The notes under the pieces were generated by a model. The model was not told where the DNA came from. It was given only the letters and a program-made list of their open reading frames with translations, and did no database searches. A DNA stretch of 46,376 nt from a virus: IMG/VR virus record IMGVR_UViG_3300020583_000377, positions 1 through 46,376 of that record; one strand, given 5' to 3'. A program made the position numbers and the translations under genes. Of this stretch, positions 1 through 46,376 are shown one piece after another. The first letter of the stretch is position 1. The number at the start of each line of letters is the position of its first letter.

Positions 1-582
1 CCGACGTGTTCTCCGACCTCAGGCACTCCGCCGCAGACAGTTACGTGCTCCGTCTCGACAGGTGGCGCGTCGATCTGTTACACCACAGACGGTTCGAATC
101 CCACCGCTCCGGCCGCAGGAACGTGCTCAGGCGGGACGACAGCGACTTACTCAACCGCGCTCTTAATCTCAACCAATCCGACCACGTTACGAGTTATGGG
201 CACCCTAGCAGCGAACCTGAATTCTGGCGTCCAGACTTACGTCTACACATCGAGCGGTGCCGCTGCAACACCAGTCTTTTCCCCTGTCAACGGCACGTAC
301 GCCTTTAACTATCCGGGCACGATCACCACATCGACCTCGGGCTGCAATCCCTACGTCTATTGGGGCATCCACAACCCTCCGACTACAGGCGACATCAACA
401 CGAATTCCTTCGTGATCAACGCGGCGGGCACGTACTACGCCATGGTGATCGGCTGCCCCGGCTATACGAACTCAGCGGTCGGCCAAGTGACGTATGCCAT
501 CAGTTCGGGCCCTCCTCCGCAACCTTCCGTGATCATCCTTTCCCAGATTCCCGTGACTTCGGGACCTCAAGGAGCGCAATGA
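1..582 (+). CDS. C-terminal part of surface/tail-type protein with chitobiase-like C-terminal domain
   Basis: The frame is open from the first base, so the N-terminus lies outside the window; 193 codons are visible. Residues 1-65 are rich in Thr, Ser and Gly and contain the YTTDGSNPT segment typical of the CHB_HEX_C / Fn3-associated domain, a beta-sandwich found at the ends of glycan-active and adhesive surface proteins. The rest is beta-rich with scattered Cys and aromatics and a short Pro-rich tail. The stop overlaps the next start (ATGA). By position before the lysis genes it could be part of a tail fibre or virion adhesin; that role is inferred. The domain call rests on motif recognition only. 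Confidence 0.75.
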   Translation, partial: PTCSPTSGTPPQTVTCSVSTGGASICYTTDGSNPTAPAAGTCSGGTTATYSTALLISTNPTTLRVMGTLAANLNSGVQTYVYTSSGAAATPVFSPVNGTYAFNYPGTITTSTSGCNPYVYWGIHNPPTTGDINTNSFVINAAGTYYAMVIGCPGYTNSAVGQVTYAISSGPPPQPSVIILSQIPVTSGPQGAQ

Positions 583-1043
583 AAAGACTCAATTCAGCCG
601 TTGTCTATTTTCTGTTCGTCATAGCGATCATGGCGCTGATTTGTGCGCGAGCTTACGGGCAGACCTGCTCGGTCGCCAACCCGTGCGTGCCGATCGGCTT
701 CCCGAAAAGCACTGTTGGAGATACGATCACGCTTTATAAGTGCGTCGGCACGGCGGCTGTCTGCTCCCCGGCTGCCCTCGCCGCACAACTTGCAGGCGGA
801 AACAGTCCCTTCAACACGGTCGCATCGTTCCCCCTGAAAAGTCTGACAGCGACGGCCTATCAAGATCCCGAACCCTACGGGACGCTCGTCTATTACGCGG
901 CGACAGATACCCCTTCAGGAGGTGCGGCAGGCCCTGTTAGTGCAATTGTGGCCTTTCAAATGCCCCAAGCTACGCAAATAACGCCCCCAACATTGACGGC
1001 GGGACCGGCGATGGCGACGACGGGACCGGCTGGTCCGCAATGA
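579..1043 (+). CDS. Secreted protein of unknown function with N-terminal signal sequence
   Basis: 154 residues. An N-terminal KR pair and a hydrophobic stretch at about residues 8-25 ending in Ala-Tyr-Gly-Gln look like a cleavable signal peptide or anchor. The mature part has a Cys-rich start (TCSVANPC), a beta-rich middle and a Pro/Thr/Gly tail ending in TGPAGPQ. The upstream protein has a similar ending (SGPQGAQ), which hints at a shared tail motif. The ATG overlaps the upstream stop, which selects this start over an in-frame ATG about 220 bases earlier. Likely exported or virion-associated; no enzyme motif is visible. Confidence 0.65.
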   Translation: MKRLNSAVVYFLFVIAIMALICARAYGQTCSVANPCVPIGFPKSTVGDTITLYKCVGTAAVCSPAALAAQLAGGNSPFNTVASFPLKSLTATAYQDPEPYGTLVYYAATDTPSGGAAGPVSAIVAFQMPQATQITPPTLTAGPAMATTGPAGPQ

Positions 1044-1150
1044 GCTGGAAAGACGACAGAGAGCGGCGAATTTTATTAATTCTGTTCTGGTGCGGGATTG
1101 TGGCGTTCTTTGCGATTGTAGTGTTTATTATGCAGAAGTCGTTGCAGTGA
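1040..1150 (+). CDS. Small single-pass membrane protein (36 aa)
   Basis: Starts in an ATGA overlap with the upstream stop. A charged N-terminus (SWKDDRERR) is followed by one long hydrophobic helix at about residues 10-31 and a short KSLQ tail, so the topology is probably N-in. Size and position in a run of membrane proteins ahead of the endolysin would fit a holin-like or lysis-accessory peptide, but many phage membrane peptides look like this. Translational coupling and clear topology are the support. Confidence 0.55.
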   Translation: MSWKDDRERRILLILFWCGIVAFFAIVVFIMQKSLQ

Positions 1151-1216
1151 CAACGTCCTGGTCAGTAATAGACCGAACCGCATGGGGCGGTGGACGAATC
1201 CAATTGAGGTGGGCCA

Positions 1217-1729
1217 GTGACCGTCGAGAGGCGACGCGGGGGAGAAAGCAGGGATTTTGTGGTAGCTGAAATCACCCGGCAATTACAACCCGTGGAGTCC
1301 GCAGTGGCGAATATGGACAAGCGCCTGGAGCGCCTCTATAACTCCAATGGCGGCCCTCCGGGATATCTTCAGACTGCGCGTGCCGAGGATAATGGACGCT
1401 TCGAGATGATCTTCAAGATTCTCAACGAAGTCAATCCCAAGTTAAGAACACTGGAGGATTTCGTCAGGGATCATGAAACGGCCGAGAAGCAGAAGGAAGA
1501 AGATCAGGCAGCAGAGAGAATCGCACTAGCCGCAAAAGTCACAGAGTCGGAGAAGAGATTTAAGAGGTGGCTAGGTTTAGCGACTCTTTTTCTCGGAATT
1601 CTAACTGTGATTATGAACCTGAGAGGCTGTGGGCCGAATCTGAAAGCGCTATTCTTGTCGCAGAATCACTCAATATTACAGGATTCCCAAACACACGCGG
1701 ATTATCATCCTGATGAGGTGACAAAATGA
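1217..1729 (+). CDS. Coiled-coil protein with C-terminal membrane segment
   Basis: 170 residues starting at GTG, with a weak purine-rich stretch (TTGAGGTGGG) upstream. Residues about 15-115 are strongly helical and charged (ESAVANMDKRLERLY, ETAEKQKEEDQAAERIALAAK), a probable coiled coil. A hydrophobic segment at about residues 119-135 (WLGLATLFLGILTVIM) follows, then a short tail. It overlaps the next gene by ATGA. Such coiled-coil plus C-terminal-helix proteins occur near phage lysis and tail genes; the specific function is unknown. Confidence 0.6.
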   Translation: MTVERRRGGESRDFVVAEITRQLQPVESAVANMDKRLERLYNSNGGPPGYLQTARAEDNGRFEMIFKILNEVNPKLRTLEDFVRDHETAEKQKEEDQAAERIALAAKVTESEKRFKRWLGLATLFLGILTVIMNLRGCGPNLKALFLSQNHSILQDSQTHADYHPDEVTK

Positions 1730-1905
1730 GTTCTCCCAATCCGTTTCCTTGCGGCGGCGCGGGGCAGCATCCGTGCCCTCCGACCAACGCGCTTTCAATC
1801 TCAACCCCCAAAGGTTTTTATGCTACCGAAGACATGAACGCCTACGGAGAAGAATGCTACAAAAAAGCGCTGGCCGACGCAACCGCGCACAAGCCGGCAC
1901 AATGA
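1726..1905 (+). CDS. Small hypothetical protein (59 aa), Cys/Pro-rich N-terminus
   Basis: Begins in an ATGA overlap with the gene before and ends in an ATGA overlap with the gene after, good evidence that it is translated. The first 20 residues are rich in Pro, Gly and Cys (PFPCGGAGQHPCPP); the rest is a short helical stretch (YGEECYKKALADATAHK). No family is recognised. Confidence 0.55.
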   Translation: MSSPNPFPCGGAGQHPCPPTNALSISTPKGFYATEDMNAYGEECYKKALADATAHKPAQ

Positions 1906-2126
1906 CCGATAAGCCTCCTATCCCGCCAACGTCAAAAAGGGATGATAGGAAGCCGTTGCATGAAAAAACGGATGAAGAATTAGATGCAGATGCCAAAGCA
2001 CATCAGCGGGAAGTCTGGAGGCGGTGGGTGAAGAAAAGATGGCCCGTTGCGAGCTACACCGATGAGCAGATTGATGAGTTGATAAAGCGATACCAAGATT
2101 CCGGCGGGCATGAAGGCCTACTATGA
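1902..2126 (+). CDS. Small hydrophilic protein of unknown function (74 aa)
   Basis: Highly charged: a Pro/Lys/Asp-rich N-terminal third, then a basic-aromatic helix (REVWRRWVKKRWP) and an amphipathic C-terminal helix (TDEQIDELIKRYQDSG). Overlaps both neighbours by ATGA. The upstream in-frame extension would run through the previous gene, so the coupled ATG is preferred. No family recognised. Confidence 0.55.
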   Translation: MTDKPPIPPTSKRDDRKPLHEKTDEELDADAKAHQREVWRRWVKKRWPVASYTDEQIDELIKRYQDSGGHEGLL

Positions 2127-2347
2127 CTGACACTGTTACGGTCGCAGTGATACACGCCATCGAGATCATCATTCCTTCCGGTATCAGCGCCTATGTCGCT
2201 CTGGTTGTCCTTCGCGTTCAGCGGGAAGTGGGTGAAGTTAAGCACGCCATGAACAGTATCCTGGATAAACGTGTGGAAGTAGCGCATGACCTGGGATTTG
2301 CGGATGGAACTGCTTCGGGTGTGGAGCAAGAAAGAAATCGCAAATGA
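2123..2347 (+). CDS. Small membrane protein (74 aa)
   Basis: An N-terminal hydrophobic helix at about residues 5-30 (VTVAVIHAIEIIIPSGISAYVALVVL) is followed by a charged, probably cytoplasmic helical tail (REVGEVKHAMNSILDKRVEVAHDLGFADG). One membrane segment followed by a coiled-coil-like tail resembles small phage membrane proteins found close to holins. Coupled by ATGA at both ends. Confidence 0.6.
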   Translation: MTDTVTVAVIHAIEIIIPSGISAYVALVVLRVQREVGEVKHAMNSILDKRVEVAHDLGFADGTASGVEQERNRK

Positions 2348-2955
2348 CCGTCACCTATCAATTCGCTTACACCGCTCTCGGGCCATGGACCGCCGTGTGG
2401 AACTCAGCCATCAATCTTACCGAGCCCACGTTCTACGCCGTGCAGGCAAACGCGGACGGCAGCGTGGAGCTATTCGTGTCCGGGCCGGCCGTAGCGGGTG
2501 CCACGGGCGCCGGGGCGCTGGCGAAAGGGGTTGTGGCTTCTCCTGCGATCCCATTCTCACAGTTGACCACCAATGTGCTGGTGACGGTGGACGATTCGCC
2601 GGCCCGGCAATGGATCGAGATCGACACCCGGCTCACGACCGCAGACGGATTCACCTACCCCGGAGATATGGATATCGGACTCGACGGCACGGTAAGGGTT
2701 GGGGACATCAGCGGGACCTGGCACGTTTCTCCGGTTAAGCTGGCGCCTTTTCGGCCCTGGACTGCCACGCCGCTCTCGATCCTGAAGACCTACGACTTCA
2801 CCAAAAAGACAGTCACCATGTTCGGCATGACCTTCCCTGCGGCGAATATTGGATGGGCTCCGAACGAAATCGTGAACCAGCTTCAGATCGATCAGGCTCC
2901 CGCCGGCGGGACGTGCGTGGCGTGTTTCAGCAATATTTCGATGGCAGGGAGTTAA
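2344..2955 (+). CDS. Beta-rich hypothetical protein, possible virion protein (203 aa)
   Basis: Almost entirely alternating hydrophobic and polar residues with many Thr, Val, Trp and Gly, as in a beta-sandwich or lectin-like fold. No signal peptide. It ends with a Cys-containing strand (GGTCVACFSNISMAGS). Position between surface-type and lysis genes suggests a minor structural or adhesion role; this is inference only. ATGA overlap upstream. Confidence 0.6.
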   Translation: MTVTYQFAYTALGPWTAVWNSAINLTEPTFYAVQANADGSVELFVSGPAVAGATGAGALAKGVVASPAIPFSQLTTNVLVTVDDSPARQWIEIDTRLTTADGFTYPGDMDIGLDGTVRVGDISGTWHVSPVKLAPFRPWTATPLSILKTYDFTKKTVTMFGMTFPAANIGWAPNEIVNQLQIDQAPAGGTCVACFSNISMAGS

Positions 2956-3021
2956 TTTTGTTGAATTTAAGCACTTGGATGGATGTACCATAATGGCAAC
3001 TTCAACACCTGAAGGTGGTCG

Positions 3022-3225
3022 ATGCATCATATCCCGCTGCCAAGGTTGCAGGATGTAGAGGTCACATTGGAAGGTTCTAAGCACGGATCAATGGATATTG
3101 ACACGTATCTGGCTTGCTGCTATCTCGAAGCGAATGGCTGGAATTTTTATGTCAATTATGATCCGACCGATGCGCTTGAAAAGGCTCGGCAACGATACAT
3201 GGAGTTTGGGAGAGCGAGTCAATGA
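3022..3225 (+). CDS. Small hypothetical protein (67 aa)
   Basis: An AAGGTGG site about 5 bases before the ATG selects this start. The C-terminal half is aromatic and helical (CCYLEANGWNFYVNYDPTDALEKARQRYMEFG). Overlaps the next gene by ATGA. No family recognised. Confidence 0.5.
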   Translation: MHHIPLPRLQDVEVTLEGSKHGSMDIDTYLACCYLEANGWNFYVNYDPTDALEKARQRYMEFGRASQ

Positions 3226-3575
3226 TCATGATCGATCACCCCGCGTGGGAAGCTCTCCGAATCGGAGTCGCCAATGCGATTACGAATAATCTTCCTGAAT
3301 GGATTATCTTTATCGGAGCCCTCGCTATTGCTTTTGTTTGTACATGGCCGGAATTGATTCCTCGAAATGCACAGGACTGGTGGTCATGGTTTCGGAATGC
3401 GTTTCAGACTGCAGTCCCGGCAGCACGAGCAAGGCATGAAGCTTCAAGTTCCACCATTACCACCACTACGGATTCTTCAACCAAACAAGAGGCATCGGCG
3501 AGTACCGCCCTTGATCCCCCAGCGGTCCCTACGACGCCGGTAGAACCGGCAGCAGTTCCCAAGCAAGGAGCATAA
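3222..3575 (+). CDS. Membrane protein with low-complexity C-terminal tail; holin candidate
   Basis: 117 residues. One hydrophobic segment at about 27-45 (WIIFIGALAIAFVCTWPEL), an amphipathic WWSWFRNAF patch, then about 50 residues dominated by Thr, Ser, Ala and Pro. No signal-peptide cleavage site is evident. It lies three to four genes before the endolysin; a holin or holin-regulator role is possible but several nearby membrane proteins compete for it. Confidence 0.55.
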   Translation: MIMIDHPAWEALRIGVANAITNNLPEWIIFIGALAIAFVCTWPELIPRNAQDWWSWFRNAFQTAVPAARARHEASSSTITTTTDSSTKQEASASTALDPPAVPTTPVEPAAVPKQGA

Positions 3576-4019
3576 ATGAAGCGCAAACTGAAACTAGCGG
3601 CCCTGTATTTAGCATCGGGAGTGTTCTGGGCAGTATTTCTCCTGACGTGCTTCTCAGCGGTGGGCTGCACTCCAACCACGACGACTCCAGCGCAACTGGC
3701 TCCCGGCTACCAGAATGCGGCCGATCAACAGATGGGGAGCATATTGTCTGGAGCGCGCGCCTTCTACACGTCGATTCAGCAACAGTCGGCAGCGGGAACG
3801 CTGACGCTGACCCCGGCAGTGAAGCAGGCGTTCAACACGTTCGGAGTGAGCCTGAACGCAGCGGAGTCAGTCTATCTGGAATATCACGCGCTATTCAGCA
3901 GTGGGGTATCGGCAGCAGACCCGACGACAACGGCAAATTTGGAAGCCAAAGCTCAGGCAGCAGTCAACACGGTCCAGAGCCAGCAGGCAGCCCTTCCGCT
4001 GCCGGGAGCGACGAAATGA
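3576..4019 (+). CDS. Probable lipoprotein (147 aa)
   Basis: A basic N-terminus (MKRKLK), a hydrophobic stretch and a lipobox-like FSAVGC at about residues 26-31 suggest export and lipidation on that Cys, which would mean a host with a bacterial lipoprotein pathway. The mature part is Thr/Pro-rich then mainly helical, Ala/Gln-rich (residues 45-140). Outer spanins are often small lipoproteins near endolysins, but this one is long and lies before the endolysin, so spanin identity is only a possibility. It starts directly after the upstream TAA. Confidence 0.6.
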   Translation: MKRKLKLAALYLASGVFWAVFLLTCFSAVGCTPTTTTPAQLAPGYQNAADQQMGSILSGARAFYTSIQQQSAAGTLTLTPAVKQAFNTFGVSLNAAESVYLEYHALFSSGVSAADPTTTANLEAKAQAAVNTVQSQQAALPLPGATK

Positions 4020-4405
4020 GCACAACCCCCACACCAGCGCCCGCTACGGGATTCTGGACGAAATTCAAGGCTATCCTGCCCGCGCTTGAGATGGCTGGTA
4101 ATGTCGCTCTCCTAGCTACGCCGTTCGCTGCTTTTGAGCCATTGGTCGCAGGGCTTGAAACCGATTCGCAATCGCTGGTGAATCTCATCAGTACTAAGCC
4201 GTCTGTGCAGACCGAAACGATGGCTTTGTTCGCCAGCAGTATCGGCATCCTGACTACGCTCAAGGCTCAACCAGGATTGCCTGCCGCAACGTTGACACAG
4301 ATTGACGGATACATCACCGCAGCCGAGGCGGGAACAGCAGCTTACATTCAGGCGGAATCTGGATTTTCGGCAGCCAACTATCAACCCGTAACGCCGATTG
4401 CATAG
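4016..4405 (+). CDS. Hypothetical Ala/Thr-rich helical protein (129 aa)
   Basis: The ATGA overlap with the lipoprotein gene fixes the start. Mostly hydrophobic helices (ALEMAGNVALLATPFAAFEPLVAGL; about residues 24-48) and Ala-rich amphipathic stretches. Composition and order resemble the preceding protein's helical part, so the two may act together in the envelope. No catalytic motif. Confidence 0.5.
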   Translation: MSTTPTPAPATGFWTKFKAILPALEMAGNVALLATPFAAFEPLVAGLETDSQSLVNLISTKPSVQTETMALFASSIGILTTLKAQPGLPAATLTQIDGYITAAEAGTAAYIQAESGFSAANYQPVTPIA

Positions 4406-4407
4406 TC

Positions 4408-4887
4408 ATGCCTGACCTCAAGATTCGCTTTATCACGGAGTCTGATGCCGTCTCCGCAGCCATCCGGTTTGTTACTTTCTCGGAGTTTTCGCATACCGAG
4501 ATAGAGCTGCCGGATGGCTCTTTTTTAGGGGCGCACGCAGGCTCGGGCGTCCAGATCCGGCCGGCCAATTACTGCAAGCCGACTTTCGAGAGACGCTACG
4601 CGTTGCCTCTTAATGACGAAAAGTACGCGCAGGCTATGAAGTACGCGCATTCCTGCATCGGCTATTCCTACAACTACACCGATATCGTCGGCTTGCTCTT
4701 CCACCACAACCTGACATCGAAAGGCCGGGTTATCTGCTCGCAGTTCGTCTTCGATGTGATGACAGTGGCTGGAATTCAATCGTTGAACGTTTTACAGGCT
4801 TACGACTTTCGCGTGACGCCCGACATCCTGCATTTCTCGCCGGTCTTTATCGGCAAACAATACCTACAAACGGCGGTGCCGAAATGA
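4408..4887 (+). CDS. Circularly permuted NlpC/P60-like (YiiX/YaeF-type) protein
   Basis: 159 residues. A His in a FSHTEIELPDG context (about residue 30) comes first, and a Cys in GRVICSQFVFDVM (about residue 110) comes late. This His-before-Cys order is that of permuted papain-like NlpC/P60 relatives, whose members act on amide bonds of peptidoglycan, lipids or proteins. An aromatic YAHSCIGYSYNYTDI segment precedes the catalytic Cys. The gene overlaps the endolysin gene by ATGA, so a cell-wall or lysis role is the simplest inference. No signal peptide. Family placement is by motif order. Confidence 0.6.
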   Translation: MPDLKIRFITESDAVSAAIRFVTFSEFSHTEIELPDGSFLGAHAGSGVQIRPANYCKPTFERRYALPLNDEKYAQAMKYAHSCIGYSYNYTDIVGLLFHHNLTSKGRVICSQFVFDVMTVAGIQSLNVLQAYDFRVTPDILHFSPVFIGKQYLQTAVPK

Positions 4888-5399
4888 GCGACTTCAACCT
4901 CTGCTATTCCTTCTTGCTTCCGAATGAGGCGGCATTCGAAAACGGTGCGCCCGTGTTTGAGCCTAACCCGGATCCTACGAGAAGCGATCCGGCAGCTCAG
5001 GCCCTTGCGGGTATCAACTCTGCTTACTGGCCGGAGGACTTCGCGGCGATTCTTGCGCTGCCTCAAGATCAACGTGGTCCCGCAGTTCAGGATTTCTACA
5101 AGCGCAACTTCTGGGGAGTCTGGCTCGACAAACTGGATTCAAACAAAATTGCCGCCATGGTGCTGGATGCCAGCGTGAACCAGGGTGAAGGCTGGGCGGT
5201 GAGATTCCTGCAAACCTCATGCGGCGCCACGGTGGACGGAATATGGGGGCCGAATACGATCACAGCGGCCAACAGCGTGCCGGAAAGTGTGCTCATCCCT
5301 GCGTTCGTAGCAGCCCGTAAAGCGCGTTACACGGCTGTAGGCGGCCCATCCCTGCCTGATTGGTTAGCAAGGGCTTCTAAAGTGCCACAATTCGCTTGA
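4884..5399 (+). CDS. Endolysin, GH108-like with C-terminal peptidoglycan-binding-type region
   Basis: 171 residues. The N-terminus (YSFLLPNEAAFENG) aligns with the LL-x-x-EGG start of GH108 N-acetylmuramidases, with Glu14 as the expected catalytic acid; the usual EGG is EAA here. The central VQDFYKRNFW and MVLDASVNQG segments and the C-terminal LQTSCGATVDGIWGPNT stretch match the helical PG_binding_3-type half of these enzymes, in which a repeated D-G-x-x-G-P-x-T signature is typical. It would cleave peptidoglycan glycan strands at lysis. No signal peptide, so release would need a holin. Last gene of the plus-strand run. Confidence 0.75.
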   Translation: MSDFNLCYSFLLPNEAAFENGAPVFEPNPDPTRSDPAAQALAGINSAYWPEDFAAILALPQDQRGPAVQDFYKRNFWGVWLDKLDSNKIAAMVLDASVNQGEGWAVRFLQTSCGATVDGIWGPNTITAANSVPESVLIPAFVAARKARYTAVGGPSLPDWLARASKVPQFA

Positions 5400-5447
5400 T
5401 CCACACACGCAGCGCAGGAAACCAGCCGAGTTCACAATCCCAGATGG

Positions 5448-5987
5448 TCACCGATCCCCCTTGCCGGTAGAGCGGGCCGCGAACTCAACTTGCAATGCTT
5501 CGATTTCCTTGCGCGTATCTGAGAATTCTTCCGTGTCTAGGCAGTCGAGCAGATCTTCAAAGAGTTCTATTGCGCGGTCCACTGGCTGCTTCAGACGTGC
5601 CACTTCGGCCTTTGCTTCAGCCTTATGCTTATCGTCCATAAAAACGGCGTGATTCAACTCGCGTTGCAGTCGCTCATTCTCTTCGCGCAGCCTGGTGTTG
5701 TCGGCTTCGAGGGAGGCGATGCGCTCGATGAGGCGCACGATTTCTTTGTCAAATTCGAAAGAATTGTGAGCAGTGCGGGGATGTTTGCCCGCGTCAGTCC
5801 AAGCCTTTAAAAGCGTATGGCGCTCCCGCAGATCATCCGGCACCTTAGGGCTGTCGCTCCCCGCTTGCTGCGGCAGGAATTTAGTGTGCTCACCCGCATC
5901 GCAAAATGGGACGTAGCGGCCCTCAACTACTATGCCGGGGTGTTGGCGTTCGGTTTTACCGCAGTGTTGGCATGTTGGCTCACTCAT
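5448..5987 (-). CDS. Zinc-ribbon plus coiled-coil hypothetical protein (179 aa)
   Basis: Residues 6-30 carry CQHCGKTERQHPG and a later FCDAGEH, a likely Cys/His metal site. Residues 85-160 form a charged coiled coil (RLIERIASLEADNTRLREENERLQREL). An AAGGAGAA site 7 bases before the ATG lies inside the 3' end of the upstream gene. Gene end faces the endolysin gene convergently across 48 bases in which no hairpin terminator is evident. Function unknown. Confidence 0.6.
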   Translation of the reverse strand: MSEPTCQHCGKTERQHPGIVVEGRYVPFCDAGEHTKFLPQQAGSDSPKVPDDLRERHTLLKAWTDAGKHPRTAHNSFEFDKEIVRLIERIASLEADNTRLREENERLQRELNHAVFMDDKHKAEAKAEVARLKQPVDRAIELFEDLLDCLDTEEFSDTRKEIEALQVEFAARSTGKGDR

Positions 5988-6081
5988 GGTGATTCTCCTT
6001 CGCCAGCCACCGCGAAATGCCGATAATAAGAAATCCCCAAATCATCAGCCAAAAACCTGGATCATTCCAAAAATCTCCCAT
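5980..6081 (-). CDS. Small membrane protein (33 aa)
   Basis: Begins in a TGATG overlap with the upstream stop, with AAGGAGAA a few bases before. The peptide has one hydrophobic helix (FWLMIWGFLIIGI) and a tail LAKENHHE. The tail codons contain the ribosome-binding site of the next gene. Short but well supported by coupling at both ends. Confidence 0.5.
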   Translation of the reverse strand: MGDFWNDPGFWLMIWGFLIIGISRWLAKENHHE

Positions 6082-6392
6082 CACTGATTCTCCTTCGCCA
6101 GTGCGTCTATTTTATGATTAAGGAAAGCGAATCGTCCATCCTCTACTGGTTCATGGATATGATCTCCAACCAATTGCTCCCACCCACAAGTGCAGCCTAC
6201 ATACACGAAGACGGTAGAACCGTGATGAAGCATCCCCGGCCCCCCATGATCATCCTTACATCCAGCCATGCAGGGATAGTGGTAGGGTAAGTTCGCCGTC
6301 CTGTCGCCGTCCTTGCGCTTAACGCTTAGATTGGCCCACCGCTCCTCTCGACGCCACTTGATTGAATGCGTGCTGCTTTTCTGATCACTCAC
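6081..6392 (-). CDS. Cys/His-rich hypothetical protein (103 aa)
   Basis: GTG start chosen because a GAAGGAGAA site lies just upstream and the GTG overlaps the stop of a short upstream frame (GTGA). The protein has CMAGCKDDHGGPG and VGCTCGWEQL, suggesting a bound metal, and ends in DALAKENQ, a tail also seen in neighbours. The same frame stays open to an ATG at 6515 preceded by GGAGG, giving a 144-residue alternative with a poorly protein-like N-terminus; see the frameshift candidate there. Confidence 0.5.
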   Translation of the reverse strand: MSDQKSSTHSIKWRREERWANLSVKRKDGDRTANLPYHYPCMAGCKDDHGGPGMLHHGSTVFVYVGCTCGWEQLVGDHIHEPVEDGRFAFLNHKIDALAKENQ

Positions 6393-6515
6393 AACTTCTC
6401 CTTCGCCAGTGCTGCGTCGGTGCGCTCCTGCATTAGCCCACGGAGTCTTGCGGAAGCTGCTAGGAAAAACAATCCGCTCAATTTGGCAGGCGATCACATG
6501 CACCGATTTTTCCAT
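6389..6515 (-). pseudogene. Possible small gene split by a one-base frameshift (about 41 aa if repaired)
   Basis: A strong GGAGG site precedes an ATG at 6515, but that frame reads through into the next gene. In another frame the sequence encodes a helical stretch (ASARLRGLMQERTDAALAKEKL) that stops at 6389, exactly in a GTGA overlap with the next start. The two frames would join if a run of five T residues (minus strand, codons GTT TTT) were one base shorter. The LAKEK ending matches the LAKEN endings of two neighbouring genes. It may be a sequencing indel, a decayed gene or coincidence. Confidence 0.3.
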
Positions 6516-6524
6516 TCTGGCCTC

Positions 6525-6863
6525 CTACTTCATTCCACGTTTCAGTTCGGTTAGTGCTGCTTGTTCGCGTGCGAGAATGCGTGCCCACCTACAAAGTTCT
6601 CTGACAAGCGGTGTGTATTGTTCGACCATTGTCGCTAGTCTGATCTCGCCATGCATTTCCCAAAACTCTAAATTTAAAAGCGCAATCTCTTCCTCTACTT
6701 GCCGAATCTCCTCTTCGCGGGCCTCGGTAAAGGCGCGGGCTGCTTGCCAATCACTAAAAGCATGCTGCCGCCAATAGGGCGAGTAGAGGCGAATTGGCTT
6801 ACGCATTTGCCGCGCGATCACGATGCGACTAAACCTCTGCCTCACACACTCTTCATCTGTCAT
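6525..6863 (-). CDS. Helical hypothetical protein (112 aa)
   Basis: Start chosen at the ATG preceded by GAGAGGAAA; an extension to 6968 would overlap the upstream gene. The protein is rich in Arg, Glu and Ala, predicted helical throughout (ARAFTEAREEEIRQVEEEIALLNLEFW; then a basic C-terminus). No family recognised. Confidence 0.55.
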   Translation of the reverse strand: MTDEECVRQRFSRIVIARQMRKPIRLYSPYWRQHAFSDWQAARAFTEAREEEIRQVEEEIALLNLEFWEMHGEIRLATMVEQYTPLVRELCRWARILAREQAALTELKRGMK

Positions 6864-6894
6864 TTTCCGTTTCCTCTCTATAGCCTGTACCGCG

Positions 6895-7155
6895 TCACGC
6901 CGGTTTCTCGATGTGGCATTCATCGCATTCAGTGAAGCCAACGCCCTTGTCCTCGTCGATTCGCTCAACCCAACGGTGAACGTGTTCCGGCTTGTACGTT
7001 ACCGTTGTGACTGTCGAGGGCGGCGCAATGGCAAGCTGCCCCTGAAACGACATCCGCCATCGAGCTTGCGTGCAATCGTGGCAGTCGCAACGTTGATGTT
7101 CTTGCGGATACCCGCCAAAAAACGCATTCAAAGGTGCTCCCATCATCCCCTCCAT
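6895..7155 (-). CDS. Small Cys/His-rich protein (86 aa)
   Basis: Contains CDCHDC near residue 25 and a C-terminal FTECDECHIEKP, plus HVHRW; a zinc-binding mini-domain is likely. Several closely spaced ATGs near the N-terminus leave the exact start open (7155 or about 12 bases further in). Function unknown. Confidence 0.5.
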   Translation of the reverse strand: MEGMMGAPLNAFFGGYPQEHQRCDCHDCTQARWRMSFQGQLAIAPPSTVTTVTYKPEHVHRWVERIDEDKGVGFTECDECHIEKPA

Positions 7156-7173
7156 CCCCGGTTAAGCCACGCG

Positions 7174-7404
7174 CTAACGCGGCACGAGCACTGTGACAGG
7201 CCCAACTTTTTCAATCAGTGGCACGCATTTTTTGTCGCATTGATAGTACGCAGCCCGTTTGGGCGCGGCACAGGATGCGAGCGCCAGAAGCAAAATGCAG
7301 GCGGCGATCGACACAGCCACGATGCAAGCAGCGTCGATGTACTTTTGCACGCGCTCTTCGAGTTGAGGATTGTGTGGGGTTTCGTCGTCGTATCGGTCGG
7401 CCAT
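7174..7404 (-). CDS. Small membrane protein (76 aa)
   Basis: A charged N-terminus (ADRYDDETPHNPQLEERVQKY) is followed by a hydrophobic helix at about residues 24-46 with an ALASC segment that resembles a lipobox, but it lies far from the N-terminus, so membrane anchoring is more likely than lipidation. The outer part has CDKKCVP. A 15-codon frame ends immediately upstream. Confidence 0.5.
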   Translation of the reverse strand: MADRYDDETPHNPQLEERVQKYIDAACIVAVSIAACILLLALASCAAPKRAAYYQCDKKCVPLIEKVGPVTVLVPR

Positions 7405-7407
7405 GGG

Positions 7408-7455
7408 TCACTTCGCTTTCGTTTCCAGTGCTTTCAGTGCGATTGCGTATTTCAT
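7408..7455 (-). CDS. Candidate 15-aa translated mini-ORF
   Basis: The ATG overlaps the stop of the upstream lipoprotein gene (ATGA) and the frame ends just before the next gene. It encodes MKYAIALKALETKAK, an amphipathic basic peptide. It may be a real micropeptide or only a coupling device keeping ribosomes on the message; the evidence is the overlap alone. Confidence 0.3.
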   Translation of the reverse strand: MKYAIALKALETKAK

Positions 7456-7781
7456 AGCTTCGGCTTTCTTAATAGTTTCTCCACTGGCGCGTGGCACGGT
7501 TTAGTGGGATCGTTGGGTGGTGCTGCGCAGTCCGTTTTAGAACTTCCATCTTCTACAGATAATGGATGTTCATTCCCGTTAATATCTTTTAAATAAACCA
7601 CATATGTAATCTCGCAAGGACCGAAAACTGGAGAGGCATCGCAAGGCGCTCCCACCACATCGTCTCGGACAGGAGCGCGCATCCGTTGAATTTGAGCAAG
7701 TTGGAATGATCGTAATGGTTCAGGAGAAGGCTTCGCACACCCCGCCATTCCAATCATCAGTGCTGCGATTGCGAGTTTCAT
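7452..7781 (-). CDS. Small lipoprotein (109 aa)
   Basis: Short signal sequence MKLAIAALMIG ending in a lipobox-like GMAGC (Cys at residue 15). TAGGAGG precedes the ATG. The mature part carries four further Cys residues (GAPCDASPVFGPC, KTDCAA, KPCHA), suggesting disulfides in an extracytoplasmic location. Might be an outer-envelope or superinfection-type lipoprotein; not identifiable further. Confidence 0.6.
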   Translation of the reverse strand: MKLAIAALMIGMAGCAKPSPEPLRSFQLAQIQRMRAPVRDDVVGAPCDASPVFGPCEITYVVYLKDINGNEHPLSVEDGSSKTDCAAPPNDPTKPCHAPVEKLLRKPKL

Positions 7782-7788
7782 AAGCCTC

Positions 7789-7998
7789 CTAATACAAGTA
7801 TCCGCCGTTATTCCAAGCCTTCGCCACGAGTCCGATCGACGAACTGACGCCGGCCTTTTTGTAGACCCGGCACAGGTGCATCTTGACCGCGTGGTCGGTT
7901 ACGCCGAGTACCGCCGCGATTTCATCGACCTTTTGCCCCTGGAACAGCAAGGTCACAATTTCGGCTTCGGATTTGGTCATGAGGATGGGGTCAAGCAT
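7789..7998 (-). CDS. Small LuxR/GerE-type HTH DNA-binding protein (69 aa)
   Basis: The protein is essentially one LuxR-type helix-turn-helix: TKSEAEIVTLLFQGQKVDEIA, then VLGVTDHAVKMHLCRVYKKAGV matches the GerE pattern (LT-x-x-E, IA-x-x-L-x-V-x-x-x-TVK-x-H). No receiver or sensor domain is present. Start chosen at the ATG overlapping the upstream stop; a 14-codon extension would sit inside the upstream gene. It probably regulates phage transcription. Confidence 0.75.
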   Translation of the reverse strand: MLDPILMTKSEAEIVTLLFQGQKVDEIAAVLGVTDHAVKMHLCRVYKKAGVSSSIGLVAKAWNNGGYLY

Positions 7999-8203
7999 CG
8001 ACTCCCGCCTGTCTCGGCTTGACAAATTCCGTGGCGACAAGCCGGTCGCATTCGTATCTGATCACGTCCGATTCACGGTACATCACCCGCCGGTTCAGCT
8101 TGACGTAGGGGCAACCCTTCCCCTGGCTGCGCAGATTGGCCAGATAGCTGCGGGATGTCGACCATCGCTTCGCGAGTTCATCGGCGGCGAGGAGTCGGTT
8201 CAT
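7991..8203 (-). CDS. AlpA/excisionase-like HTH protein (70 aa)
   Basis: MNRLLAADELAKRWSTSRSYLANL followed by a wing-like GCPYVKLNRRVMYRESDVIRY is the usual layout of MerR-like helix_turn_helix_17/AlpA/Xis proteins. The ATG overlaps the upstream TGA. Could be an excisionase or a small regulator. It lies directly beside the LuxR-type protein, so the pair may form one control unit. Confidence 0.7.
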   Translation of the reverse strand: MNRLLAADELAKRWSTSRSYLANLRSQGKGCPYVKLNRRVMYRESDVIRYECDRLVATEFVKPRQAGVDA

Positions 8204-8949
8204 GATCCACACTCGCAAGAGCCTATCTCGATAGCCTCTTTCCTATTTACCTTATGAAACAACCCTTCTTGCTCAATCTGCACCAGCGAGTATCTGCGAC
8301 TGAATGTTGCCCCAAATTCCACCTCCAACTGTTTTCGTTGCACAAACACCTCCGGTGCATTTTCCTTCACCGCTAGCCAATACGCTTTCCCTCCTCGAAC
8401 ACAACCAACACAATTTGCATGATCGCTCCACGAATACATCCTTGGGATAGGAACGCCCATTGTGCAAGAGCACCAATCGGCGCAGTCCTGTTTACTCACT
8501 CCATCTTCTATGATCGGAAACCTCGGAGTGAAACCCATCTTCCAGCCCATCGCAACCATGCGTTGAACCCGCTCAGATTCATTTGAACTGAACCCAAACA
8601 CCTTCACGATCTCGTCTACTCCGCTCTTCTTCAATTCGTCGATGTACCGATTTCCCGGCTCGATTTTTAGTTCATGAGAGCAAAACGCCATCATGTTATT
8701 GGGCAGCGCGTTGTGGTCATACGCGAGTTCGGTGACACTACGACCGTCACTTCTCTCTGTGAGCGGGTGGTCAAGTTTAGCGATCATCTCTCGAAGGAAA
8801 CGGTAGGTATCAGAATCCTCTTCTTTTGTATCGTGAAAAAGGAGAACCACCTCATCTTTCGGAAATGTTCGCAATGCCCAACCAGCACACCATGCTGACG
8901 TGACACCGCCAGAAAATCCGACAACAACTCTTCTTTTCATTCCGGCCAT
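8200..8949 (-). CDS. PAPS-reductase-like PP-loop protein
   Basis: 249 residues. The N-terminal VVVGFSGGVTSAW is the PP-loop (SGGxxS) that binds adenine nucleotide in PAPS reductases and related alpha-hydrolases. FHDTKEEDSDTYRF follows, as in this family, and a Cys-rich region (QDCADWCSCTMG, ANCVGCVRGGKAYW) near residues 150-195 may hold a metal or reactive thiols. Phages often carry such genes; roles proposed for relatives include sulfur metabolism and DNA phosphorothioation-type chemistry, and neither can be chosen here. An alternative start lies at 8940 (ATGA overlap with the primase gene). Confidence 0.7.
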   Translation of the reverse strand: MAGMKRRVVVGFSGGVTSAWCAGWALRTFPKDEVVLLFHDTKEEDSDTYRFLREMIAKLDHPLTERSDGRSVTELAYDHNALPNNMMAFCSHELKIEPGNRYIDELKKSGVDEIVKVFGFSSNESERVQRMVAMGWKMGFTPRFPIIEDGVSKQDCADWCSCTMGVPIPRMYSWSDHANCVGCVRGGKAYWLAVKENAPEVFVQRKQLEVEFGATFSRRYSLVQIEQEGLFHKVNRKEAIEIGSCECGS

Positions 8950-11108
8950 GGCGTTGACCCCCCGATGTAGGCATCGAATTCCTGCCGTAAGTCCTCAAGC
9001 GGCGCTTTGAAATACGCGTAGCTCGTGTCTCCGTCCGCCAGACGAGTGCCGAGTTTTTTCTTTTCGAAACCGGGAGCCATCTGACGGAGAATCTTTCCGA
9101 AGTTCACGTCGTTAGGCAGGCGCCCCTTGATATTGCGGTTCCCAACCCAACGCCTGAGCGCGTCTCTTAAACGGTTGCTGGGGATCGTATCCGGCCACTC
9201 CCCTCCCCAGTCTCCTCCCGCGATCGTGCCGGCTGACAGCGTATCGTACCACCATTGCTGGACAGGCTCGAGGGACGATATTTTCTGCGACACAAGGCCC
9301 GCCGTATTCGGAGCCTGATTGACGTCCTGCGTGATCTTGTAATCCATCAGGTAGCGAAGTAGATGCGCCGCGCCTCCCTGTTCGTCGAGGCCCACGCGCA
9401 TCTCCGTGAAATACTGCCTGTCCTGCCTGCGGCCTTCTCCGACTTCGAACACTGCCCAGCGGCGCTCGTCTTCTGATGCTGGAACCAGCCACTCCTCGTT
9501 ACCGATCACGACCACCCTGGTGAGATTCCGCACGGTGTAGGATTCCTTGCCTTTAGGCTCGATTACGTGCTTCGCGCCTGTAACCAGGTCCTTGACGACA
9601 CCCTCGCACTCCTTATCTCCGGACCAGAAGGCTTCATCCAGAATGAACAGCAGGGAATACTGCAAATGTGCTGTGAAATTGCTCACAAGGTACCGGCGTC
9701 GGGCCGTGGTCATGGCGTGGCCGCCGAGCAGTTTGCTGATGCGCTCGACCAGCGCATTCTTGCCCACGCCTTTCCCGCCGCGGAAGACGATCGCCACCAA
9801 GGGCTTTTCGTAAGGCTTTTGGATCAAATGAGCGAACCAGCATGTCAGCCAGTCGGCCAGGTTCCTGTCCTTGTTGCAGATGTTCTCGAACAGATGTTCT
9901 TTCCAGCGTTCGACCATCGGATGATCGGGAGAGTCGGCGGGCTGGGTAGAGAATCCATGCCACATGTTGTACCACTTTTTGTCCACGGTGAGCCCCGGTT
10001 CGAACACCACCCCGTCGTAGCTTCTGCGTCCCGACCACTCCATCCACAGTTGTGCCACGGCTTTGCTCTTGTCCCCGATCTGCAATTTTTTCGCAGCGTT
10101 CATATCGAAAAAAGATTGCTTGTTCATCATGTGAAAGACATACGCTCCATCGGGGCTCATAGTCTCCCACAAAATGTTTCCGGTTCCCCCGGAGAAGACG
10201 AAAGCAAAACGGTCGTTTAATTTCCCGAGTGGATGGGCCGTTGGTGGCTCAGGTTCTGGCTCAGGAATTGGTGGAAAAACAGCCTCGGGTGCTGCGATGC
10301 CTTGCGGGTCGCGTCCGTACCTGAATGCGTTGCGAACTTTCGTTTCGAGTTCTTCCTGACTCCATGGAGGCAGGCAGCGCTCGTTCCATGGGATGAGCAG
10401 AGCGAGCGCCTGATCGGCATCGCAGCCGAGGTCCTTCAGGTGGAGAGCGACTTTGTACGTCTCGGCGTCGCCACCCTGGCCTTCGATGGCTAAAGGGGCC
10501 GAGTTGAGAAGCCATTGTTGCGCGCGCTGGAATGCACGGTCGGGTTCGATATTCGAGAGAGACGAGGATTCGGCTTTAGAGCGCTCTCGGGCTGCACCTA
10601 GTTTTTGCACTAACCAGTCGGGAGCTGGCGCGACGAAAGACTTGTTGATAATTGGATAACCTTTACCATCAAGCTCACTTCCCGGACCCAACACATACCC
10701 GCCCAAACTTCGGATGTCAAGACCGTTTCCGAGCAAATCAACACCCTGACGTAACGCTTTGGGGACTCTATAGTAGAGATGCTCCCCACCGAAAGGTGTG
10801 GCCACTGTGAACGTTGGCGGTAGCTCAAAGCCTTCAAGTTCTAACTGCATCAAACTCAGGTCGCCGCGTTTTCCTTTTTTTACGTCCTTGTCGACTATAA
10901 TCAAGGCTTCGTCTGTACCGAAATGTGTTGTGCTTATGCCTATATTTTTCGGCTGACCATTCCACCAAATTTTGACCTGTTCCTTATCCATGGTCGCTTT
11001 GTGTGGAAAGTCCTTGATCGCGGGAAGCTTTGAATTAACCGCGCAAGGAAATACATGGAACCCGCTATGTGCGAGACGAACCGCGAATTCCGATTGAGAG
11101 GTGGTCAT
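8937..11108 (-). CDS. Bifunctional primase-polymerase / D5-like superfamily 3 helicase
   Basis: 723 residues. Residues 1-170 match the Prim-Pol domain: an N-terminal HVFPC-x-x-NSKLP start, ALIIVDKDVKKG with the metal-binding acids, and GLDIRSLGGYVLGPGS. The C-terminal half has a Walker A (FRGGKGVGKNALVERI) and Walker B (LLFILDEAFW) of a phage DUF5906/D5-type AAA+ helicase. It should make primers and unwind DNA at the phage fork. The start overlaps the upstream stop (TAATG). Its position within the block of polymerase, SSB and nuclease genes supports the role. Confidence 0.85.
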   Translation of the reverse strand: MTTSQSEFAVRLAHSGFHVFPCAVNSKLPAIKDFPHKATMDKEQVKIWWNGQPKNIGISTTHFGTDEALIIVDKDVKKGKRGDLSLMQLELEGFELPPTFTVATPFGGEHLYYRVPKALRQGVDLLGNGLDIRSLGGYVLGPGSELDGKGYPIINKSFVAPAPDWLVQKLGAARERSKAESSSLSNIEPDRAFQRAQQWLLNSAPLAIEGQGGDAETYKVALHLKDLGCDADQALALLIPWNERCLPPWSQEELETKVRNAFRYGRDPQGIAAPEAVFPPIPEPEPEPPTAHPLGKLNDRFAFVFSGGTGNILWETMSPDGAYVFHMMNKQSFFDMNAAKKLQIGDKSKAVAQLWMEWSGRRSYDGVVFEPGLTVDKKWYNMWHGFSTQPADSPDHPMVERWKEHLFENICNKDRNLADWLTCWFAHLIQKPYEKPLVAIVFRGGKGVGKNALVERISKLLGGHAMTTARRRYLVSNFTAHLQYSLLFILDEAFWSGDKECEGVVKDLVTGAKHVIEPKGKESYTVRNLTRVVVIGNEEWLVPASEDERRWAVFEVGEGRRQDRQYFTEMRVGLDEQGGAAHLLRYLMDYKITQDVNQAPNTAGLVSQKISSLEPVQQWWYDTLSAGTIAGGDWGGEWPDTIPSNRLRDALRRWVGNRNIKGRLPNDVNFGKILRQMAPGFEKKKLGTRLADGDTSYAYFKAPLEDLRQEFDAYIGGSTPWPE

Positions 11109-11332
11109 TACTTACCTTGTTCTAACTTGCTGATTTTGCGACTCAGATACCATTGGGCTTTCTTCAAGTCTTCCAATTGGTTTCCTTTGTGATCGGAACG
11201 AGCCACATACTTAACCACGTTCTCCAAATGAAATCCGAGGCCCCACGCTTCAATCGCATCGATAACTTCGATCGATCCGAACGTGTAGTGCTGAGGGTGA
11301 TTTATGTTGTCGACTGTTTGGCTCTTTTTCAC
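11108..11332 (-). CDS. DUF3310 protein, copy 1 (74 aa)
   Basis: The pattern NHPQHYTFGSIEVIDAIEAWGL ... NVVKYVARSDHKGN ... DLKKAQWYLSRKI is characteristic of DUF3310, a small phage family sometimes annotated as a nucleotide kinase, with no settled biochemistry. The GTG start overlaps the upstream stop (GTGA); a longer frame into the upstream gene is less likely. A second DUF3310 gene lies at 35941-36171. Confidence 0.75.
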   Translation of the reverse strand: MKKSQTVDNINHPQHYTFGSIEVIDAIEAWGLGFHLENVVKYVARSDHKGNQLEDLKKAQWYLSRKISKLEQGK

Positions 11333-11490
11333 GCGAACGGCCCTTTCTTCGGGTCCGGCTTTATCTTCTCCCCACACTTGCTGCACCGGGCTTCGCGTTC
11401 TTCGAAATCGAACAGAATGCGCTCGCCCTCGTCGATGTTACGGGTGCAGGAGACGCATTCGGATTTGTATTTGGCAGTTATCCAGTTCAC
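11329..11490 (-). CDS. Zinc-ribbon protein (53 aa)
   Basis: Two CxxC pairs (CVSCTRNIDEGERILFDF and ARCSKCGEKIKP) make a classic zinc-ribbon layout. The GTG in a GTGA overlap, with AGAGAGG upstream, is preferred to a TTG further out. Possible nucleic-acid or protein-binding accessory of the replication block. Confidence 0.6.
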   Translation of the reverse strand: MNWITAKYKSECVSCTRNIDEGERILFDFEEREARCSKCGEKIKPDPKKGPFA

Positions 11491-11759
11491 AAAGACCTCT
11501 CTTTTCTCCAACCACCGCGGGGTCCGCGGACTTGGATCTGCTGAGAGTGTGGCCGCTCAACGTACCCCCTCCCCGTTGGAGTGTAAGAACAAACTGAATC
11601 CTCGGCACGAGAGGCATCTTCGAAGGTGACAAAATACTGCCAGTGTTTAGTCCCGCCGCGATACCGGAATTCGACACGAAAAGGCGTATCTTTACCTCGT
11701 ACTGATTCAGCCTGTTCACGCCTCTTTAGGAGTTCATGCTCGATTTTATGAAAGCTCAT
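11487..11759 (-). CDS. Hypothetical protein (90 aa)
   Basis: A helical N-terminus (IEHELLKRREQAESVRG) then beta-rich RVEFRYRGGTKHWQYFVTFEDASRAED and a basic, Gly-rich tail. No family recognised. Overlaps the zinc-ribbon gene by GTGA. Confidence 0.5.
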   Translation of the reverse strand: MSFHKIEHELLKRREQAESVRGKDTPFRVEFRYRGGTKHWQYFVTFEDASRAEDSVCSYTPTGRGYVERPHSQQIQVRGPRGGWRKERSL

Positions 11760-11763
11760 TCGG

Positions 11764-12054
11764 TCACCATTTCCACTTAGGATTCCAATTAACTTCGTTT
11801 TGGAAGTCGCTGATTTCTTTTCTGATCTTTACCGGAATCTCAGTGCCTTTTTTCCTCAGTCTAGCCACTATTTCCATATCGCCTTCAACGTCACCAAATC
11901 CAGTAAAACGAGCATTGAAGACGCGCTCGTGGCAAGTAGAGCAAAATGTGCCGCGGCCATGGGTGAAACTGCCTGTGTGATTTTCGGCGCGTTCTAGGAA
12001 CCCACAGAGATGATTGGTTACTGTTCTTGATAGAAGTTTGAATTCCTCAACCAT
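11764..12054 (-). CDS. Hypothetical protein with Cys/His motif (96 aa)
   Basis: Start at the ATG with AAGGAG upstream, overlapping the preceding gene's end by 8 bases; a longer reading would lie inside that gene. Contains GTFCSTCHERVFNARF and ends in a Trp/Lys-rich tail (NWNPKWKW). A short metal-binding domain is possible. Function unknown. Confidence 0.5.
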   Translation of the reverse strand: MVEEFKLLSRTVTNHLCGFLERAENHTGSFTHGRGTFCSTCHERVFNARFTGFGDVEGDMEIVARLRKKGTEIPVKIRKEISDFQNEVNWNPKWKW

Positions 12055-12235
12055 TCTGGTGCTCCTTATTGAATCGCGCGTCAGCATGTTTCTCAAGTAA
12101 CGCAAGAACTTGCTTCATTGAAATCATTTTGTCTTCGAAAGCGATCAATCCGTAAGAAGGAAGTGTTTTCACATCGGACCACAGTTTGTAGTCTCGCTCG
12201 TCCCAACCATTTGTGCGATTCTTAATTTCCAGCAT
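12047..12235 (-). CDS. Small hypothetical protein (62 aa)
   Basis: A good AAGGAGTGA site precedes the ATG by about 7 bases. Mixed helix/strand with a C-terminal ALLEKHADARFNKEHQNG. It sits between the polymerase and downstream small genes. No family recognised. Confidence 0.5.
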   Translation of the reverse strand: MLEIKNRTNGWDERDYKLWSDVKTLPSYGLIAFEDKMISMKQVLALLEKHADARFNKEHQNG

Positions 12236-12250
12236 GTTGATTCACTCCTT

Positions 12251-14311
12251 TTACTTGCGATATCTCCTTGCGTGAAATCCTTCCGCAGCCAGCGGCAGTC
12301 CTTTCGCCCACAGCGGCGTCGTTGACATAATTTTTTCCATCTTCCCCAAAGCCCATTCAGCGCGTTCCTGCCGAACTTCTGCGACCACTTCGTCATGCAC
12401 ATGTAGGACTATCTCTATTCCTTGAGATTCAATTGCCCACATCGCATCGGCCAACAGGTCACGTGCGATCGCCTGCGTCATGTTCTCGGCCAGCGATCCG
12501 CCGTAGGTTGAGACCCGTTGCCAACGGCCCTTGCTGTTAGGGTCCGGAAGTGTCTTTGCTTTCTTTTTCTGAGTCTGATCCACGACCGTCATGAAGGTCA
12601 ATTGTTCTTTTTCCTCTCCCCACGGGGTCATGACCATTTGCAGTTCGGGGTAGGGATAACACAGAGCACGGCCACTGGGCAGCAGAGCCCACAGGAAAGA
12701 GCCGACCTTGCGGAACTTGACCTGACGGCCGCCGGCACCGGCATAATGAACGCCGCCGGTCTTCATGGCGCAGGTTACCGCTTCTTCCAGTTCATACCAG
12801 TACTGAACGATGCGTTGGTTAGCCGCACGCCATGCTTTTACAATCTCTAAAGCCTCTTCGTCGGGAACCGTCACGTTGTAGTTTTTGGCCATGGACTGAA
12901 AGGCTCCGATGGAACCTCCAAATCCGCAGGCCAAAATTATTACCTTGCCCCGCTGACGCTGGTCCTTCGTCACCTCGTCCAAAGGCACATGGTAGATACC
13001 CGCCGCAGCGTGCTCGTAGATGAGCCCGTGTGTCCTGAATACCTCCAGCACACTCTCCTGGCCAGCAAGCCATGCTAGGGCTCGCGCTTCAACAGCAGAG
13101 AAGTCACATGCGACTAATTCATTTCCTTCGCCTGCAATTAGCATCCCGCGAAGACAGTCCGAAATTGCAGCCATCGCGGGTCCGTAAAACAGATCAAGTC
13201 TTTCCTTGTCGCCCAGCATCGAGAACATGGCCTCGATGTCTTCGAAAGTGATTCCCGGTCTTCCCCGGAAAAAGTTCTGAGGTTGTACTCCTCTTCCACC
13301 CCACCGGCCCGTCGACGCGGCGTGGTACTGATGCATGTTCCTTAACCGGCCATCAACAGACCCTTTCTCGCGCATGGTGACCAGTTTCGCCGTACTGCTC
13401 TTGGCGGCCTCCTGACGCAGCTCCAGAGCACGGCGAACAGCGGGAGGCATCGGGGTCACCCAAGGAGGAAGATCATCACCCTCTTCGTAAGGGCCGTCTT
13501 CATCCCCTGCGTTCGCCAATGCGTCGATCACATCCGCCTTGGCCAGGCCGTCCATCTGAACGCCCTGCGCAGCGATCCACTTGCCGAGCACCTGCACTTC
13601 GTTGCAGGATCCGACCACGCCGCCTGTGACTTTGAGCATCTCAGCATTGAGCCGCTTCTGTTCGGACTGGATAATTGCGATCGCCTTATCGGCGCTAGCG
13701 AGGTCGCACATCACACCACGATTATTGATCTTGTAATCGAGTTCCCACAGAGCGCATTCGGACGGGGACAATTCCATCAACCGCTCGAGGCAGGAAAGCT
13801 CCGTCCTCACATCCTGCGCGTTGTATTCGTAGAGTCTGAGAAACTTATCGAGGCTCTCGACGTCACGGCGCCACATCGTCCCGTCTTTCTTAGGCTTGCT
13901 CAGTTGCAGCATGATCCTGTGGCCCTCAGCGTCTTTTCTTTGGTCCACACCGAGCGCCGGCGCGGCGTCCTCCAGAGCGCCCGGCAGGGCCATCGCGTAG
14001 GCCCGCACCATGGAGCAGCGGACTTGAGCGATCGGGAGAGGCTTCCAACCGTATTTGGGAACGCAGCAGAAGTTCCAGATTGCGAGTTCAAATGCTGCAT
14101 TCCAAGCGGTGATGATTCCGCCCTGGTCGATATGGGCTTTCAGATCCTTGGGGAAGGGCTCGCCCTCGACCCAAGTCTTGATGTGCTCAGGATCGGGGCC
14201 GTAGGACATGCAGTGAACGCCCGTGGACTCGTCGGTCGCGTAGTTGTGCAAGCCTGATTTTTTCAGGTCTATTTGAGAAAAAGTTTCGAAATCCAAGCCC
14301 CAGGAGGTCAT
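12251..14311 (-). CDS. Family A DNA polymerase with 3'-5' exonuclease domain
   Basis: 686 residues. Exonuclease: LDFETFS (D-x-E, residues 7-13), TAWNAAFELAIW and LYEYNAQDVRTE hold the expected acids. Polymerase: motif A VACDFSAVEARALAWLAG, motif B RGKVIILACGFGGSIGAF and motif C VLHVHDEVVAEV are intact. Motif B has Phe-Gly where bacterial Pol I has Tyr-Gly; in family A enzymes this O-helix position influences dideoxynucleotide discrimination. No 5' nuclease domain, as usual for phage enzymes. It is the replicative polymerase of this element, with primase-helicase downstream and SSB upstream. Confidence 0.92.
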   Translation of the reverse strand: MTSWGLDFETFSQIDLKKSGLHNYATDESTGVHCMSYGPDPEHIKTWVEGEPFPKDLKAHIDQGGIITAWNAAFELAIWNFCCVPKYGWKPLPIAQVRCSMVRAYAMALPGALEDAAPALGVDQRKDAEGHRIMLQLSKPKKDGTMWRRDVESLDKFLRLYEYNAQDVRTELSCLERLMELSPSECALWELDYKINNRGVMCDLASADKAIAIIQSEQKRLNAEMLKVTGGVVGSCNEVQVLGKWIAAQGVQMDGLAKADVIDALANAGDEDGPYEEGDDLPPWVTPMPPAVRRALELRQEAAKSSTAKLVTMREKGSVDGRLRNMHQYHAASTGRWGGRGVQPQNFFRGRPGITFEDIEAMFSMLGDKERLDLFYGPAMAAISDCLRGMLIAGEGNELVACDFSAVEARALAWLAGQESVLEVFRTHGLIYEHAAAGIYHVPLDEVTKDQRQRGKVIILACGFGGSIGAFQSMAKNYNVTVPDEEALEIVKAWRAANQRIVQYWYELEEAVTCAMKTGGVHYAGAGGRQVKFRKVGSFLWALLPSGRALCYPYPELQMVMTPWGEEKEQLTFMTVVDQTQKKKAKTLPDPNSKGRWQRVSTYGGSLAENMTQAIARDLLADAMWAIESQGIEIVLHVHDEVVAEVRQERAEWALGKMEKIMSTTPLWAKGLPLAAEGFHARRYRK

Positions 14312-14327
14312 GATCGTCTTTCAAGTG

Positions 14328-14705
14328 CTACTTTGTTTCGCGTCCGGTTTTCTTGCGTAAATCGTCTCTCGCAGCACTTGGACTGTCACCCCATCCGGAC
14401 TCAGATTCTTGTAAATTAGCAAAATCCGGAAACACAGCACACCACATATCGCCATCCTTAAAAACTCGCGAATGTGGGCCTCCATGCCCGATGCAAGCCA
14501 GCGCTGGAACATAGCCGTCGTACCGGCAGTCATCTCGCTGCATTCTGTTGGTACAATAATTCATGTGACGCGGAGACGGCGGAGGTTCACCGTAAGCTTC
14601 CTTGTCGCAAAAACCACATGGAGCACCTCCCATCCACATGGGCACAGAGCAAGCCCCTATACCGTTTTCGTTCAGCGTCCTGTGCTGCTCGCTAATAGCA
14701 CTCAT
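14328..14705 (-). CDS. Cys-rich hypothetical protein (125 aa)
   Basis: Start chosen at an ATG with GGAAGGG upstream, located after the terminator-like hairpin at 14735-14763; a longer frame reading into the SSB gene is not protein-like. Cysteines occur in GAPCGFCDKEAYGEPP, MNYCTNR and DDCRYDG, and HGGPHSR is also present. The C-terminus is charged. Possibly metal-binding; no family recognised. Confidence 0.5.
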   Translation of the reverse strand: MSAISEQHRTLNENGIGACSVPMWMGGAPCGFCDKEAYGEPPPSPRHMNYCTNRMQRDDCRYDGYVPALACIGHGGPHSRVFKDGDMWCAVFPDFANLQESESGWGDSPSAARDDLRKKTGRETK

Positions 14706-14734
14706 CGATTTACCCTTCCTGCATAAAGCAACAC

Positions 14735-14763
14735 AAAAAAGTGGGGAGGCTCTGCACCTCCCC
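14735..14763 (-). terminator. Rho-independent terminator after the SSB gene
   Basis: On the minus strand a GGGGAGG stem, a 7-base loop and CCTCCCC are followed by two bases and six T residues. It lies 16 bases after the end of the SSB gene and before the next gene, so it could reduce transcription of the polymerase-primase part relative to the SSB. Confidence 0.75.
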
Positions 14764-14778
14764 GTACCCAACCACAAA

Positions 14779-15351
14779 TTATCCGAAGATCGACGTTGCG
14801 GTCTTCCCGTTCGCTGCCCCAGCGGGGACGTCGACGGGCTCGAAGGCCTTGGAGGCGGGAATGCGGCCGTTGCCGAGGGGATCGTCGTCACGGAGTTTCT
14901 GCACGTTCTGCAGGCCGAAGCTGACGCCCTTGTTGCCGGCAGTATCGTAGGCGAAGGCACGCACCTGGCAGCGGTACCATGCGCCGGAGTACACGTCTGC
15001 ATCGTCGATGATGTCCTGCAGCTTGCTGTCGACGATGCCGGGACGACGGTCCTCGTTCGCGGAGAAGGACATGATCACCCAGTCGTCTCCGATGCCGACG
15101 ATGGGGGCTTCAAGTTCTTCGTTGACGCGAAACGGCGAGCGCAGGGTCTTGGGAATTTTGTCTCCCCATTTTTCGGTCGCGGCGGCGTGCGCTTCCTTCT
15201 TGAGCGCGCTCAGATCCGCCTTGGGCGGGAACGCGGCACGAATCGAGAACTTCGGTTTGCTGGTGGAACCATCCGCGTTTTTCATTGCGGTGGCACGGAA
15301 GACGCTGATGAAAGCGGCGCGGAACTCAGGCGTGATTAAGTTGTCTGGCAT
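14779..15351 (-). CDS. Single-stranded DNA-binding protein, DUF2815-like (T7 gp2.5-type)
   Basis: 190 residues. The pattern KFSIRAAFPPKADLSALKK ..., the central KWGDKI ... SPFRVNEE, IMSFSANEDRRPGIVD, and DVYSGAWYRCQVRAFAYD with NKGVSFGLQNVQKL are hallmarks of DUF2815 phage ssDNA-binding proteins. It would coat unwound template near the polymerase. AAAGGAG precedes the ATG. A strong terminator follows, compatible with high separate expression. Confidence 0.82.
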   Translation of the reverse strand: MPDNLITPEFRAAFISVFRATAMKNADGSTSKPKFSIRAAFPPKADLSALKKEAHAAATEKWGDKIPKTLRSPFRVNEELEAPIVGIGDDWVIMSFSANEDRRPGIVDSKLQDIIDDADVYSGAWYRCQVRAFAYDTAGNKGVSFGLQNVQKLRDDDPLGNGRIPASKAFEPVDVPAGAANGKTATSIFG

Positions 15352-15424
15352 TTGTTGCTCCTTTGTGATTGTTGAGTATCGGTTGTGGTTGTCGGTTGGC
15401 TTAGGAGCGCGGTGCTCTGTGGCC

Positions 15425-15745
15425 TTACGAATCTGTCAAACGTAGAGAGACGACTTCGATCTCCACGGCCTTGCGTTCAGGAACGTCTTTGATTTCAGTC
15501 CAATGTTCCTCGCCCGTATCCATAGAGTCCCAAGAAGTTGGATACGAAACTTTGTTGACGTGTACCCCGCGACGCCATTGGATGAGAGCATTTTGCGCTG
15601 ACTTCTGCGATGGAAAAAGTCGCACCGGTTTATCCTGAGTTGGCTCTTCCGGTTCATCCATCGAATAGCCGCGCCGCTGATTGGGACGGCGAAGAAAGAA
15701 CTTTTCAGTTCCCTTCACGCGGAGCCCGAAGTACACCATGTTCAT
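15425..15745 (-). CDS. Hypothetical protein (106 aa)
   Basis: Coupled to the upstream DUF2800 nuclease gene by ATGA. N-terminal MVYFGLRVKGTEKFFLRR suggests a short beta hairpin, followed by an acidic linker and SAQNALIQWRRGVH. No family recognised; coupling suggests a role with the nuclease or ssDNA-binding protein. Confidence 0.5.
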   Translation of the reverse strand: MNMVYFGLRVKGTEKFFLRRPNQRRGYSMDEPEEPTQDKPVRLFPSQKSAQNALIQWRRGVHVNKVSYPTSWDSMDTGEEHWTEIKDVPERKAVEIEVVSLRLTDS

Positions 15746-16965
15746 TCGAGTATCCCCGCTAAAGTCACTTCACCAAACGCCGCCTTCGCATCGATCCTTA
15801 CCGGATCGCGTTTGTCCGAAACATGCACCAGGGTGTGACCGCTCGATTTGCGCTCGACAAACGGTTCGAGCATCGCGGCGCGTTCCTTCGCGTTCTTGCC
15901 GGGAGCAAGTTTCTCGGCGTCTCCGACGTTGATAAGTTCCTTCGGCTTCCAGACATCTTTCTCGTCGCAGCCGAGGTGCTTGGCCAGGGCGTAGCCCGCG
16001 TCAGGCAAGTTCTCTTTCCACTTACGGATGGCCTGTTTGTCCACCAGTTTGTAGTCGGGGATCTCGATGCCCTTCTCAGCTTCGCCGTATGCGAACTCAC
16101 GAGTATTCTTGATCCATGCTTCAAGGATCGGCATGAAGTCGAGAGCGCGCGCCAGTTCGAGAGGGTTGTAGGCGGGTTTGGCCAAAGCCTTGTCAGGAGG
16201 CAGGACTGTGGGCTCGGCAAACACCTGCTTGGCCAAAGCCTGCGCCCGATTTTTGATCGCGGGGCACTTGGGGGATGCGGCACACCAGCGGCAGCCTTTT
16301 TCGGAAGGCTTGAGATACATGGGCTCCGTTTGCAATCCCCATGGGTGGGCCGCCTTCGCTTCATTAACGCGGCCCACTGCATCCAGCACATCCGCGTGCA
16401 GGTCAAGAAGATCCGCAACGTCGAAGTCCACGCTGCGAATGAACCCATCGGGGTGGTCGTACCGCGGCTGCACGATACCGATGTTGATCGTGCGCGCCGG
16501 CAGCTTCATCGTAAGCAGCGTCGCCAGGGCGTAGATGCGGAGTTGGATGTTGCGCTCCACGTTGACGACCACGCCGGCGCCGTACTTCAGATCGCGCACA
16601 TAGAGAGTGTGTGAATCCGGGTGCCAGGTGATGAAGTCCGCAGTACCGTAGACATCCTCGTTGACCGCTACCTGCTTTTCCACATAGACCTTTGGACCTT
16701 TGACCCGGATGCATTCGTCGACGTAGACCTTGACGTTTTTGTGGATCTCGACTTCCTCGCCGGGGGCCGGAGATGGAGTCGCGCCGTGCTGCGCAAAGTG
16801 AAGCAGCAGCCACTTCTGCGCGTAGGCGTGGGCTCGCGTGCCTTCGTCGGCGTATTCGGATTCGGACTCGGGCATGCCTTCAGAGAGCACAACCGAACCG
16901 GGGCAGGTCATCCAGCGGTCTGCCCCCGACGGAGGTAGTTTGGAATGGAGAGATGGGCTACCCAT
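15742..16965 (-). CDS. DUF2800 protein, PD-(D/E)XK (Cas4/RecB-like) nuclease
   Basis: 407 residues. N-terminal ADRWMTCPGSVVLSEG and EGTRAHAYAQ match the opening of DUF2800. The nuclease core is seen in VYGTADFITW (catalytic Asp) and LYVRDLKYGAG (D-x-K). Cysteines in GCRWCAASPKCPA near residue 245, with the early Cys, are arranged as in Fe-S-containing Cas4/AddB nucleases. Its place beside the ssDNA-binding protein fits a role in end processing or recombination. Start overlaps the upstream stop (ATGGGTAG), with an AAGGCGGT site upstream. Confidence 0.8.
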   Translation of the reverse strand: MGSPSLHSKLPPSGADRWMTCPGSVVLSEGMPESESEYADEGTRAHAYAQKWLLLHFAQHGATPSPAPGEEVEIHKNVKVYVDECIRVKGPKVYVEKQVAVNEDVYGTADFITWHPDSHTLYVRDLKYGAGVVVNVERNIQLRIYALATLLTMKLPARTINIGIVQPRYDHPDGFIRSVDFDVADLLDLHADVLDAVGRVNEAKAAHPWGLQTEPMYLKPSEKGCRWCAASPKCPAIKNRAQALAKQVFAEPTVLPPDKALAKPAYNPLELARALDFMPILEAWIKNTREFAYGEAEKGIEIPDYKLVDKQAIRKWKENLPDAGYALAKHLGCDEKDVWKPKELINVGDAEKLAPGKNAKERAAMLEPFVERKSSGHTLVHVSDKRDPVRIDAKAAFGEVTLAGILE

Positions 16966-17230
16966 TGGAGACCGCCTTTTCTCGTTCAACACAAACGTGT
17001 TTCGTTCCGAACTGCGGACAGCCTTCATCCTGACAAAGAACAGGTACTTCCTTGACAGCGAATAAAGCCACTTCTTTAGAAACAGCGTTTCGAAAACCGG
17101 CTTTACGCCCAAGCTCGGCAAGAACCGAGTGCACTAAGTTTTCCAACGATTCCTGCCCAAGATAGTGCAATTGGTAAACGATATCCGTTGCCCTTTCGAT
17201 TTCGTTTTCGCTACGGATTAGTTCAGCCAT
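16958..17230 (-). CDS. Hypothetical protein ending in KAVSNG (90 aa)
   Basis: Helical N-terminal half (ENEIERATDIVYQLHYLGQESLENLV), then CQDEGCPQFGTKHVC, a possible metal site. The last codons hold the ribosome-binding site of the nuclease gene, and the same 18-bp junction occurs at its own start. No family recognised. Confidence 0.5.
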   Translation of the reverse strand: MAELIRSENEIERATDIVYQLHYLGQESLENLVHSVLAELGRKAGFRNAVSKEVALFAVKEVPVLCQDEGCPQFGTKHVCVEREKAVSNG

Positions 17231-17435
17231 TGGAGACTGCCTTTGCCGCGTCTGGTTGTGTGGCAATTATCAAGTCGTGCAGCCGCTGCTCAGCTTGCTT
17301 GCGACAATGGCGCTCGTGTTGCAACGCCGCAATCAGCGCGTTGCCTGCCGACGCGCAGACCGCACAATCCCCGTCGCCGTCGTCATCCACACCGACGCCG
17401 CAACGTGGACAGTCAAATTCCATGTACCTAGCCAT
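17223..17435 (-). CDS. Zinc-ribbon protein ending in KAVSNG (70 aa)
   Basis: FDCPRCGVGVDDDGDGDCAVCASAG has two CxxC pairs around an Asp/Gly-rich loop, a compact zinc ribbon, followed by a helix (HERHCRKQAEQRLHDLI). The ATG overlaps the upstream TAG. The 3' end shares its sequence with the end of the next gene. Confidence 0.55.
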   Translation of the reverse strand: MARYMEFDCPRCGVGVDDDGDGDCAVCASAGNALIAALQHERHCRKQAEQRLHDLIIATQPDAAKAVSNG

Positions 17436-17952
17436 TGAGTGTAGCTGCAAGCTGGCTGAGCTTGTCGGACTCCAGAGCGAGAGCCTCGGTGACCCGGTTG
17501 CATCCGAAAGCACGCAGCTTCTCGATCGCGTCTTCCATGCTGTGCCGCGCGATGTAGCCGTTCAGGAGGGCGCGTAGCTGATCCGCGTCGATCTTGGTTG
17601 CGCCGTTAGGAGCGACAGCATTTTGCTGAGCTTCAGCAGCAGCCTTCCGCGCGGCTTCGGCGGCTATGAGTTGATCTCCGACCGTGGGGGTTCTGTCGGT
17701 CTTGGCTGCTTCATCTGCGGCAATCTGCTCTTTGGTGCGGCGGGTGCGTTTGGTAGTAGATTCGGTTGTGAGCTCGACAAGGACAGGACCACTGGAGGTC
17801 TGTTCGACGCTTGCCTTGAGTTGTTCGTGGAACGTGGTGGGGGCTGGCGCGAGACTGGGCTGGGAAGGCTGACCGTAGAGAGTGGACAGGAATACAAGGA
17901 GGGCTTGTGCCTCACTTGGGTTCATAGAAGCAGTGTCAAATTGGATGTTCAT
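17428..17952 (-). CDS. Hypothetical Ala-rich protein with basic linker (174 aa)
   Basis: Three parts: a helical N-terminus (SEAQALLVFLSTLYG), a Pro/Ser/Thr linker leading to a basic TTKRTRRTKEQIAADEAAK, and a C-terminal helical domain (DQLRALLNGYIARHSMEDAIEKL). GAAAGG precedes the ATG. First gene after a candidate promoter at 17979-18007, so it may lead a transcript covering the nuclease and SSB genes. Function unknown. Confidence 0.55.
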   Translation of the reverse strand: MNIQFDTASMNPSEAQALLVFLSTLYGQPSQPSLAPAPTTFHEQLKASVEQTSSGPVLVELTTESTTKRTRRTKEQIAADEAAKTDRTPTVGDQLIAAEAARKAAAEAQQNAVAPNGATKIDADQLRALLNGYIARHSMEDAIEKLRAFGCNRVTEALALESDKLSQLAATLNG

Positions 17953-17978
17953 TTTTGGCCTTTCGGAATTGTGGAATA

Positions 17979-18007
17979 ACTGTACGTCACTATCTGGAGT
18001 TTGTCGA
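17979..18007 (-). promoter_or_regulatory. Candidate sigma70-type promoter TCGACA-N17-TACAGT
   Basis: In the only gap (about 80 bases) between the SNF2 gene and the 17428-17952 gene. The -35 has five of six consensus bases and the spacer is 17. Confidence 0.45.
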
Positions 18008-18033
18008 GAGGAAAAATTCAGAAAAATTTCAAG

Positions 18034-19416
18034 TCATAATATCTTCGCTAATTCCCGCATTTTTTTCGTCAAGACGTCCTGAACGTGTTCGTCGACACTC
18101 CCGTACAAACTGAAGATTCGAGCGCGGACAGGATTCCGCTGACCAATGCGACAAAGACGCATGACAGCTTGGAGATTTTGCGAGGGTACCCAACTCTGTT
18201 CACAGAAAAGACACTCATCACAGACGTTTTGAAGGCCGTCCACGCCTGTGCCAGCGGCGTCGATGTTGCCCAGGAACAAGCGGCATTTATCCTCTCGCTG
18301 AAATCGATCGATATGAGCCTGCCGAAGATGGCTGGGTGTGTCGCCCGTAAGCGTAACAGGATGGAACGCCGCGAGTTTATCGTTGAGCCAACGGATACCA
18401 ATTTTGTGAATTCCAAAAACCGTGAGTTTCTGAATCCCGCCGTTAGTGAGGTCCTCTTCGATCTGCTCCGCGATTGCAGGAAGTTTTGCCATCAAAGTGT
18501 ATCTTCTTAAAGTTGCCAGGCTTGACGCCATGCTTTCAAGAGTCTGTAACTGCGCGTCAGGATCGCCGGAAGAAAGCGCGTTTTGAAGTTCTTCATCAGC
18601 CTGTGTAATCTGCGGGATCATCGCAAGGAATTCCGGTGCCATCGCTGCGTCGGATCGCGGAACTGTAATGGTCTCGAACATCGGCTCGCTGAGATCAGGC
18701 TGGACCTCGGCTTTGGATCTTCGAATCATGAAAGGCTTGAGAAGCGCCAGCAGCTCAGGGACGTTACGGTGCTTAGTAAAACGAAAGCCATGCTCACTGT
18801 CGAAACCTTCACAGAACCTGGCCAGATAATCCCAATAAGGCGTGTCGATGATACCGGCAGATTTGAGGTGCGTGAACAACTCGCCAGCGTGATTCGGAGC
18901 GGGTGTTCCAGAGAGTCTTATTACACGATCGGCTTGAGTGATGAGTCCAGGGAACCTTTTTCCAAAACCATAAATTGCTTTTGTTCGATAGCCTGAAGTT
19001 TTCTTTCCGACTTTATAGCGTTCCTTTAAATAATGGCATTCATCTAGGACGAGGCATTCCCAACGAACAGACATCAATCGTTCAAGATACTTCACAACCT
19101 GATCGTAAAAAAGTATCACAACTCCGGATGTGTTCGGAATCTGATTCGGCATACAGATTTGCATTGGCCGATCCATTGGACTGAAACGCTCAAACTCACG
19201 ACCCCATTGAATGCGAACACTCGCCGGGCAGACCACTAGAATGTTAGCGGCACCGACGAGATCGCAGGCACGAATTGCCGAAGCCGTCTTCCCGACCCCT
19301 GGAGGATCGCCACACAAACTGTCCCGTCGCTGAGCCATCCAGCGCGCAGCCTCGATTTGGTAAGGGTAGGGCTCGATGAGAGGCGCGCGATAAGGAATCA
19401 TATCAAAGCCAGCCAT
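18034..19416 (-). CDS. SNF2-family DEAD/H-box helicase/translocase
   Basis: 460 residues. Motif I GDPPGVGKTASAI, motif II CLVLDECHYLK, motif III IRLSGTPAPN, and the C-terminal domain with AAGTGVDGLQ and motif VI QAVMRLCRIGQRNPVRA. These are the core of small phage SNF2-like translocases, which act in replication, recombination or remodelling of DNA-bound proteins. The start overlaps the RuvC-like gene's stop. Adjacent resolvase and upstream nuclease suggest a recombination module. Confidence 0.88.
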   Translation of the reverse strand: MAGFDMIPYRAPLIEPYPYQIEAARWMAQRRDSLCGDPPGVGKTASAIRACDLVGAANILVVCPASVRIQWGREFERFSPMDRPMQICMPNQIPNTSGVVILFYDQVVKYLERLMSVRWECLVLDECHYLKERYKVGKKTSGYRTKAIYGFGKRFPGLITQADRVIRLSGTPAPNHAGELFTHLKSAGIIDTPYWDYLARFCEGFDSEHGFRFTKHRNVPELLALLKPFMIRRSKAEVQPDLSEPMFETITVPRSDAAMAPEFLAMIPQITQADEELQNALSSGDPDAQLQTLESMASSLATLRRYTLMAKLPAIAEQIEEDLTNGGIQKLTVFGIHKIGIRWLNDKLAAFHPVTLTGDTPSHLRQAHIDRFQREDKCRLFLGNIDAAGTGVDGLQNVCDECLFCEQSWVPSQNLQAVMRLCRIGQRNPVRARIFSLYGSVDEHVQDVLTKKMRELAKIL

Positions 19417-19894
19417 TCTTTGAGGCCCAAAAACGAGCAATTAAACAACTTTCGGAACGGTCTGCGTCTTTCACTCTTTTGAAATTCGCCGCACACTCAG
19501 GCCATAATTTACTCGCTATTACGCGGGCTCGATTTTTAGTATCGGCTTGGTTTTCGTTTGGGAGTTTATAGAGCCCATAAACTTTTTTCCAAACGTTCGG
19601 GCTGACCAGTTCCATAGAAACTCCCATGGCGCCCAATACCCCATGCACCACGCCAGCGGATCTTCCGAAATTGAAGGCTCCGGCCTGCCGTGGCATACTG
19701 GACACATTCTCGACTGCAGCAACAATCGAACCCTGCATCTTACACATCTCGATAATACCCGCCAGTTTCGCAGGGTCGACACGGCCATCGGTCACAGGCA
19801 TATCGAAAAGGCTGATCTGCCTGTCGGATATCCGCAGCAGACAGAGTGCGCCGCTGAGCCCTGGGTCGATTCCGAGAACGAAATTAGGTTTCAC
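19403..19894 (-). CDS. RuvC-like Holliday-junction resolvase
   Basis: 163 residues from a GTG that overlaps the upstream stop (GTGA). Retroviral-integrase/RNase H fold acids: VLGIDPGLSGALC (Asp), VAAVENVSS (Glu), and the C-terminal KDADRSESCLIARF (acid cluster). Length and order match phage RuvC-like nucleases that resolve four-way junctions before packaging. Confidence 0.82.
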   Translation of the reverse strand: MKPNFVLGIDPGLSGALCLLRISDRQISLFDMPVTDGRVDPAKLAGIIEMCKMQGSIVAAVENVSSMPRQAGAFNFGRSAGVVHGVLGAMGVSMELVSPNVWKKVYGLYKLPNENQADTKNRARVIASKLWPECAANFKRVKDADRSESCLIARFWASKNGWL

Positions 19895-20112
19895 TTTCCT
19901 GCCTTCTTCACCCAACACAACGAGTACCCGAGTCCGGCCGCTACCTTCACGCTGATCGCCTGATTCCCTGAGCGCATCGCTCTCAAATGCGCCGACTCGA
20001 CGCCCAGTTCCCGCGCGGTGCGCTCGCCGTTGCCGTGGCCGGCCATGCGCCGGTCCAGAGCTGCGAGGACTTCATCGTCGTTGACAGGGCGCATCAGTTT
20101 CCCGAGATCCAT
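19891..20112 (-). CDS. Small HTH-type protein (73 aa)
   Basis: NDDEVLAALDRRMAGHGNGERTARELGVESAHLRAM followed by GNQAISVKVAAGLGYSLCWV is laid out like a Cro/repressor-type HTH in which the second helix pair reads DNA. Overlaps the previous gene by 19 bases and the RuvC-like gene by GTGA. A regulator or nuclease partner. Confidence 0.6.
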   Translation of the reverse strand: MDLGKLMRPVNDDEVLAALDRRMAGHGNGERTARELGVESAHLRAMRSGNQAISVKVAAGLGYSLCWVKKAGK

Positions 20113-20339
20113 CGATATTTTGCGTGTGGAGTATTGTGAATCCGGCCGAGTTCCGCCATCAGATCCGCAGCTTCAGTCAACCGTTCGAGTTGCTGAGGCG
20201 CCAAGGCAAGATTTTCGATTTCAGATTTCTGGTCTTTGATCTTGGCCTCCAGTTCTTTAATCTCGTCCTCGAGACCAGTGGTGTAAGCTATCAGTTCGCT
20301 GCGAGTTGTCGAATCGGTGATGCTTAGCTGGTCGATCAT
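20094..20339 (-). CDS. Coiled-coil hypothetical protein (81 aa)
   Basis: Residues 15-65 are a regular heptad-like helix (ELIAYTTGLEDEIKELEAKIKDQKSEIENL). CGGAG lies 8 bases before the ATG. No enzymatic motif. Confidence 0.5.
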   Translation of the reverse strand: MIDQLSITDSTTRSELIAYTTGLEDEIKELEAKIKDQKSEIENLALAPQQLERLTEAADLMAELGRIHNTPHAKYRWISGN

Positions 20340-20364
20340 GGTGGAATCTCCGAAATATAGCAGG

Positions 20365-20392
20365 CGTGAAGCGTGAAGTGTGAAACGTGAGG
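20365..20392. repeat. Four tandem 7-bp units of (C/T)GTGA(A/G)(A/G)
   Basis: Units CGTGAAG, CGTGAAG, TGTGAAA and CGTGAGG lie in phase in the gap between 20339 and 20421. The position upstream of the coiled-coil/HTH/RuvC gene run makes a regulator-binding array possible; it could also be chance slippage. Confidence 0.5.
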
Positions 20393-20420
20393 ACCGGGTG
20401 AGGATCGATGCCTGAGAGAA

Positions 20421-20621
20421 CTACAATCTACTTTCAGGGTTCGGTACGATTGAAGGCGGTTGAATCCCTCCTATCCGGGGCATTAGACCGAGGATACGAG
20501 CGGCACTGCGGCGATCGTGACGAGCAATCCATGCGGTAGTGATCCAGAATCCAGTAAAGAGCCCTACGAGGCTGCCGGCGAAGAATGAAAGCCGGAGGAG
20601 AGTTCCTATAGAAGTGCTCAC
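20421..20621 (-). CDS. Small membrane protein (66 aa)
   Basis: GTG start in a GTGA overlap with the upstream gene. One long hydrophobic helix (LLRLSFFAGSLVGLFTGFWITTAWIA, about residues 7-32) followed by a basic, Pro-rich tail. Function unknown. Confidence 0.5.
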   Translation of the reverse strand: MSTSIGTLLRLSFFAGSLVGLFTGFWITTAWIARHDRRSAARILGLMPRIGGIQPPSIVPNPESRL

Positions 20622-20980
20622 AGCGGTTTACCCCCAATCCACTGGTAAAGGCCCATGAATCCCCAAAGGATAAGACTAGTTCCGGCGATCGAAACCGCAG
20701 TCAGAAGGCCTAGAGTCAGCACATCCTTCCATTGCAGACGTGTCTCTGTCAGCAGCGTAGCGTGAATGTACGGTTTGGGTAGCTCGATTAGCTGCGGTTT
20801 GAATGGACCGAGAGGCTGTGACTGCGGCTGAGGCTGAGGCTGTGGCTGCGCGTCCGAGAGCATGGCCAGGGTCTTGCCATCATCCACAGTCCAGGTGATA
20901 TCGTGTCGGCAAATAGGCTGAGGCTCACCGATGCGATTACGATCGGCCCATCGGAAAGTGATCCTGGCGGTTGTGGTCAT
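20618..20980 (-). CDS. Membrane protein with PQ-repeat linker (120 aa)
   Basis: A short beta-rich N-terminal domain (TARITFRWADRNR) and a run of Pro-Gln dipeptides at about residues 46-55. Then a hydrophobic C-terminal helix (VLTLGLLTAVSIAGTSLILWGFMGLY). The repeat suggests an extended linker between a soluble domain and the membrane. Confidence 0.5.
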   Translation of the reverse strand: MTTTARITFRWADRNRIGEPQPICRHDITWTVDDGKTLAMLSDAQPQPQPQPQSQPLGPFKPQLIELPKPYIHATLLTETRLQWKDVLTLGLLTAVSIAGTSLILWGFMGLYQWIGGKPL

Positions 20981-20984
20981 CGGC

Positions 20985-21101
20985 TCAGTACCTTTCGATC
21001 CGTCTTAACAGGCTGTCGATTTCGGTTTTCCAGGCGTGCGCAGCCGACAAAACAACTACGCCGACGATGACGGGTACAACGATTGCGAGCAGCACCAGCA
21101 T
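20985..21101 (-). CDS. Small membrane protein (38 aa)
   Basis: GAGGAAAGG lies 9 bases before the ATG. One N-terminal hydrophobic helix (MLVLLAIVVPVIVGVVVLSAA) and a short charged tail (KTEIDSLLRRIERY). Confidence 0.5.
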   Translation of the reverse strand: MLVLLAIVVPVIVGVVVLSAAHAWKTEIDSLLRRIERY

Positions 21102-21127
21102 CAGGCAAATCCTTTCCTCGAACAAGA

Positions 21128-21226
21128 TCACCGCTGTTTTGTCTTTCCCTTGAAACTGATCCACGCCATGCCGAGGCCGAAGAGCACGAACAGCGCCTGC
21201 ACTGCGGTCCAGATGTCAAGCTTCAT
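21128..21226 (-). CDS. Small membrane protein (32 aa)
   Basis: First frame after the TTGACA-N17-TAAGGT promoter at 21247-21275. One hydrophobic helix (IWTAVQALFVLFGLGMAWI) then a basic tail (KGKTKQR). An AGAGGCAAACC site precedes the ATG. A run of four small membrane proteins follows this promoter. Confidence 0.5.
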   Translation of the reverse strand: MKLDIWTAVQALFVLFGLGMAWISFKGKTKQR

Positions 21227-21246
21227 TGGTTTGCCTCTTTCAAATA

Positions 21247-21275
21247 ACCTTACAACGGAATTTGGCTATTGTCAA
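21247..21275 (-). promoter_or_regulatory. Promoter TTGACA-N17-TAAGGT
   Basis: A perfect -35, a 17-base spacer and TAAGGT followed by TAT. The same -10 context (TAAGGTTAT) occurs in the promoter at 25911-25939. It serves the small membrane protein genes below 21226. Confidence 0.65.
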
Positions 21276-21293
21276 TAGAAAATTTCGGTTCAG

Positions 21294-21644
21294 TCAAGAA
21301 AAGATATTGGGGTTTGAATTGCTGAGTGTGTCGTTGGCGGGAGGGTAAATCTTGCCGGCGCCGGTGTAGGAATCCTGTTTCTTCGGGGCCGCGGGTTTGA
21401 TTGGTAGTCTGCGTGTGACCGTGACCTTGAGCCAGGGGCCTTCCTGATCGACTCGAACGACGAAGCCGGCTTTCTTGGCGCCGGCCTGAATCTGCTTGGG
21501 AGTGAACCTGGCCTTTGGCGTGCGAAAGATACTCCCGATAGACATGGTTTTGTAGTTGTCCCTGAGAAAAGCGGTGTCGTCTTTAGCACCTTTGATAGGA
21601 TCCGTCTCGCCGTCGAAGTGCCAGTACCGATTCTGTTTCAACAC
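21294..21644 (-). CDS. Hypothetical protein (116 aa)
   Basis: GTG start with AAGGAGG upstream. An aromatic acidic N-terminus (YWHFDGETDPIKG), then RTPKARFTPKQIQAGAKKAGFVVRV, which resembles the core of the neighbouring phage-type domain (reading K/R-rich helix plus strand). Pro/Ser/Asn tail. Function unknown; second gene of the transcript from 22182-22210. Confidence 0.5.
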   Translation of the reverse strand: MLKQNRYWHFDGETDPIKGAKDDTAFLRDNYKTMSIGSIFRTPKARFTPKQIQAGAKKAGFVVRVDQEGPWLKVTVTRRLPIKPAAPKKQDSYTGAGKIYPPANDTLSNSNPNIFS

Positions 21645-21655
21645 AACGCGCCTCC

Positions 21656-22162
21656 TTAACTGAAGATGGTTTTCTCAGGAACCTTGTCGAGGTCGTCGTG
21701 CTCGTCGAAAAGGGTCTTTTTGAGTCGAGAGTAAGGACCTTCTGGAAGAGGTCCCTGAACCCAAATTTCCGGACTGTAGGCATCTCTCCGGATGTAGTAA
21801 CCTTCCGGCAATCCGTCGCTGGCCGCCGTCTTTGCGATTTTGGGCCACTCGGGTGGAGGTCCGCCGCGTGGAGCTGGAGGCTTGGCGACCACAGGCGCGG
21901 CAGGTTTGATGACGATGGGAATGTCGAAGATGCTCTCGCTACTATGAGCGGCTCCGGTTCCGGGATCGATGCGCCAAACTGTGAGGGTCCCGTCGTGGTT
22001 GCTGCGGGTCCTTACCTTGGCGCCGATCGAGCGCGCGCTTGTGTGGGCGGCTACGCGTCGGTCGATGGGTATGACAATGCTGTCCCCACACTCCATCTTC
22101 CGGATTGTGTCTGTCAGACCTTTTGAAGGAACCGGCACTCCTTTACGTATCTCAAATGTCAT
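21656..22162 (-). CDS. Phage protein with DUF7303-like N-terminal domain (168 aa)
   Basis: Residues 1-65 (FEIRKGVPVPS ... DTIRKMECGDSIVIPIDRR ... TRSNHDGTLTVWRI) follow a pattern common in small phage proteins: a KG-x-P-x-P start, an M-x-x-GDS turn and a final VWRI strand. I associate it with DUF7303 from memory. A Pro-rich linker leads to a C-terminal part with GYYIRRDAYSPEIWV. First gene after the strong promoter at 22182-22210. Function unknown. Confidence 0.6.
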   Translation of the reverse strand: MTFEIRKGVPVPSKGLTDTIRKMECGDSIVIPIDRRVAAHTSARSIGAKVRTRSNHDGTLTVWRIDPGTGAAHSSESIFDIPIVIKPAAPVVAKPPAPRGGPPPEWPKIAKTAASDGLPEGYYIRRDAYSPEIWVQGPLPEGPYSRLKKTLFDEHDDLDKVPEKTIFS

Positions 22163-22181
22163 TTATGTTGCCTCATGAAAG

Positions 22182-22210
22182 AAATTACAAAACTAATGGG
22201 ATTTTGTCAA
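22182..22210 (-). promoter_or_regulatory. Strong sigma70-type promoter TTGACA-N17-TAATTT
   Basis: A perfect -35, an optimal spacer and a near-consensus -10, about 20 bases before the ATG of 21656-22162. It starts the long minus-strand run carrying replication genes. Confidence 0.75.
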
Positions 22211-22289
22211 TTTTATTTTTTGTGTGTGTGTTTTGGGGAGCTTTCTGCCGCGCCTTGTGGCTGCGAGAGCTAGATTGTGCTGCTTCCGT

Positions 22290-22470
22290 TGACTGTGGTC
22301 GAGACCATGCCTCTGTCGTCTCCACAGTGAGTCCAGGCTGCGGGAACCGCCCTCTACGCCTTCGCCCGGCCCTGTGAAATCAACCCTTACAAGCCTGGCG
22401 GCCTCGCCACAAGCCCCTGGCGCGTCTGCGAGGAGGCTTCCGCAGCCACGTGCCTGAGGCACAATCTCAG
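22290..22470. other. GC-rich block with four small hairpins
   Basis: Short perfect stems follow each other: TGGTC/GACCA (22296-22307), GCGG/CCGC (22340-22350), TGGCG/CGCCA (22396-22409) and GTGCC/GGCAC (22450-22462). Reading frames here (up to 89 codons) are not protein-like. It could be a structured RNA or part of the origin region. Confidence 0.35.
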
Positions 22471-22920
22471 GGAACCCTCAACATCAAGACATTCCACGTG
22501 GAGAAGATCACAGTATGTCGTTGATTACACTAAGCATGCGTCGCATTCGACAGGGAGCTTATTCTGCGTCAGCTAGGTGGTTCTGTGTCATTCTAAGGGT
22601 TAAAAAACGGTGTATATCGTTGATTACACAATCGATACTAGGAACGGAAGGGGTCGAAATGCCTCCGGTCGAGTTGCCTACAGAAAACGTGTAGTATTGT
22701 TTTGTTTATTTGTTTATTAATGTTTTTATTTCAGTACTACATTCTATTATATTGATTGATTTTCTACCTAGAATCTATAGAGAGTATAGTAAAACACTGA
22801 TTCCAAAGGGCAAAAAATTCTATGTGATCGATCTGCTTTCTATGCAGTAGTTGGAATTGACGACTTGAAATCCCGCCGCTGGCCGTCAATTTTGTCTCTG
22901 TCTGTTGATTTTAAAGATAC
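22471..22920. other. Gene-free AT-rich region, candidate replication origin
   Basis: No credible gene. It holds two copies of an 18-bp repeat 99 bp apart (22513-22530 and 22612-22629, one mismatch, core TCGTTGATTACAC). A markedly AT-rich run (about 22685-22800) is bracketed by AGTATT/AGTACT sequences. An 8-bp inverted repeat AATTGACG/CGTCAATT (22855-22862 and 22884-22891) follows. Repeats plus an easily melted run next to the replication operon promoter fit an origin; a regulatory region is the alternative. Confidence 0.45.
22513..22629. repeat. 18-bp direct repeat pair, GTAT(G/A)TCGTTGATTACAC
   Basis: Copies at 22513-22530 and 22612-22629 differ at one base; start-to-start distance is 99 bp. 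Possible iteron or regulator site. Confidence 0.7.
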
Positions 22921-23007
22921 TTAATCGAGAGCCACGGCCAGCACAGCCAGGATCAGTGCGAGGAGAAGCCAGCCGAGGGCTCGGAGGAGATGGGATGTGT
23001 GGGTCAT
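22921..23007 (-). CDS. Small membrane protein (28 aa)
   Basis: ATGA overlap with the upstream gene. After HTSHLLR the peptide is one hydrophobic helix (LLLALILAVLAVALD). Last gene of the minus-strand set beginning at 23966 or 24534. Confidence 0.45.
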   Translation of the reverse strand: MTHTSHLLRALGWLLLALILAVLAVALD

Positions 23008-23168
23008 GAGGTCTTTTTCTTTTCGGAGAGGACGCACGAGAGAACGAGTGTCTGGCTGCCGCAGACGGGGCAGGTACGCTGGTTGGTCACTACCGAGCAA
23101 CTTGGCTCCGCGCAAAGGTTGGCGAGCATCAGGGGAATGATTGCGATCGTGTCGAAAGGTGGGGTCAT
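23004..23168 (-). CDS. Small zinc-ribbon-like protein (54 aa)
   Basis: ATGA overlaps at both ends. CAEPSCSVVTNQRTCPVCGSQTLVLSC contains three pairs of closely spaced Cys residues, a likely zinc site. The basic KKK tail codons adjoin the next start. Confidence 0.5.
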   Translation of the reverse strand: MTPPFDTIAIIPLMLANLCAEPSCSVVTNQRTCPVCGSQTLVLSCVLSEKKKTS

Positions 23169-23419
23169 TGGGCGGCCTTGAGAGCCGTCACAGTCTGCAC
23201 CAGTTCCCACTTTGCTAGTGCCGCGGCATCCCGATTGGGGAATGTAGGCTGCTCGTCAAACTCCCGATCGTCGCAGACAATCCGCCACTTTTTGTCTGGG
23301 TAGTTCCGTGACACACATCCCACGGCGCCGGATGGATAGCGTATGTTGGTGACGTACCAACCGCCATGCCTCCAGCGGTCGTAATAGAATTTTCTCGGTG
23401 CGGTCTCTGTCTGTTTCAC
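23165..23419 (-). CDS. Hypothetical protein (84 aa)
   Basis: GTG start with GGAGGT six bases upstream. That site lies inside the HTH-coding end of the broken resolvase gene, and the GTG overlaps its stop (GTGA). KFYYDRWRHGGWYVTNIRYPSGAVGCVSRNYPDKKWRIVC is an aromatic beta-rich core, then a helical tail. No family recognised. Confidence 0.55.
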   Translation of the reverse strand: MKQTETAPRKFYYDRWRHGGWYVTNIRYPSGAVGCVSRNYPDKKWRIVCDDREFDEQPTFPNRDAAALAKWELVQTVTALKAAQ

Positions 23420-23508
23420 GCTGCTACCTCCGCTTTCTGTTGGTTTTTGAGCCACGAGTACACTGTCTGCCGGCTGACGCCCACGGTGCGCGCCATCTCC
23501 GCTACGCC
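23416..23508 (-). pseudogene. Detached HTH end of the serine resolvase (30 aa, other frame)
   Basis: In a different frame from the catalytic domain this stretch reads GVAEMARTVGVSRQTVYSWL, a textbook HTH_7 domain of resolvases, and ends in a GTGA overlap with the next gene. Joining it to the upstream gene near 23508-23512 gives a protein of about 180 residues, the normal family length. So this is the original C-terminus, separated by a single-base change or by programmed slippage. Confidence 0.7.
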
Positions 23509-23966
23509 TTTGCCTCTAGTTTGCCGTTGCCAGCACGGATCGCTGGCACTCTCCCGTGGTACTTCCCGGCCTTCTTTGCCAGCGCTACGCCTTCCCGTTG
23601 CCTCTCGAGGATCATGGAGCGCTCAAAACTGGCTACGGCGCCCATAATTGAAAGCATGAGGGTTGCCATTGGCGAATCTTCACCTGTAAAGCACAGTGAT
23701 TCCTTGACGAATTCGACTTTGACCTTGCGATTCGTCAAATCCGCGACGATCCGGAGCAGGTCCCCCAGGTTGCGGGCCAGGCGGTCCATGGAGTGAACGA
23801 CCAAAGTATCGCCTTCCCGAGCCCATTCAAGGGCTGCCTGCAACTGCGGCCGCGCTGTGTCCTTGCCGCTAGCATGATCTTCAAAGACTTTGTCGACGGG
23901 GATGCCGTCGAGCTGGCGTGCGGTGTTTTGGTCGACGGTTGAAACTCTGCGATACCCAATTCTCAT
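23502..23966 (-). CDS. Serine recombinase, resolvase/invertase family, HTH removed by frameshift
   Basis: 154 residues. YRRVSTVDQNTARQL has the catalytic Ser; HSMDRLARNLGDLL and SFERSMILERQREGVALAKKAGKYHGR are family signatures including the E-helix. The reading frame ends just before the DNA-binding domain, which continues in another frame (23416-23508). Intact, it would catalyse site-specific DNA strand exchange (resolution, inversion or small-element integration). As read, it probably lacks sequence-specific DNA binding. Confidence 0.82.
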   Translation of the reverse strand: MRIGYRRVSTVDQNTARQLDGIPVDKVFEDHASGKDTARPQLQAALEWAREGDTLVVHSMDRLARNLGDLLRIVADLTNRKVKVEFVKESLCFTGEDSPMATLMLSIMGAVASFERSMILERQREGVALAKKAGKYHGRVPAIRAGNGKLEAKA

Positions 23967-24054
23967 AGGTTGCCTCTGTTTGTACCGAGGTTTCGTACTC
24001 GGTCCCGATTACCAGTCGGACGTTTACTTGCTAACGGAGAGAAGCAAGCAAAGA

Positions 24055-24534
24055 TTAGCGATACCAGTAGGTCTCGCTGTCAATCTCTGTGCTCGTGTAA
24101 TCCATCTGAAGCGCGTCATAATCGACGGTGATTTTGAGGTAGCACGGCAGATCCTTGGGGAGTTCGCCGATATCCTCAAGTAAATCATCCATTGCGGTCT
24201 CAAAGTAGGAATCACGGATGAGCGTTACAGGATACCAGTCGCCGCGCCACTGCTCATCTCCGCCGTTGCCTTTGAGGTCTTCCAGTAATGCCGTCAATTG
24301 CGCGAACTCTTGTCCCTCGTCCTCGTCCCAGTCTTTAACGGATTGCTCCGTGCGGTCCATTTCATCGGCCAAACCCTGCAAATCGTCGGCTGACTTGCTG
24401 GATTCGTATGTTTCCTTGGCGTCGGCTGCAACATCTACCCAGTTCTGCCGCTCGGATTCAAGTTCTTCGTATCGCGCGATAACGTCTCGTACGTCGATAT
24501 AGTCTGCGGTTAGGTCCAGATCATGTGTTTTCAT
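24055..24534 (-). CDS. Acidic phage hypothetical protein (159 aa)
   Basis: The N-terminal half is an acidic coiled coil (VIARYEELESERQNWVDVAADAKETY). The C-terminal half ends in ITVDYDALQMDYTSTEIDSETYWYR, a signature (x-W/Y-x-A-x-x-D-Y-T-x-x-E/D-x-D-x-x-TY-W-x-R) I recognise from many unannotated phage proteins. The strong negative charge could suit DNA mimicry, but that is speculation. Preceded by the divergent promoter at 24589-24617. Confidence 0.55.
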   Translation of the reverse strand: MKTHDLDLTADYIDVRDVIARYEELESERQNWVDVAADAKETYESSKSADDLQGLADEMDRTEQSVKDWDEDEGQEFAQLTALLEDLKGNGGDEQWRGDWYPVTLIRDSYFETAMDDLLEDIGELPKDLPCYLKITVDYDALQMDYTSTEIDSETYWYR

Positions 24535-24588
24535 CGGTGTATCTCCATTTCTTTCTGGCTGGTTAAGCCGAGTTGATCGAATGTGTTA

Positions 24589-24617
24589 ATTTTCTCACAA
24601 TTCCATTTTATTGTCAA
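24589..24617 (-). promoter_or_regulatory. Promoter TTGACA-N17-GAAAAT (divergent partner)
   Basis: A perfect -35 and 17-base spacer, about 55 bases before the ATG at 24534. Its -35 lies 9 bases from the -35 of the plus-strand promoter at 24627-24655. Confidence 0.5.
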
Positions 24618-24626
24618 TATTCTATT

Positions 24627-24655
24627 TTGACAAAAATCCATTTTTCCACTATCTT
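24627..24655 (+). promoter_or_regulatory. Promoter TTGACA-N17-TATCTT, predicted leaderless start
   Basis: A perfect -35, 17-base spacer and good -10 that ends 6 bases before the ATG at 24662, so the transcript would begin at or next to the start codon. No Shine-Dalgarno sequence is present. Confidence 0.6.
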
Positions 24656-24661
24656 TCCCAC

Positions 24662-25060
24662 ATGCCTGCATCTGCTCATCCGACTCGCAAACCTGCAAGC
24701 GCTAAGGCCCAAGCGCGCATCGGCGTGCTGCGTGCTGCCCGGAAGAAGGATCCCGTCGAGCTGACCTGGGAGCAACAAAAGGTTGCTGACCAGTGGTACT
24801 GGAAGTTCTGCCAGCGCTGGGGCAATGACTTGCCGGTTTGGCGCGCGAACATTCTCAAGGGAGTAGCTCGGCGCTTGGCGAAGAATCCGCCGGCTGCTAA
24901 TTTTGCCAAACGAATGTTTGCACAGAAGCATGCGCGCGCCTTGGTTCGTAAGTGCCAGGCTGCAGGCGTCGAGCATCCGCGGATTGTTGCTATGCGCCGT
25001 GGGCTCGCTTGGAAGAGGGCAGGGCGGCCGGCATTGCCTAGCCGGCAGTTGGTTGCTTAA
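24662..25060 (+). CDS. Basic hypothetical protein (132 aa)
   Basis: Rich in Ala, Arg and Lys with a helical layout (AKAQARIGVLRAARKKDPVELTWEQQKVADQWYWKF; later KRMFAQKHARALVRKCQAAG). High positive charge suggests nucleic-acid contact. Expressed alone from the promoter at 24627-24655 on the strand opposite to its neighbours; its end overlaps the convergent gene by 23 bases. No family recognised. Confidence 0.55.
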   Translation: MPASAHPTRKPASAKAQARIGVLRAARKKDPVELTWEQQKVADQWYWKFCQRWGNDLPVWRANILKGVARRLAKNPPAANFAKRMFAQKHARALVRKCQAAGVEHPRIVAMRRGLAWKRAGRPALPSRQLVA

Positions 25061-25397
25061 TCGGTTTGTATCCCTTGAAAATTGGGTGAAAGTCGTCTGA
25101 GAACGGAGCTGCGTCCAAGTCTTCGCTCCAAGGTTGCTCAGCGATGTCTCCAGCCATATTGCAGTGACCAGAAAACACTAAAGCCTTGTCGTTTCCTGCT
25201 AGGATCCCACGTGTGAACGTTTCGGCGCCATAAAAGGTGCCTTGATAGAGGCGCTTAGCGTCTCTGCCGAATGTTCCATAATTCGCTGTACGGACGGCGA
25301 AGACGTTCGCGATCCCGCCTTGATAAATCAGGGCGAAGACTTCGTAACCCATTTGTTGCTCGGTCGACAGTGGTACGGGTATCAGTTCGGTTTGCAT
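25038..25397 (-). CDS. Phage hypothetical protein (119 aa)
   Basis: YEVFALIYQGGIANVFAV ... GRDAKRLYQGTFYGAETFTRG ... SGHCNMAGDI is a conserved-looking arrangement that I recall from unannotated phage genes. AAAAGGAG precedes the ATG. Mixed alpha/beta, no catalytic signature. Confidence 0.55.
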   Translation of the reverse strand: MQTELIPVPLSTEQQMGYEVFALIYQGGIANVFAVRTANYGTFGRDAKRLYQGTFYGAETFTRGILAGNDKALVFSGHCNMAGDIAEQPWSEDLDAAPFSDDFHPIFKGYKPIKQPTAG

Positions 25398-25432
25398 TTT
25401 GAATTCTCCTTTTCTGCTAGTAGCGAGTCCAT

Positions 25433-25466
25433 CGTGTCAGTTTTGACACGTGTCAAAATTGACACG
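25433..25466. promoter_or_regulatory. 34-bp near-perfect palindrome, two TGTCA-N4-TGACA sites
   Basis: Centred between bases 25449 and 25450; 16 of 17 base pairs match. It resolves into two 14-bp inverted repeats (TGTCA-N4-TGACA) separated by CG, an arrangement typical of a pair of operators for a dimeric regulator. It lies between the 25574-25888 and 25038-25397 genes. There is no U-tract, so termination is unlikely. Confidence 0.65.
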
Positions 25467-25499
25467 TTCCTGTGACGCGTTCCTCTGTGAACGTCTCAT
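25437..25499 (-). CDS. Candidate 20-aa leader ORF
   Basis: ATG with AAGGAG seven bases upstream, encoding MRRSQRNASQERVNFDTCQN and stopping inside the palindrome at 25433-25466. The good ribosome-binding site suggests translation; it may be a leader for the following gene. Confidence 0.4.
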   Translation of the reverse strand: MRRSQRNASQERVNFDTCQN

Positions 25500-25573
25500 T
25501 TTCATTCTCCTTAGTGCTTCGGTTGAAATCAGGCAACGGTGCGTTACGGGCCATGGCCCGGTTTTTACGGTTT

Positions 25574-25888
25574 TTACGCTTCGTAAGTATTCGCAGGGTC
25601 GTTGCGGGGGTCGTTGTCATCTTCAGTGTAAGCGGATTCGATACGCTTGTTGCAGTGGTCGCAGTACAGTTCTGAGTCTTCCCAGTTCACATCTTGACCA
25701 GAAACGTTCCATCCGTCGCGAGCATTCTCGACAGTCGATCGAACGATAGACGCGCGTTCTTTTGTCATGCAATCCGCGCACAATGCGGCGCCGTCTGTCG
25801 TGACGTAGTACAGCGGATATCCGCCAGGCCATGCGTAACGGTTAGCTTTTCCCTTGTGATACCAGCGCTTTACTTCAGAGAGTGTCAT
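25574..25888 (-). CDS. Phage zinc-ribbon-type hypothetical protein (104 aa)
   Basis: Starts MTLSEVKRWYHKGKANRYAW and continues PGGYPLYYVTTDGAALCADCMT, with a second pair at YCDHCNKR: two CxxC motifs of a probable zinc site. I recall the WPGGYPLYY block from unannotated phage proteins. Start chosen downstream of the promoter at 25911-25939; an extension to 25939 would begin inside it. Confidence 0.6.
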   Translation of the reverse strand: MTLSEVKRWYHKGKANRYAWPGGYPLYYVTTDGAALCADCMTKERASIVRSTVENARDGWNVSGQDVNWEDSELYCDHCNKRIESAYTEDDNDPRNDPANTYEA

Positions 25889-25910
25889 CGGTGTTCCCTC
25901 CACATCCATA

Positions 25911-25939
25911 ACCTTATCCCACTTCCATTCTCTTGTCAA
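25911..25939 (-). promoter_or_regulatory. Promoter TTGACA-N17-TAAGGT
   Basis: Perfect -35, 17-base spacer and TAAGGTTAT, the same -10 context as the promoter at 21247-21275. It serves the 25574-25888 gene and perhaps the genes below it. Confidence 0.65.
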
Positions 25940-26284
25940 TAGATTCTTTGAATTTATTTTGACTCACTCCGTCTAACTAGGTCACACCATATCCGAGCGT
26001 TCGCTAGCTCGAGCAAACACGTCCAACTAAAGCGGGATTCCTTCACCTTGACACGGATGGGGGAGTCCCTAAGAATCTAGTTGGACGATCGGACGCGCGC
26101 CAGCTCGCACGGCACGGTGTCGACCCCGATGACCCCCTATGGAGTCCCCATTCCGGAAAGCCGAGCCCCCTCTCGCCGGCCGGATACGGGCCTCGCGCCT
26201 CCGTCTAAGAAGGCATACAAAAAATATTCCAAAAGTATGGTTGCAAACTAACTAACCTATGCTACAGTGGCAGCGAGGTAGAAA
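25940..26284. other. Intergenic region between divergent gene sets
   Basis: No credible gene. Contains a 10-bp inverted repeat CGTCCAACTA (26020-26029) and TAGTTGGACG (26078-26087), plus a related CGTCTAACTA at 25970-25979. There are two GGAGTCCC segments and a GC-rich stretch to about 26215. An AT-rich run with TTGCAA and TACAGT follows, possibly promoting the gene at 26285. Regulatory or structured RNA content is possible. Confidence 0.35.
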
Positions 26285-26548
26285 ATGGGAGTTCCAGTAA
26301 CGATTGAAATTTGTCAAATTTGCGGGGCGGAATTCCAATTGGAGATGTGCAAGGATCGCCGAGCAGGCGGCTACACTGAAGGCGACGCTTCGATGCAGCT
26401 TTCCTATGAAGGGGATTATGTTGAGGATTGCGACTACGATAAGGTTTGCCCGTCTTGTTTGAGCACCATTTCGAACCGTGTCCGCGTGGTGATTCACGAG
26501 ATCAAGGAGCAGCACAAGAACACGCCGAAGAGGAAGTCAAAGCGATGA
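26285..26548 (+). CDS. Zinc-finger-like hypothetical protein (87 aa)
   Basis: IEICQICGAEFQLEMC near the N-terminus and YDKVCPSCLSTI later give two CxxC pairs, then a basic tail (KNTPKRKSKR). GAGGT precedes the ATG. Starts a coupled run of small plus-strand genes, several with Cys/His motifs. Confidence 0.55.
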   Translation: MGVPVTIEICQICGAEFQLEMCKDRRAGGYTEGDASMQLSYEGDYVEDCDYDKVCPSCLSTISNRVRVVIHEIKEQHKNTPKRKSKR

Positions 26549-26724
26549 TCCTCAAAATCTTCCACAAACTCGTCTGCTTCTTCAGAGGTCATACAAGAGA
26601 ATGGGATCCTATGGCTTTTTTCCGTTCCTGGAACAACCTTCACGAGATCGGTTCTCTTCACTGTAAGCGCTGCGGCGCGATGCTCGGTGAGTACAAAAAG
26701 AACTTGGCGGAGCCGGTGCAATGA
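26545..26724 (+). CDS. Small Cys/His protein (59 aa)
   Basis: ATGA overlaps with both neighbours. Layout: a short hydrophobic helix ending in VCFFRGH, then SLHCKRCGAMLGEY. The C-x3-GH ... C-x-x-C order is shared with the 27145-27258 protein, so they may be divergent copies. Possible zinc binding. Confidence 0.5.
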   Translation: MILKIFHKLVCFFRGHTREWDPMAFFRSWNNLHEIGSLHCKRCGAMLGEYKKNLAEPVQ

Positions 26725-27047
26725 GCGACGAACAATTTTTCAATCGTGTTGCCGAAGTGTTGTCCGATGAACTCAGCCAGCCGGAGCATTGGCAGTATCT
26801 GTCTTTCGCTGACAGTGAATTTAGAGGCGCGGTAGTGGTCAGGGCTCACGGGATCACTGACGCTTTACTCAAGGTTAACGCGTTGAAGCAGAATCCCGGT
26901 GGTGAAGTTTTATGTGTTGAGATTCCAGTGGAGCAGATTCCTGACCCGAAGTTCTGTGACCGGCTTTTGACTAAGGCGGATATCGAGGAGATGTGGGGCG
27001 AACCTTGCAAGACCATTCGTGAATGGGAAGAGGAAGAATCGACATGA
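26721..27047 (+). CDS. Hypothetical protein (108 aa)
   Basis: Acidic alpha/beta protein (DEQFFNRVAEVLSDELSQPEHWQYL ... RGAVVVRAHGITDALLKVNAL). ATGA overlaps at both ends. No family recognised. Confidence 0.55.
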   Translation: MSDEQFFNRVAEVLSDELSQPEHWQYLSFADSEFRGAVVVRAHGITDALLKVNALKQNPGGEVLCVEIPVEQIPDPKFCDRLLTKADIEEMWGEPCKTIREWEEEEST

Positions 27048-27148
27048 TCCAAGATCACGATTTCATCTGCCCCCTCTGCGGCCTCGTTCTCTCTTCCCTT
27101 TTCGGCTTTCACAAGCACGTCCGCGAGCAACACGAGGACCGAAAATGA
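27044..27148 (+). CDS. Single C2H2 zinc-finger microprotein (34 aa)
   Basis: The whole peptide is one finger: C-x2-C (CPLC), 12 residues, His, four residues, His (FHKHVREQH), exactly the classical C2H2 spacing. ATGA overlaps with both neighbours argue for translation. It could bind DNA, RNA or a protein. Too short for most gene finders. Confidence 0.6.
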   Translation: MIQDHDFICPLCGLVLSSLFGFHKHVREQHEDRK

Positions 27149-27258
27149 CCCGTCTTCTCCATTTCGTCTGCTGGCTTCGGACCGGTCACGACTGGGTCGG
27201 CAACTTCGACCACATGTTCTGTTTCTGGTGCGCCAGGCCGCGGAAAAGGAGTCTCTGA
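27145..27258 (+). CDS. Small Cys/His protein (37 aa)
   Basis: LLHFVCWLRTGHDW then MFCFWCARPRK: the same C-x4-GH ... C-x-x-C plan as the 26545-26724 protein. Overlaps both neighbours. Confidence 0.5.
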   Translation: MTRLLHFVCWLRTGHDWVGNFDHMFCFWCARPRKRSL

Positions 27259-27407
27259 TGTTCGTCCACGACCACTACGATATTCTTCTGGTTGTTCTGA
27301 CGGACATCTACTATCTCGCGCTGTGGATGGCGGATTCAATGTTTCGATTCGATCTGGAAGGATGGCTGGGCAGCCAGCGGAGGAAGTTTGCATGGCAAAG
27401 ATTGTAA
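27258..27407 (+). CDS. Small hydrophobic protein (49 aa)
   Basis: ATG shares its A with the upstream TGA. N-terminal hydrophobic stretch (YDILLVVLTDIYYLALWMA) suggests membrane association, then a basic tail (GSQRRKFAWQRL). Overlaps the next gene by 16 bases; its tail codons contain that gene's GGAGGAA site. Confidence 0.45.
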   Translation: MFVHDHYDILLVVLTDIYYLALWMADSMFRFDLEGWLGSQRRKFAWQRL

Positions 27408-27790
27408 TTCCTGATGGACTGATGGATGCCGTGGGGCAGGCGATAGACGAGGCTCGCGGTGGTCGTAACAGCATGACCGACCTTCCTGCTTGCTGCGTGA
27501 AGGAAATATCCGTCGAAGCCACTCTCCGCTGGCTGAGTGAGAACCCAACTACACCAACACTGAAACAGATGTGTGAAGTTGAAACGGCGGCGGCTCACGA
27601 GCCTATAAATTCGACCCGATGGTTGAGCGATATTTTGATGGAATGGCAGCGCCGCATGTTCTTCGCGCCGGAGCCGGAAGTGGAATCTGACGAGCAGGTA
27701 CGCGAGAAACTTGCCGATCTGTTGCGACCGGAAGTCGGAGTCTACACGAGTATGATCGAAGCCTACCGCCGTGGAAAGGCCTCCCGATGA
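27392..27790 (+). CDS. Hypothetical protein (132 aa)
   Basis: GGAGGAA precedes the ATG by about 6 bases; a longer frame lies inside the previous gene. Helical (IPDGLMDAVGQAIDEA; SDILMEWQRRMFF), with a double Cys (PACCVKE). The pattern resembles phage proteins of unknown function with a short acidic middle. Confidence 0.5.
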   Translation: MAKIVIPDGLMDAVGQAIDEARGGRNSMTDLPACCVKEISVEATLRWLSENPTTPTLKQMCEVETAAAHEPINSTRWLSDILMEWQRRMFFAPEPEVESDEQVREKLADLLRPEVGVYTSMIEAYRRGKASR

Positions 27791-28017
27791 CCCGTCGCCG
27801 CGGCAATCCCAACTGGGGCCGGACTCTCGATAGCTATCCTCCGATGCCCGTTTCCCTCTCCGGTTGGGACCTTCTGCTGTACAGTCTCAATCTGCGCGAG
27901 CCCGAGGCGCTCAAGAGCCCAAAGGTCAGGGAGTATGTGGTCAAGTACCATCGCAACCGGTTCGTTCCTACGAAGGTGCTTGAACATTTCGGTATGGACG
28001 GAAGTTTCTTCGATTGA
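27787..28017 (+). CDS. Small hypothetical protein (76 aa)
   Basis: Basic start (TRRRGNPNWGR) and helical end (SPKVREYVVKYHRNRFVPTKVLEHFG). ATGA overlap upstream. Its last 15 bases, AGTTTCTTCGATTGA, recur at 28131-28145. Confidence 0.5.
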   Translation: MTRRRGNPNWGRTLDSYPPMPVSLSGWDLLLYSLNLREPEALKSPKVREYVVKYHRNRFVPTKVLEHFGMDGSFFD

Positions 28018-28145
28018 ACAATGAAAGGCAGGTGATGCCCAATGCACACAACAAACGATCGCAATAAACTGATTCCGCGCTCGTAGGCACCGTATCGAGC
28101 AGGCGGGATCGAATACGGTGTGCATCGAGCAGTTTCTTCGATTGA
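28003..28145. repeat. 15-bp direct repeat AGTTTCTTCGATTGA flanking a gene-free gap
   Basis: Copies at 28003-28017 (including the stop of the preceding gene) and 28131-28145. Between them an 8-bp inverted repeat CACCGTAT/ATACGGTG occurs, and only very short frames. It could mark a past insertion, deletion or duplication. Confidence 0.6.
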
Positions 28146-28204
28146 TCAAAAACGCTCACCCATCTTTCACAAATTTAATGTACGATTCTCAGTGGAGTCC
28201 AAAC

Positions 28205-28732
28205 ATGGCTCATGATCGTTACCTTCTCGAACTGCTCGACACCTGCCTTAAAACCATGGAGCGCCAGATCCGGCGCATCGAGCAGGCCGACCGCGAGGAT
28301 CTCGACACCCTCCGCCTGATTCAGCGCGAACTGCATGTCCTTGCACAAGAGCTTCAGCCTCCCCCGCCGCCCTCAACCCTCGCAACCAGCATTTCATTCC
28401 AGGAGACGTCTATGAACCCGACTCAAGCCGGTCAGACCCAGGTCTTCACCGGAACTCTCTCGCCCGCCGGCTCCGTCCTCGCGCCGGATGCCAAAGCCAC
28501 CATCACCTCGAACGATCCAGCCGTCTCGCCGACCCTGGATTCGACTCAACTGATCGTCAGCGTCACTTATCCCAGCGGATGGGTCGAGAGCACGACCACC
28601 CCTCTGGCTTTCTCGTACGTGTCCGCTAGCATCAGCACCGGCCAGACGTTGTCAGCCGCCATTACTCCGAGTGCGCCGCCTCCGCCTCCTCCGGTTCTGG
28701 CAACAAGCATCGGATTCCAACAGACTCAATGA
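28205..28732 (+). CDS. Coiled-coil plus Ig-like domain protein (175 aa)
   Basis: Start chosen at the ATG following GTGGAG. Residues 5-55 are a coiled coil (LLDTCLKTMERQIRRIEQADREDLDTL), then Pro-rich linker, then about 85 residues of Ig-like beta-sandwich (TQAGQTQVFTGTL ... IVSVTYPSGWVESTTTPLAFSYV), then another Pro run. ATSISFQET and ATSIGFQQT repeat at both ends of the Ig part. This arrangement suits a virion decoration or surface-binding protein. A strong terminator follows. Confidence 0.6.
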   Translation: MAHDRYLLELLDTCLKTMERQIRRIEQADREDLDTLRLIQRELHVLAQELQPPPPPSTLATSISFQETSMNPTQAGQTQVFTGTLSPAGSVLAPDAKATITSNDPAVSPTLDSTQLIVSVTYPSGWVESTTTPLAFSYVSASISTGQTLSAAITPSAPPPPPPVLATSIGFQQTQ

Positions 28733-28753
28733 CGTAGTTCTCCCTGCAGCAAG

Positions 28754-28786
28754 AAAAGGTCCCGGCTCAAAACCGGGGCCTTTTTA
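28754..28786 (+). terminator. Rho-independent terminator
   Basis: AAAAGGTCCCGG pairs with CCGGGGCCTTTTT (one G-T pair), 7-base loop, T-run, just after the Ig-like gene. The same T-rich end runs into the next promoter. Confidence 0.85.
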
Positions 28787-28815
28787 TTGACAACACATTC
28801 CAATCGTGACATGAT
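28787..28815 (+). promoter_or_regulatory. Promoter TTGACA-N17-CATGAT, predicted leaderless start
   Basis: A perfect -35 directly after the terminator and a 17-base spacer. The -10 ends 6 bases before the ATG at 28822, the same geometry as at 24627-24655. No Shine-Dalgarno sequence precedes the ATG. Confidence 0.55.
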
Positions 28816-28821
28816 TAATCC

Positions 28822-29424
28822 ATGACCCGCGATCCCATCCCCCCGCTTCCGTCTCAAATCCTCTCCGTACACTCTTTACTCGCCGCGCGGGACCTGCTCT
28901 CCCCGGCTGATTTCCGCCTGCGCCTGCGCAGGACTCTGCTCTCGGATCCCAGCCTGACTCTCAACCAGGTGGCTCAGGCCCTCGGCGTCACCCGGCAGTG
29001 CGTCGGTGCCATCGTCGGGAAACTCAATCGTCCCACCGGCAAGCCAGCGATCAAGCGGGAGCAGGCTCGATCCAAACTGGCCGAGCTGCGCATCAGGGTG
29101 GCCGCCGGCGAGTCCGCGGAGCATGCGGCGAAGGAACTGGGTATCAGCCTGGGCCAGGCGATGACTCTTGGCTTTAGAGCGCGTGACATCAAGCCAGCCC
29201 ATGGCGGCGGGCGGAAGGATTGTTTTTGTTGGCGTTGCAGACGTGCAGCCGGAATCGCCACGCCAAGAGGCCCACGGATGCGGTCGGAGCAGGTCAGTAC
29301 GGCTCTGGACCTTCTGGCTTACGTGGACCCGGATTCAGGAGAAGGTTTGAGCCAGAGACGAATCGGCGAGATGGTCGGTGCAGGGCAGGCCGCGATTTCG
29401 AGGATTGCAAGGAGCGCCCAATGA
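28822..29424 (+). CDS. DNA-binding protein with three helix-turn-helix segments (200 aa)
   Basis: HTH-like stretches at about residues 47-70 (LTLNQVAQALGVTRQCVGAIVGKL), 95-115 (ESAEHAAKELGISLGQAMTL) and 180-200 (LSQRRIGEMVGAGQAAISRIA). Between the last two is CFCWRCRR, a possible zinc site. It has its own promoter after a terminator, so it is likely an autonomously expressed regulator, perhaps a repressor or late activator. Overlaps the next gene by ATGA. Confidence 0.65.
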   Translation: MTRDPIPPLPSQILSVHSLLAARDLLSPADFRLRLRRTLLSDPSLTLNQVAQALGVTRQCVGAIVGKLNRPTGKPAIKREQARSKLAELRIRVAAGESAEHAAKELGISLGQAMTLGFRARDIKPAHGGGRKDCFCWRCRRAAGIATPRGPRMRSEQVSTALDLLAYVDPDSGEGLSQRRIGEMVGAGQAAISRIARSAQ

Positions 29425-29711
29425 GAGACGTCTCGATCGATGAAATAGTCACTTGGCGTGAGGAGTTCGGCGTCAAGGCGAAGGAAGCATTTGGTGGCTG
29501 GCGCGTGGACGTGAGCCCGCAGACCTACAGCGATCTGAAGCAGCGGTGTGATCGGTTGGAGAGAGAAGCGGACCCGTTCTTCGAGCACATCCGCAGTCTG
29601 CTGCCGGAACAGGTGCCTCTGAACGGGATCACGGTTCACATGGTCAAGACAGGCGAAGTGCCGGACGGGGTGCTCCGCGCCTGCGGGTGCGGCAAAGAGG
29701 TCAATCGTTAG
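29421..29711 (+). CDS. Hypothetical protein (96 aa)
   Basis: ATGA-coupled to the three-HTH gene. Mixed charged helices (DEIVTWREEFGVKAKEAFGG; DLKQRCDRLEREADPFFEHI) and a Cys-rich end (ACGCGKEVNR). Convergent with the minus-strand gene at 29708. No family recognised. Confidence 0.5.
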   Translation: MRDVSIDEIVTWREEFGVKAKEAFGGWRVDVSPQTYSDLKQRCDRLEREADPFFEHIRSLLPEQVPLNGITVHMVKTGEVPDGVLRACGCGKEVNR

Positions 29712-29860
29712 CGCGCCAAGTGCACATCGCCCAGGACAACAGCCAGCGCCCAGAGAGCCATCCCCAGCCAACCGAGGTTGAGCCTGGGCGGTGACGGGAT
29801 ATTGAATGCCGCGAGCAACAGAAGTACGAACGAGAATACCATGAGGATCAGGGTCAGCAT
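29708..29860 (-). CDS. Small membrane protein on the opposite strand (50 aa)
   Basis: ATG with CAGGAG 8 bases upstream. Two hydrophobic helices (MLTLILMVFSFVLLLLAAF and LGWLGMALWALAVVLG) separated by a short Pro-rich turn. It is a lone minus-strand gene within a plus-strand block. Confidence 0.5.
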   Translation of the reverse strand: MLTLILMVFSFVLLLLAAFNIPSPPRLNLGWLGMALWALAVVLGDVHLAR

Positions 29861-29905
29861 CTTGCACACTCCTGATCCGATTGGATGCCGACGGCGCGTA
29901 GATCG

Positions 29906-29933
29906 TTCAAACTTTCCTCTGTGAGGGTATAAA
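29906..29933 (+). promoter_or_regulatory. Candidate promoter TTCAAA-N16-TATAAA
   Basis: Upstream of the HNH gene; decent -35 and strong -10. It would let that gene be expressed independently. Confidence 0.45.
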
Positions 29934-30001
29934 GCAAATGATAGAATGGGGTTGTGGAGGTTGGATGCCTCCGCTCACTTCAGGCTGTTGAGGAGCCGTT
30001 C

Positions 30002-30613
30002 ATGCCAACCCCATCAAAATCAGTGTACCGTGTTTGCGCTCGGTGCTCAAAAACTTTCAGTACCTATCTATCAGAAGTGAAGTTAGGTCGTGGAGTTTTC
30101 TGTGGCCAAGCATGTTATTTTGCAAGCTTAGCTGAAAGAAAGTCTCGTCCTGAGATTAGATTTTGGAAGTACGTGAATAAGACTGAGGGCTGTTGGCTTT
30201 GGACTGGAGCGCAATGTAGAGGGGGATACGGACAGATGAGCGGAGTAGCCTCAAACAGTCGTGTCCATCGATTTTCTTGGGAACTGTTTAACAGGCTTAT
30301 ACCAAAAGATATTTGTGTTCTCCATAAGTGCGATGTCCGTCTTTGTGTACGCCCGGATCATCTTTTTCTAGGTACTAATACAGACAACATCAGGGATCGT
30401 ATTAGGAAACGCCGGGGAAATGTGCGATTAGTTACAGCTTTTGGTGAAACTAAAGCTTTGGTGGAATGGCTGGAAGATGATCGATGTTTAGGAAGCAGAG
30501 AATCAATCATAAGACGGTTAAGTAACGGTTTTAGTCCAGAGTACGCGTTGACAACCACGCCTCTCACGAGTTTTGAATACGGTTTGTGCGGGGTAATTTC
30601 TCGGTCACTGTAG
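30002..30613 (+). CDS. Free-standing HNH endonuclease
   Basis: 203 residues from the ATG with GAGGAG upstream. N-terminal CxxC zinc pairs (RVCARCSKTF, FCGQACYF), then the HNH core VHRFSWELFN ... VLHKCDVRLCVRPDHLFLGTNTDN. This zinc-supported pattern is that of HNH homing-type nucleases inserted between phage genes. The gene is richer in A and T than its neighbours, has its own promoter and is not coupled to them, all signs of a mobile gene. Double-strand or nicking activity on intron-less alleles is the family expectation. Confidence 0.85.
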   Translation: MPTPSKSVYRVCARCSKTFSTYLSEVKLGRGVFCGQACYFASLAERKSRPEIRFWKYVNKTEGCWLWTGAQCRGGYGQMSGVASNSRVHRFSWELFNRLIPKDICVLHKCDVRLCVRPDHLFLGTNTDNIRDRIRKRRGNVRLVTAFGETKALVEWLEDDRCLGSRESIIRRLSNGFSPEYALTTTPLTSFEYGLCGVISRSL

Positions 30614-30641
30614 TCAAATGCAGACAAGGTGTATTTTCCAC

Positions 30642-30670
30642 TTGTAAGGTTTGCAATTAACTGTTACGCT
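30642..30670 (+). promoter_or_regulatory. Weak candidate promoter TTGTAA-N17-TACGCT
   Basis: Precedes the ATG at 30680 by 9 bases; no Shine-Dalgarno site is present there, as in the two leaderless candidates. Consensus match is modest. Confidence 0.3.
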
Positions 30671-30679
30671 TTTCTCGCA

Positions 30680-31021
30680 ATGACTGACAAGTCCCCCACC
30701 ACCGATACCGAAAAGCGCCTGCTCTGGCTGGTCCGCGATCTTGTAGCGCAGGGGTGCACTGAGTACAAGAAGGGTGATTCAATCTCCTGGGACGGTCCGA
30801 TTCCGGTTTTCTCCCAGTTCGTCGGCAAGTACGCCGAGGCTATCGCGCTGCTTGCCGAGTACGGTCTGGTGACGGACCTGACGGACAACGGCGGCCGGGT
30901 CGTCAGCGGAAATCTTCTGTCGTTGATGAATACAGCAGAGGTGCTGCAGACCGGGATATTCAATCCGCGAAAGGAAGAGGCGTTCCAGTCCGCGCCTGAG
31001 ATCGGAGATCATCTTGGGTGA
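30680..31021 (+). CDS. Hypothetical protein (113 aa)
   Basis: Starts MTDKSPTTDTEKRLLWLVRD; alpha/beta pattern with YKKGDSISWDGPIPVFSQFVGKYAEAI then YGLVTDLTDNGGRVV. An N-terminal extension to 30629 lacks support. Overlaps the next gene by 8 bases. No family recognised. Confidence 0.55.
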   Translation: MTDKSPTTDTEKRLLWLVRDLVAQGCTEYKKGDSISWDGPIPVFSQFVGKYAEAIALLAEYGLVTDLTDNGGRVVSGNLLSLMNTAEVLQTGIFNPRKEEAFQSAPEIGDHLG

Positions 31022-31376
31022 CACCATCCGTCTCGATCCCTGCCGCAGTAAAGTTTTCTCGTGGATCGAGTTCAACCCCGATGCTCCCGAGGTGAGAGAC
31101 GAAGCCACAGGCCGCCTAATTCAGCCAGCAGGCCCTGCGATCACGGCGCGGTACCGAACTACGGGTATGGAAATGACTGCCTGGCCGTGCACCGAGGACG
31201 AGGCGCGCCGGATCATGCAGCCTGGCGCCGAGTTCGATTATTCTAGCGGCCGTGCCTGGTCGCAGATCGTGATGCCTTACAAATCCAAGCGCATGGTCAA
31301 GAGCGGGCAGAGACAGGAAACTGTGAAGCAGCGGGAAGAGACGGAACAGCGCGCGGGGAGAAGGTGGCTCGTATGA
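31014..31376 (+). CDS. Hypothetical protein, KTSC-like core (120 aa)
   Basis: TTG start, with GGAGAT a few bases upstream. RLDPCRSKVFSWIEFNPDA ... ITARYRTTGMEMTAWPC ... GAEFDYSSGRAWSQIV resembles the short beta-rich KTSC pattern (Ser/Arg-Lys-x-x-x-W at the start, T-A-R-Y strand, hydrophobic C-strand). Basic tail. Fold assignment is tentative. Confidence 0.45.
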   Translation: MGDTIRLDPCRSKVFSWIEFNPDAPEVRDEATGRLIQPAGPAITARYRTTGMEMTAWPCTEDEARRIMQPGAEFDYSSGRAWSQIVMPYKSKRMVKSGQRQETVKQREETEQRAGRRWLV

Positions 31377-31423
31377 CCAATGAGACCGGCGACGGAGCAG
31401 TCGCAGAGATGAGCAACGAATGA
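31373..31423 (+). CDS. Candidate 16-aa mini-ORF
   Basis: ATGA overlap at both ends links it to the genes before and after. Encodes MTNETGDGAVAEMSNE. Coupling makes translation plausible; a spacer role is the alternative. Confidence 0.35.
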   Translation: MTNETGDGAVAEMSNE

Positions 31424-31689
31424 ACCCGAATCCGGAAGATTTGATCAACGCAGCAACGTATGCGGAAAAAATGAAGTTCGCACAAGCACAGCAGGCACAG
31501 TGTGGTCAGGCTATAGGTGGTGTCACTCAAGCGTGGCATCGTCCTTCTTTGCGCGAAGAAGCTGAGAAGAGCGTCGGCTATCATCGCGAGCAAGCCGATA
31601 AGCAGGATCGTGCTGCTGCATTTTTCCGCGAACATCCTGAGTTTGATGAGTTCATTCAACTTATCCGCAGCGGAACGATCGGAATATAG
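31420..31689 (+). CDS. Hypothetical helical protein (89 aa)
   Basis: Ala/Gln/Glu-rich helices (DLINAATYAEKMKFAQAQQAQCG; DKQDRAAAFFREHPEFDEFIQLI). ATGA-coupled. A DnaJ/small phage scaffold-like helical protein cannot be told apart. No family recognised. Confidence 0.5.
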   Translation: MNPNPEDLINAATYAEKMKFAQAQQAQCGQAIGGVTQAWHRPSLREEAEKSVGYHREQADKQDRAAAFFREHPEFDEFIQLIRSGTIGI

Positions 31690-31691
31690 CC

Positions 31692-32033
31692 ATGAGCCCA
31701 CGTCCCCGGCTTCCGAAAACGCAGTGGGCAGACGATTCGATCCGAGTCGAGGTCAAGGCTGCGGGTCTTGTCGACGAGCCTGCCAACCAGGAAGTCTTCA
31801 ACGCTTGTCTTGCCGAGATGGGATCTGTTCGGATGAGAGTTATGCTCGGATGTTACGGACCAGGAAGCGAAGAGCGCCCCAAGCCTCGCTATAGCTGGCT
31901 TTTGGGAGAGTCAGCAACGATCTTGTGTCGTGACACAGATGTGGCTAATTGGTTTCGTGAAGAACTTTTGAAGTGGCTGAAGTCTCTCGACGGAATAAAA
32001 CTAGAGCGTGTGGAAGATGAGGAAGTCAAGTGA
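31692..32033 (+). CDS. Hypothetical protein (113 aa)
   Basis: Alpha/beta layout (SIRVEVKAAGLVDEPANQEVFNACLAEMG; ATILCRDTDVANWFREELLKWLKSL). Acidic end (EDEEVK). Overlaps the methyltransferase gene by GTGA. No family recognised. Confidence 0.5.
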   Translation: MSPRPRLPKTQWADDSIRVEVKAAGLVDEPANQEVFNACLAEMGSVRMRVMLGCYGPGSEERPKPRYSWLLGESATILCRDTDVANWFREELLKWLKSLDGIKLERVEDEEVK

Positions 32034-33040
32034 TCGCTTATATTCTTTTTGGCGCCGGCACGATCGGTCGTCTGATTGCACGGCAATTGATTGCGAAGGG
32101 AACTTCGCCAGTCTGTTTTGCCGACAACGACCAGAGTAAGTGGGGAAAGGAAGTCGAGGGAATTCTTGTGCTCAGTCCCGAAGATGCGCTGCGAGAGTAC
32201 CCTGATGCGAAGTGGGTCGCTACAATCCACCGAACTCCTTTCCGTGGCGAGATTCTCGAACAGTTGGAAGCAATGGAAGTGAAACAGGTTTCGCTCTACG
32301 ATTTTCTTCCTGCACGGTGCGATTTGCCGCCCGACGATGCCGATGAGACTGTTCGGGGCCTGTTGACAGACGGAGAATCATTGGCCGAGTGGAAAGATCA
32401 ATTGGCTTTCCGGCGCGACTCCACGACTCATATTCAGCGGCCTCCCCGCAACATCGCCAACGTCTACTTTGAGAACTTCTTTACTCACGACGATAATGAA
32501 GTGTTCATCGACTGCGGAGCAGCTACCGGAGACACTATCGATGAATTTCTTAATCGTTGGGATAAATTCAGAATCATAATCGGGTACGAGCCCGATAAGG
32601 CGAACTATGCCACCCTTGTCACTGCCGTTCACCGTTTCAACGACAGCCGTATCCTGCCTGTCTTTGGTGCTATCGGCGACCACCGTACTGAAATGTCCTT
32701 TATCGCAACCGGCGATCAAACCGCGCACCTTGGGGGTGATGGAGAGAAGGTTCCGGTATTTCCTCTTGACTCAGCGCTGGGAGGAATTATTCCAACTTTC
32801 ATCAAAATGGACATCGAAGGCGCGGAACTGGAAGGCCTCTGGGGCGCACGCGAGACGATCAAGAAATACTCTCCGGTGCTCGCTATCTGTGCGTATCATC
32901 TTGGGTCGCATCTTTGGGAAGTGCCGCTCTTACTACACGCTCTCAATCCGATGTACAAGATTTACTTGCGGCGGTATCTTGAGGCGACGTGGGAGTTAGT
33001 CTGGTATGCAGTACCGCCTGACCGGGTGGTGTCCCGATGA
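32030..33040 (+). CDS. FkbM-family methyltransferase with N-terminal Rossmann-like domain
   Basis: 336 residues from GTG. Residues 1-90 start YILFGAGTIGRLIARQLI and hold a second strand (PVCFADNDQSKWG), a nucleotide-binding fold of the kind placed before FkbM domains. The methyltransferase part has EVFIDCGAATGDTIDEFL (SAM motif I), GYEPDKANY and KMDIEGAELEGLWGA, the FkbM signature (DIEG). FkbM enzymes methylate glycans and other small-molecule hydroxyls. The first gene of a coupled glycosyl-modification cassette. Confidence 0.82.
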   Translation: MIAYILFGAGTIGRLIARQLIAKGTSPVCFADNDQSKWGKEVEGILVLSPEDALREYPDAKWVATIHRTPFRGEILEQLEAMEVKQVSLYDFLPARCDLPPDDADETVRGLLTDGESLAEWKDQLAFRRDSTTHIQRPPRNIANVYFENFFTHDDNEVFIDCGAATGDTIDEFLNRWDKFRIIIGYEPDKANYATLVTAVHRFNDSRILPVFGAIGDHRTEMSFIATGDQTAHLGGDGEKVPVFPLDSALGGIIPTFIKMDIEGAELEGLWGARETIKKYSPVLAICAYHLGSHLWEVPLLLHALNPMYKIYLRRYLEATWELVWYAVPPDRVVSR

Positions 33041-33726
33041 ACGATCTTCTTGTCATTGCGGCAGCGAGTTCCGACTCCGGAGGTACTTTGCCTCAGTACC
33101 GCGCTCAGCTTGCCGCAGCGGGGATTCCTTTCCATGTCGTGCCTTTAACCGGGCCTCCGGATGCAACGATTGCCGCGACTCTTTTTTATTTTCGCCGCTT
33201 GGCCGAACAGTTTTCTTCCTACAGGCGTTTGATTCTTACCGATGCTTTCGATGTGAGTTTTTTCGGAACCGCTGCGGATGTGCCCGATATATGCGCCAAG
33301 GTTCCTCTCGATCATGTTCTTTGGGCTGCGGAAAAGAACTGCTTCACGGACCCGCATATGGCGACACCGATCCATGCGCGTCACCCCGAGCGTTCCCCCT
33401 GGCTTTATGCCAATGGCGGTATGTTGGCGGCAACACCGCAGGTTCTCTACGATTGGACTCTGGCGGTCGAGCGCTACCCTCTTTATGCCGATTTTTTCAT
33501 TAACCAGGGTTTTTACAACATCTTGCTTGCCGCTGGATGGGATCAGATGTGCGTGGACTGGAGAACCGATCTGTTTTTCTGTCTTCACAGCGGTTATTCG
33601 GAATTGGATTTCGAGCGCGGGAAGCCGGTGAACACAAAGTGGGGGACCAGGCCTCTGTTCGCTCACGCCAACGGCGCGTGGCCCACCGATGAGATGTGGG
33701 CGAAGTATCATAGGAGCCTTCAGTGA
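33037..33726 (+). CDS. PLOD/procollagen-galactosyltransferase-like glycosyltransferase
   Basis: 229 residues. N-terminal Rossmann-like strand (LLVIAAASSD), metal-binding segment LILTDAFDVSFFG (a D-x-D context), WLYANGGMLAATPQVLYDW and C-terminal MCVDWRTDLFFCLH with WGTRPLFAHANG follow the GT-A layout of PLOD-type sugar transferases. Such enzymes normally move Glc or Gal to hydroxyl groups; donor and acceptor here are unknown. Coupled by ATGA to the methyltransferase gene. Confidence 0.7.
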   Translation: MNDLLVIAAASSDSGGTLPQYRAQLAAAGIPFHVVPLTGPPDATIAATLFYFRRLAEQFSSYRRLILTDAFDVSFFGTAADVPDICAKVPLDHVLWAAEKNCFTDPHMATPIHARHPERSPWLYANGGMLAATPQVLYDWTLAVERYPLYADFFINQGFYNILLAAGWDQMCVDWRTDLFFCLHSGYSELDFERGKPVNTKWGTRPLFAHANGAWPTDEMWAKYHRSLQ

Positions 33727-34511
33727 GCGAACAGGTTCGCATTTGCGCGATATCGAAAAACGAGGGCCGGTATCTCCACGAGTGGTGTCTCTTTCATCAG
33801 ATTGTCGGTGTCGATCACATTACGATTTATGACAACGGTTCGACGGACGACACGCGTGAAGTTCTTCGTTCTTTTGTCGATTCCGGGTTTGTGGATCTGA
33901 TCGATTGGCCGATGCCGTCTCCGAGCCAGTTCGCTGCATATCGGCATTTCATCGAAGGGCACCGCGGGCCGTATTGGATTGCTTTCATCGATATCGATGA
34001 GTTTCTTTTCTCTCCGGTTTTTCCCACTATCTCCGAGGCTTTGTCTGCGATTCCCCATCGCAGCAGCGCGCTTGGGGTTAATTGGGCGTGTTTCGGCAAT
34101 TCAGGCCGTCGGGCATATTCTCCTGAGCCCGTGATTGAGCGATTTTCATGGCGCCTCGCTTCAAGCAATCCGGTTAATACGCACATCAAGTCTTTGATCT
34201 GGATGGACCAGGATGTGTGTGTCGGTAACGATCCGCATTTCTTCGCGGTCGAGCACGGAACGTTTACCGAAAACGGCGATCCTATTCATGGGCCTTTGTC
34301 TGGCTCGCATTCTTCCAGTTTGCTCCGCCTGAACCACTACGTCACCAAATCGGATGAGGAGCTGGCTGGAAAGATTGCGCGGGGAAGAGCGGATCTGGCG
34401 CAGCCAAGGCAGTTGTCGGAATTCGATGGTTATCATGCGCGAGAGGTAGACGACCGGGAGATTCAGCGGTTCTTGCCGGAACTGAAGAGGAGGCTCGAAT
34501 GCCTCGTCTGA
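33723..34511 (+). CDS. GT92/GT2-like glycosyltransferase
   Basis: 262 residues from GTG. ISKNEGRYLHEWCLFHQIVGVDHITIYDNGSTDDTREVL is the hallmark N-terminus of GT92 and related glycosyltransferase family 2-like enzymes; WIAFIDIDEFLF carries the D-x-D site. A C-terminal SSLLRLNHYVTKSDEEL segment matches the family. Transfers a sugar from a nucleotide donor; acceptor not visible. Overlaps both neighbours. Confidence 0.82.
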   Translation: MSEQVRICAISKNEGRYLHEWCLFHQIVGVDHITIYDNGSTDDTREVLRSFVDSGFVDLIDWPMPSPSQFAAYRHFIEGHRGPYWIAFIDIDEFLFSPVFPTISEALSAIPHRSSALGVNWACFGNSGRRAYSPEPVIERFSWRLASSNPVNTHIKSLIWMDQDVCVGNDPHFFAVEHGTFTENGDPIHGPLSGSHSSSLLRLNHYVTKSDEELAGKIARGRADLAQPRQLSEFDGYHAREVDDREIQRFLPELKRRLECLV

Positions 34512-35107
34512 GTTTCATCGTAGTTGCTTACGAAAATCCTTCGACTCTGCGGACCTGTCTTTCATCTCTACTCGACCAGACGATGCGGGATTTTGAAATC
34601 ATCGTTGTCGATAATTCGATCGGCAGTACATGGATCGATTTGAATAAGGATCTTTGCCGGATGTCGGATCGAATTCGCTACGAGTGGACGGCAGACAGGA
34701 CTGATGTTTCTCATCTGAGGCTGCGGCATTCTAACTGTCTCTACACTGCGACTGAGATCGGAGCGGAACTAGCGATCGGAGATTTTTTATGTTTTCCTTC
34801 GCAGGACTCTTACTATGTTCCTGTCTTTGCCGAAAGAATGATCTCCGCCGCTGGTCGTCACCATTGCGATCTTGTTTACTGTGGGCTGGTCCATGGGCTC
34901 CCGGATCGCCATTACGTTCCGATCGAGCCTTCCTGTCGCGTGGGCCAGGCGGACAAAGGTTCGTTCATTTTGCGGCGATCTTTATTCACTGGATTTCCGG
35001 ACAAGCGCCTCGATTATGAGAAGGCAGACGGATTGCTGATCGAGCGCCTGGCGCAGGCCGGTGTGACGCGGCGCAGGTTGGATGAATATTTGATGTTTCA
35101 CAGTTGA
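34499..35107 (+). CDS. GT2-family glycosyltransferase (short)
   Basis: 202 residues. SFIVVAYENPSTLRTCLSSLLDQTMRDFEIIVVDNS is the GT2 start (donor-binding). AIGDFLCFPSQDSYYVP holds the acid pair region, with S-Q-D where D-x-D is usual. The fold is close to full length but ends early relative to many GT2 enzymes. Overlaps the preceding gene by 13 bases. Confidence 0.75.
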   Translation: MPRLSFIVVAYENPSTLRTCLSSLLDQTMRDFEIIVVDNSIGSTWIDLNKDLCRMSDRIRYEWTADRTDVSHLRLRHSNCLYTATEIGAELAIGDFLCFPSQDSYYVPVFAERMISAAGRHHCDLVYCGLVHGLPDRHYVPIEPSCRVGQADKGSFILRRSLFTGFPDKRLDYEKADGLLIERLAQAGVTRRRLDEYLMFHS

Positions 35108-35126
35108 TAGGAAAGGGAACAGTCGA

Positions 35127-35948
35127 ATGAGTCGCATTTTGATTGGGATTTTAACGGCGCATCATCCCTCCCGTTGGTGGTATCGCGTAGCTGCGCGGCA
35201 AAATTATCTTAAAGGTTCCGATCTGGATCATTTGTTTGTCTTCGGGCGGCCTCCTGTTTCCGATTGGCCAGTCGAGCAGCAGGAGGATGAACTTTGGGTG
35301 GATTGCGACGATCGCAAGGAGTACATGGTTTACAAGAATCAAGCGCTGTTTCGTTACGCGCTCGATCATGGGTATACGCATGTGTTCAGGTGCTGCGACG
35401 ATACGGTTGTTTTTCCTGACCGTATCGCCAACGCCGGTCTGGAAAGTTATGATGTAGCCGGCACAGTGCCCTGCAAATTTTCTCTTGGCGGCACGTTTAA
35501 GACCTGGTTCCAGTATCTGAATTATTTTCACGGCGGAACGGGAATTTGGCTTTCGCGTAAAGCGATGGAAATGCTCGTAGCGGATGTGTGGGACGAGCAT
35601 CGTTTGGATTCATGGCCGGAGAAATTGGACCTGGGCTTTGGCTTGCAGATTAGTAAGCCGAAAAAATATTGGGACGACCACTGGATTTCGGAGGTGCTGC
35701 AAGGCAATTTGCCTTACGACCACCCCAACCGCAAGCAGCCAATGACCGCCTATGCCTTGAATGGATTGTCGGTGTTCGAGGATGAGATGCTGTTTGTCAA
35801 CAGCGAGCCTATGCGGGCTCTTACTCTTCACGATCCAGGCGTCCACAAGATCAATTCACGCGAGATGGACGAAGTAATGGAGCAGATCAAACAGCGTAAT
35901 ATCGCGATGGCTGAAGCTGCACGAGCACAGGAGGCCCCCATTGCCTGA
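35127..35948 (+). CDS. Fringe/GT31-like glycosyltransferase
   Basis: 273 residues. HVFRCCDDTVVF provides the acid triplet (C-C-D-D-T), and FHGGTGIWLSRKAMEML plus YWDDHWISEVLQ are the late motifs of GT31/fringe-like galactosyl- or N-acetylglucosaminyltransferases. N-terminal ILIGILTAHHPSRWWYRVAARQNYL resembles the same fold's first strand. Ends by overlapping the DUF3310 gene. GGAAAGGGAA lies upstream of the ATG. Confidence 0.72.
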   Translation: MSRILIGILTAHHPSRWWYRVAARQNYLKGSDLDHLFVFGRPPVSDWPVEQQEDELWVDCDDRKEYMVYKNQALFRYALDHGYTHVFRCCDDTVVFPDRIANAGLESYDVAGTVPCKFSLGGTFKTWFQYLNYFHGGTGIWLSRKAMEMLVADVWDEHRLDSWPEKLDLGFGLQISKPKKYWDDHWISEVLQGNLPYDHPNRKQPMTAYALNGLSVFEDEMLFVNSEPMRALTLHDPGVHKINSREMDEVMEQIKQRNIAMAEAARAQEAPIA

Positions 35949-36171
35949 AGCCGTCAATCATCCTGCTCATTACGGCGGTGACGTTCCACACGAGACGTAC
36001 AAGTGTCTTCGCGCATGGGGACTGGAGCAGGATGCGTTGATATGGAATGCGGTGAAGTATCTCTCACGAGCAGGCAAGAAAGGCAGCAGTACTAAGATCG
36101 AAGACTTACAAAAATCGGTTTGGTACATCAATAACCGAATCGAACAATTGAAAGAGGAACGGTCAGAATGA
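35941..36171 (+). CDS. DUF3310 protein, copy 2 (76 aa)
   Basis: NHPAHYGGDVPHETYKCLRAWGL ... NAVKYLSRAGKKGSSTKIEDLQKSVWYINNRI fits the DUF3310 pattern, as does the gene at 11108-11332. TTG start inside a GGAGG-containing 19-bp sequence that recurs before 36926. Next to ThyX, which is the usual setting for nucleotide-related functions. Biochemistry not settled. Confidence 0.8.
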   Translation: MPEAVNHPAHYGGDVPHETYKCLRAWGLEQDALIWNAVKYLSRAGKKGSSTKIEDLQKSVWYINNRIEQLKEERSE

Positions 36172-36914
36172 AAATTGTCAAGCCTTATGCAAAGATTATG
36201 GAACCGGATTTGTTAGCCGGTGCCTTGAAACGTATCGAGTATTCTGCTCGCATCAGCCACGGCTCGGAAGATGCACAGACTGAAGATTCAGCGGAACGAT
36301 TCATTCGTGCGGTCGTTCTCCAACACGGCGATTGGTCTGTCGTCGAGCATGTGTCAGCTTCGGTTGAGTTCCTTGTGGATCGCGGGATTACGCATGAGAT
36401 TGTCAGGCATCGTATCGCGAGCTACACGCAATCGAGCACGAGATTCATCAATTACGCAAAGAAGATGCCGCCAACTTTCATTTATCCGAAGCCGGAGGTG
36501 GAATGCGTCAAATGCGCAGCCGGTAACGAGCCTTCTTTGGATGATCGTGAGATTGTTTGTCATGTCAAAATAGGTGAGACAAGCCTTTACAACATGGACT
36601 GCGCTTATGATCAAGATTGGTTACTGGCGATCGAGGAGTCTGAGCGGCGTTATCGGAGGCTATTAGAGAAAGGCTGGCGTCCCCAAGAAGCCAGATCAGT
36701 CTTCCCCAACGCTCTTAGCAGTAAGATCATGGTCACGCTCAACCTGCGAACTTGGCGTCACTTTTTCTTAATGAGGACCAGCAAAGAAGCTCATCCTCAG
36801 ATGCGACAGGTGACGATTCCTCTGCTTGCTGAGTTCCAGCGCCTCGTGCCGGTTCTCTACGAAGACATTGTGCCGGAGTCGCGGCAGGTCGATAACATCG
36901 CTAAAGGTCGATAG
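36168..36914 (+). CDS. thyX: FAD-dependent thymidylate synthase
   Basis: 248 residues. The ThyX motif RHRxxSxxxxSxR appears as RHRIASYTQSSTR. Flanking WSVVEHVSASVEFLVDRG and WRPQEARSVFPNALSSKIMVTLNLRTWRHFF plus KEAHPQMRQV confirm the family. It makes dTMP from dUMP using FAD. Between the ThyX motif and the C-terminal half lies a segment with VECVKCAAG ... IVCHVK ... NMDC, giving four Cys that most ThyX proteins lack. GAGGAACGG precedes the ATG. Confidence 0.92.
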   Translation: MKIVKPYAKIMEPDLLAGALKRIEYSARISHGSEDAQTEDSAERFIRAVVLQHGDWSVVEHVSASVEFLVDRGITHEIVRHRIASYTQSSTRFINYAKKMPPTFIYPKPEVECVKCAAGNEPSLDDREIVCHVKIGETSLYNMDCAYDQDWLLAIEESERRYRRLLEKGWRPQEARSVFPNALSSKIMVTLNLRTWRHFFLMRTSKEAHPQMRQVTIPLLAEFQRLVPVLYEDIVPESRQVDNIAKGR

Positions 36915-36925
36915 GGAGGTCCCCA

Positions 36926-37441
36926 TTGCCTGATTTCAATCTTTTCCAAAGAGTCGGTGATTTCTGTGAATTGCGCAAGGAATACCGTGCAACCGCTTTG
37001 AAGAACTTGCGCAAACGAGAAGGACTTCCATCTCCTGTGGATGAGAACGGCAACGAACTAGAAACCCGTTTCGACGATCAGGGTAACGCGCACTACTACA
37101 ACGCATCCGGCGAGAAACAGGAGCATGTCCTCTTTGCCGGTGCGGGCAAGGACGGCAAGCCCGGTTCCTTTGCCGTTGGTACGCGCAAGCAGGAGCCACG
37201 CGAACTGGCGGATGCCTCCTGGCATTCAGAATCCGAGTTCCGGATTCTCGACGTCGCGGAAGACGGACGGCGTATCGAGAGTGAATTGGTTGATTTGCAT
37301 CGGGACGTCGCAACCTACGAGAGGGCAGAGCGAGTTTCTCACGGCGACGCAGGCGAGCAGGTGCCAGAGTTGCATTTGGCGGGAACCTCAGACGAAGAGA
37401 TCGACGAGACGCTGCAGAAGTTTTTGAAACGAGGGTTGTGA
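36926..37441 (+). CDS. Hydrophilic hypothetical protein (171 aa)
   Basis: TTG start with GGGAGG upstream, in a 19-bp sequence almost identical to that before the second DUF3310 gene. Highly charged with ENGNELETRFDDQGNAHYYNASGEKQ; helical N- and C-termini. No family recognised. Confidence 0.5.
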   Translation: MPDFNLFQRVGDFCELRKEYRATALKNLRKREGLPSPVDENGNELETRFDDQGNAHYYNASGEKQEHVLFAGAGKDGKPGSFAVGTRKQEPRELADASWHSESEFRILDVAEDGRRIESELVDLHRDVATYERAERVSHGDAGEQVPELHLAGTSDEEIDETLQKFLKRGL

Positions 37442-37863
37442 TGGGTTGCTTGGAAGATGATATTGATTACGCGCTGCGCGTCCAACGAGGCGAGATTAAG
37501 CTGCCTCCGCCACGGCCAAAGATTGTCTGTCTCTGTGGGTCAACTCGCTTCACAGATCAAATGCTGGAGAAGCAATGGGAGTTGACTAAACAGGGGATCA
37601 TTGTTGTCACTTGGTGCGCTTTGCCTGAAAGCTACTTTCAACGTACCCGCGCACGTGACGCTTTGAACGGTGATCTTGCGCATATTGGCGACAAGGAAAA
37701 TGTCAAGGCTCAGGTGGACGAACTTCACAAACGAAAAATCGATCTTGCTGACGAAGTGTTTGTGTTGAACGTCGGGGGCTATGTTGGTGACAGCACACGA
37801 AGTGAAATCGATTATGCGATTGCGCACGGCAAGCCTGTGATGTATATGGAACCGAGGAATTGA
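37441..37863 (+). CDS. Nucleoside 2-deoxyribosyltransferase-like protein
   Basis: 140 residues (an upstream GTG would add one). KIVCLCGSTRF near residue 28 and DEVFVLNVGGYVGDSTRSEIDYAIAHGKPV near residue 110 match the DRTase/DUF4406-like fold, whose members bind nucleosides at a Gly-rich loop and use an acidic nucleophile (E in SEIDYA). May salvage or edit nucleotides beside ThyX. Overlap with both neighbours. Confidence 0.72.
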   Translation: MGCLEDDIDYALRVQRGEIKLPPPRPKIVCLCGSTRFTDQMLEKQWELTKQGIIVVTWCALPESYFQRTRARDALNGDLAHIGDKENVKAQVDELHKRKIDLADEVFVLNVGGYVGDSTRSEIDYAIAHGKPVMYMEPRN

Positions 37864-38630
37864 TGAATGACATTGAATCTGTAAAACCCGCTCTCACCGT
37901 AATTCTCGATGACGGGGATTTTATCATCAACTCGACTGGCGCGATTGGTAAAGCAATGGCTCAATCTGTGCTTCCTCTCGCCGCCGGTGCTCAGCGTGTC
38001 ACGATAATTTCTGACGGTGAGATGCGGGTGATGAAAAGAAATCCAGCGGCAGAGAACGGAGTGGAAGCAAACGGCAAAGCCCCAGCCACTCCTCCAGCAC
38101 GTAGGCCCGCTTCCCCAGCGCCAGTCGAAACCGGTCCCGACGTCCAGGACTCCTTCATTTCCGATCTTGAGTCCGGCGTCACAGGCGAGAAAGCCACAGG
38201 AGAACAACCCTCCCCCACTCCCGGCCCGTCCGATCCGGTCGCTATCCCAGCCAAGAAGCGTGTTCCCCGCATATACCAGGATGCCGCCGCGCCTCCCGCG
38301 CCGGAGCTGGCTGAGGCTGAGATGGACCGTCTGCTGGCCGAGGCGCAGCAGGCTGAGGTTGAAGCGGCCAGGGTAGCCGAGGACCAGCGGTTCCAGCGCC
38401 AGCAGGCGGTGCAGGCCCAAGTGGAGCCCTCTGACGTTCCCGCCGAGCAGCCGGCAGAGGCGGCAAGGCCGCGTCGCCGGGAGCGCCAGCTTGCGACTAC
38501 GGGTCGCCCCTGCGGCCGCTGCGGCGGGGGCGGGAAGATCGTCGGGGATGCTGGATTTGAAGGATCCTGCCCTGTGTGCCACGGCGAGGGTCAGGTGAAG
38601 ACGTGGGATCGGTCGTTGAAGGTGAGGTAG
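37863..38630 (+). CDS. Protein with low-complexity linker and DnaJ-type zinc motif (255 aa)
   Basis: N-terminal about 55 residues form a small domain (LTVILDDGDFIINSTGAIGKAMAQ). Residues 60-215 are Ala/Pro/Glu/Gln-rich with a helical middle (AEAEMDRLLAEAQQAEVEAARV). The C-terminus has CGRCGGGGKI and CPVCHGEGQV, two CxxCxGxG repeats, half of the DnaJ zinc finger. Possible adaptor or scaffold. ATGA-coupled to the upstream gene. A long opposite-strand frame exists only because the region is GC-rich. Confidence 0.55.
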   Translation: MNDIESVKPALTVILDDGDFIINSTGAIGKAMAQSVLPLAAGAQRVTIISDGEMRVMKRNPAAENGVEANGKAPATPPARRPASPAPVETGPDVQDSFISDLESGVTGEKATGEQPSPTPGPSDPVAIPAKKRVPRIYQDAAAPPAPELAEAEMDRLLAEAQQAEVEAARVAEDQRFQRQQAVQAQVEPSDVPAEQPAEAARPRRRERQLATTGRPCGRCGGGGKIVGDAGFEGSCPVCHGEGQVKTWDRSLKVR

Positions 38631-38701
38631 GGGGGGGGAAAGTAGGGAAGTCTGTAGTACAGTAAGGTTGCAAACCAATCGGTCAATAGGGAGACAGTCT
38701 A

Positions 38702-39673
38702 GTGATCAATGTATTCGCACATATAGATGACAGTAAAGGTAATCGAGTTGCCGAGATGATCGGTCCTGCGAATGCACTTTCCAAGGATGCCGATTCGATC
38801 TCGCAGGGTATTTATTTGTTGAGCGATACTATCATTCGCGGTCTTAAACCTGATTCTTTCGGTGGGTTTCTCGGCGGGCGTTTTGGTTACGCGACTGATT
38901 ACGAGAACGAGGTTTTTCGTCTGCGTTTTGATAGACAACACGGGGAGTGCTCGTGCGGATTTGAGAAACTAGCAGAAGAGTGGCATTCTGCGCACCCTCA
39001 CTCTTCCGAGTGCTACTATTCGCGGTTTAACGCTCTCACAGATGCATGGGAAAAAGAACATAATTGGGGGTTTACCCGTGGGGATGAACGGCGGCCTCTG
39101 TACGATCAGAAGGATAAGTACGAAAATAAGATTTCTCGTTCTCTATGCAAGGAACTCGGTATTCCTTGGAACAAGGGATGGCGCAGTGCGTGTCACTGTA
39201 CCTGTGGGAAAGACGATCAGGCAAAACTTTGGTTTTCTGATCCTGCACACGATCATATAGAACCATGTGACATCTGGTGGATGAGCCAACCTCTTTTTAT
39301 TCACAAGCGTACCGGCTTCGAGGTAAGTTGGTACAAGTGGATTGGTCGTGATATGAAGATGAACAGGGAATCGATTTTAGGCGAAGAATGGTCAGAAATT
39401 ATTCAAGATTGTTATCGTTCTATTCCTGAAGAGGCTCGCCTGAAAGCGCAGGCCGAACGTGATTACGAAGATACTCCAGAATATAAGTCTGAGCAGGAAG
39501 CGGCTCAGAATAGCATGATGGAGTTTATGCTCAACCCAGCAAAGTACGGTTGTCCGGTTAAGAAACATGTTTGCGATTCATGCGGCAAAGAATACGAGTA
39601 CCAGGATTGGGCAACGATTGTTTCTGGGTCGTGCGATGACTGCACGAAGAAGCGTTTTCAGAGGATTCGTTGA
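38702..39673 (+). CDS. Large Cys/His-rich hypothetical protein (323 aa)
   Basis: GTG start with GGGAG upstream, preceded by a GC-poor stretch containing a TTGCAAAC element. Cysteines and histidines occur in blocks (CSCGFEKLAEEWHSAHPHSSEC; SACHCTCGKDDQ; HVCDSCGKEYEYQDW ... CDDC), suggesting two or three zinc sites. No family recognised. The largest unidentified protein of this region. Confidence 0.55.
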   Translation: MINVFAHIDDSKGNRVAEMIGPANALSKDADSISQGIYLLSDTIIRGLKPDSFGGFLGGRFGYATDYENEVFRLRFDRQHGECSCGFEKLAEEWHSAHPHSSECYYSRFNALTDAWEKEHNWGFTRGDERRPLYDQKDKYENKISRSLCKELGIPWNKGWRSACHCTCGKDDQAKLWFSDPAHDHIEPCDIWWMSQPLFIHKRTGFEVSWYKWIGRDMKMNRESILGEEWSEIIQDCYRSIPEEARLKAQAERDYEDTPEYKSEQEAAQNSMMEFMLNPAKYGCPVKKHVCDSCGKEYEYQDWATIVSGSCDDCTKKRFQRIR

Positions 39674-40275
39674 TGGCCACACTGCCCGATTCCGCGCTCC
39701 CCAACTGCGATAATCCGCAGCACCCTCCTTCTCTCCCCCGTCGGATGATCTATCTTCAAACCAAGGATCACGCGCATGTGTTCGGCTGCCAGGCGTGCAA
39801 GGATGTAAACAAAAAGCTCTCCGTCCGTGTGATGACCGACCAGTTTTACAAAAGGGAGGTTCGCAAGACTCTGGCTGCTCAAGGTCAACTTCTTCGAGGG
39901 CCGATGCAGAAGCGCAAGCGCTCTCCTTTCGAAGTCGGCCTGATGCGGGAGATGTCGCTCGACGCAGCCCATCGCAATGCCGCTGCGCGTACGATCGACT
40001 GGGACTCCGAGCACCGGCGCTCGAAGGACGGCAAATACGAGCTGGTCGAGTACAAAGAACTCGGCGAAGGCGCGCTGCGCATCCAGATGGCGATCAACGG
40101 CAAGCTATGTCCTCAGATGGACGACCATGTAGCCAGCCGCGAAGAGTTCAGGACCGAGGAAGAATACTGGTCGCGCGTGGCGCGCGGGAGCGAGTTGATT
40201 TTGTACTTGTACGGCGATCCGAGGAATCCATTGACGCCGGAAGAGTCGGCTTTGAGAGAACAGGAGACTTTCTGA
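39673..40275 (+). CDS. Hypothetical protein with N-terminal zinc-type motif (200 aa)
   Basis: CDNPQHPPSL ... FGCQACKDVN gives a possible treble-clef site at about residues 12-45, followed by a basic region (QKRKRSPFEVGLMREMSLDAAHRNAAARTID) and a helical C-terminus. ATGA overlap upstream selects this ATG over a TTG one codon before. Function unknown. Confidence 0.5.
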   Translation: MATLPDSALPNCDNPQHPPSLPRRMIYLQTKDHAHVFGCQACKDVNKKLSVRVMTDQFYKREVRKTLAAQGQLLRGPMQKRKRSPFEVGLMREMSLDAAHRNAAARTIDWDSEHRRSKDGKYELVEYKELGEGALRIQMAINGKLCPQMDDHVASREEFRTEEEYWSRVARGSELILYLYGDPRNPLTPEESALREQETF

Positions 40276-40276
40276 G

Positions 40277-40525
40277 ATGAGACTCACAATCGAGGTAGTC
40301 GTATTCTTTGTCTCAGTTTGGTCAGCGTATCGTCTTGGCAAGATGGAGACTGCGAGGTTTGTTTGGAACTTGCTGTCCAATCAAAGAAATGAAGGAATGG
40401 CTGAGGCTGTATGTTTGTATTGTGCGATGATGAATCCTAATATTCTGCATCGGAACGGATGGAAGTGTGTGAATGATGTGTATCTTGCGCTTCGAAGTAA
40501 GAAAGAATTGACGGACAACATCTGA
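40277..40525 (+). CDS. Small membrane-anchored protein (82 aa)
   Basis: N-terminal hydrophobic stretch (LTIEVVVFFVSVWSAYRLG) as a signal anchor, then a soluble tail with CLYCAMMNPN. Overlaps the next gene. Confidence 0.5.
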   Translation: MRLTIEVVVFFVSVWSAYRLGKMETARFVWNLLSNQRNEGMAEAVCLYCAMMNPNILHRNGWKCVNDVYLALRSKKELTDNI

Positions 40526-40695
40526 TGACTTACACCTACGCTATCCTCGAAGTCAGCCACGCAGCCTACGTCGAAATCAAATCGAAGTTGGAAGCGGCAG
40601 GATACTCCGATCAATTCCATGACGACCGTGACGGCGACGGGGTTGTCATCGACATGCACGGCATCGCTTTGAAAGACGAAGGAGAATCAAATTGA
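40525..40695 (+). CDS. Small hypothetical protein (56 aa)
   Basis: MTYTYAILEVSHAAYVEIKSKLEAAGY ... DDRDGDGVVIDMHGIALK is a mini alpha/beta layout I recall from unannotated phage proteins. ATGA overlap upstream and overlap with the next TTG start. Confidence 0.5.
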   Translation: MTYTYAILEVSHAAYVEIKSKLEAAGYSDQFHDDRDGDGVVIDMHGIALKDEGESN

Positions 40696-41219
40696 GCAAA
40701 CTCGCAGCAGTCCGCACCGGTCAGGCCACCCAGGGCATCGGCGCTGTTCCTAACGGTATTCATCCGCCAGCCGTTATCGATGACCTCGATCCACCTCCGG
40801 TCATCAATCCCCGCTCTGCGCACTCGGCTGCGGCTGCGACTGTGACGGCCGCGTGGCTGTCGCTTGAAGCCAAAGAGATCGAAGTCAGGAATTATTTTCG
40901 ATCTATCTCCGTGGCGTCGGGTTTGGAGATGCTCGCCAAGATGCGCAAGCAATGTGACATGGCTGCTGAGTCGCTTCAAGGCCGCATGGATGAGGACAAC
41001 ACGCAGCGATGTACCGGTTGCGGGAAGACGCTGGAGGAACTGCGGAAAACGCAATTTCTGATGATGGGTGCCGATACCGATCCTGAAACCGGCGTTCCTG
41101 TGCCGTATCGCTTCTGTGGCCCGATGTGTATTCGTGAACGCAATAAGGAGCGGATGCTGCCTAAGGAAGAGAGAAACAAGCTGCGGTTTGACGGACAGGA
41201 CATGGGTGATATCCGGTGA
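40692..41219 (+). CDS. Hypothetical protein with Cys motifs (175 aa)
   Basis: TTG start in a TTGA overlap; GAAGGAG about 10 bases upstream. Pro-rich N-terminus, a helical middle, then RCTGCGKTLEEL and FCGPMCIRERNKERML, two pairs of Cys forming a probable zinc site, as expected from a treble-clef. Function unknown. Confidence 0.5.
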   Translation: MSKLAAVRTGQATQGIGAVPNGIHPPAVIDDLDPPPVINPRSAHSAAAATVTAAWLSLEAKEIEVRNYFRSISVASGLEMLAKMRKQCDMAAESLQGRMDEDNTQRCTGCGKTLEELRKTQFLMMGADTDPETGVPVPYRFCGPMCIRERNKERMLPKEERNKLRFDGQDMGDIR

Positions 41220-41530
41220 GCCAGAAGTACGAAGACATCCTCAAAAACTCCGTCGAGAAGCTCTCCCTCGGTCCCAATGACATCCTCATTGTGAAGTCTC
41301 AGGAAGCCATGAGCACTTTTCTGGAGATGACACAACAAGGTATCGGTTTTTCGAAGTACGCCAACCCGATTCTGCTCGTCCCCGGCGGCCTGGAGAAGGC
41401 GACGCGGGAAGATCTGCTGGACGCGCTGCGGATTCTGGATGAGAAAGCTGCGAACGAAGGGAAGCCAGAGGAGCAGGTTTCGCGGATCATTACGGATTTG
41501 AATGGGCCGATGATCAGGAAGGTTCAATGA
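41216..41530 (+). CDS. Hypothetical protein (104 aa)
   Basis: GTG start coupled to the upstream stop. Helix-strand protein (DILIVKSQEAMSTFLEMTQQG; LVPGGLEKATREDLLDALRILDEK). No family recognised. Confidence 0.5.
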   Translation: MSQKYEDILKNSVEKLSLGPNDILIVKSQEAMSTFLEMTQQGIGFSKYANPILLVPGGLEKATREDLLDALRILDEKAANEGKPEEQVSRIITDLNGPMIRKVQ

Positions 41531-41703
41531 CAACGCACACTATCCTCCATCCGCGAGTCACTTGTTGCGCGCAGATATTCCTCGATCCTGCGGGCATGTC
41601 CAGTACGTATTGCCAACGCGAGCTGGGCCACCCGGACGAGGCAGTGAAGGGGTATCCCGGCGGCCACAACATTGTGGACGCGCCTCCTGCGGTGAAGAAA
41701 TGA
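41527..41703 (+). CDS. Small Cys/Pro-rich protein (58 aa)
   Basis: Overlaps both neighbours by ATGA. Cysteines at TCCAQIF and YCQRELGHPDEAV, with Pro/Gly. Resembles short zinc-binding peptides seen in phage accessory runs. No family recognised. Confidence 0.5.
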   Translation: MTTHTILHPRVTCCAQIFLDPAGMSSTYCQRELGHPDEAVKGYPGGHNIVDAPPAVKK

Positions 41704-42011
41704 CCAAGCCTTTGAGTCCGCTTCATCGGCCGCTGGATATCATCGACGCCAGTGACATAGGAGAACCTTACGTCCCTCCTTCTCCCCCTCCGATCCCCTC
41801 GCGCATCGCGCGTCTCGCTCAGCTCGACTCCCATTCGCTCTCCGGGCGCCAGCACTCGCTCGGCCCTGGCGGTGCCTCAGCAATGTTCACGCAGGCGGTG
41901 CAGAGAGCGCTGGTTGAAGAGATGGCCGCTCAGTTGCGTGGCGCGGATTGGCGGGAAACAGATATTGGTAGATGGGCTGCGGGGATCATTGCTGCGTTTT
42001 GTGAGGAGTAG
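41700..42011 (+). CDS. Hypothetical protein (103 aa)
   Basis: Pro/Ser-rich N-terminal half and a helical C-terminal half (FTQAVQRALVEEMAAQLRGADW). ATGA-coupled to the gene before. Confidence 0.45.
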   Translation: MTKPLSPLHRPLDIIDASDIGEPYVPPSPPPIPSRIARLAQLDSHSLSGRQHSLGPGGASAMFTQAVQRALVEEMAAQLRGADWRETDIGRWAAGIIAAFCEE

Positions 42012-42013
42012 TC

Positions 42014-42295
42014 ATGGCGGATACATACAAGGCTCCTGCGGATAGCTGGGTTTGCTTCCATTGCGGTGAGCGATTCACGACGCGGGGAAGCGCCGAGGAT
42101 CACTTTGGTGCCAAGCCGAATGCTACCGCTGCGTGTCTGATTAAGGTCGGAGAGGAACTCGGCCTGGTAATGGAATTGCGTCGCGTAGAGAAGGATCGTG
42201 AGTTCTTGTGGGACTTGCTCGACGACATCGATACCGTGAGCGACGCCGCCAAGTCTGATGATGCGGGGTATTGTCGAGCGGTCACACGAATCTAG
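42014..42295 (+). CDS. Phage zinc-finger-like protein (93 aa)
   Basis: WVCFHCGERFTTRGSAEDHFGAKPNATAACLIK: CxxC, then His and a further Cys, a layout I recall from many phage proteins. Acidic helical C-terminus (DREFLWDLLDDIDTVSDAAK). Function unknown. Confidence 0.55.
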   Translation: MADTYKAPADSWVCFHCGERFTTRGSAEDHFGAKPNATAACLIKVGEELGLVMELRRVEKDREFLWDLLDDIDTVSDAAKSDDAGYCRAVTRI

Positions 42296-42384
42296 GCACG
42301 CAGGCACGAGGTCGGGGAATCTCGCGATGGTCAAACGATCACGTGGAAGAACACAGGTCGTCATTTCGACAAGGTGACTGTGTA

Positions 42385-42684
42385 ATGGACTCCATCTCTC
42401 CCGTTCTGACAGACGCTGAAGTCCCCACTGAGCAGGTCGTCGCGCTCGGGCAGGAGGAGTTTTATTCGATCGTGGTTGCTCGCGTTTGGCATGTAAGCTC
42501 GACTGAAGACGGGAAGCAGGAAGGAACTCCTTCTTCCTACACTCGTTTTCGCTTCACCGCCGCGGAGAGGGATTTGGTTTTGAAAGGGGCGGACTTGATC
42601 CTCGGTCAGCCGCACCACTCGGTAATGATGCCGGTCAGTTTACAGTTGGCGATGCCGGGAGAGTATCCGGTTTCTGAGAAATGA
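42385..42684 (+). CDS. Hypothetical protein (99 aa)
   Basis: AAGGTGA precedes the ATG by about 8 bases. Beta-rich (EFYSIVVARVWHVSSTED) with a basic-aromatic core and PHHSVMMPVSLQLAMPG. No family recognised. Confidence 0.5.
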   Translation: MDSISPVLTDAEVPTEQVVALGQEEFYSIVVARVWHVSSTEDGKQEGTPSSYTRFRFTAAERDLVLKGADLILGQPHHSVMMPVSLQLAMPGEYPVSEK

Positions 42685-42710
42685 AGTGCTCAGTAGGGAT
42701 GCAAACGGGG

Positions 42711-42716
42711 TATAAT
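42711..42716 (+). promoter_or_regulatory. Perfect -10 box TATAAT before the terminase operon
   Basis: In the gap between 42684 and 42775. The -35 at 17 bases upstream is poor, so activation by a phage factor is possible. It lies upstream of the chosen start at 42775 and downstream of an earlier in-frame ATG. Confidence 0.45.
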
Positions 42717-42774
42717 TATGGGGTCACGGTGTTTGAGCACCTGGCCAAGACCTCATCGCTTGAAGGAGCGACTT

Positions 42775-43269
42775 ATGACCCCACAAAGAGCATATCGCAT
42801 TAAAGAGGCAGTCTGTTACTTTACAGACAAAAACAACAAGCGTGCTGTGATGCGCGATGTCGTATTGGGAGAGGTCATCACTCCGCGAATCGAGCATATT
42901 TTCTCTAAAGGTCAGTGCCACGCTCTTGCGGTCGCGTTGCATGAGATTCTTGGGTGGGAAGTGATGGGTGCGTGTGATTTTTGGGGCGGCGGCTCTCGCC
43001 ACACGTACCATTACGTTATTCAGTGCCCAGACCACCGAGGCGATGCGGACATCCACGGAATTCGTTGTTTGGACCATGGTTTGCGAAAGGCGAATGTAGG
43101 CGCGATTCTCGGTGGAAGGGTTAGAGGATTCTTGCCGCCAGCAATGAGCTTTGCCAGGCACTACGCCAAGATTATCGCTCCTGAGATTCAGAAGCAGTGG
43201 GATGCTTTGAAAGCCGGGAAGTCTAAACCGCGCTGGACGTTGTGCTCGGAAGGATACGACGATAAATAG
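42775..43269 (+). CDS. Papain-like-fold hypothetical protein (164 aa)
   Basis: ATG with AAGGAG upstream. GQCHALAVALHEILGW puts a Cys in a helix start, HTYHYVIQCPDHRGDADIHG supplies a His and an Asp: a Cys-His-Asp order found in transglutaminase/papain-like small phage proteins. It could be a protease, amidase or inactive relative. It overlaps the terminase start, so a role in packaging or capsid maturation is conceivable but unproved. Confidence 0.5.
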   Translation: MTPQRAYRIKEAVCYFTDKNNKRAVMRDVVLGEVITPRIEHIFSKGQCHALAVALHEILGWEVMGACDFWGGGSRHTYHYVIQCPDHRGDADIHGIRCLDHGLRKANVGAILGGRVRGFLPPAMSFARHYAKIIAPEIQKQWDALKAGKSKPRWTLCSEGYDDK

Positions 43270-46163
43270 TGCCTCTCGATCTTCAACACGTTGAAAAATT
43301 CTTCACGCGACTGCATATCCGCGATAGAGACGAGGGAACGTTTGTCCCTTTCACACTTCGTCCTCAGCAGCAGGAGATATTTCACTTAGCTAAAGAGCAT
43401 CTTGCGCGGCGTCGTAGACTGTTTATTATCTTCCTCAAAGCTCGTCGTCTTGGAATTTCCACCATCGCAACCGGGCTCGGTCAAGCGCACTGCATTGCAC
43501 ATCCAGGGTCCATGGCGCGCTGCATCGCACAGAATGCCAAAGTAGCGTCTGCTAATTTCGAGATGGCCGGTAGTTTTTTCAAGGACTGCCGCGACCTATA
43601 TCCTGGCGCAGCTAAGCCCACTAAGTCTCTACTTGTATGGCCACATTCTGACGGACCTGATTCTACTTTCGAGCATCATACCGCAGCTACGGTTCACGGT
43701 CAGCGCGGACTAACTTCGTCTTTCATTCATTTAACCGAAGCAGCGTTTTATCCCTACGAAGGGGTGTTCACGAGTTTGCTCAACACGCTGAGCATGGATA
43801 AAAATAACGCCTGCTTAGTTGAAACAACAGCAAATGGCCAAGAAGGCCCTGGCGAAGCGTACTACCAGTATTGGGAAGCGGCGATGTCAGGAGAAAACGA
43901 GTTTCTTCCTATTTTTCTGCCGTGGTGGGACGATCCGGCGTATGTGCTGCCGGAAGAACTTGCTCAAGACGCTCCTCGCGATGAGTACGAGAAGCGTTTA
44001 ATGAATGATATCAGACACTGGAAGACGGGGAAGAAAGTTAAGTTAGGCAAAGATCGCATCGCGTGGTTTCGCGAAACACTCTCCACACGTTGCGAAGGAA
44101 TTTTGGAAAAATTTCGCGCTGAGTACCCATCTGACCCGCAGGAAGCTTTTATCGCCACAGGCAACCCTGCGTTCACGATTGAAGAGATTCAATTTGCTGA
44201 AAATGCGGTAGTGAAGATCCCTCCGTTCCGCGGCCGATGCGTTCTCTCAAGTGATCTCAAGCACGGTGAACTTCAGAAGGGAACGGACGGGCCGTTGGTA
44301 GTCTACGAGACTCCACAAAAAGGTCACCATTATTTCGCGGGCGTGGACTCCGCACGAGGTGAAGAAAACACGATGGCCCCCGGCGATTATGCGGCTATTG
44401 TGGTGTGGAACGGAGAGACCGGAGATTTGGCGGCACGGTATATGTCTCGCGTGTCTCCGGAAGAGCTTGCTCCTGTAGCTGCAGCTCTCGGCTATTATTT
44501 CAATGGAGCCATGCTCAATGTTGAGCTGAACAATATCGGCTACGTCACGATGCGTGAACTTCGTGACCGGCTTTACTATCCGAACCAATATATCTGGAAG
44601 GGCCGCGATGACCGCGTGGATCGCTCGAAGCAAGGTGTGGCCTACGGATTTGAGACTTCCGATCGCTATCGGAAGATGATGTTCTCTATGTTTCGTAATT
44701 CTCTTTATCGCAAAGAGGTCGTGCCGAAGGATCGTGTATTCGTGGATCAGATGAAGAAAGCGAAGATGGAAATGGCTTGGCGCTGGAATGTTGCAGTTGG
44801 CCACGATGATGTTCTTATGTGTCTCAATCCAAAAGAGTTAGTAGAAACTCAAGATGGATTAAAACACATTTGTGATATTCGGCCAAGTGAATTCGTGCGG
44901 ACCCACACAGGTGAACTCCATCAAGTTCAAGGTGTCATGTCGCGTGAAGTCAATGAGGAAATGATTCACGTTGGTGTGATGGGAAATCCCGAGCCCACAA
45001 GTACGACAAGTAACCACCCTTACTATGTGTGTCGGTACGAATGGAACAAACGCAACGGGGAACTAACTAGAACCAAAAAACAGGTCGAGATGCCGTCATG
45101 GAAGGCGGCGTCTGATGTACGCCTTGGGGATTCAGTGTTGTTTCCAAAGAGAAAGAATCTTCCTCTTGCCAGTCTTCCTCTCGACCAGTTATGGATTTTG
45201 GGTTGGTACTTAGCTGAGGGTTCACGTTGCCGCAGGATTAAAAAAAGTCAAATGGCATTTTCGATTTCATTTGGATTGAACTCTTCGGAACGTAGTGTGG
45301 CGGAGCGGATATGCGAAATTTTGATTAAGTACGATCCTCCTTCCAAATCTAATCAGAAGTCTCCGCGCATAGAAGACGTAAAAGGAAAAAATGCAATTCG
45401 TGTGAATTATAGTTCACGGTATTGGCATGCTTTTTTTACTAAATTGGCTGGCGGTTTGCAACAAGTTCGTAAAATCGATTCCTCAGTCTACAACTGTTCT
45501 GGGCTTTTGCCTCTCGTAGCTGCTTTCATGTCCGGCGATGGGTCTCAGCCAAAAGGGCAGCGTCATGCAGTTCACGGGAGTAGCACATCGCGTGTACTCA
45601 TTCACCAGATCAGACAGATCATGATAGATGAGGGTATTTGGTCTACAATCCACAAACCGAAAAATCAGGAAATTTGGGCATTGTGTGCGAGCGCTGAGTT
45701 TATTGAACGCTTTGTAGGTATTTCGAAATTTCATTCTATTGAGCATGAGAGAAAGTTTCACAAACGGCACGTCGTCGAGACAGATGAGGGATTTTGGGCA
45801 CCAATCAAATCGCTCGCATTGATACCGTACTCTGGTCCGGTGTTGAATCTTGATATCGAGGGAGATCACACCTACCAGGCGCAGGGAGTAGCTGTTCACA
45901 ACTCGGGCTTCCTCGGATGGATCGCAAAAGAGCAAAATCATCAGTTCGCATGTCAGCGCAAGTCAAGCAAAAACGTCATGATGTCCAAAGAAGAACTCGA
46001 AAACGCAGGCTTCGCACCTGCCCGCGGTCAGATGCCTGAGTGGCTGAAAGCACCGGAGGTGACTGGAGCCGGGATGCTGTTGACCAGCGGCAACGATCAC
46101 CTTAAGAAGCTCGAAATTTATGCGAAGAAAAAAGCGCGTATGAATCGCTTAGAGTGGGTCTAG
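43269..46163 (+). CDS. Terminase large subunit interrupted by an intein
   Basis: 964 residues as read; about 603 after removal of a 361-residue intein (residues 518-878). ATPase: a Walker A-like KARRLGIST at residues 57-65 and SFIHLTEAAF at 151-160. Nuclease: FAGVDSARGE (Asp360), NVELNNIGY (Glu419) and GHDDVLM (Asp513-514), after which the intein sits. It translocates and cuts concatemeric phage DNA into proheads. No small-terminase gene is recognisable upstream. GTG start in an overlap with the previous gene. Portal and head genes are expected to the right. Confidence 0.9.
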   Translation: MPLDLQHVEKFFTRLHIRDRDEGTFVPFTLRPQQQEIFHLAKEHLARRRRLFIIFLKARRLGISTIATGLGQAHCIAHPGSMARCIAQNAKVASANFEMAGSFFKDCRDLYPGAAKPTKSLLVWPHSDGPDSTFEHHTAATVHGQRGLTSSFIHLTEAAFYPYEGVFTSLLNTLSMDKNNACLVETTANGQEGPGEAYYQYWEAAMSGENEFLPIFLPWWDDPAYVLPEELAQDAPRDEYEKRLMNDIRHWKTGKKVKLGKDRIAWFRETLSTRCEGILEKFRAEYPSDPQEAFIATGNPAFTIEEIQFAENAVVKIPPFRGRCVLSSDLKHGELQKGTDGPLVVYETPQKGHHYFAGVDSARGEENTMAPGDYAAIVVWNGETGDLAARYMSRVSPEELAPVAAALGYYFNGAMLNVELNNIGYVTMRELRDRLYYPNQYIWKGRDDRVDRSKQGVAYGFETSDRYRKMMFSMFRNSLYRKEVVPKDRVFVDQMKKAKMEMAWRWNVAVGHDDVLMCLNPKELVETQDGLKHICDIRPSEFVRTHTGELHQVQGVMSREVNEEMIHVGVMGNPEPTSTTSNHPYYVCRYEWNKRNGELTRTKKQVEMPSWKAASDVRLGDSVLFPKRKNLPLASLPLDQLWILGWYLAEGSRCRRIKKSQMAFSISFGLNSSERSVAERICEILIKYDPPSKSNQKSPRIEDVKGKNAIRVNYSSRYWHAFFTKLAGGLQQVRKIDSSVYNCSGLLPLVAAFMSGDGSQPKGQRHAVHGSSTSRVLIHQIRQIMIDEGIWSTIHKPKNQEIWALCASAEFIERFVGISKFHSIEHERKFHKRHVVETDEGFWAPIKSLALIPYSGPVLNLDIEGDHTYQAQGVAVHNSGFLGWIAKEQNHQFACQRKSSKNVMMSKEELENAGFAPARGQMPEWLKAPEVTGAGMLLTSGNDHLKKLEIYAKKKARMNRLEWV
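44820..45902 (+). mobile_element. LAGLIDADG intein in the terminase (361 aa)
   Basis: Begins with Cys after GHDDVLM and ends with a His-Asn pair before Ser (+1). Block B TSTTSNHPYYV has the T-x-x-H motif; the end (SGPVLNLDIEGDHTYQAQGVAVHN) matches blocks F/G. Two LAGLIDADG-type motifs, WILGWYLAEG (642-651) and LVAAFMSGDG (749-758), indicate a homing endonuclease. The region is richer in A and T than the extein. All catalytic residues are present, so splicing should work. Confidence 0.9.
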
Positions 46164-46184
46164 GGGGCGCAGAGGTGAACAACG

Positions 46185-46376
46185 ATGATCGAGCAACGAG
46201 GGACTCAATTGCTGATTTCCTTTCCAACGGAACAGGCGGCAAGTCAAGCCCGGCAGTGGATGGAAATGGCGGTGATCCCGTGGCTGCCGATGGTAAGCCA
46301 GCAACAACCCCCCGCACCCGCCAGCTCCGAACCTCCTTCCGAACAGCAGCGTTCGAATCACGTCCTCTTGACGGAC
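46185..46376 (+). CDS. Partial gene after the terminase (start of an unknown protein)
   Basis: ATG with AGAGGTGA about 6 bases upstream; open to the window edge (64 codons: MIEQRGTQLLISFPTEQAAS, then Pro/Gln/Ser-rich). A GTG at 46175 in another frame is also open to the edge and gives a Gly/Asp-rich sequence (DFLSNGTGGKSSPAVDGNGG). The correct frame cannot be decided here. A portal or small packaging protein is expected at this place. Confidence 0.4.
   Translation, partial: MIEQRGTQLLISFPTEQAASQARQWMEMAVIPWLPMVSQQQPPAPASSEPPSEQQRSNHVLLTD

Follow-up and report, generated by a model that had tools for sequence, protein, structure and literature searches.

A putative exchangeable glycosylation cassette in a fixed genomic slot of an uncultured phage family

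Five consecutive genes of an uncultured phage, encoding an FkbM-family methyltransferase and four glycosyltransferases, appear to be a single allele of a glycosylation cassette that is exchangeable and resides in a fixed slot of the genome, with a virion protein as the candidate target, a reading to which a probability of about one half can be given. The DNA considered, hereafter the window, is the whole stretch of 46,376 nucleotides covering positions 1 to 46,376 of the IMG/VR virus record IMGVR_UViG_3300020583_000377, and it was compared with related uncultured phage records, which are mostly fragments and beyond the ends of which further sugar genes may lie. The comparison suggests that this uncultured phage family builds changeable sugar coats, probably on its own particles.

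In the list of open reading frames, the five genes follow one another on the + strand at 32030-35948, exactly where a first, sequence-only reading had placed them; the first four are joined by overlaps of 4, 4 and 13 bases, and the last, the GT31 gene, comes after a 19-base gap. The slot is delimited by two conserved genes of the same strand, namely (i) a left anchor (31692-32033, 113 aa), which overlaps the methyltransferase gene by 4 bases, and (ii) a right anchor (36926-37441, 171 aa), and it sits in a + strand operon leading to the terminase, upstream of the large terminase gene. Stop-start coupling had originally been put forward as a standout feature of the five genes, but the neighbouring genes (starts 35941, 36168, 37438 and 37860) overlap in the same manner; since tight overlaps are normal for the whole operon, coupling is not distinctive and was dropped as evidence for a pathway.

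The most constant member of the cassette is its last gene (35127-35948, + strand, 273 aa), the product of which exhibits a CCDDT motif and can be identified, from profile comparison and modelling, as a GT31-type enzyme with a predicted GT-A fold. Taken singly, the sequence from the window gave no Pfam family match; a profile built from 40 sequences matched C1GalT1 best (1.3e-18) as well as B3GNT2 (5.6e-12), and PF01762 (Galactosyl_T) matches 24 of these 40 relatives. The AF2 model derived from the 40-sequence alignment (pLDDT 92, pTM 0.90), which superseded an earlier one based on 4 sequences (pLDDT 51), retrieved B3GNT2 as best hit with Foldseek (7.5e-9, probability 1.0). The protein is alike known GT31 enzymes, i.e., B3GNT2, B3GalT5/6, C1GalT1 and Fringe, in profile match, predicted fold and acidic DDT motif, but differs from them in lacking a membrane anchor and in sharing only about 12-16% identity in structure alignments.

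As for the four genes upstream, the first one (32030-33040, + strand, 336 aa) probably encodes a sugar O-methyltransferase of the FkbM family, as judged from the matches to PF05050 (1.1e-10, 42.4 bits for a cut-off of 22.7), TIGR01444 (46.3 bits, above the curated threshold of 37.7) and, in the PDB, 2py6 (3e-21), and bears a PglD/NeuD-like Rossmann domain at its N-terminus (NeuD, 7.5e-7 across residues 4-87; PglD_N, 0.03). The next (33037-33726, + strand, 229 aa) can only weakly be assigned as a PLOD-like GT-A glycosyltransferase, with PF25342 at 5e-4 and 19.8 bits, under the Pfam cut-off of 27, no match in a PDB search, and a sequence, LTDAFDV, resembling by eye the metal-binding DxD motif; relative to its counterpart in the near-sister record L002, its dN/dS is 0.026. 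The third gene (33723-34511, + strand, 262 aa) encodes a Glyco_tranf_2_4/GT92-like glycosyltransferase with a DIDEF motif, matching PF13704 (1.8e-15, 57.7 bits for a cut-off of 27.5) and PF01697 (GT92; 9.2e-15, 55.4 bits for a cut-off of 23), and a 42% identical homologue is found in the same slot of L014. The fourth (34499-35107, + strand, 202 aa) corresponds to a GT2 glycosyltransferase, matching PF00535 (2.2e-12, 47.6 bits for a cut-off of 23.3) and SpsA in the PDB (1h7l, 7e-7), with homologues 36-38% identical in the slots of L022, L023 and L025. The family calls initially made for the five proteins hold for FkbM, Glyco_tranf_2_4/GT92 and GT2, all over their Pfam cut-offs, and for GT31, by profile and model, but not to the same degree for the PLOD-like protein; likewise, what had been described as four different GT-A families are indeed four families, though all of one fold, i.e., GT-A.

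Among the relatives, the slot between the two anchors accommodates from zero to about nine sugar genes and spans 0-8 kb. It is empty in one record (L017), where the right anchor directly overlaps the left one, and otherwise contains either GT31 alone or GT31 together with varying additions, which may be different glycosyltransferases, methyltransferases, enzymes for nucleotide sugars, a LicD-like protein (called by eye) or a NodB-like deacetylase. In L003 and L026, the slot harbours a WecB-type epimerase, short-chain dehydrogenases (SDR) and an FdtA-like cupin; for L003, this combination was weighed as a UDP-FucNAc-like route (CapF/FnlB with a 2-epimerase) and the idea rejected, the sugar being left without a name because the SDR matched mainly RmlD-like reductases in the PDB. 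The left anchor, for which Pfam and PHROG searches gave no match, is found in L002, L003, L007, L009, L014, L017 and L022-L026 (48-84% identity), and all family members examined have a copy of the right anchor (29-85% identity). GT31 occurs as one copy in 11 of the 12 family records, Pfam GT2 matches in these records fall in the slot only, and none of the alleles read has a tail-fibre-like ORF between the anchors. The comparison shows a non-syntenic site, rich in predicted transferases, that keeps its position between the conserved anchors, with the putative GT31 enzyme as the element common to the cassette family. Synteny of the five genes across phages, which had been proposed as a check, extends to the whole set in L002 but to no other record; it is the slot and GT31 that are conserved.

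Cassettes differ even between close relatives. The closest one by terminase, G007 (98% identical), carries a different cassette in which GT31 is 55% identical, and GT31 identity correlates with terminase identity at an r of 0.20, against 0.64-0.92 for core genes among themselves. In L002, all five cassette genes are retained (dN/dS 0.03-0.15) with a dS of 0.19-0.40 relative to the window, against 1.02 and 1.23 for the anchors, and identity has sharp edges, with a jump within or just past the left anchor. The cassette mismatch in G007 and the low cassette dS compared with the anchors in L002 argue for exchange by recombination, and the low dN/dS argues for purifying selection; as the comparison shows, recombination close to the anchors has moved cassettes among phages that diverge elsewhere, with breakpoints in or beside the left anchor. 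Alternatively, the slot could be a mere hotspot for stray cargo, where unrelated passenger genes rather than one pathway accumulate, and strongly varying contents, the vacant slot of L017 and the HNH-like and transposase-like genes present in some slots would all be compatible with it; selection on the cassette, the recurrence of a single GT31 and the predominance of sugar chemistry in every allele holding more than GT31 nonetheless make such a collection of passengers very improbable.

The presence in the relatives' same slot of other multi-gene sugar cassettes, including nucleotide-sugar biosynthesis, bears out the earlier proposal of a multi-step glycan pathway rather than a single glucosylation. 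The five proteins are devoid of strongly hydrophobic segments (maximum 19-residue Kyte-Doolittle mean of 1.22), and the cassette products would be soluble cytosolic enzymes using nucleotide sugars, presumably made by the host for the phage of the window and partly made by the phage in L003 and L026. GT31 may catalyse the one reaction that all alleles share, its acceptor being independent of the remaining cassette, while the remaining transferases would extend or branch the chain and the FkbM protein would O-methylate a sugar, perhaps capping the glycan. A virion protein, modified while late genes are expressed, would be the likeliest acceptor, and a cassette swap would therefore alter the glycan at the particle surface. 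A variable short glycan built on virion proteins by a soluble late-operon pathway is considered the most likely outcome. Circumstantially, the neighbourhood of distant GT31 relatives speaks for virion proteins, as the one in L030 is flanked by portal, protease, major capsid and tail genes and the one in L040 lies immediately after the major capsid gene; those in L041 and L046 are located inside extended clusters of sugar genes where no capsid gene is visible. A fuller picture, in which the virion bears a strain-variable multi-sugar glycan, GT31 priming a conserved protein of the particle with the initial sugar and swapped cassettes building the outer parts, activated sugars made by the phage and methyl caps among them, in a manner resembling serotype switching in bacteria, is proposed tentatively.

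The targets envisaged at the outset were virion proteins, the host surface and modified bases. Regarding the second, the cassette would alter host surface glycans, namely O-antigen or capsule units on the cytoplasmic side, and so block superinfection or later adsorption, a doubtful though not negligible prospect: genes of the WecB, SDR, FdtA, LicD and FkbM types are characteristic of surface-polysaccharide loci in bacteria, and pelagimyophage islands of a similar kind were so interpreted by their authors (PMC7029224), but transmembrane-like segments are absent from the window's cassette proteins and from nearly all those of relatives (one borderline GT2 in L022), no slot contains a GtrA/flippase, polymerase or ligase-like gene, the records look lytic, with replication genes present and no integrase noticed, and the slot runs together with packaging genes. 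In the five proteins, a search for signs of gtr-type seroconversion gave a best GtrB-like PHROG match of 0.064. Glycosylation of modified bases in phage DNA, guarding against restriction, is unlikely. Examples of phage glycosyltransferases acting on DNA exist (T4; Pyle 2024, cited by PMC12619734), ThyX and DUF3310 adjoin the cassette in the window and a C5 DNA methyltransferase adjoins the terminase in G010; against this, the ThyA family (PF00303; dCMP/dUMP hydroxymethylase type) had no match in the 12 records, which may be incomplete and four of which are about 75 kb long, while matching 9 control genomes, TET/JBP (PF12851) had none in these records in a search with no positive control match, and four transferases plus nucleotide-sugar synthesis exceed the needs of known simple cases. 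ThyX and DUF3310 were rejected as pathway members, both being missing from L002, which has the same cassette. Virion proteins are favoured over DNA bases, given no ThyA-family match, and over gtr-type seroconversion, given no transmembrane-like segment.

Glycosyltransferase-rich hypervariable phage islands are already known, and the slot is a further variant thereof. The host recognition cluster of pelagimyophages, i.e., T4-like SAR11 phages, is a hypervariable island, averaging about 45 kb, that includes tail fibres, deoxy-sugar enzymes and radical SAM cassettes and in which GT8 is the commonest glycosyltransferase (PMC7029224); like the slot, it is non-syntenic and rich in glycosyltransferases and keeps a constant position in phages that are colinear elsewhere, whereas the slot is 0-8 kb long, lacks a tail fibre gene, has one central GT31 and an empty allele, and belongs to an unrelated lineage. 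Mycobacteriophages are an established case of phages whose transferases glycosylate capsid and tail, as reported in PMC12363180, with experimental demonstration for Che8, Corndog and Myrna (Freeman 2023, via PMC12363180 and PMC12619734). As hypothesised for the cassette, these transferases have no membrane partners and target capsid or tail, but one or two are named per phage and no swap slot is described in the two papers. The DNA glycosyltransferases of T4 type and of Pyle 2024 (as cited by PMC12619734) are likewise phage-encoded and possibly several per phage, but in the 12 cassette records no hydroxymethylated-base pathway was found (TET/JBP without positive control).

If the acceptor is a virion protein, these phages would own switchable surface glycotypes, which would matter for adsorption, shielding and receptor mimicry. 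The alleles form a natural series, from the empty slot through GT31 by itself and GT31 accompanied by a methyltransferase and GT2 to the full nucleotide-sugar cassette, which offers a ready set for stepwise pathway dissection, and a concrete hypothesis of function is gained for the GT31-like "galactosyltransferases" of many uncultured phages.

Both the window and the Acidobacteriota phage Tunturi 5 carry galactosyl transferases and a PAPS reductase, but those of Tunturi 5 are morons, present as single genes with no swap slot described (PMC11924767), and the window's GT31 had no sequence match to this phage in the phage collection. With respect to the host, the right-anchor gene had no relative in the species-genome collection, and PLOD-like relatives were not matched in the Acidobacteriota genomes, in a search with no positive control match. 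Scanning genomes for GT31 retrieved one Bryobacterales MAG contig, and among 199 Acidobacteriota genomes GT31 was strongly matched in two (the same MAG and one other) and marginally in three, which gives only a hint that the host belongs to the Acidobacteriota.

The five consecutive genes that the sequence-only reading had taken for an FkbM methyltransferase and four glycosyltransferases are borne out by ORF positions (32030-35948). The FkbM call is firm, the protein also possessing an N-terminal PglD/NeuD-like domain, and its most likely activity is presumably the O-methylation of a sugar. In profile and PDB searches, the third (GT92-like) and fourth (GT2) genes are clear glycosyltransferases, and the PLOD-like label of the second persists as a weak call (19.8 bits where the cut-off is 27, and nothing matched in PDB). 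The sequence of the fifth gene alone (35127-35948) gave no meaningful match in Pfam or PDB. A profile built from 40 IMG/VR relatives matches GT31 enzymes, namely C1GalT1 (1.3e-18), B3GalT6, B3GNT2, chondroitin synthase and Fringe; 24 of the 40 relatives match Pfam Galactosyl_T, and the predicted structure (pLDDT 92, pTM 0.90) finds its best PDB match in B3GNT2 (7.5e-9, probability 1.0). Together, profile and model identify the predicted product as a GT31-type GT-A enzyme, in keeping with the earlier fringe-like guess. All five products look soluble from their sequences. The GT2 of the window (34499-35107) reads FPSQDSYY vs FPSDDSYY in its relatives in L022, L023 and L025, and this Asp-to-Gln change at a probable metal-binding site also occurs in L002, a near-sister locus.

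Searches with the fifth gene and its conserved neighbours retrieved a family of related phage records, of which four measure about 75 kb (74.6-77.9 kb). In this family the cassette corresponds to a slot whose left edge is a 113-aa gene (31692-32033) and whose right edge is a 171-aa gene (36926-37441). Slot gene families were profile-scanned for part of the alleles and otherwise read from sequence. The slot is empty in L017, where the two anchor genes overlap, and holds GT31 alone in L024, FkbM then GT31 in L004 (whose contig starts within the slot), and a methyltransferase, GT2 and GT31 in L007, L009 and L022. L025 exhibits a GT2, a transposase-like gene, a PAPS-reductase-like gene, a GT2/B12-radical-SAM-like fusion and GT31; L014 a GT92-like gene, a NodB-like deacetylase, two further ORFs, LicD-like, methyltransferase and HNH-like genes and GT31. 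Nine genes fill the slot in L003 and L026, among them a WecB-type epimerase, SDRs, an FdtA-like cupin, a methyltransferase and transferases. In L023 the two anchors, left then right, are followed by GT31 and then GT2. As for synteny, the five-gene set is found whole in L002 and in no other relative. In a profile search of 12 records, GT31 is single-copy in 11 and absent from the L017 record, and Pfam GT2 matches are confined to the slot. The L025 fusion (L025:3729-6122, 797 aa) joins a GT2 domain matched by profile to a B12-binding/radical-SAM-like domain recognised by eye; in the window, a PAPS-reductase family gene (8200-8949; phrog_424, 6e-44) adjoins the primase gene.

Between GT31 and the right anchor, the window record alone carries DUF3310 and ThyX genes (35941-36914), the latter at 36168-36914 with an RHRx7S-type motif. 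ThyX was found in none of the 11 relatives searched, the window being its sole carrier among 12 records, and both genes are missing from the same-cassette sister L002; ThyX is thus ruled out as a cassette member and is a neighbour only.

Between the window and L002, dS is 0.19-0.40 for the five cassette genes vs 1.02 and 1.23 for the anchors: exchange of the cassette postdates the divergence of its surroundings. A dN/dS of 0.03-0.15 throughout the cassette shows that it is kept functional. L007 and L009 share 68% identity at the start of the left anchor and are identical from late in that gene onward. The terminase of G007, the record containing L022, is 98% identical to that of the window; G007 carries another cassette, and the two GT31 proteins are just 55% identical. 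Over the set of records, the identity of GT31 follows that of the terminase poorly (r 0.20), as it does that of the other genes (0.42-0.53), vs correlations of 0.64-0.92 for the other genes among themselves.

The window is an entire virus record of 46,376 bases, with primase, DNA polymerase, exonuclease and helicase genes on the - strand and, from about 27 kb to its end, a + strand gene row leading to the large terminase (43269-46163, +), so that the record probably ends ahead of the capsid genes. In G010, a C5 DNA methyltransferase gene (L058:16572-18602, opposite strand) follows the terminase, a place lying beyond the end of the window; a similar ORF occurs likewise in L004. Megablast of the right part of the window found no similar record in the phage record collection and the terminase reaches at most about 27% identity among the matches listed, hence the lineage appears uncultured. 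That the host belongs to the Acidobacteriota is no more than a guess, prompted by a related GT31 gene on a Bryobacterales MAG contig and by the description of phages of this phylum that carry galactosyl transferases and PAPS reductase (PMC11924767). Hypervariable glycosyltransferase islands in phages are already published (PMC7029224); as far as checked, the compact slot, conserved single GT31, empty allele, recombination edges and lineage are new.

As GT31 is the enzyme that the alleles have in common and can occur by itself, with no GT2 match elsewhere in the 51.8-kb record of L024, its acceptor should exist independently of the remaining cassette. GT31 would perform the common step and the variable slot genes would elaborate its product, some alleles bringing their own sugar-donor chemistry, as their nucleotide-sugar enzymes show (L003 and L026). 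Among the acceptors first envisaged, a virion protein is favoured (probability roughly 0.5): the slot lies within the gene row leading to the terminase, and distant GT31 relatives are interspersed among portal, protease, major capsid and tail genes in L030 and directly follow the major capsid gene in L040. In mycobacteriophages, glycosylation of capsid and tail by phage transferases is reported as established (PMC12363180, PMC12619734). Action on the host surface, the reading that the pelagimyophage study gives of islands of this kind (PMC7029224), is rather unlikely here, the membrane partners being missing. Glycosylation of DNA is more doubtful still, since a ThyA-family hydroxymethylase was found in none of the 12 records, in a search whose controls worked, and a search run without positive control gave no TET/JBP match.

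With a virion protein as the favoured acceptor, the product of a conserved gene at 28118-28732 is a possible candidate from its sequence; its C-terminal half is Ser/Thr/Pro-rich with repeated ATSI.FQ segments, and it resembles an Ig-like decoration protein. In the unrelated phage of L030, several GT31-like copies lie in between protease, major capsid and connector genes (L030:7373-15616), including a 733-aa protein in which one GT-like and two GT31 units are fused.
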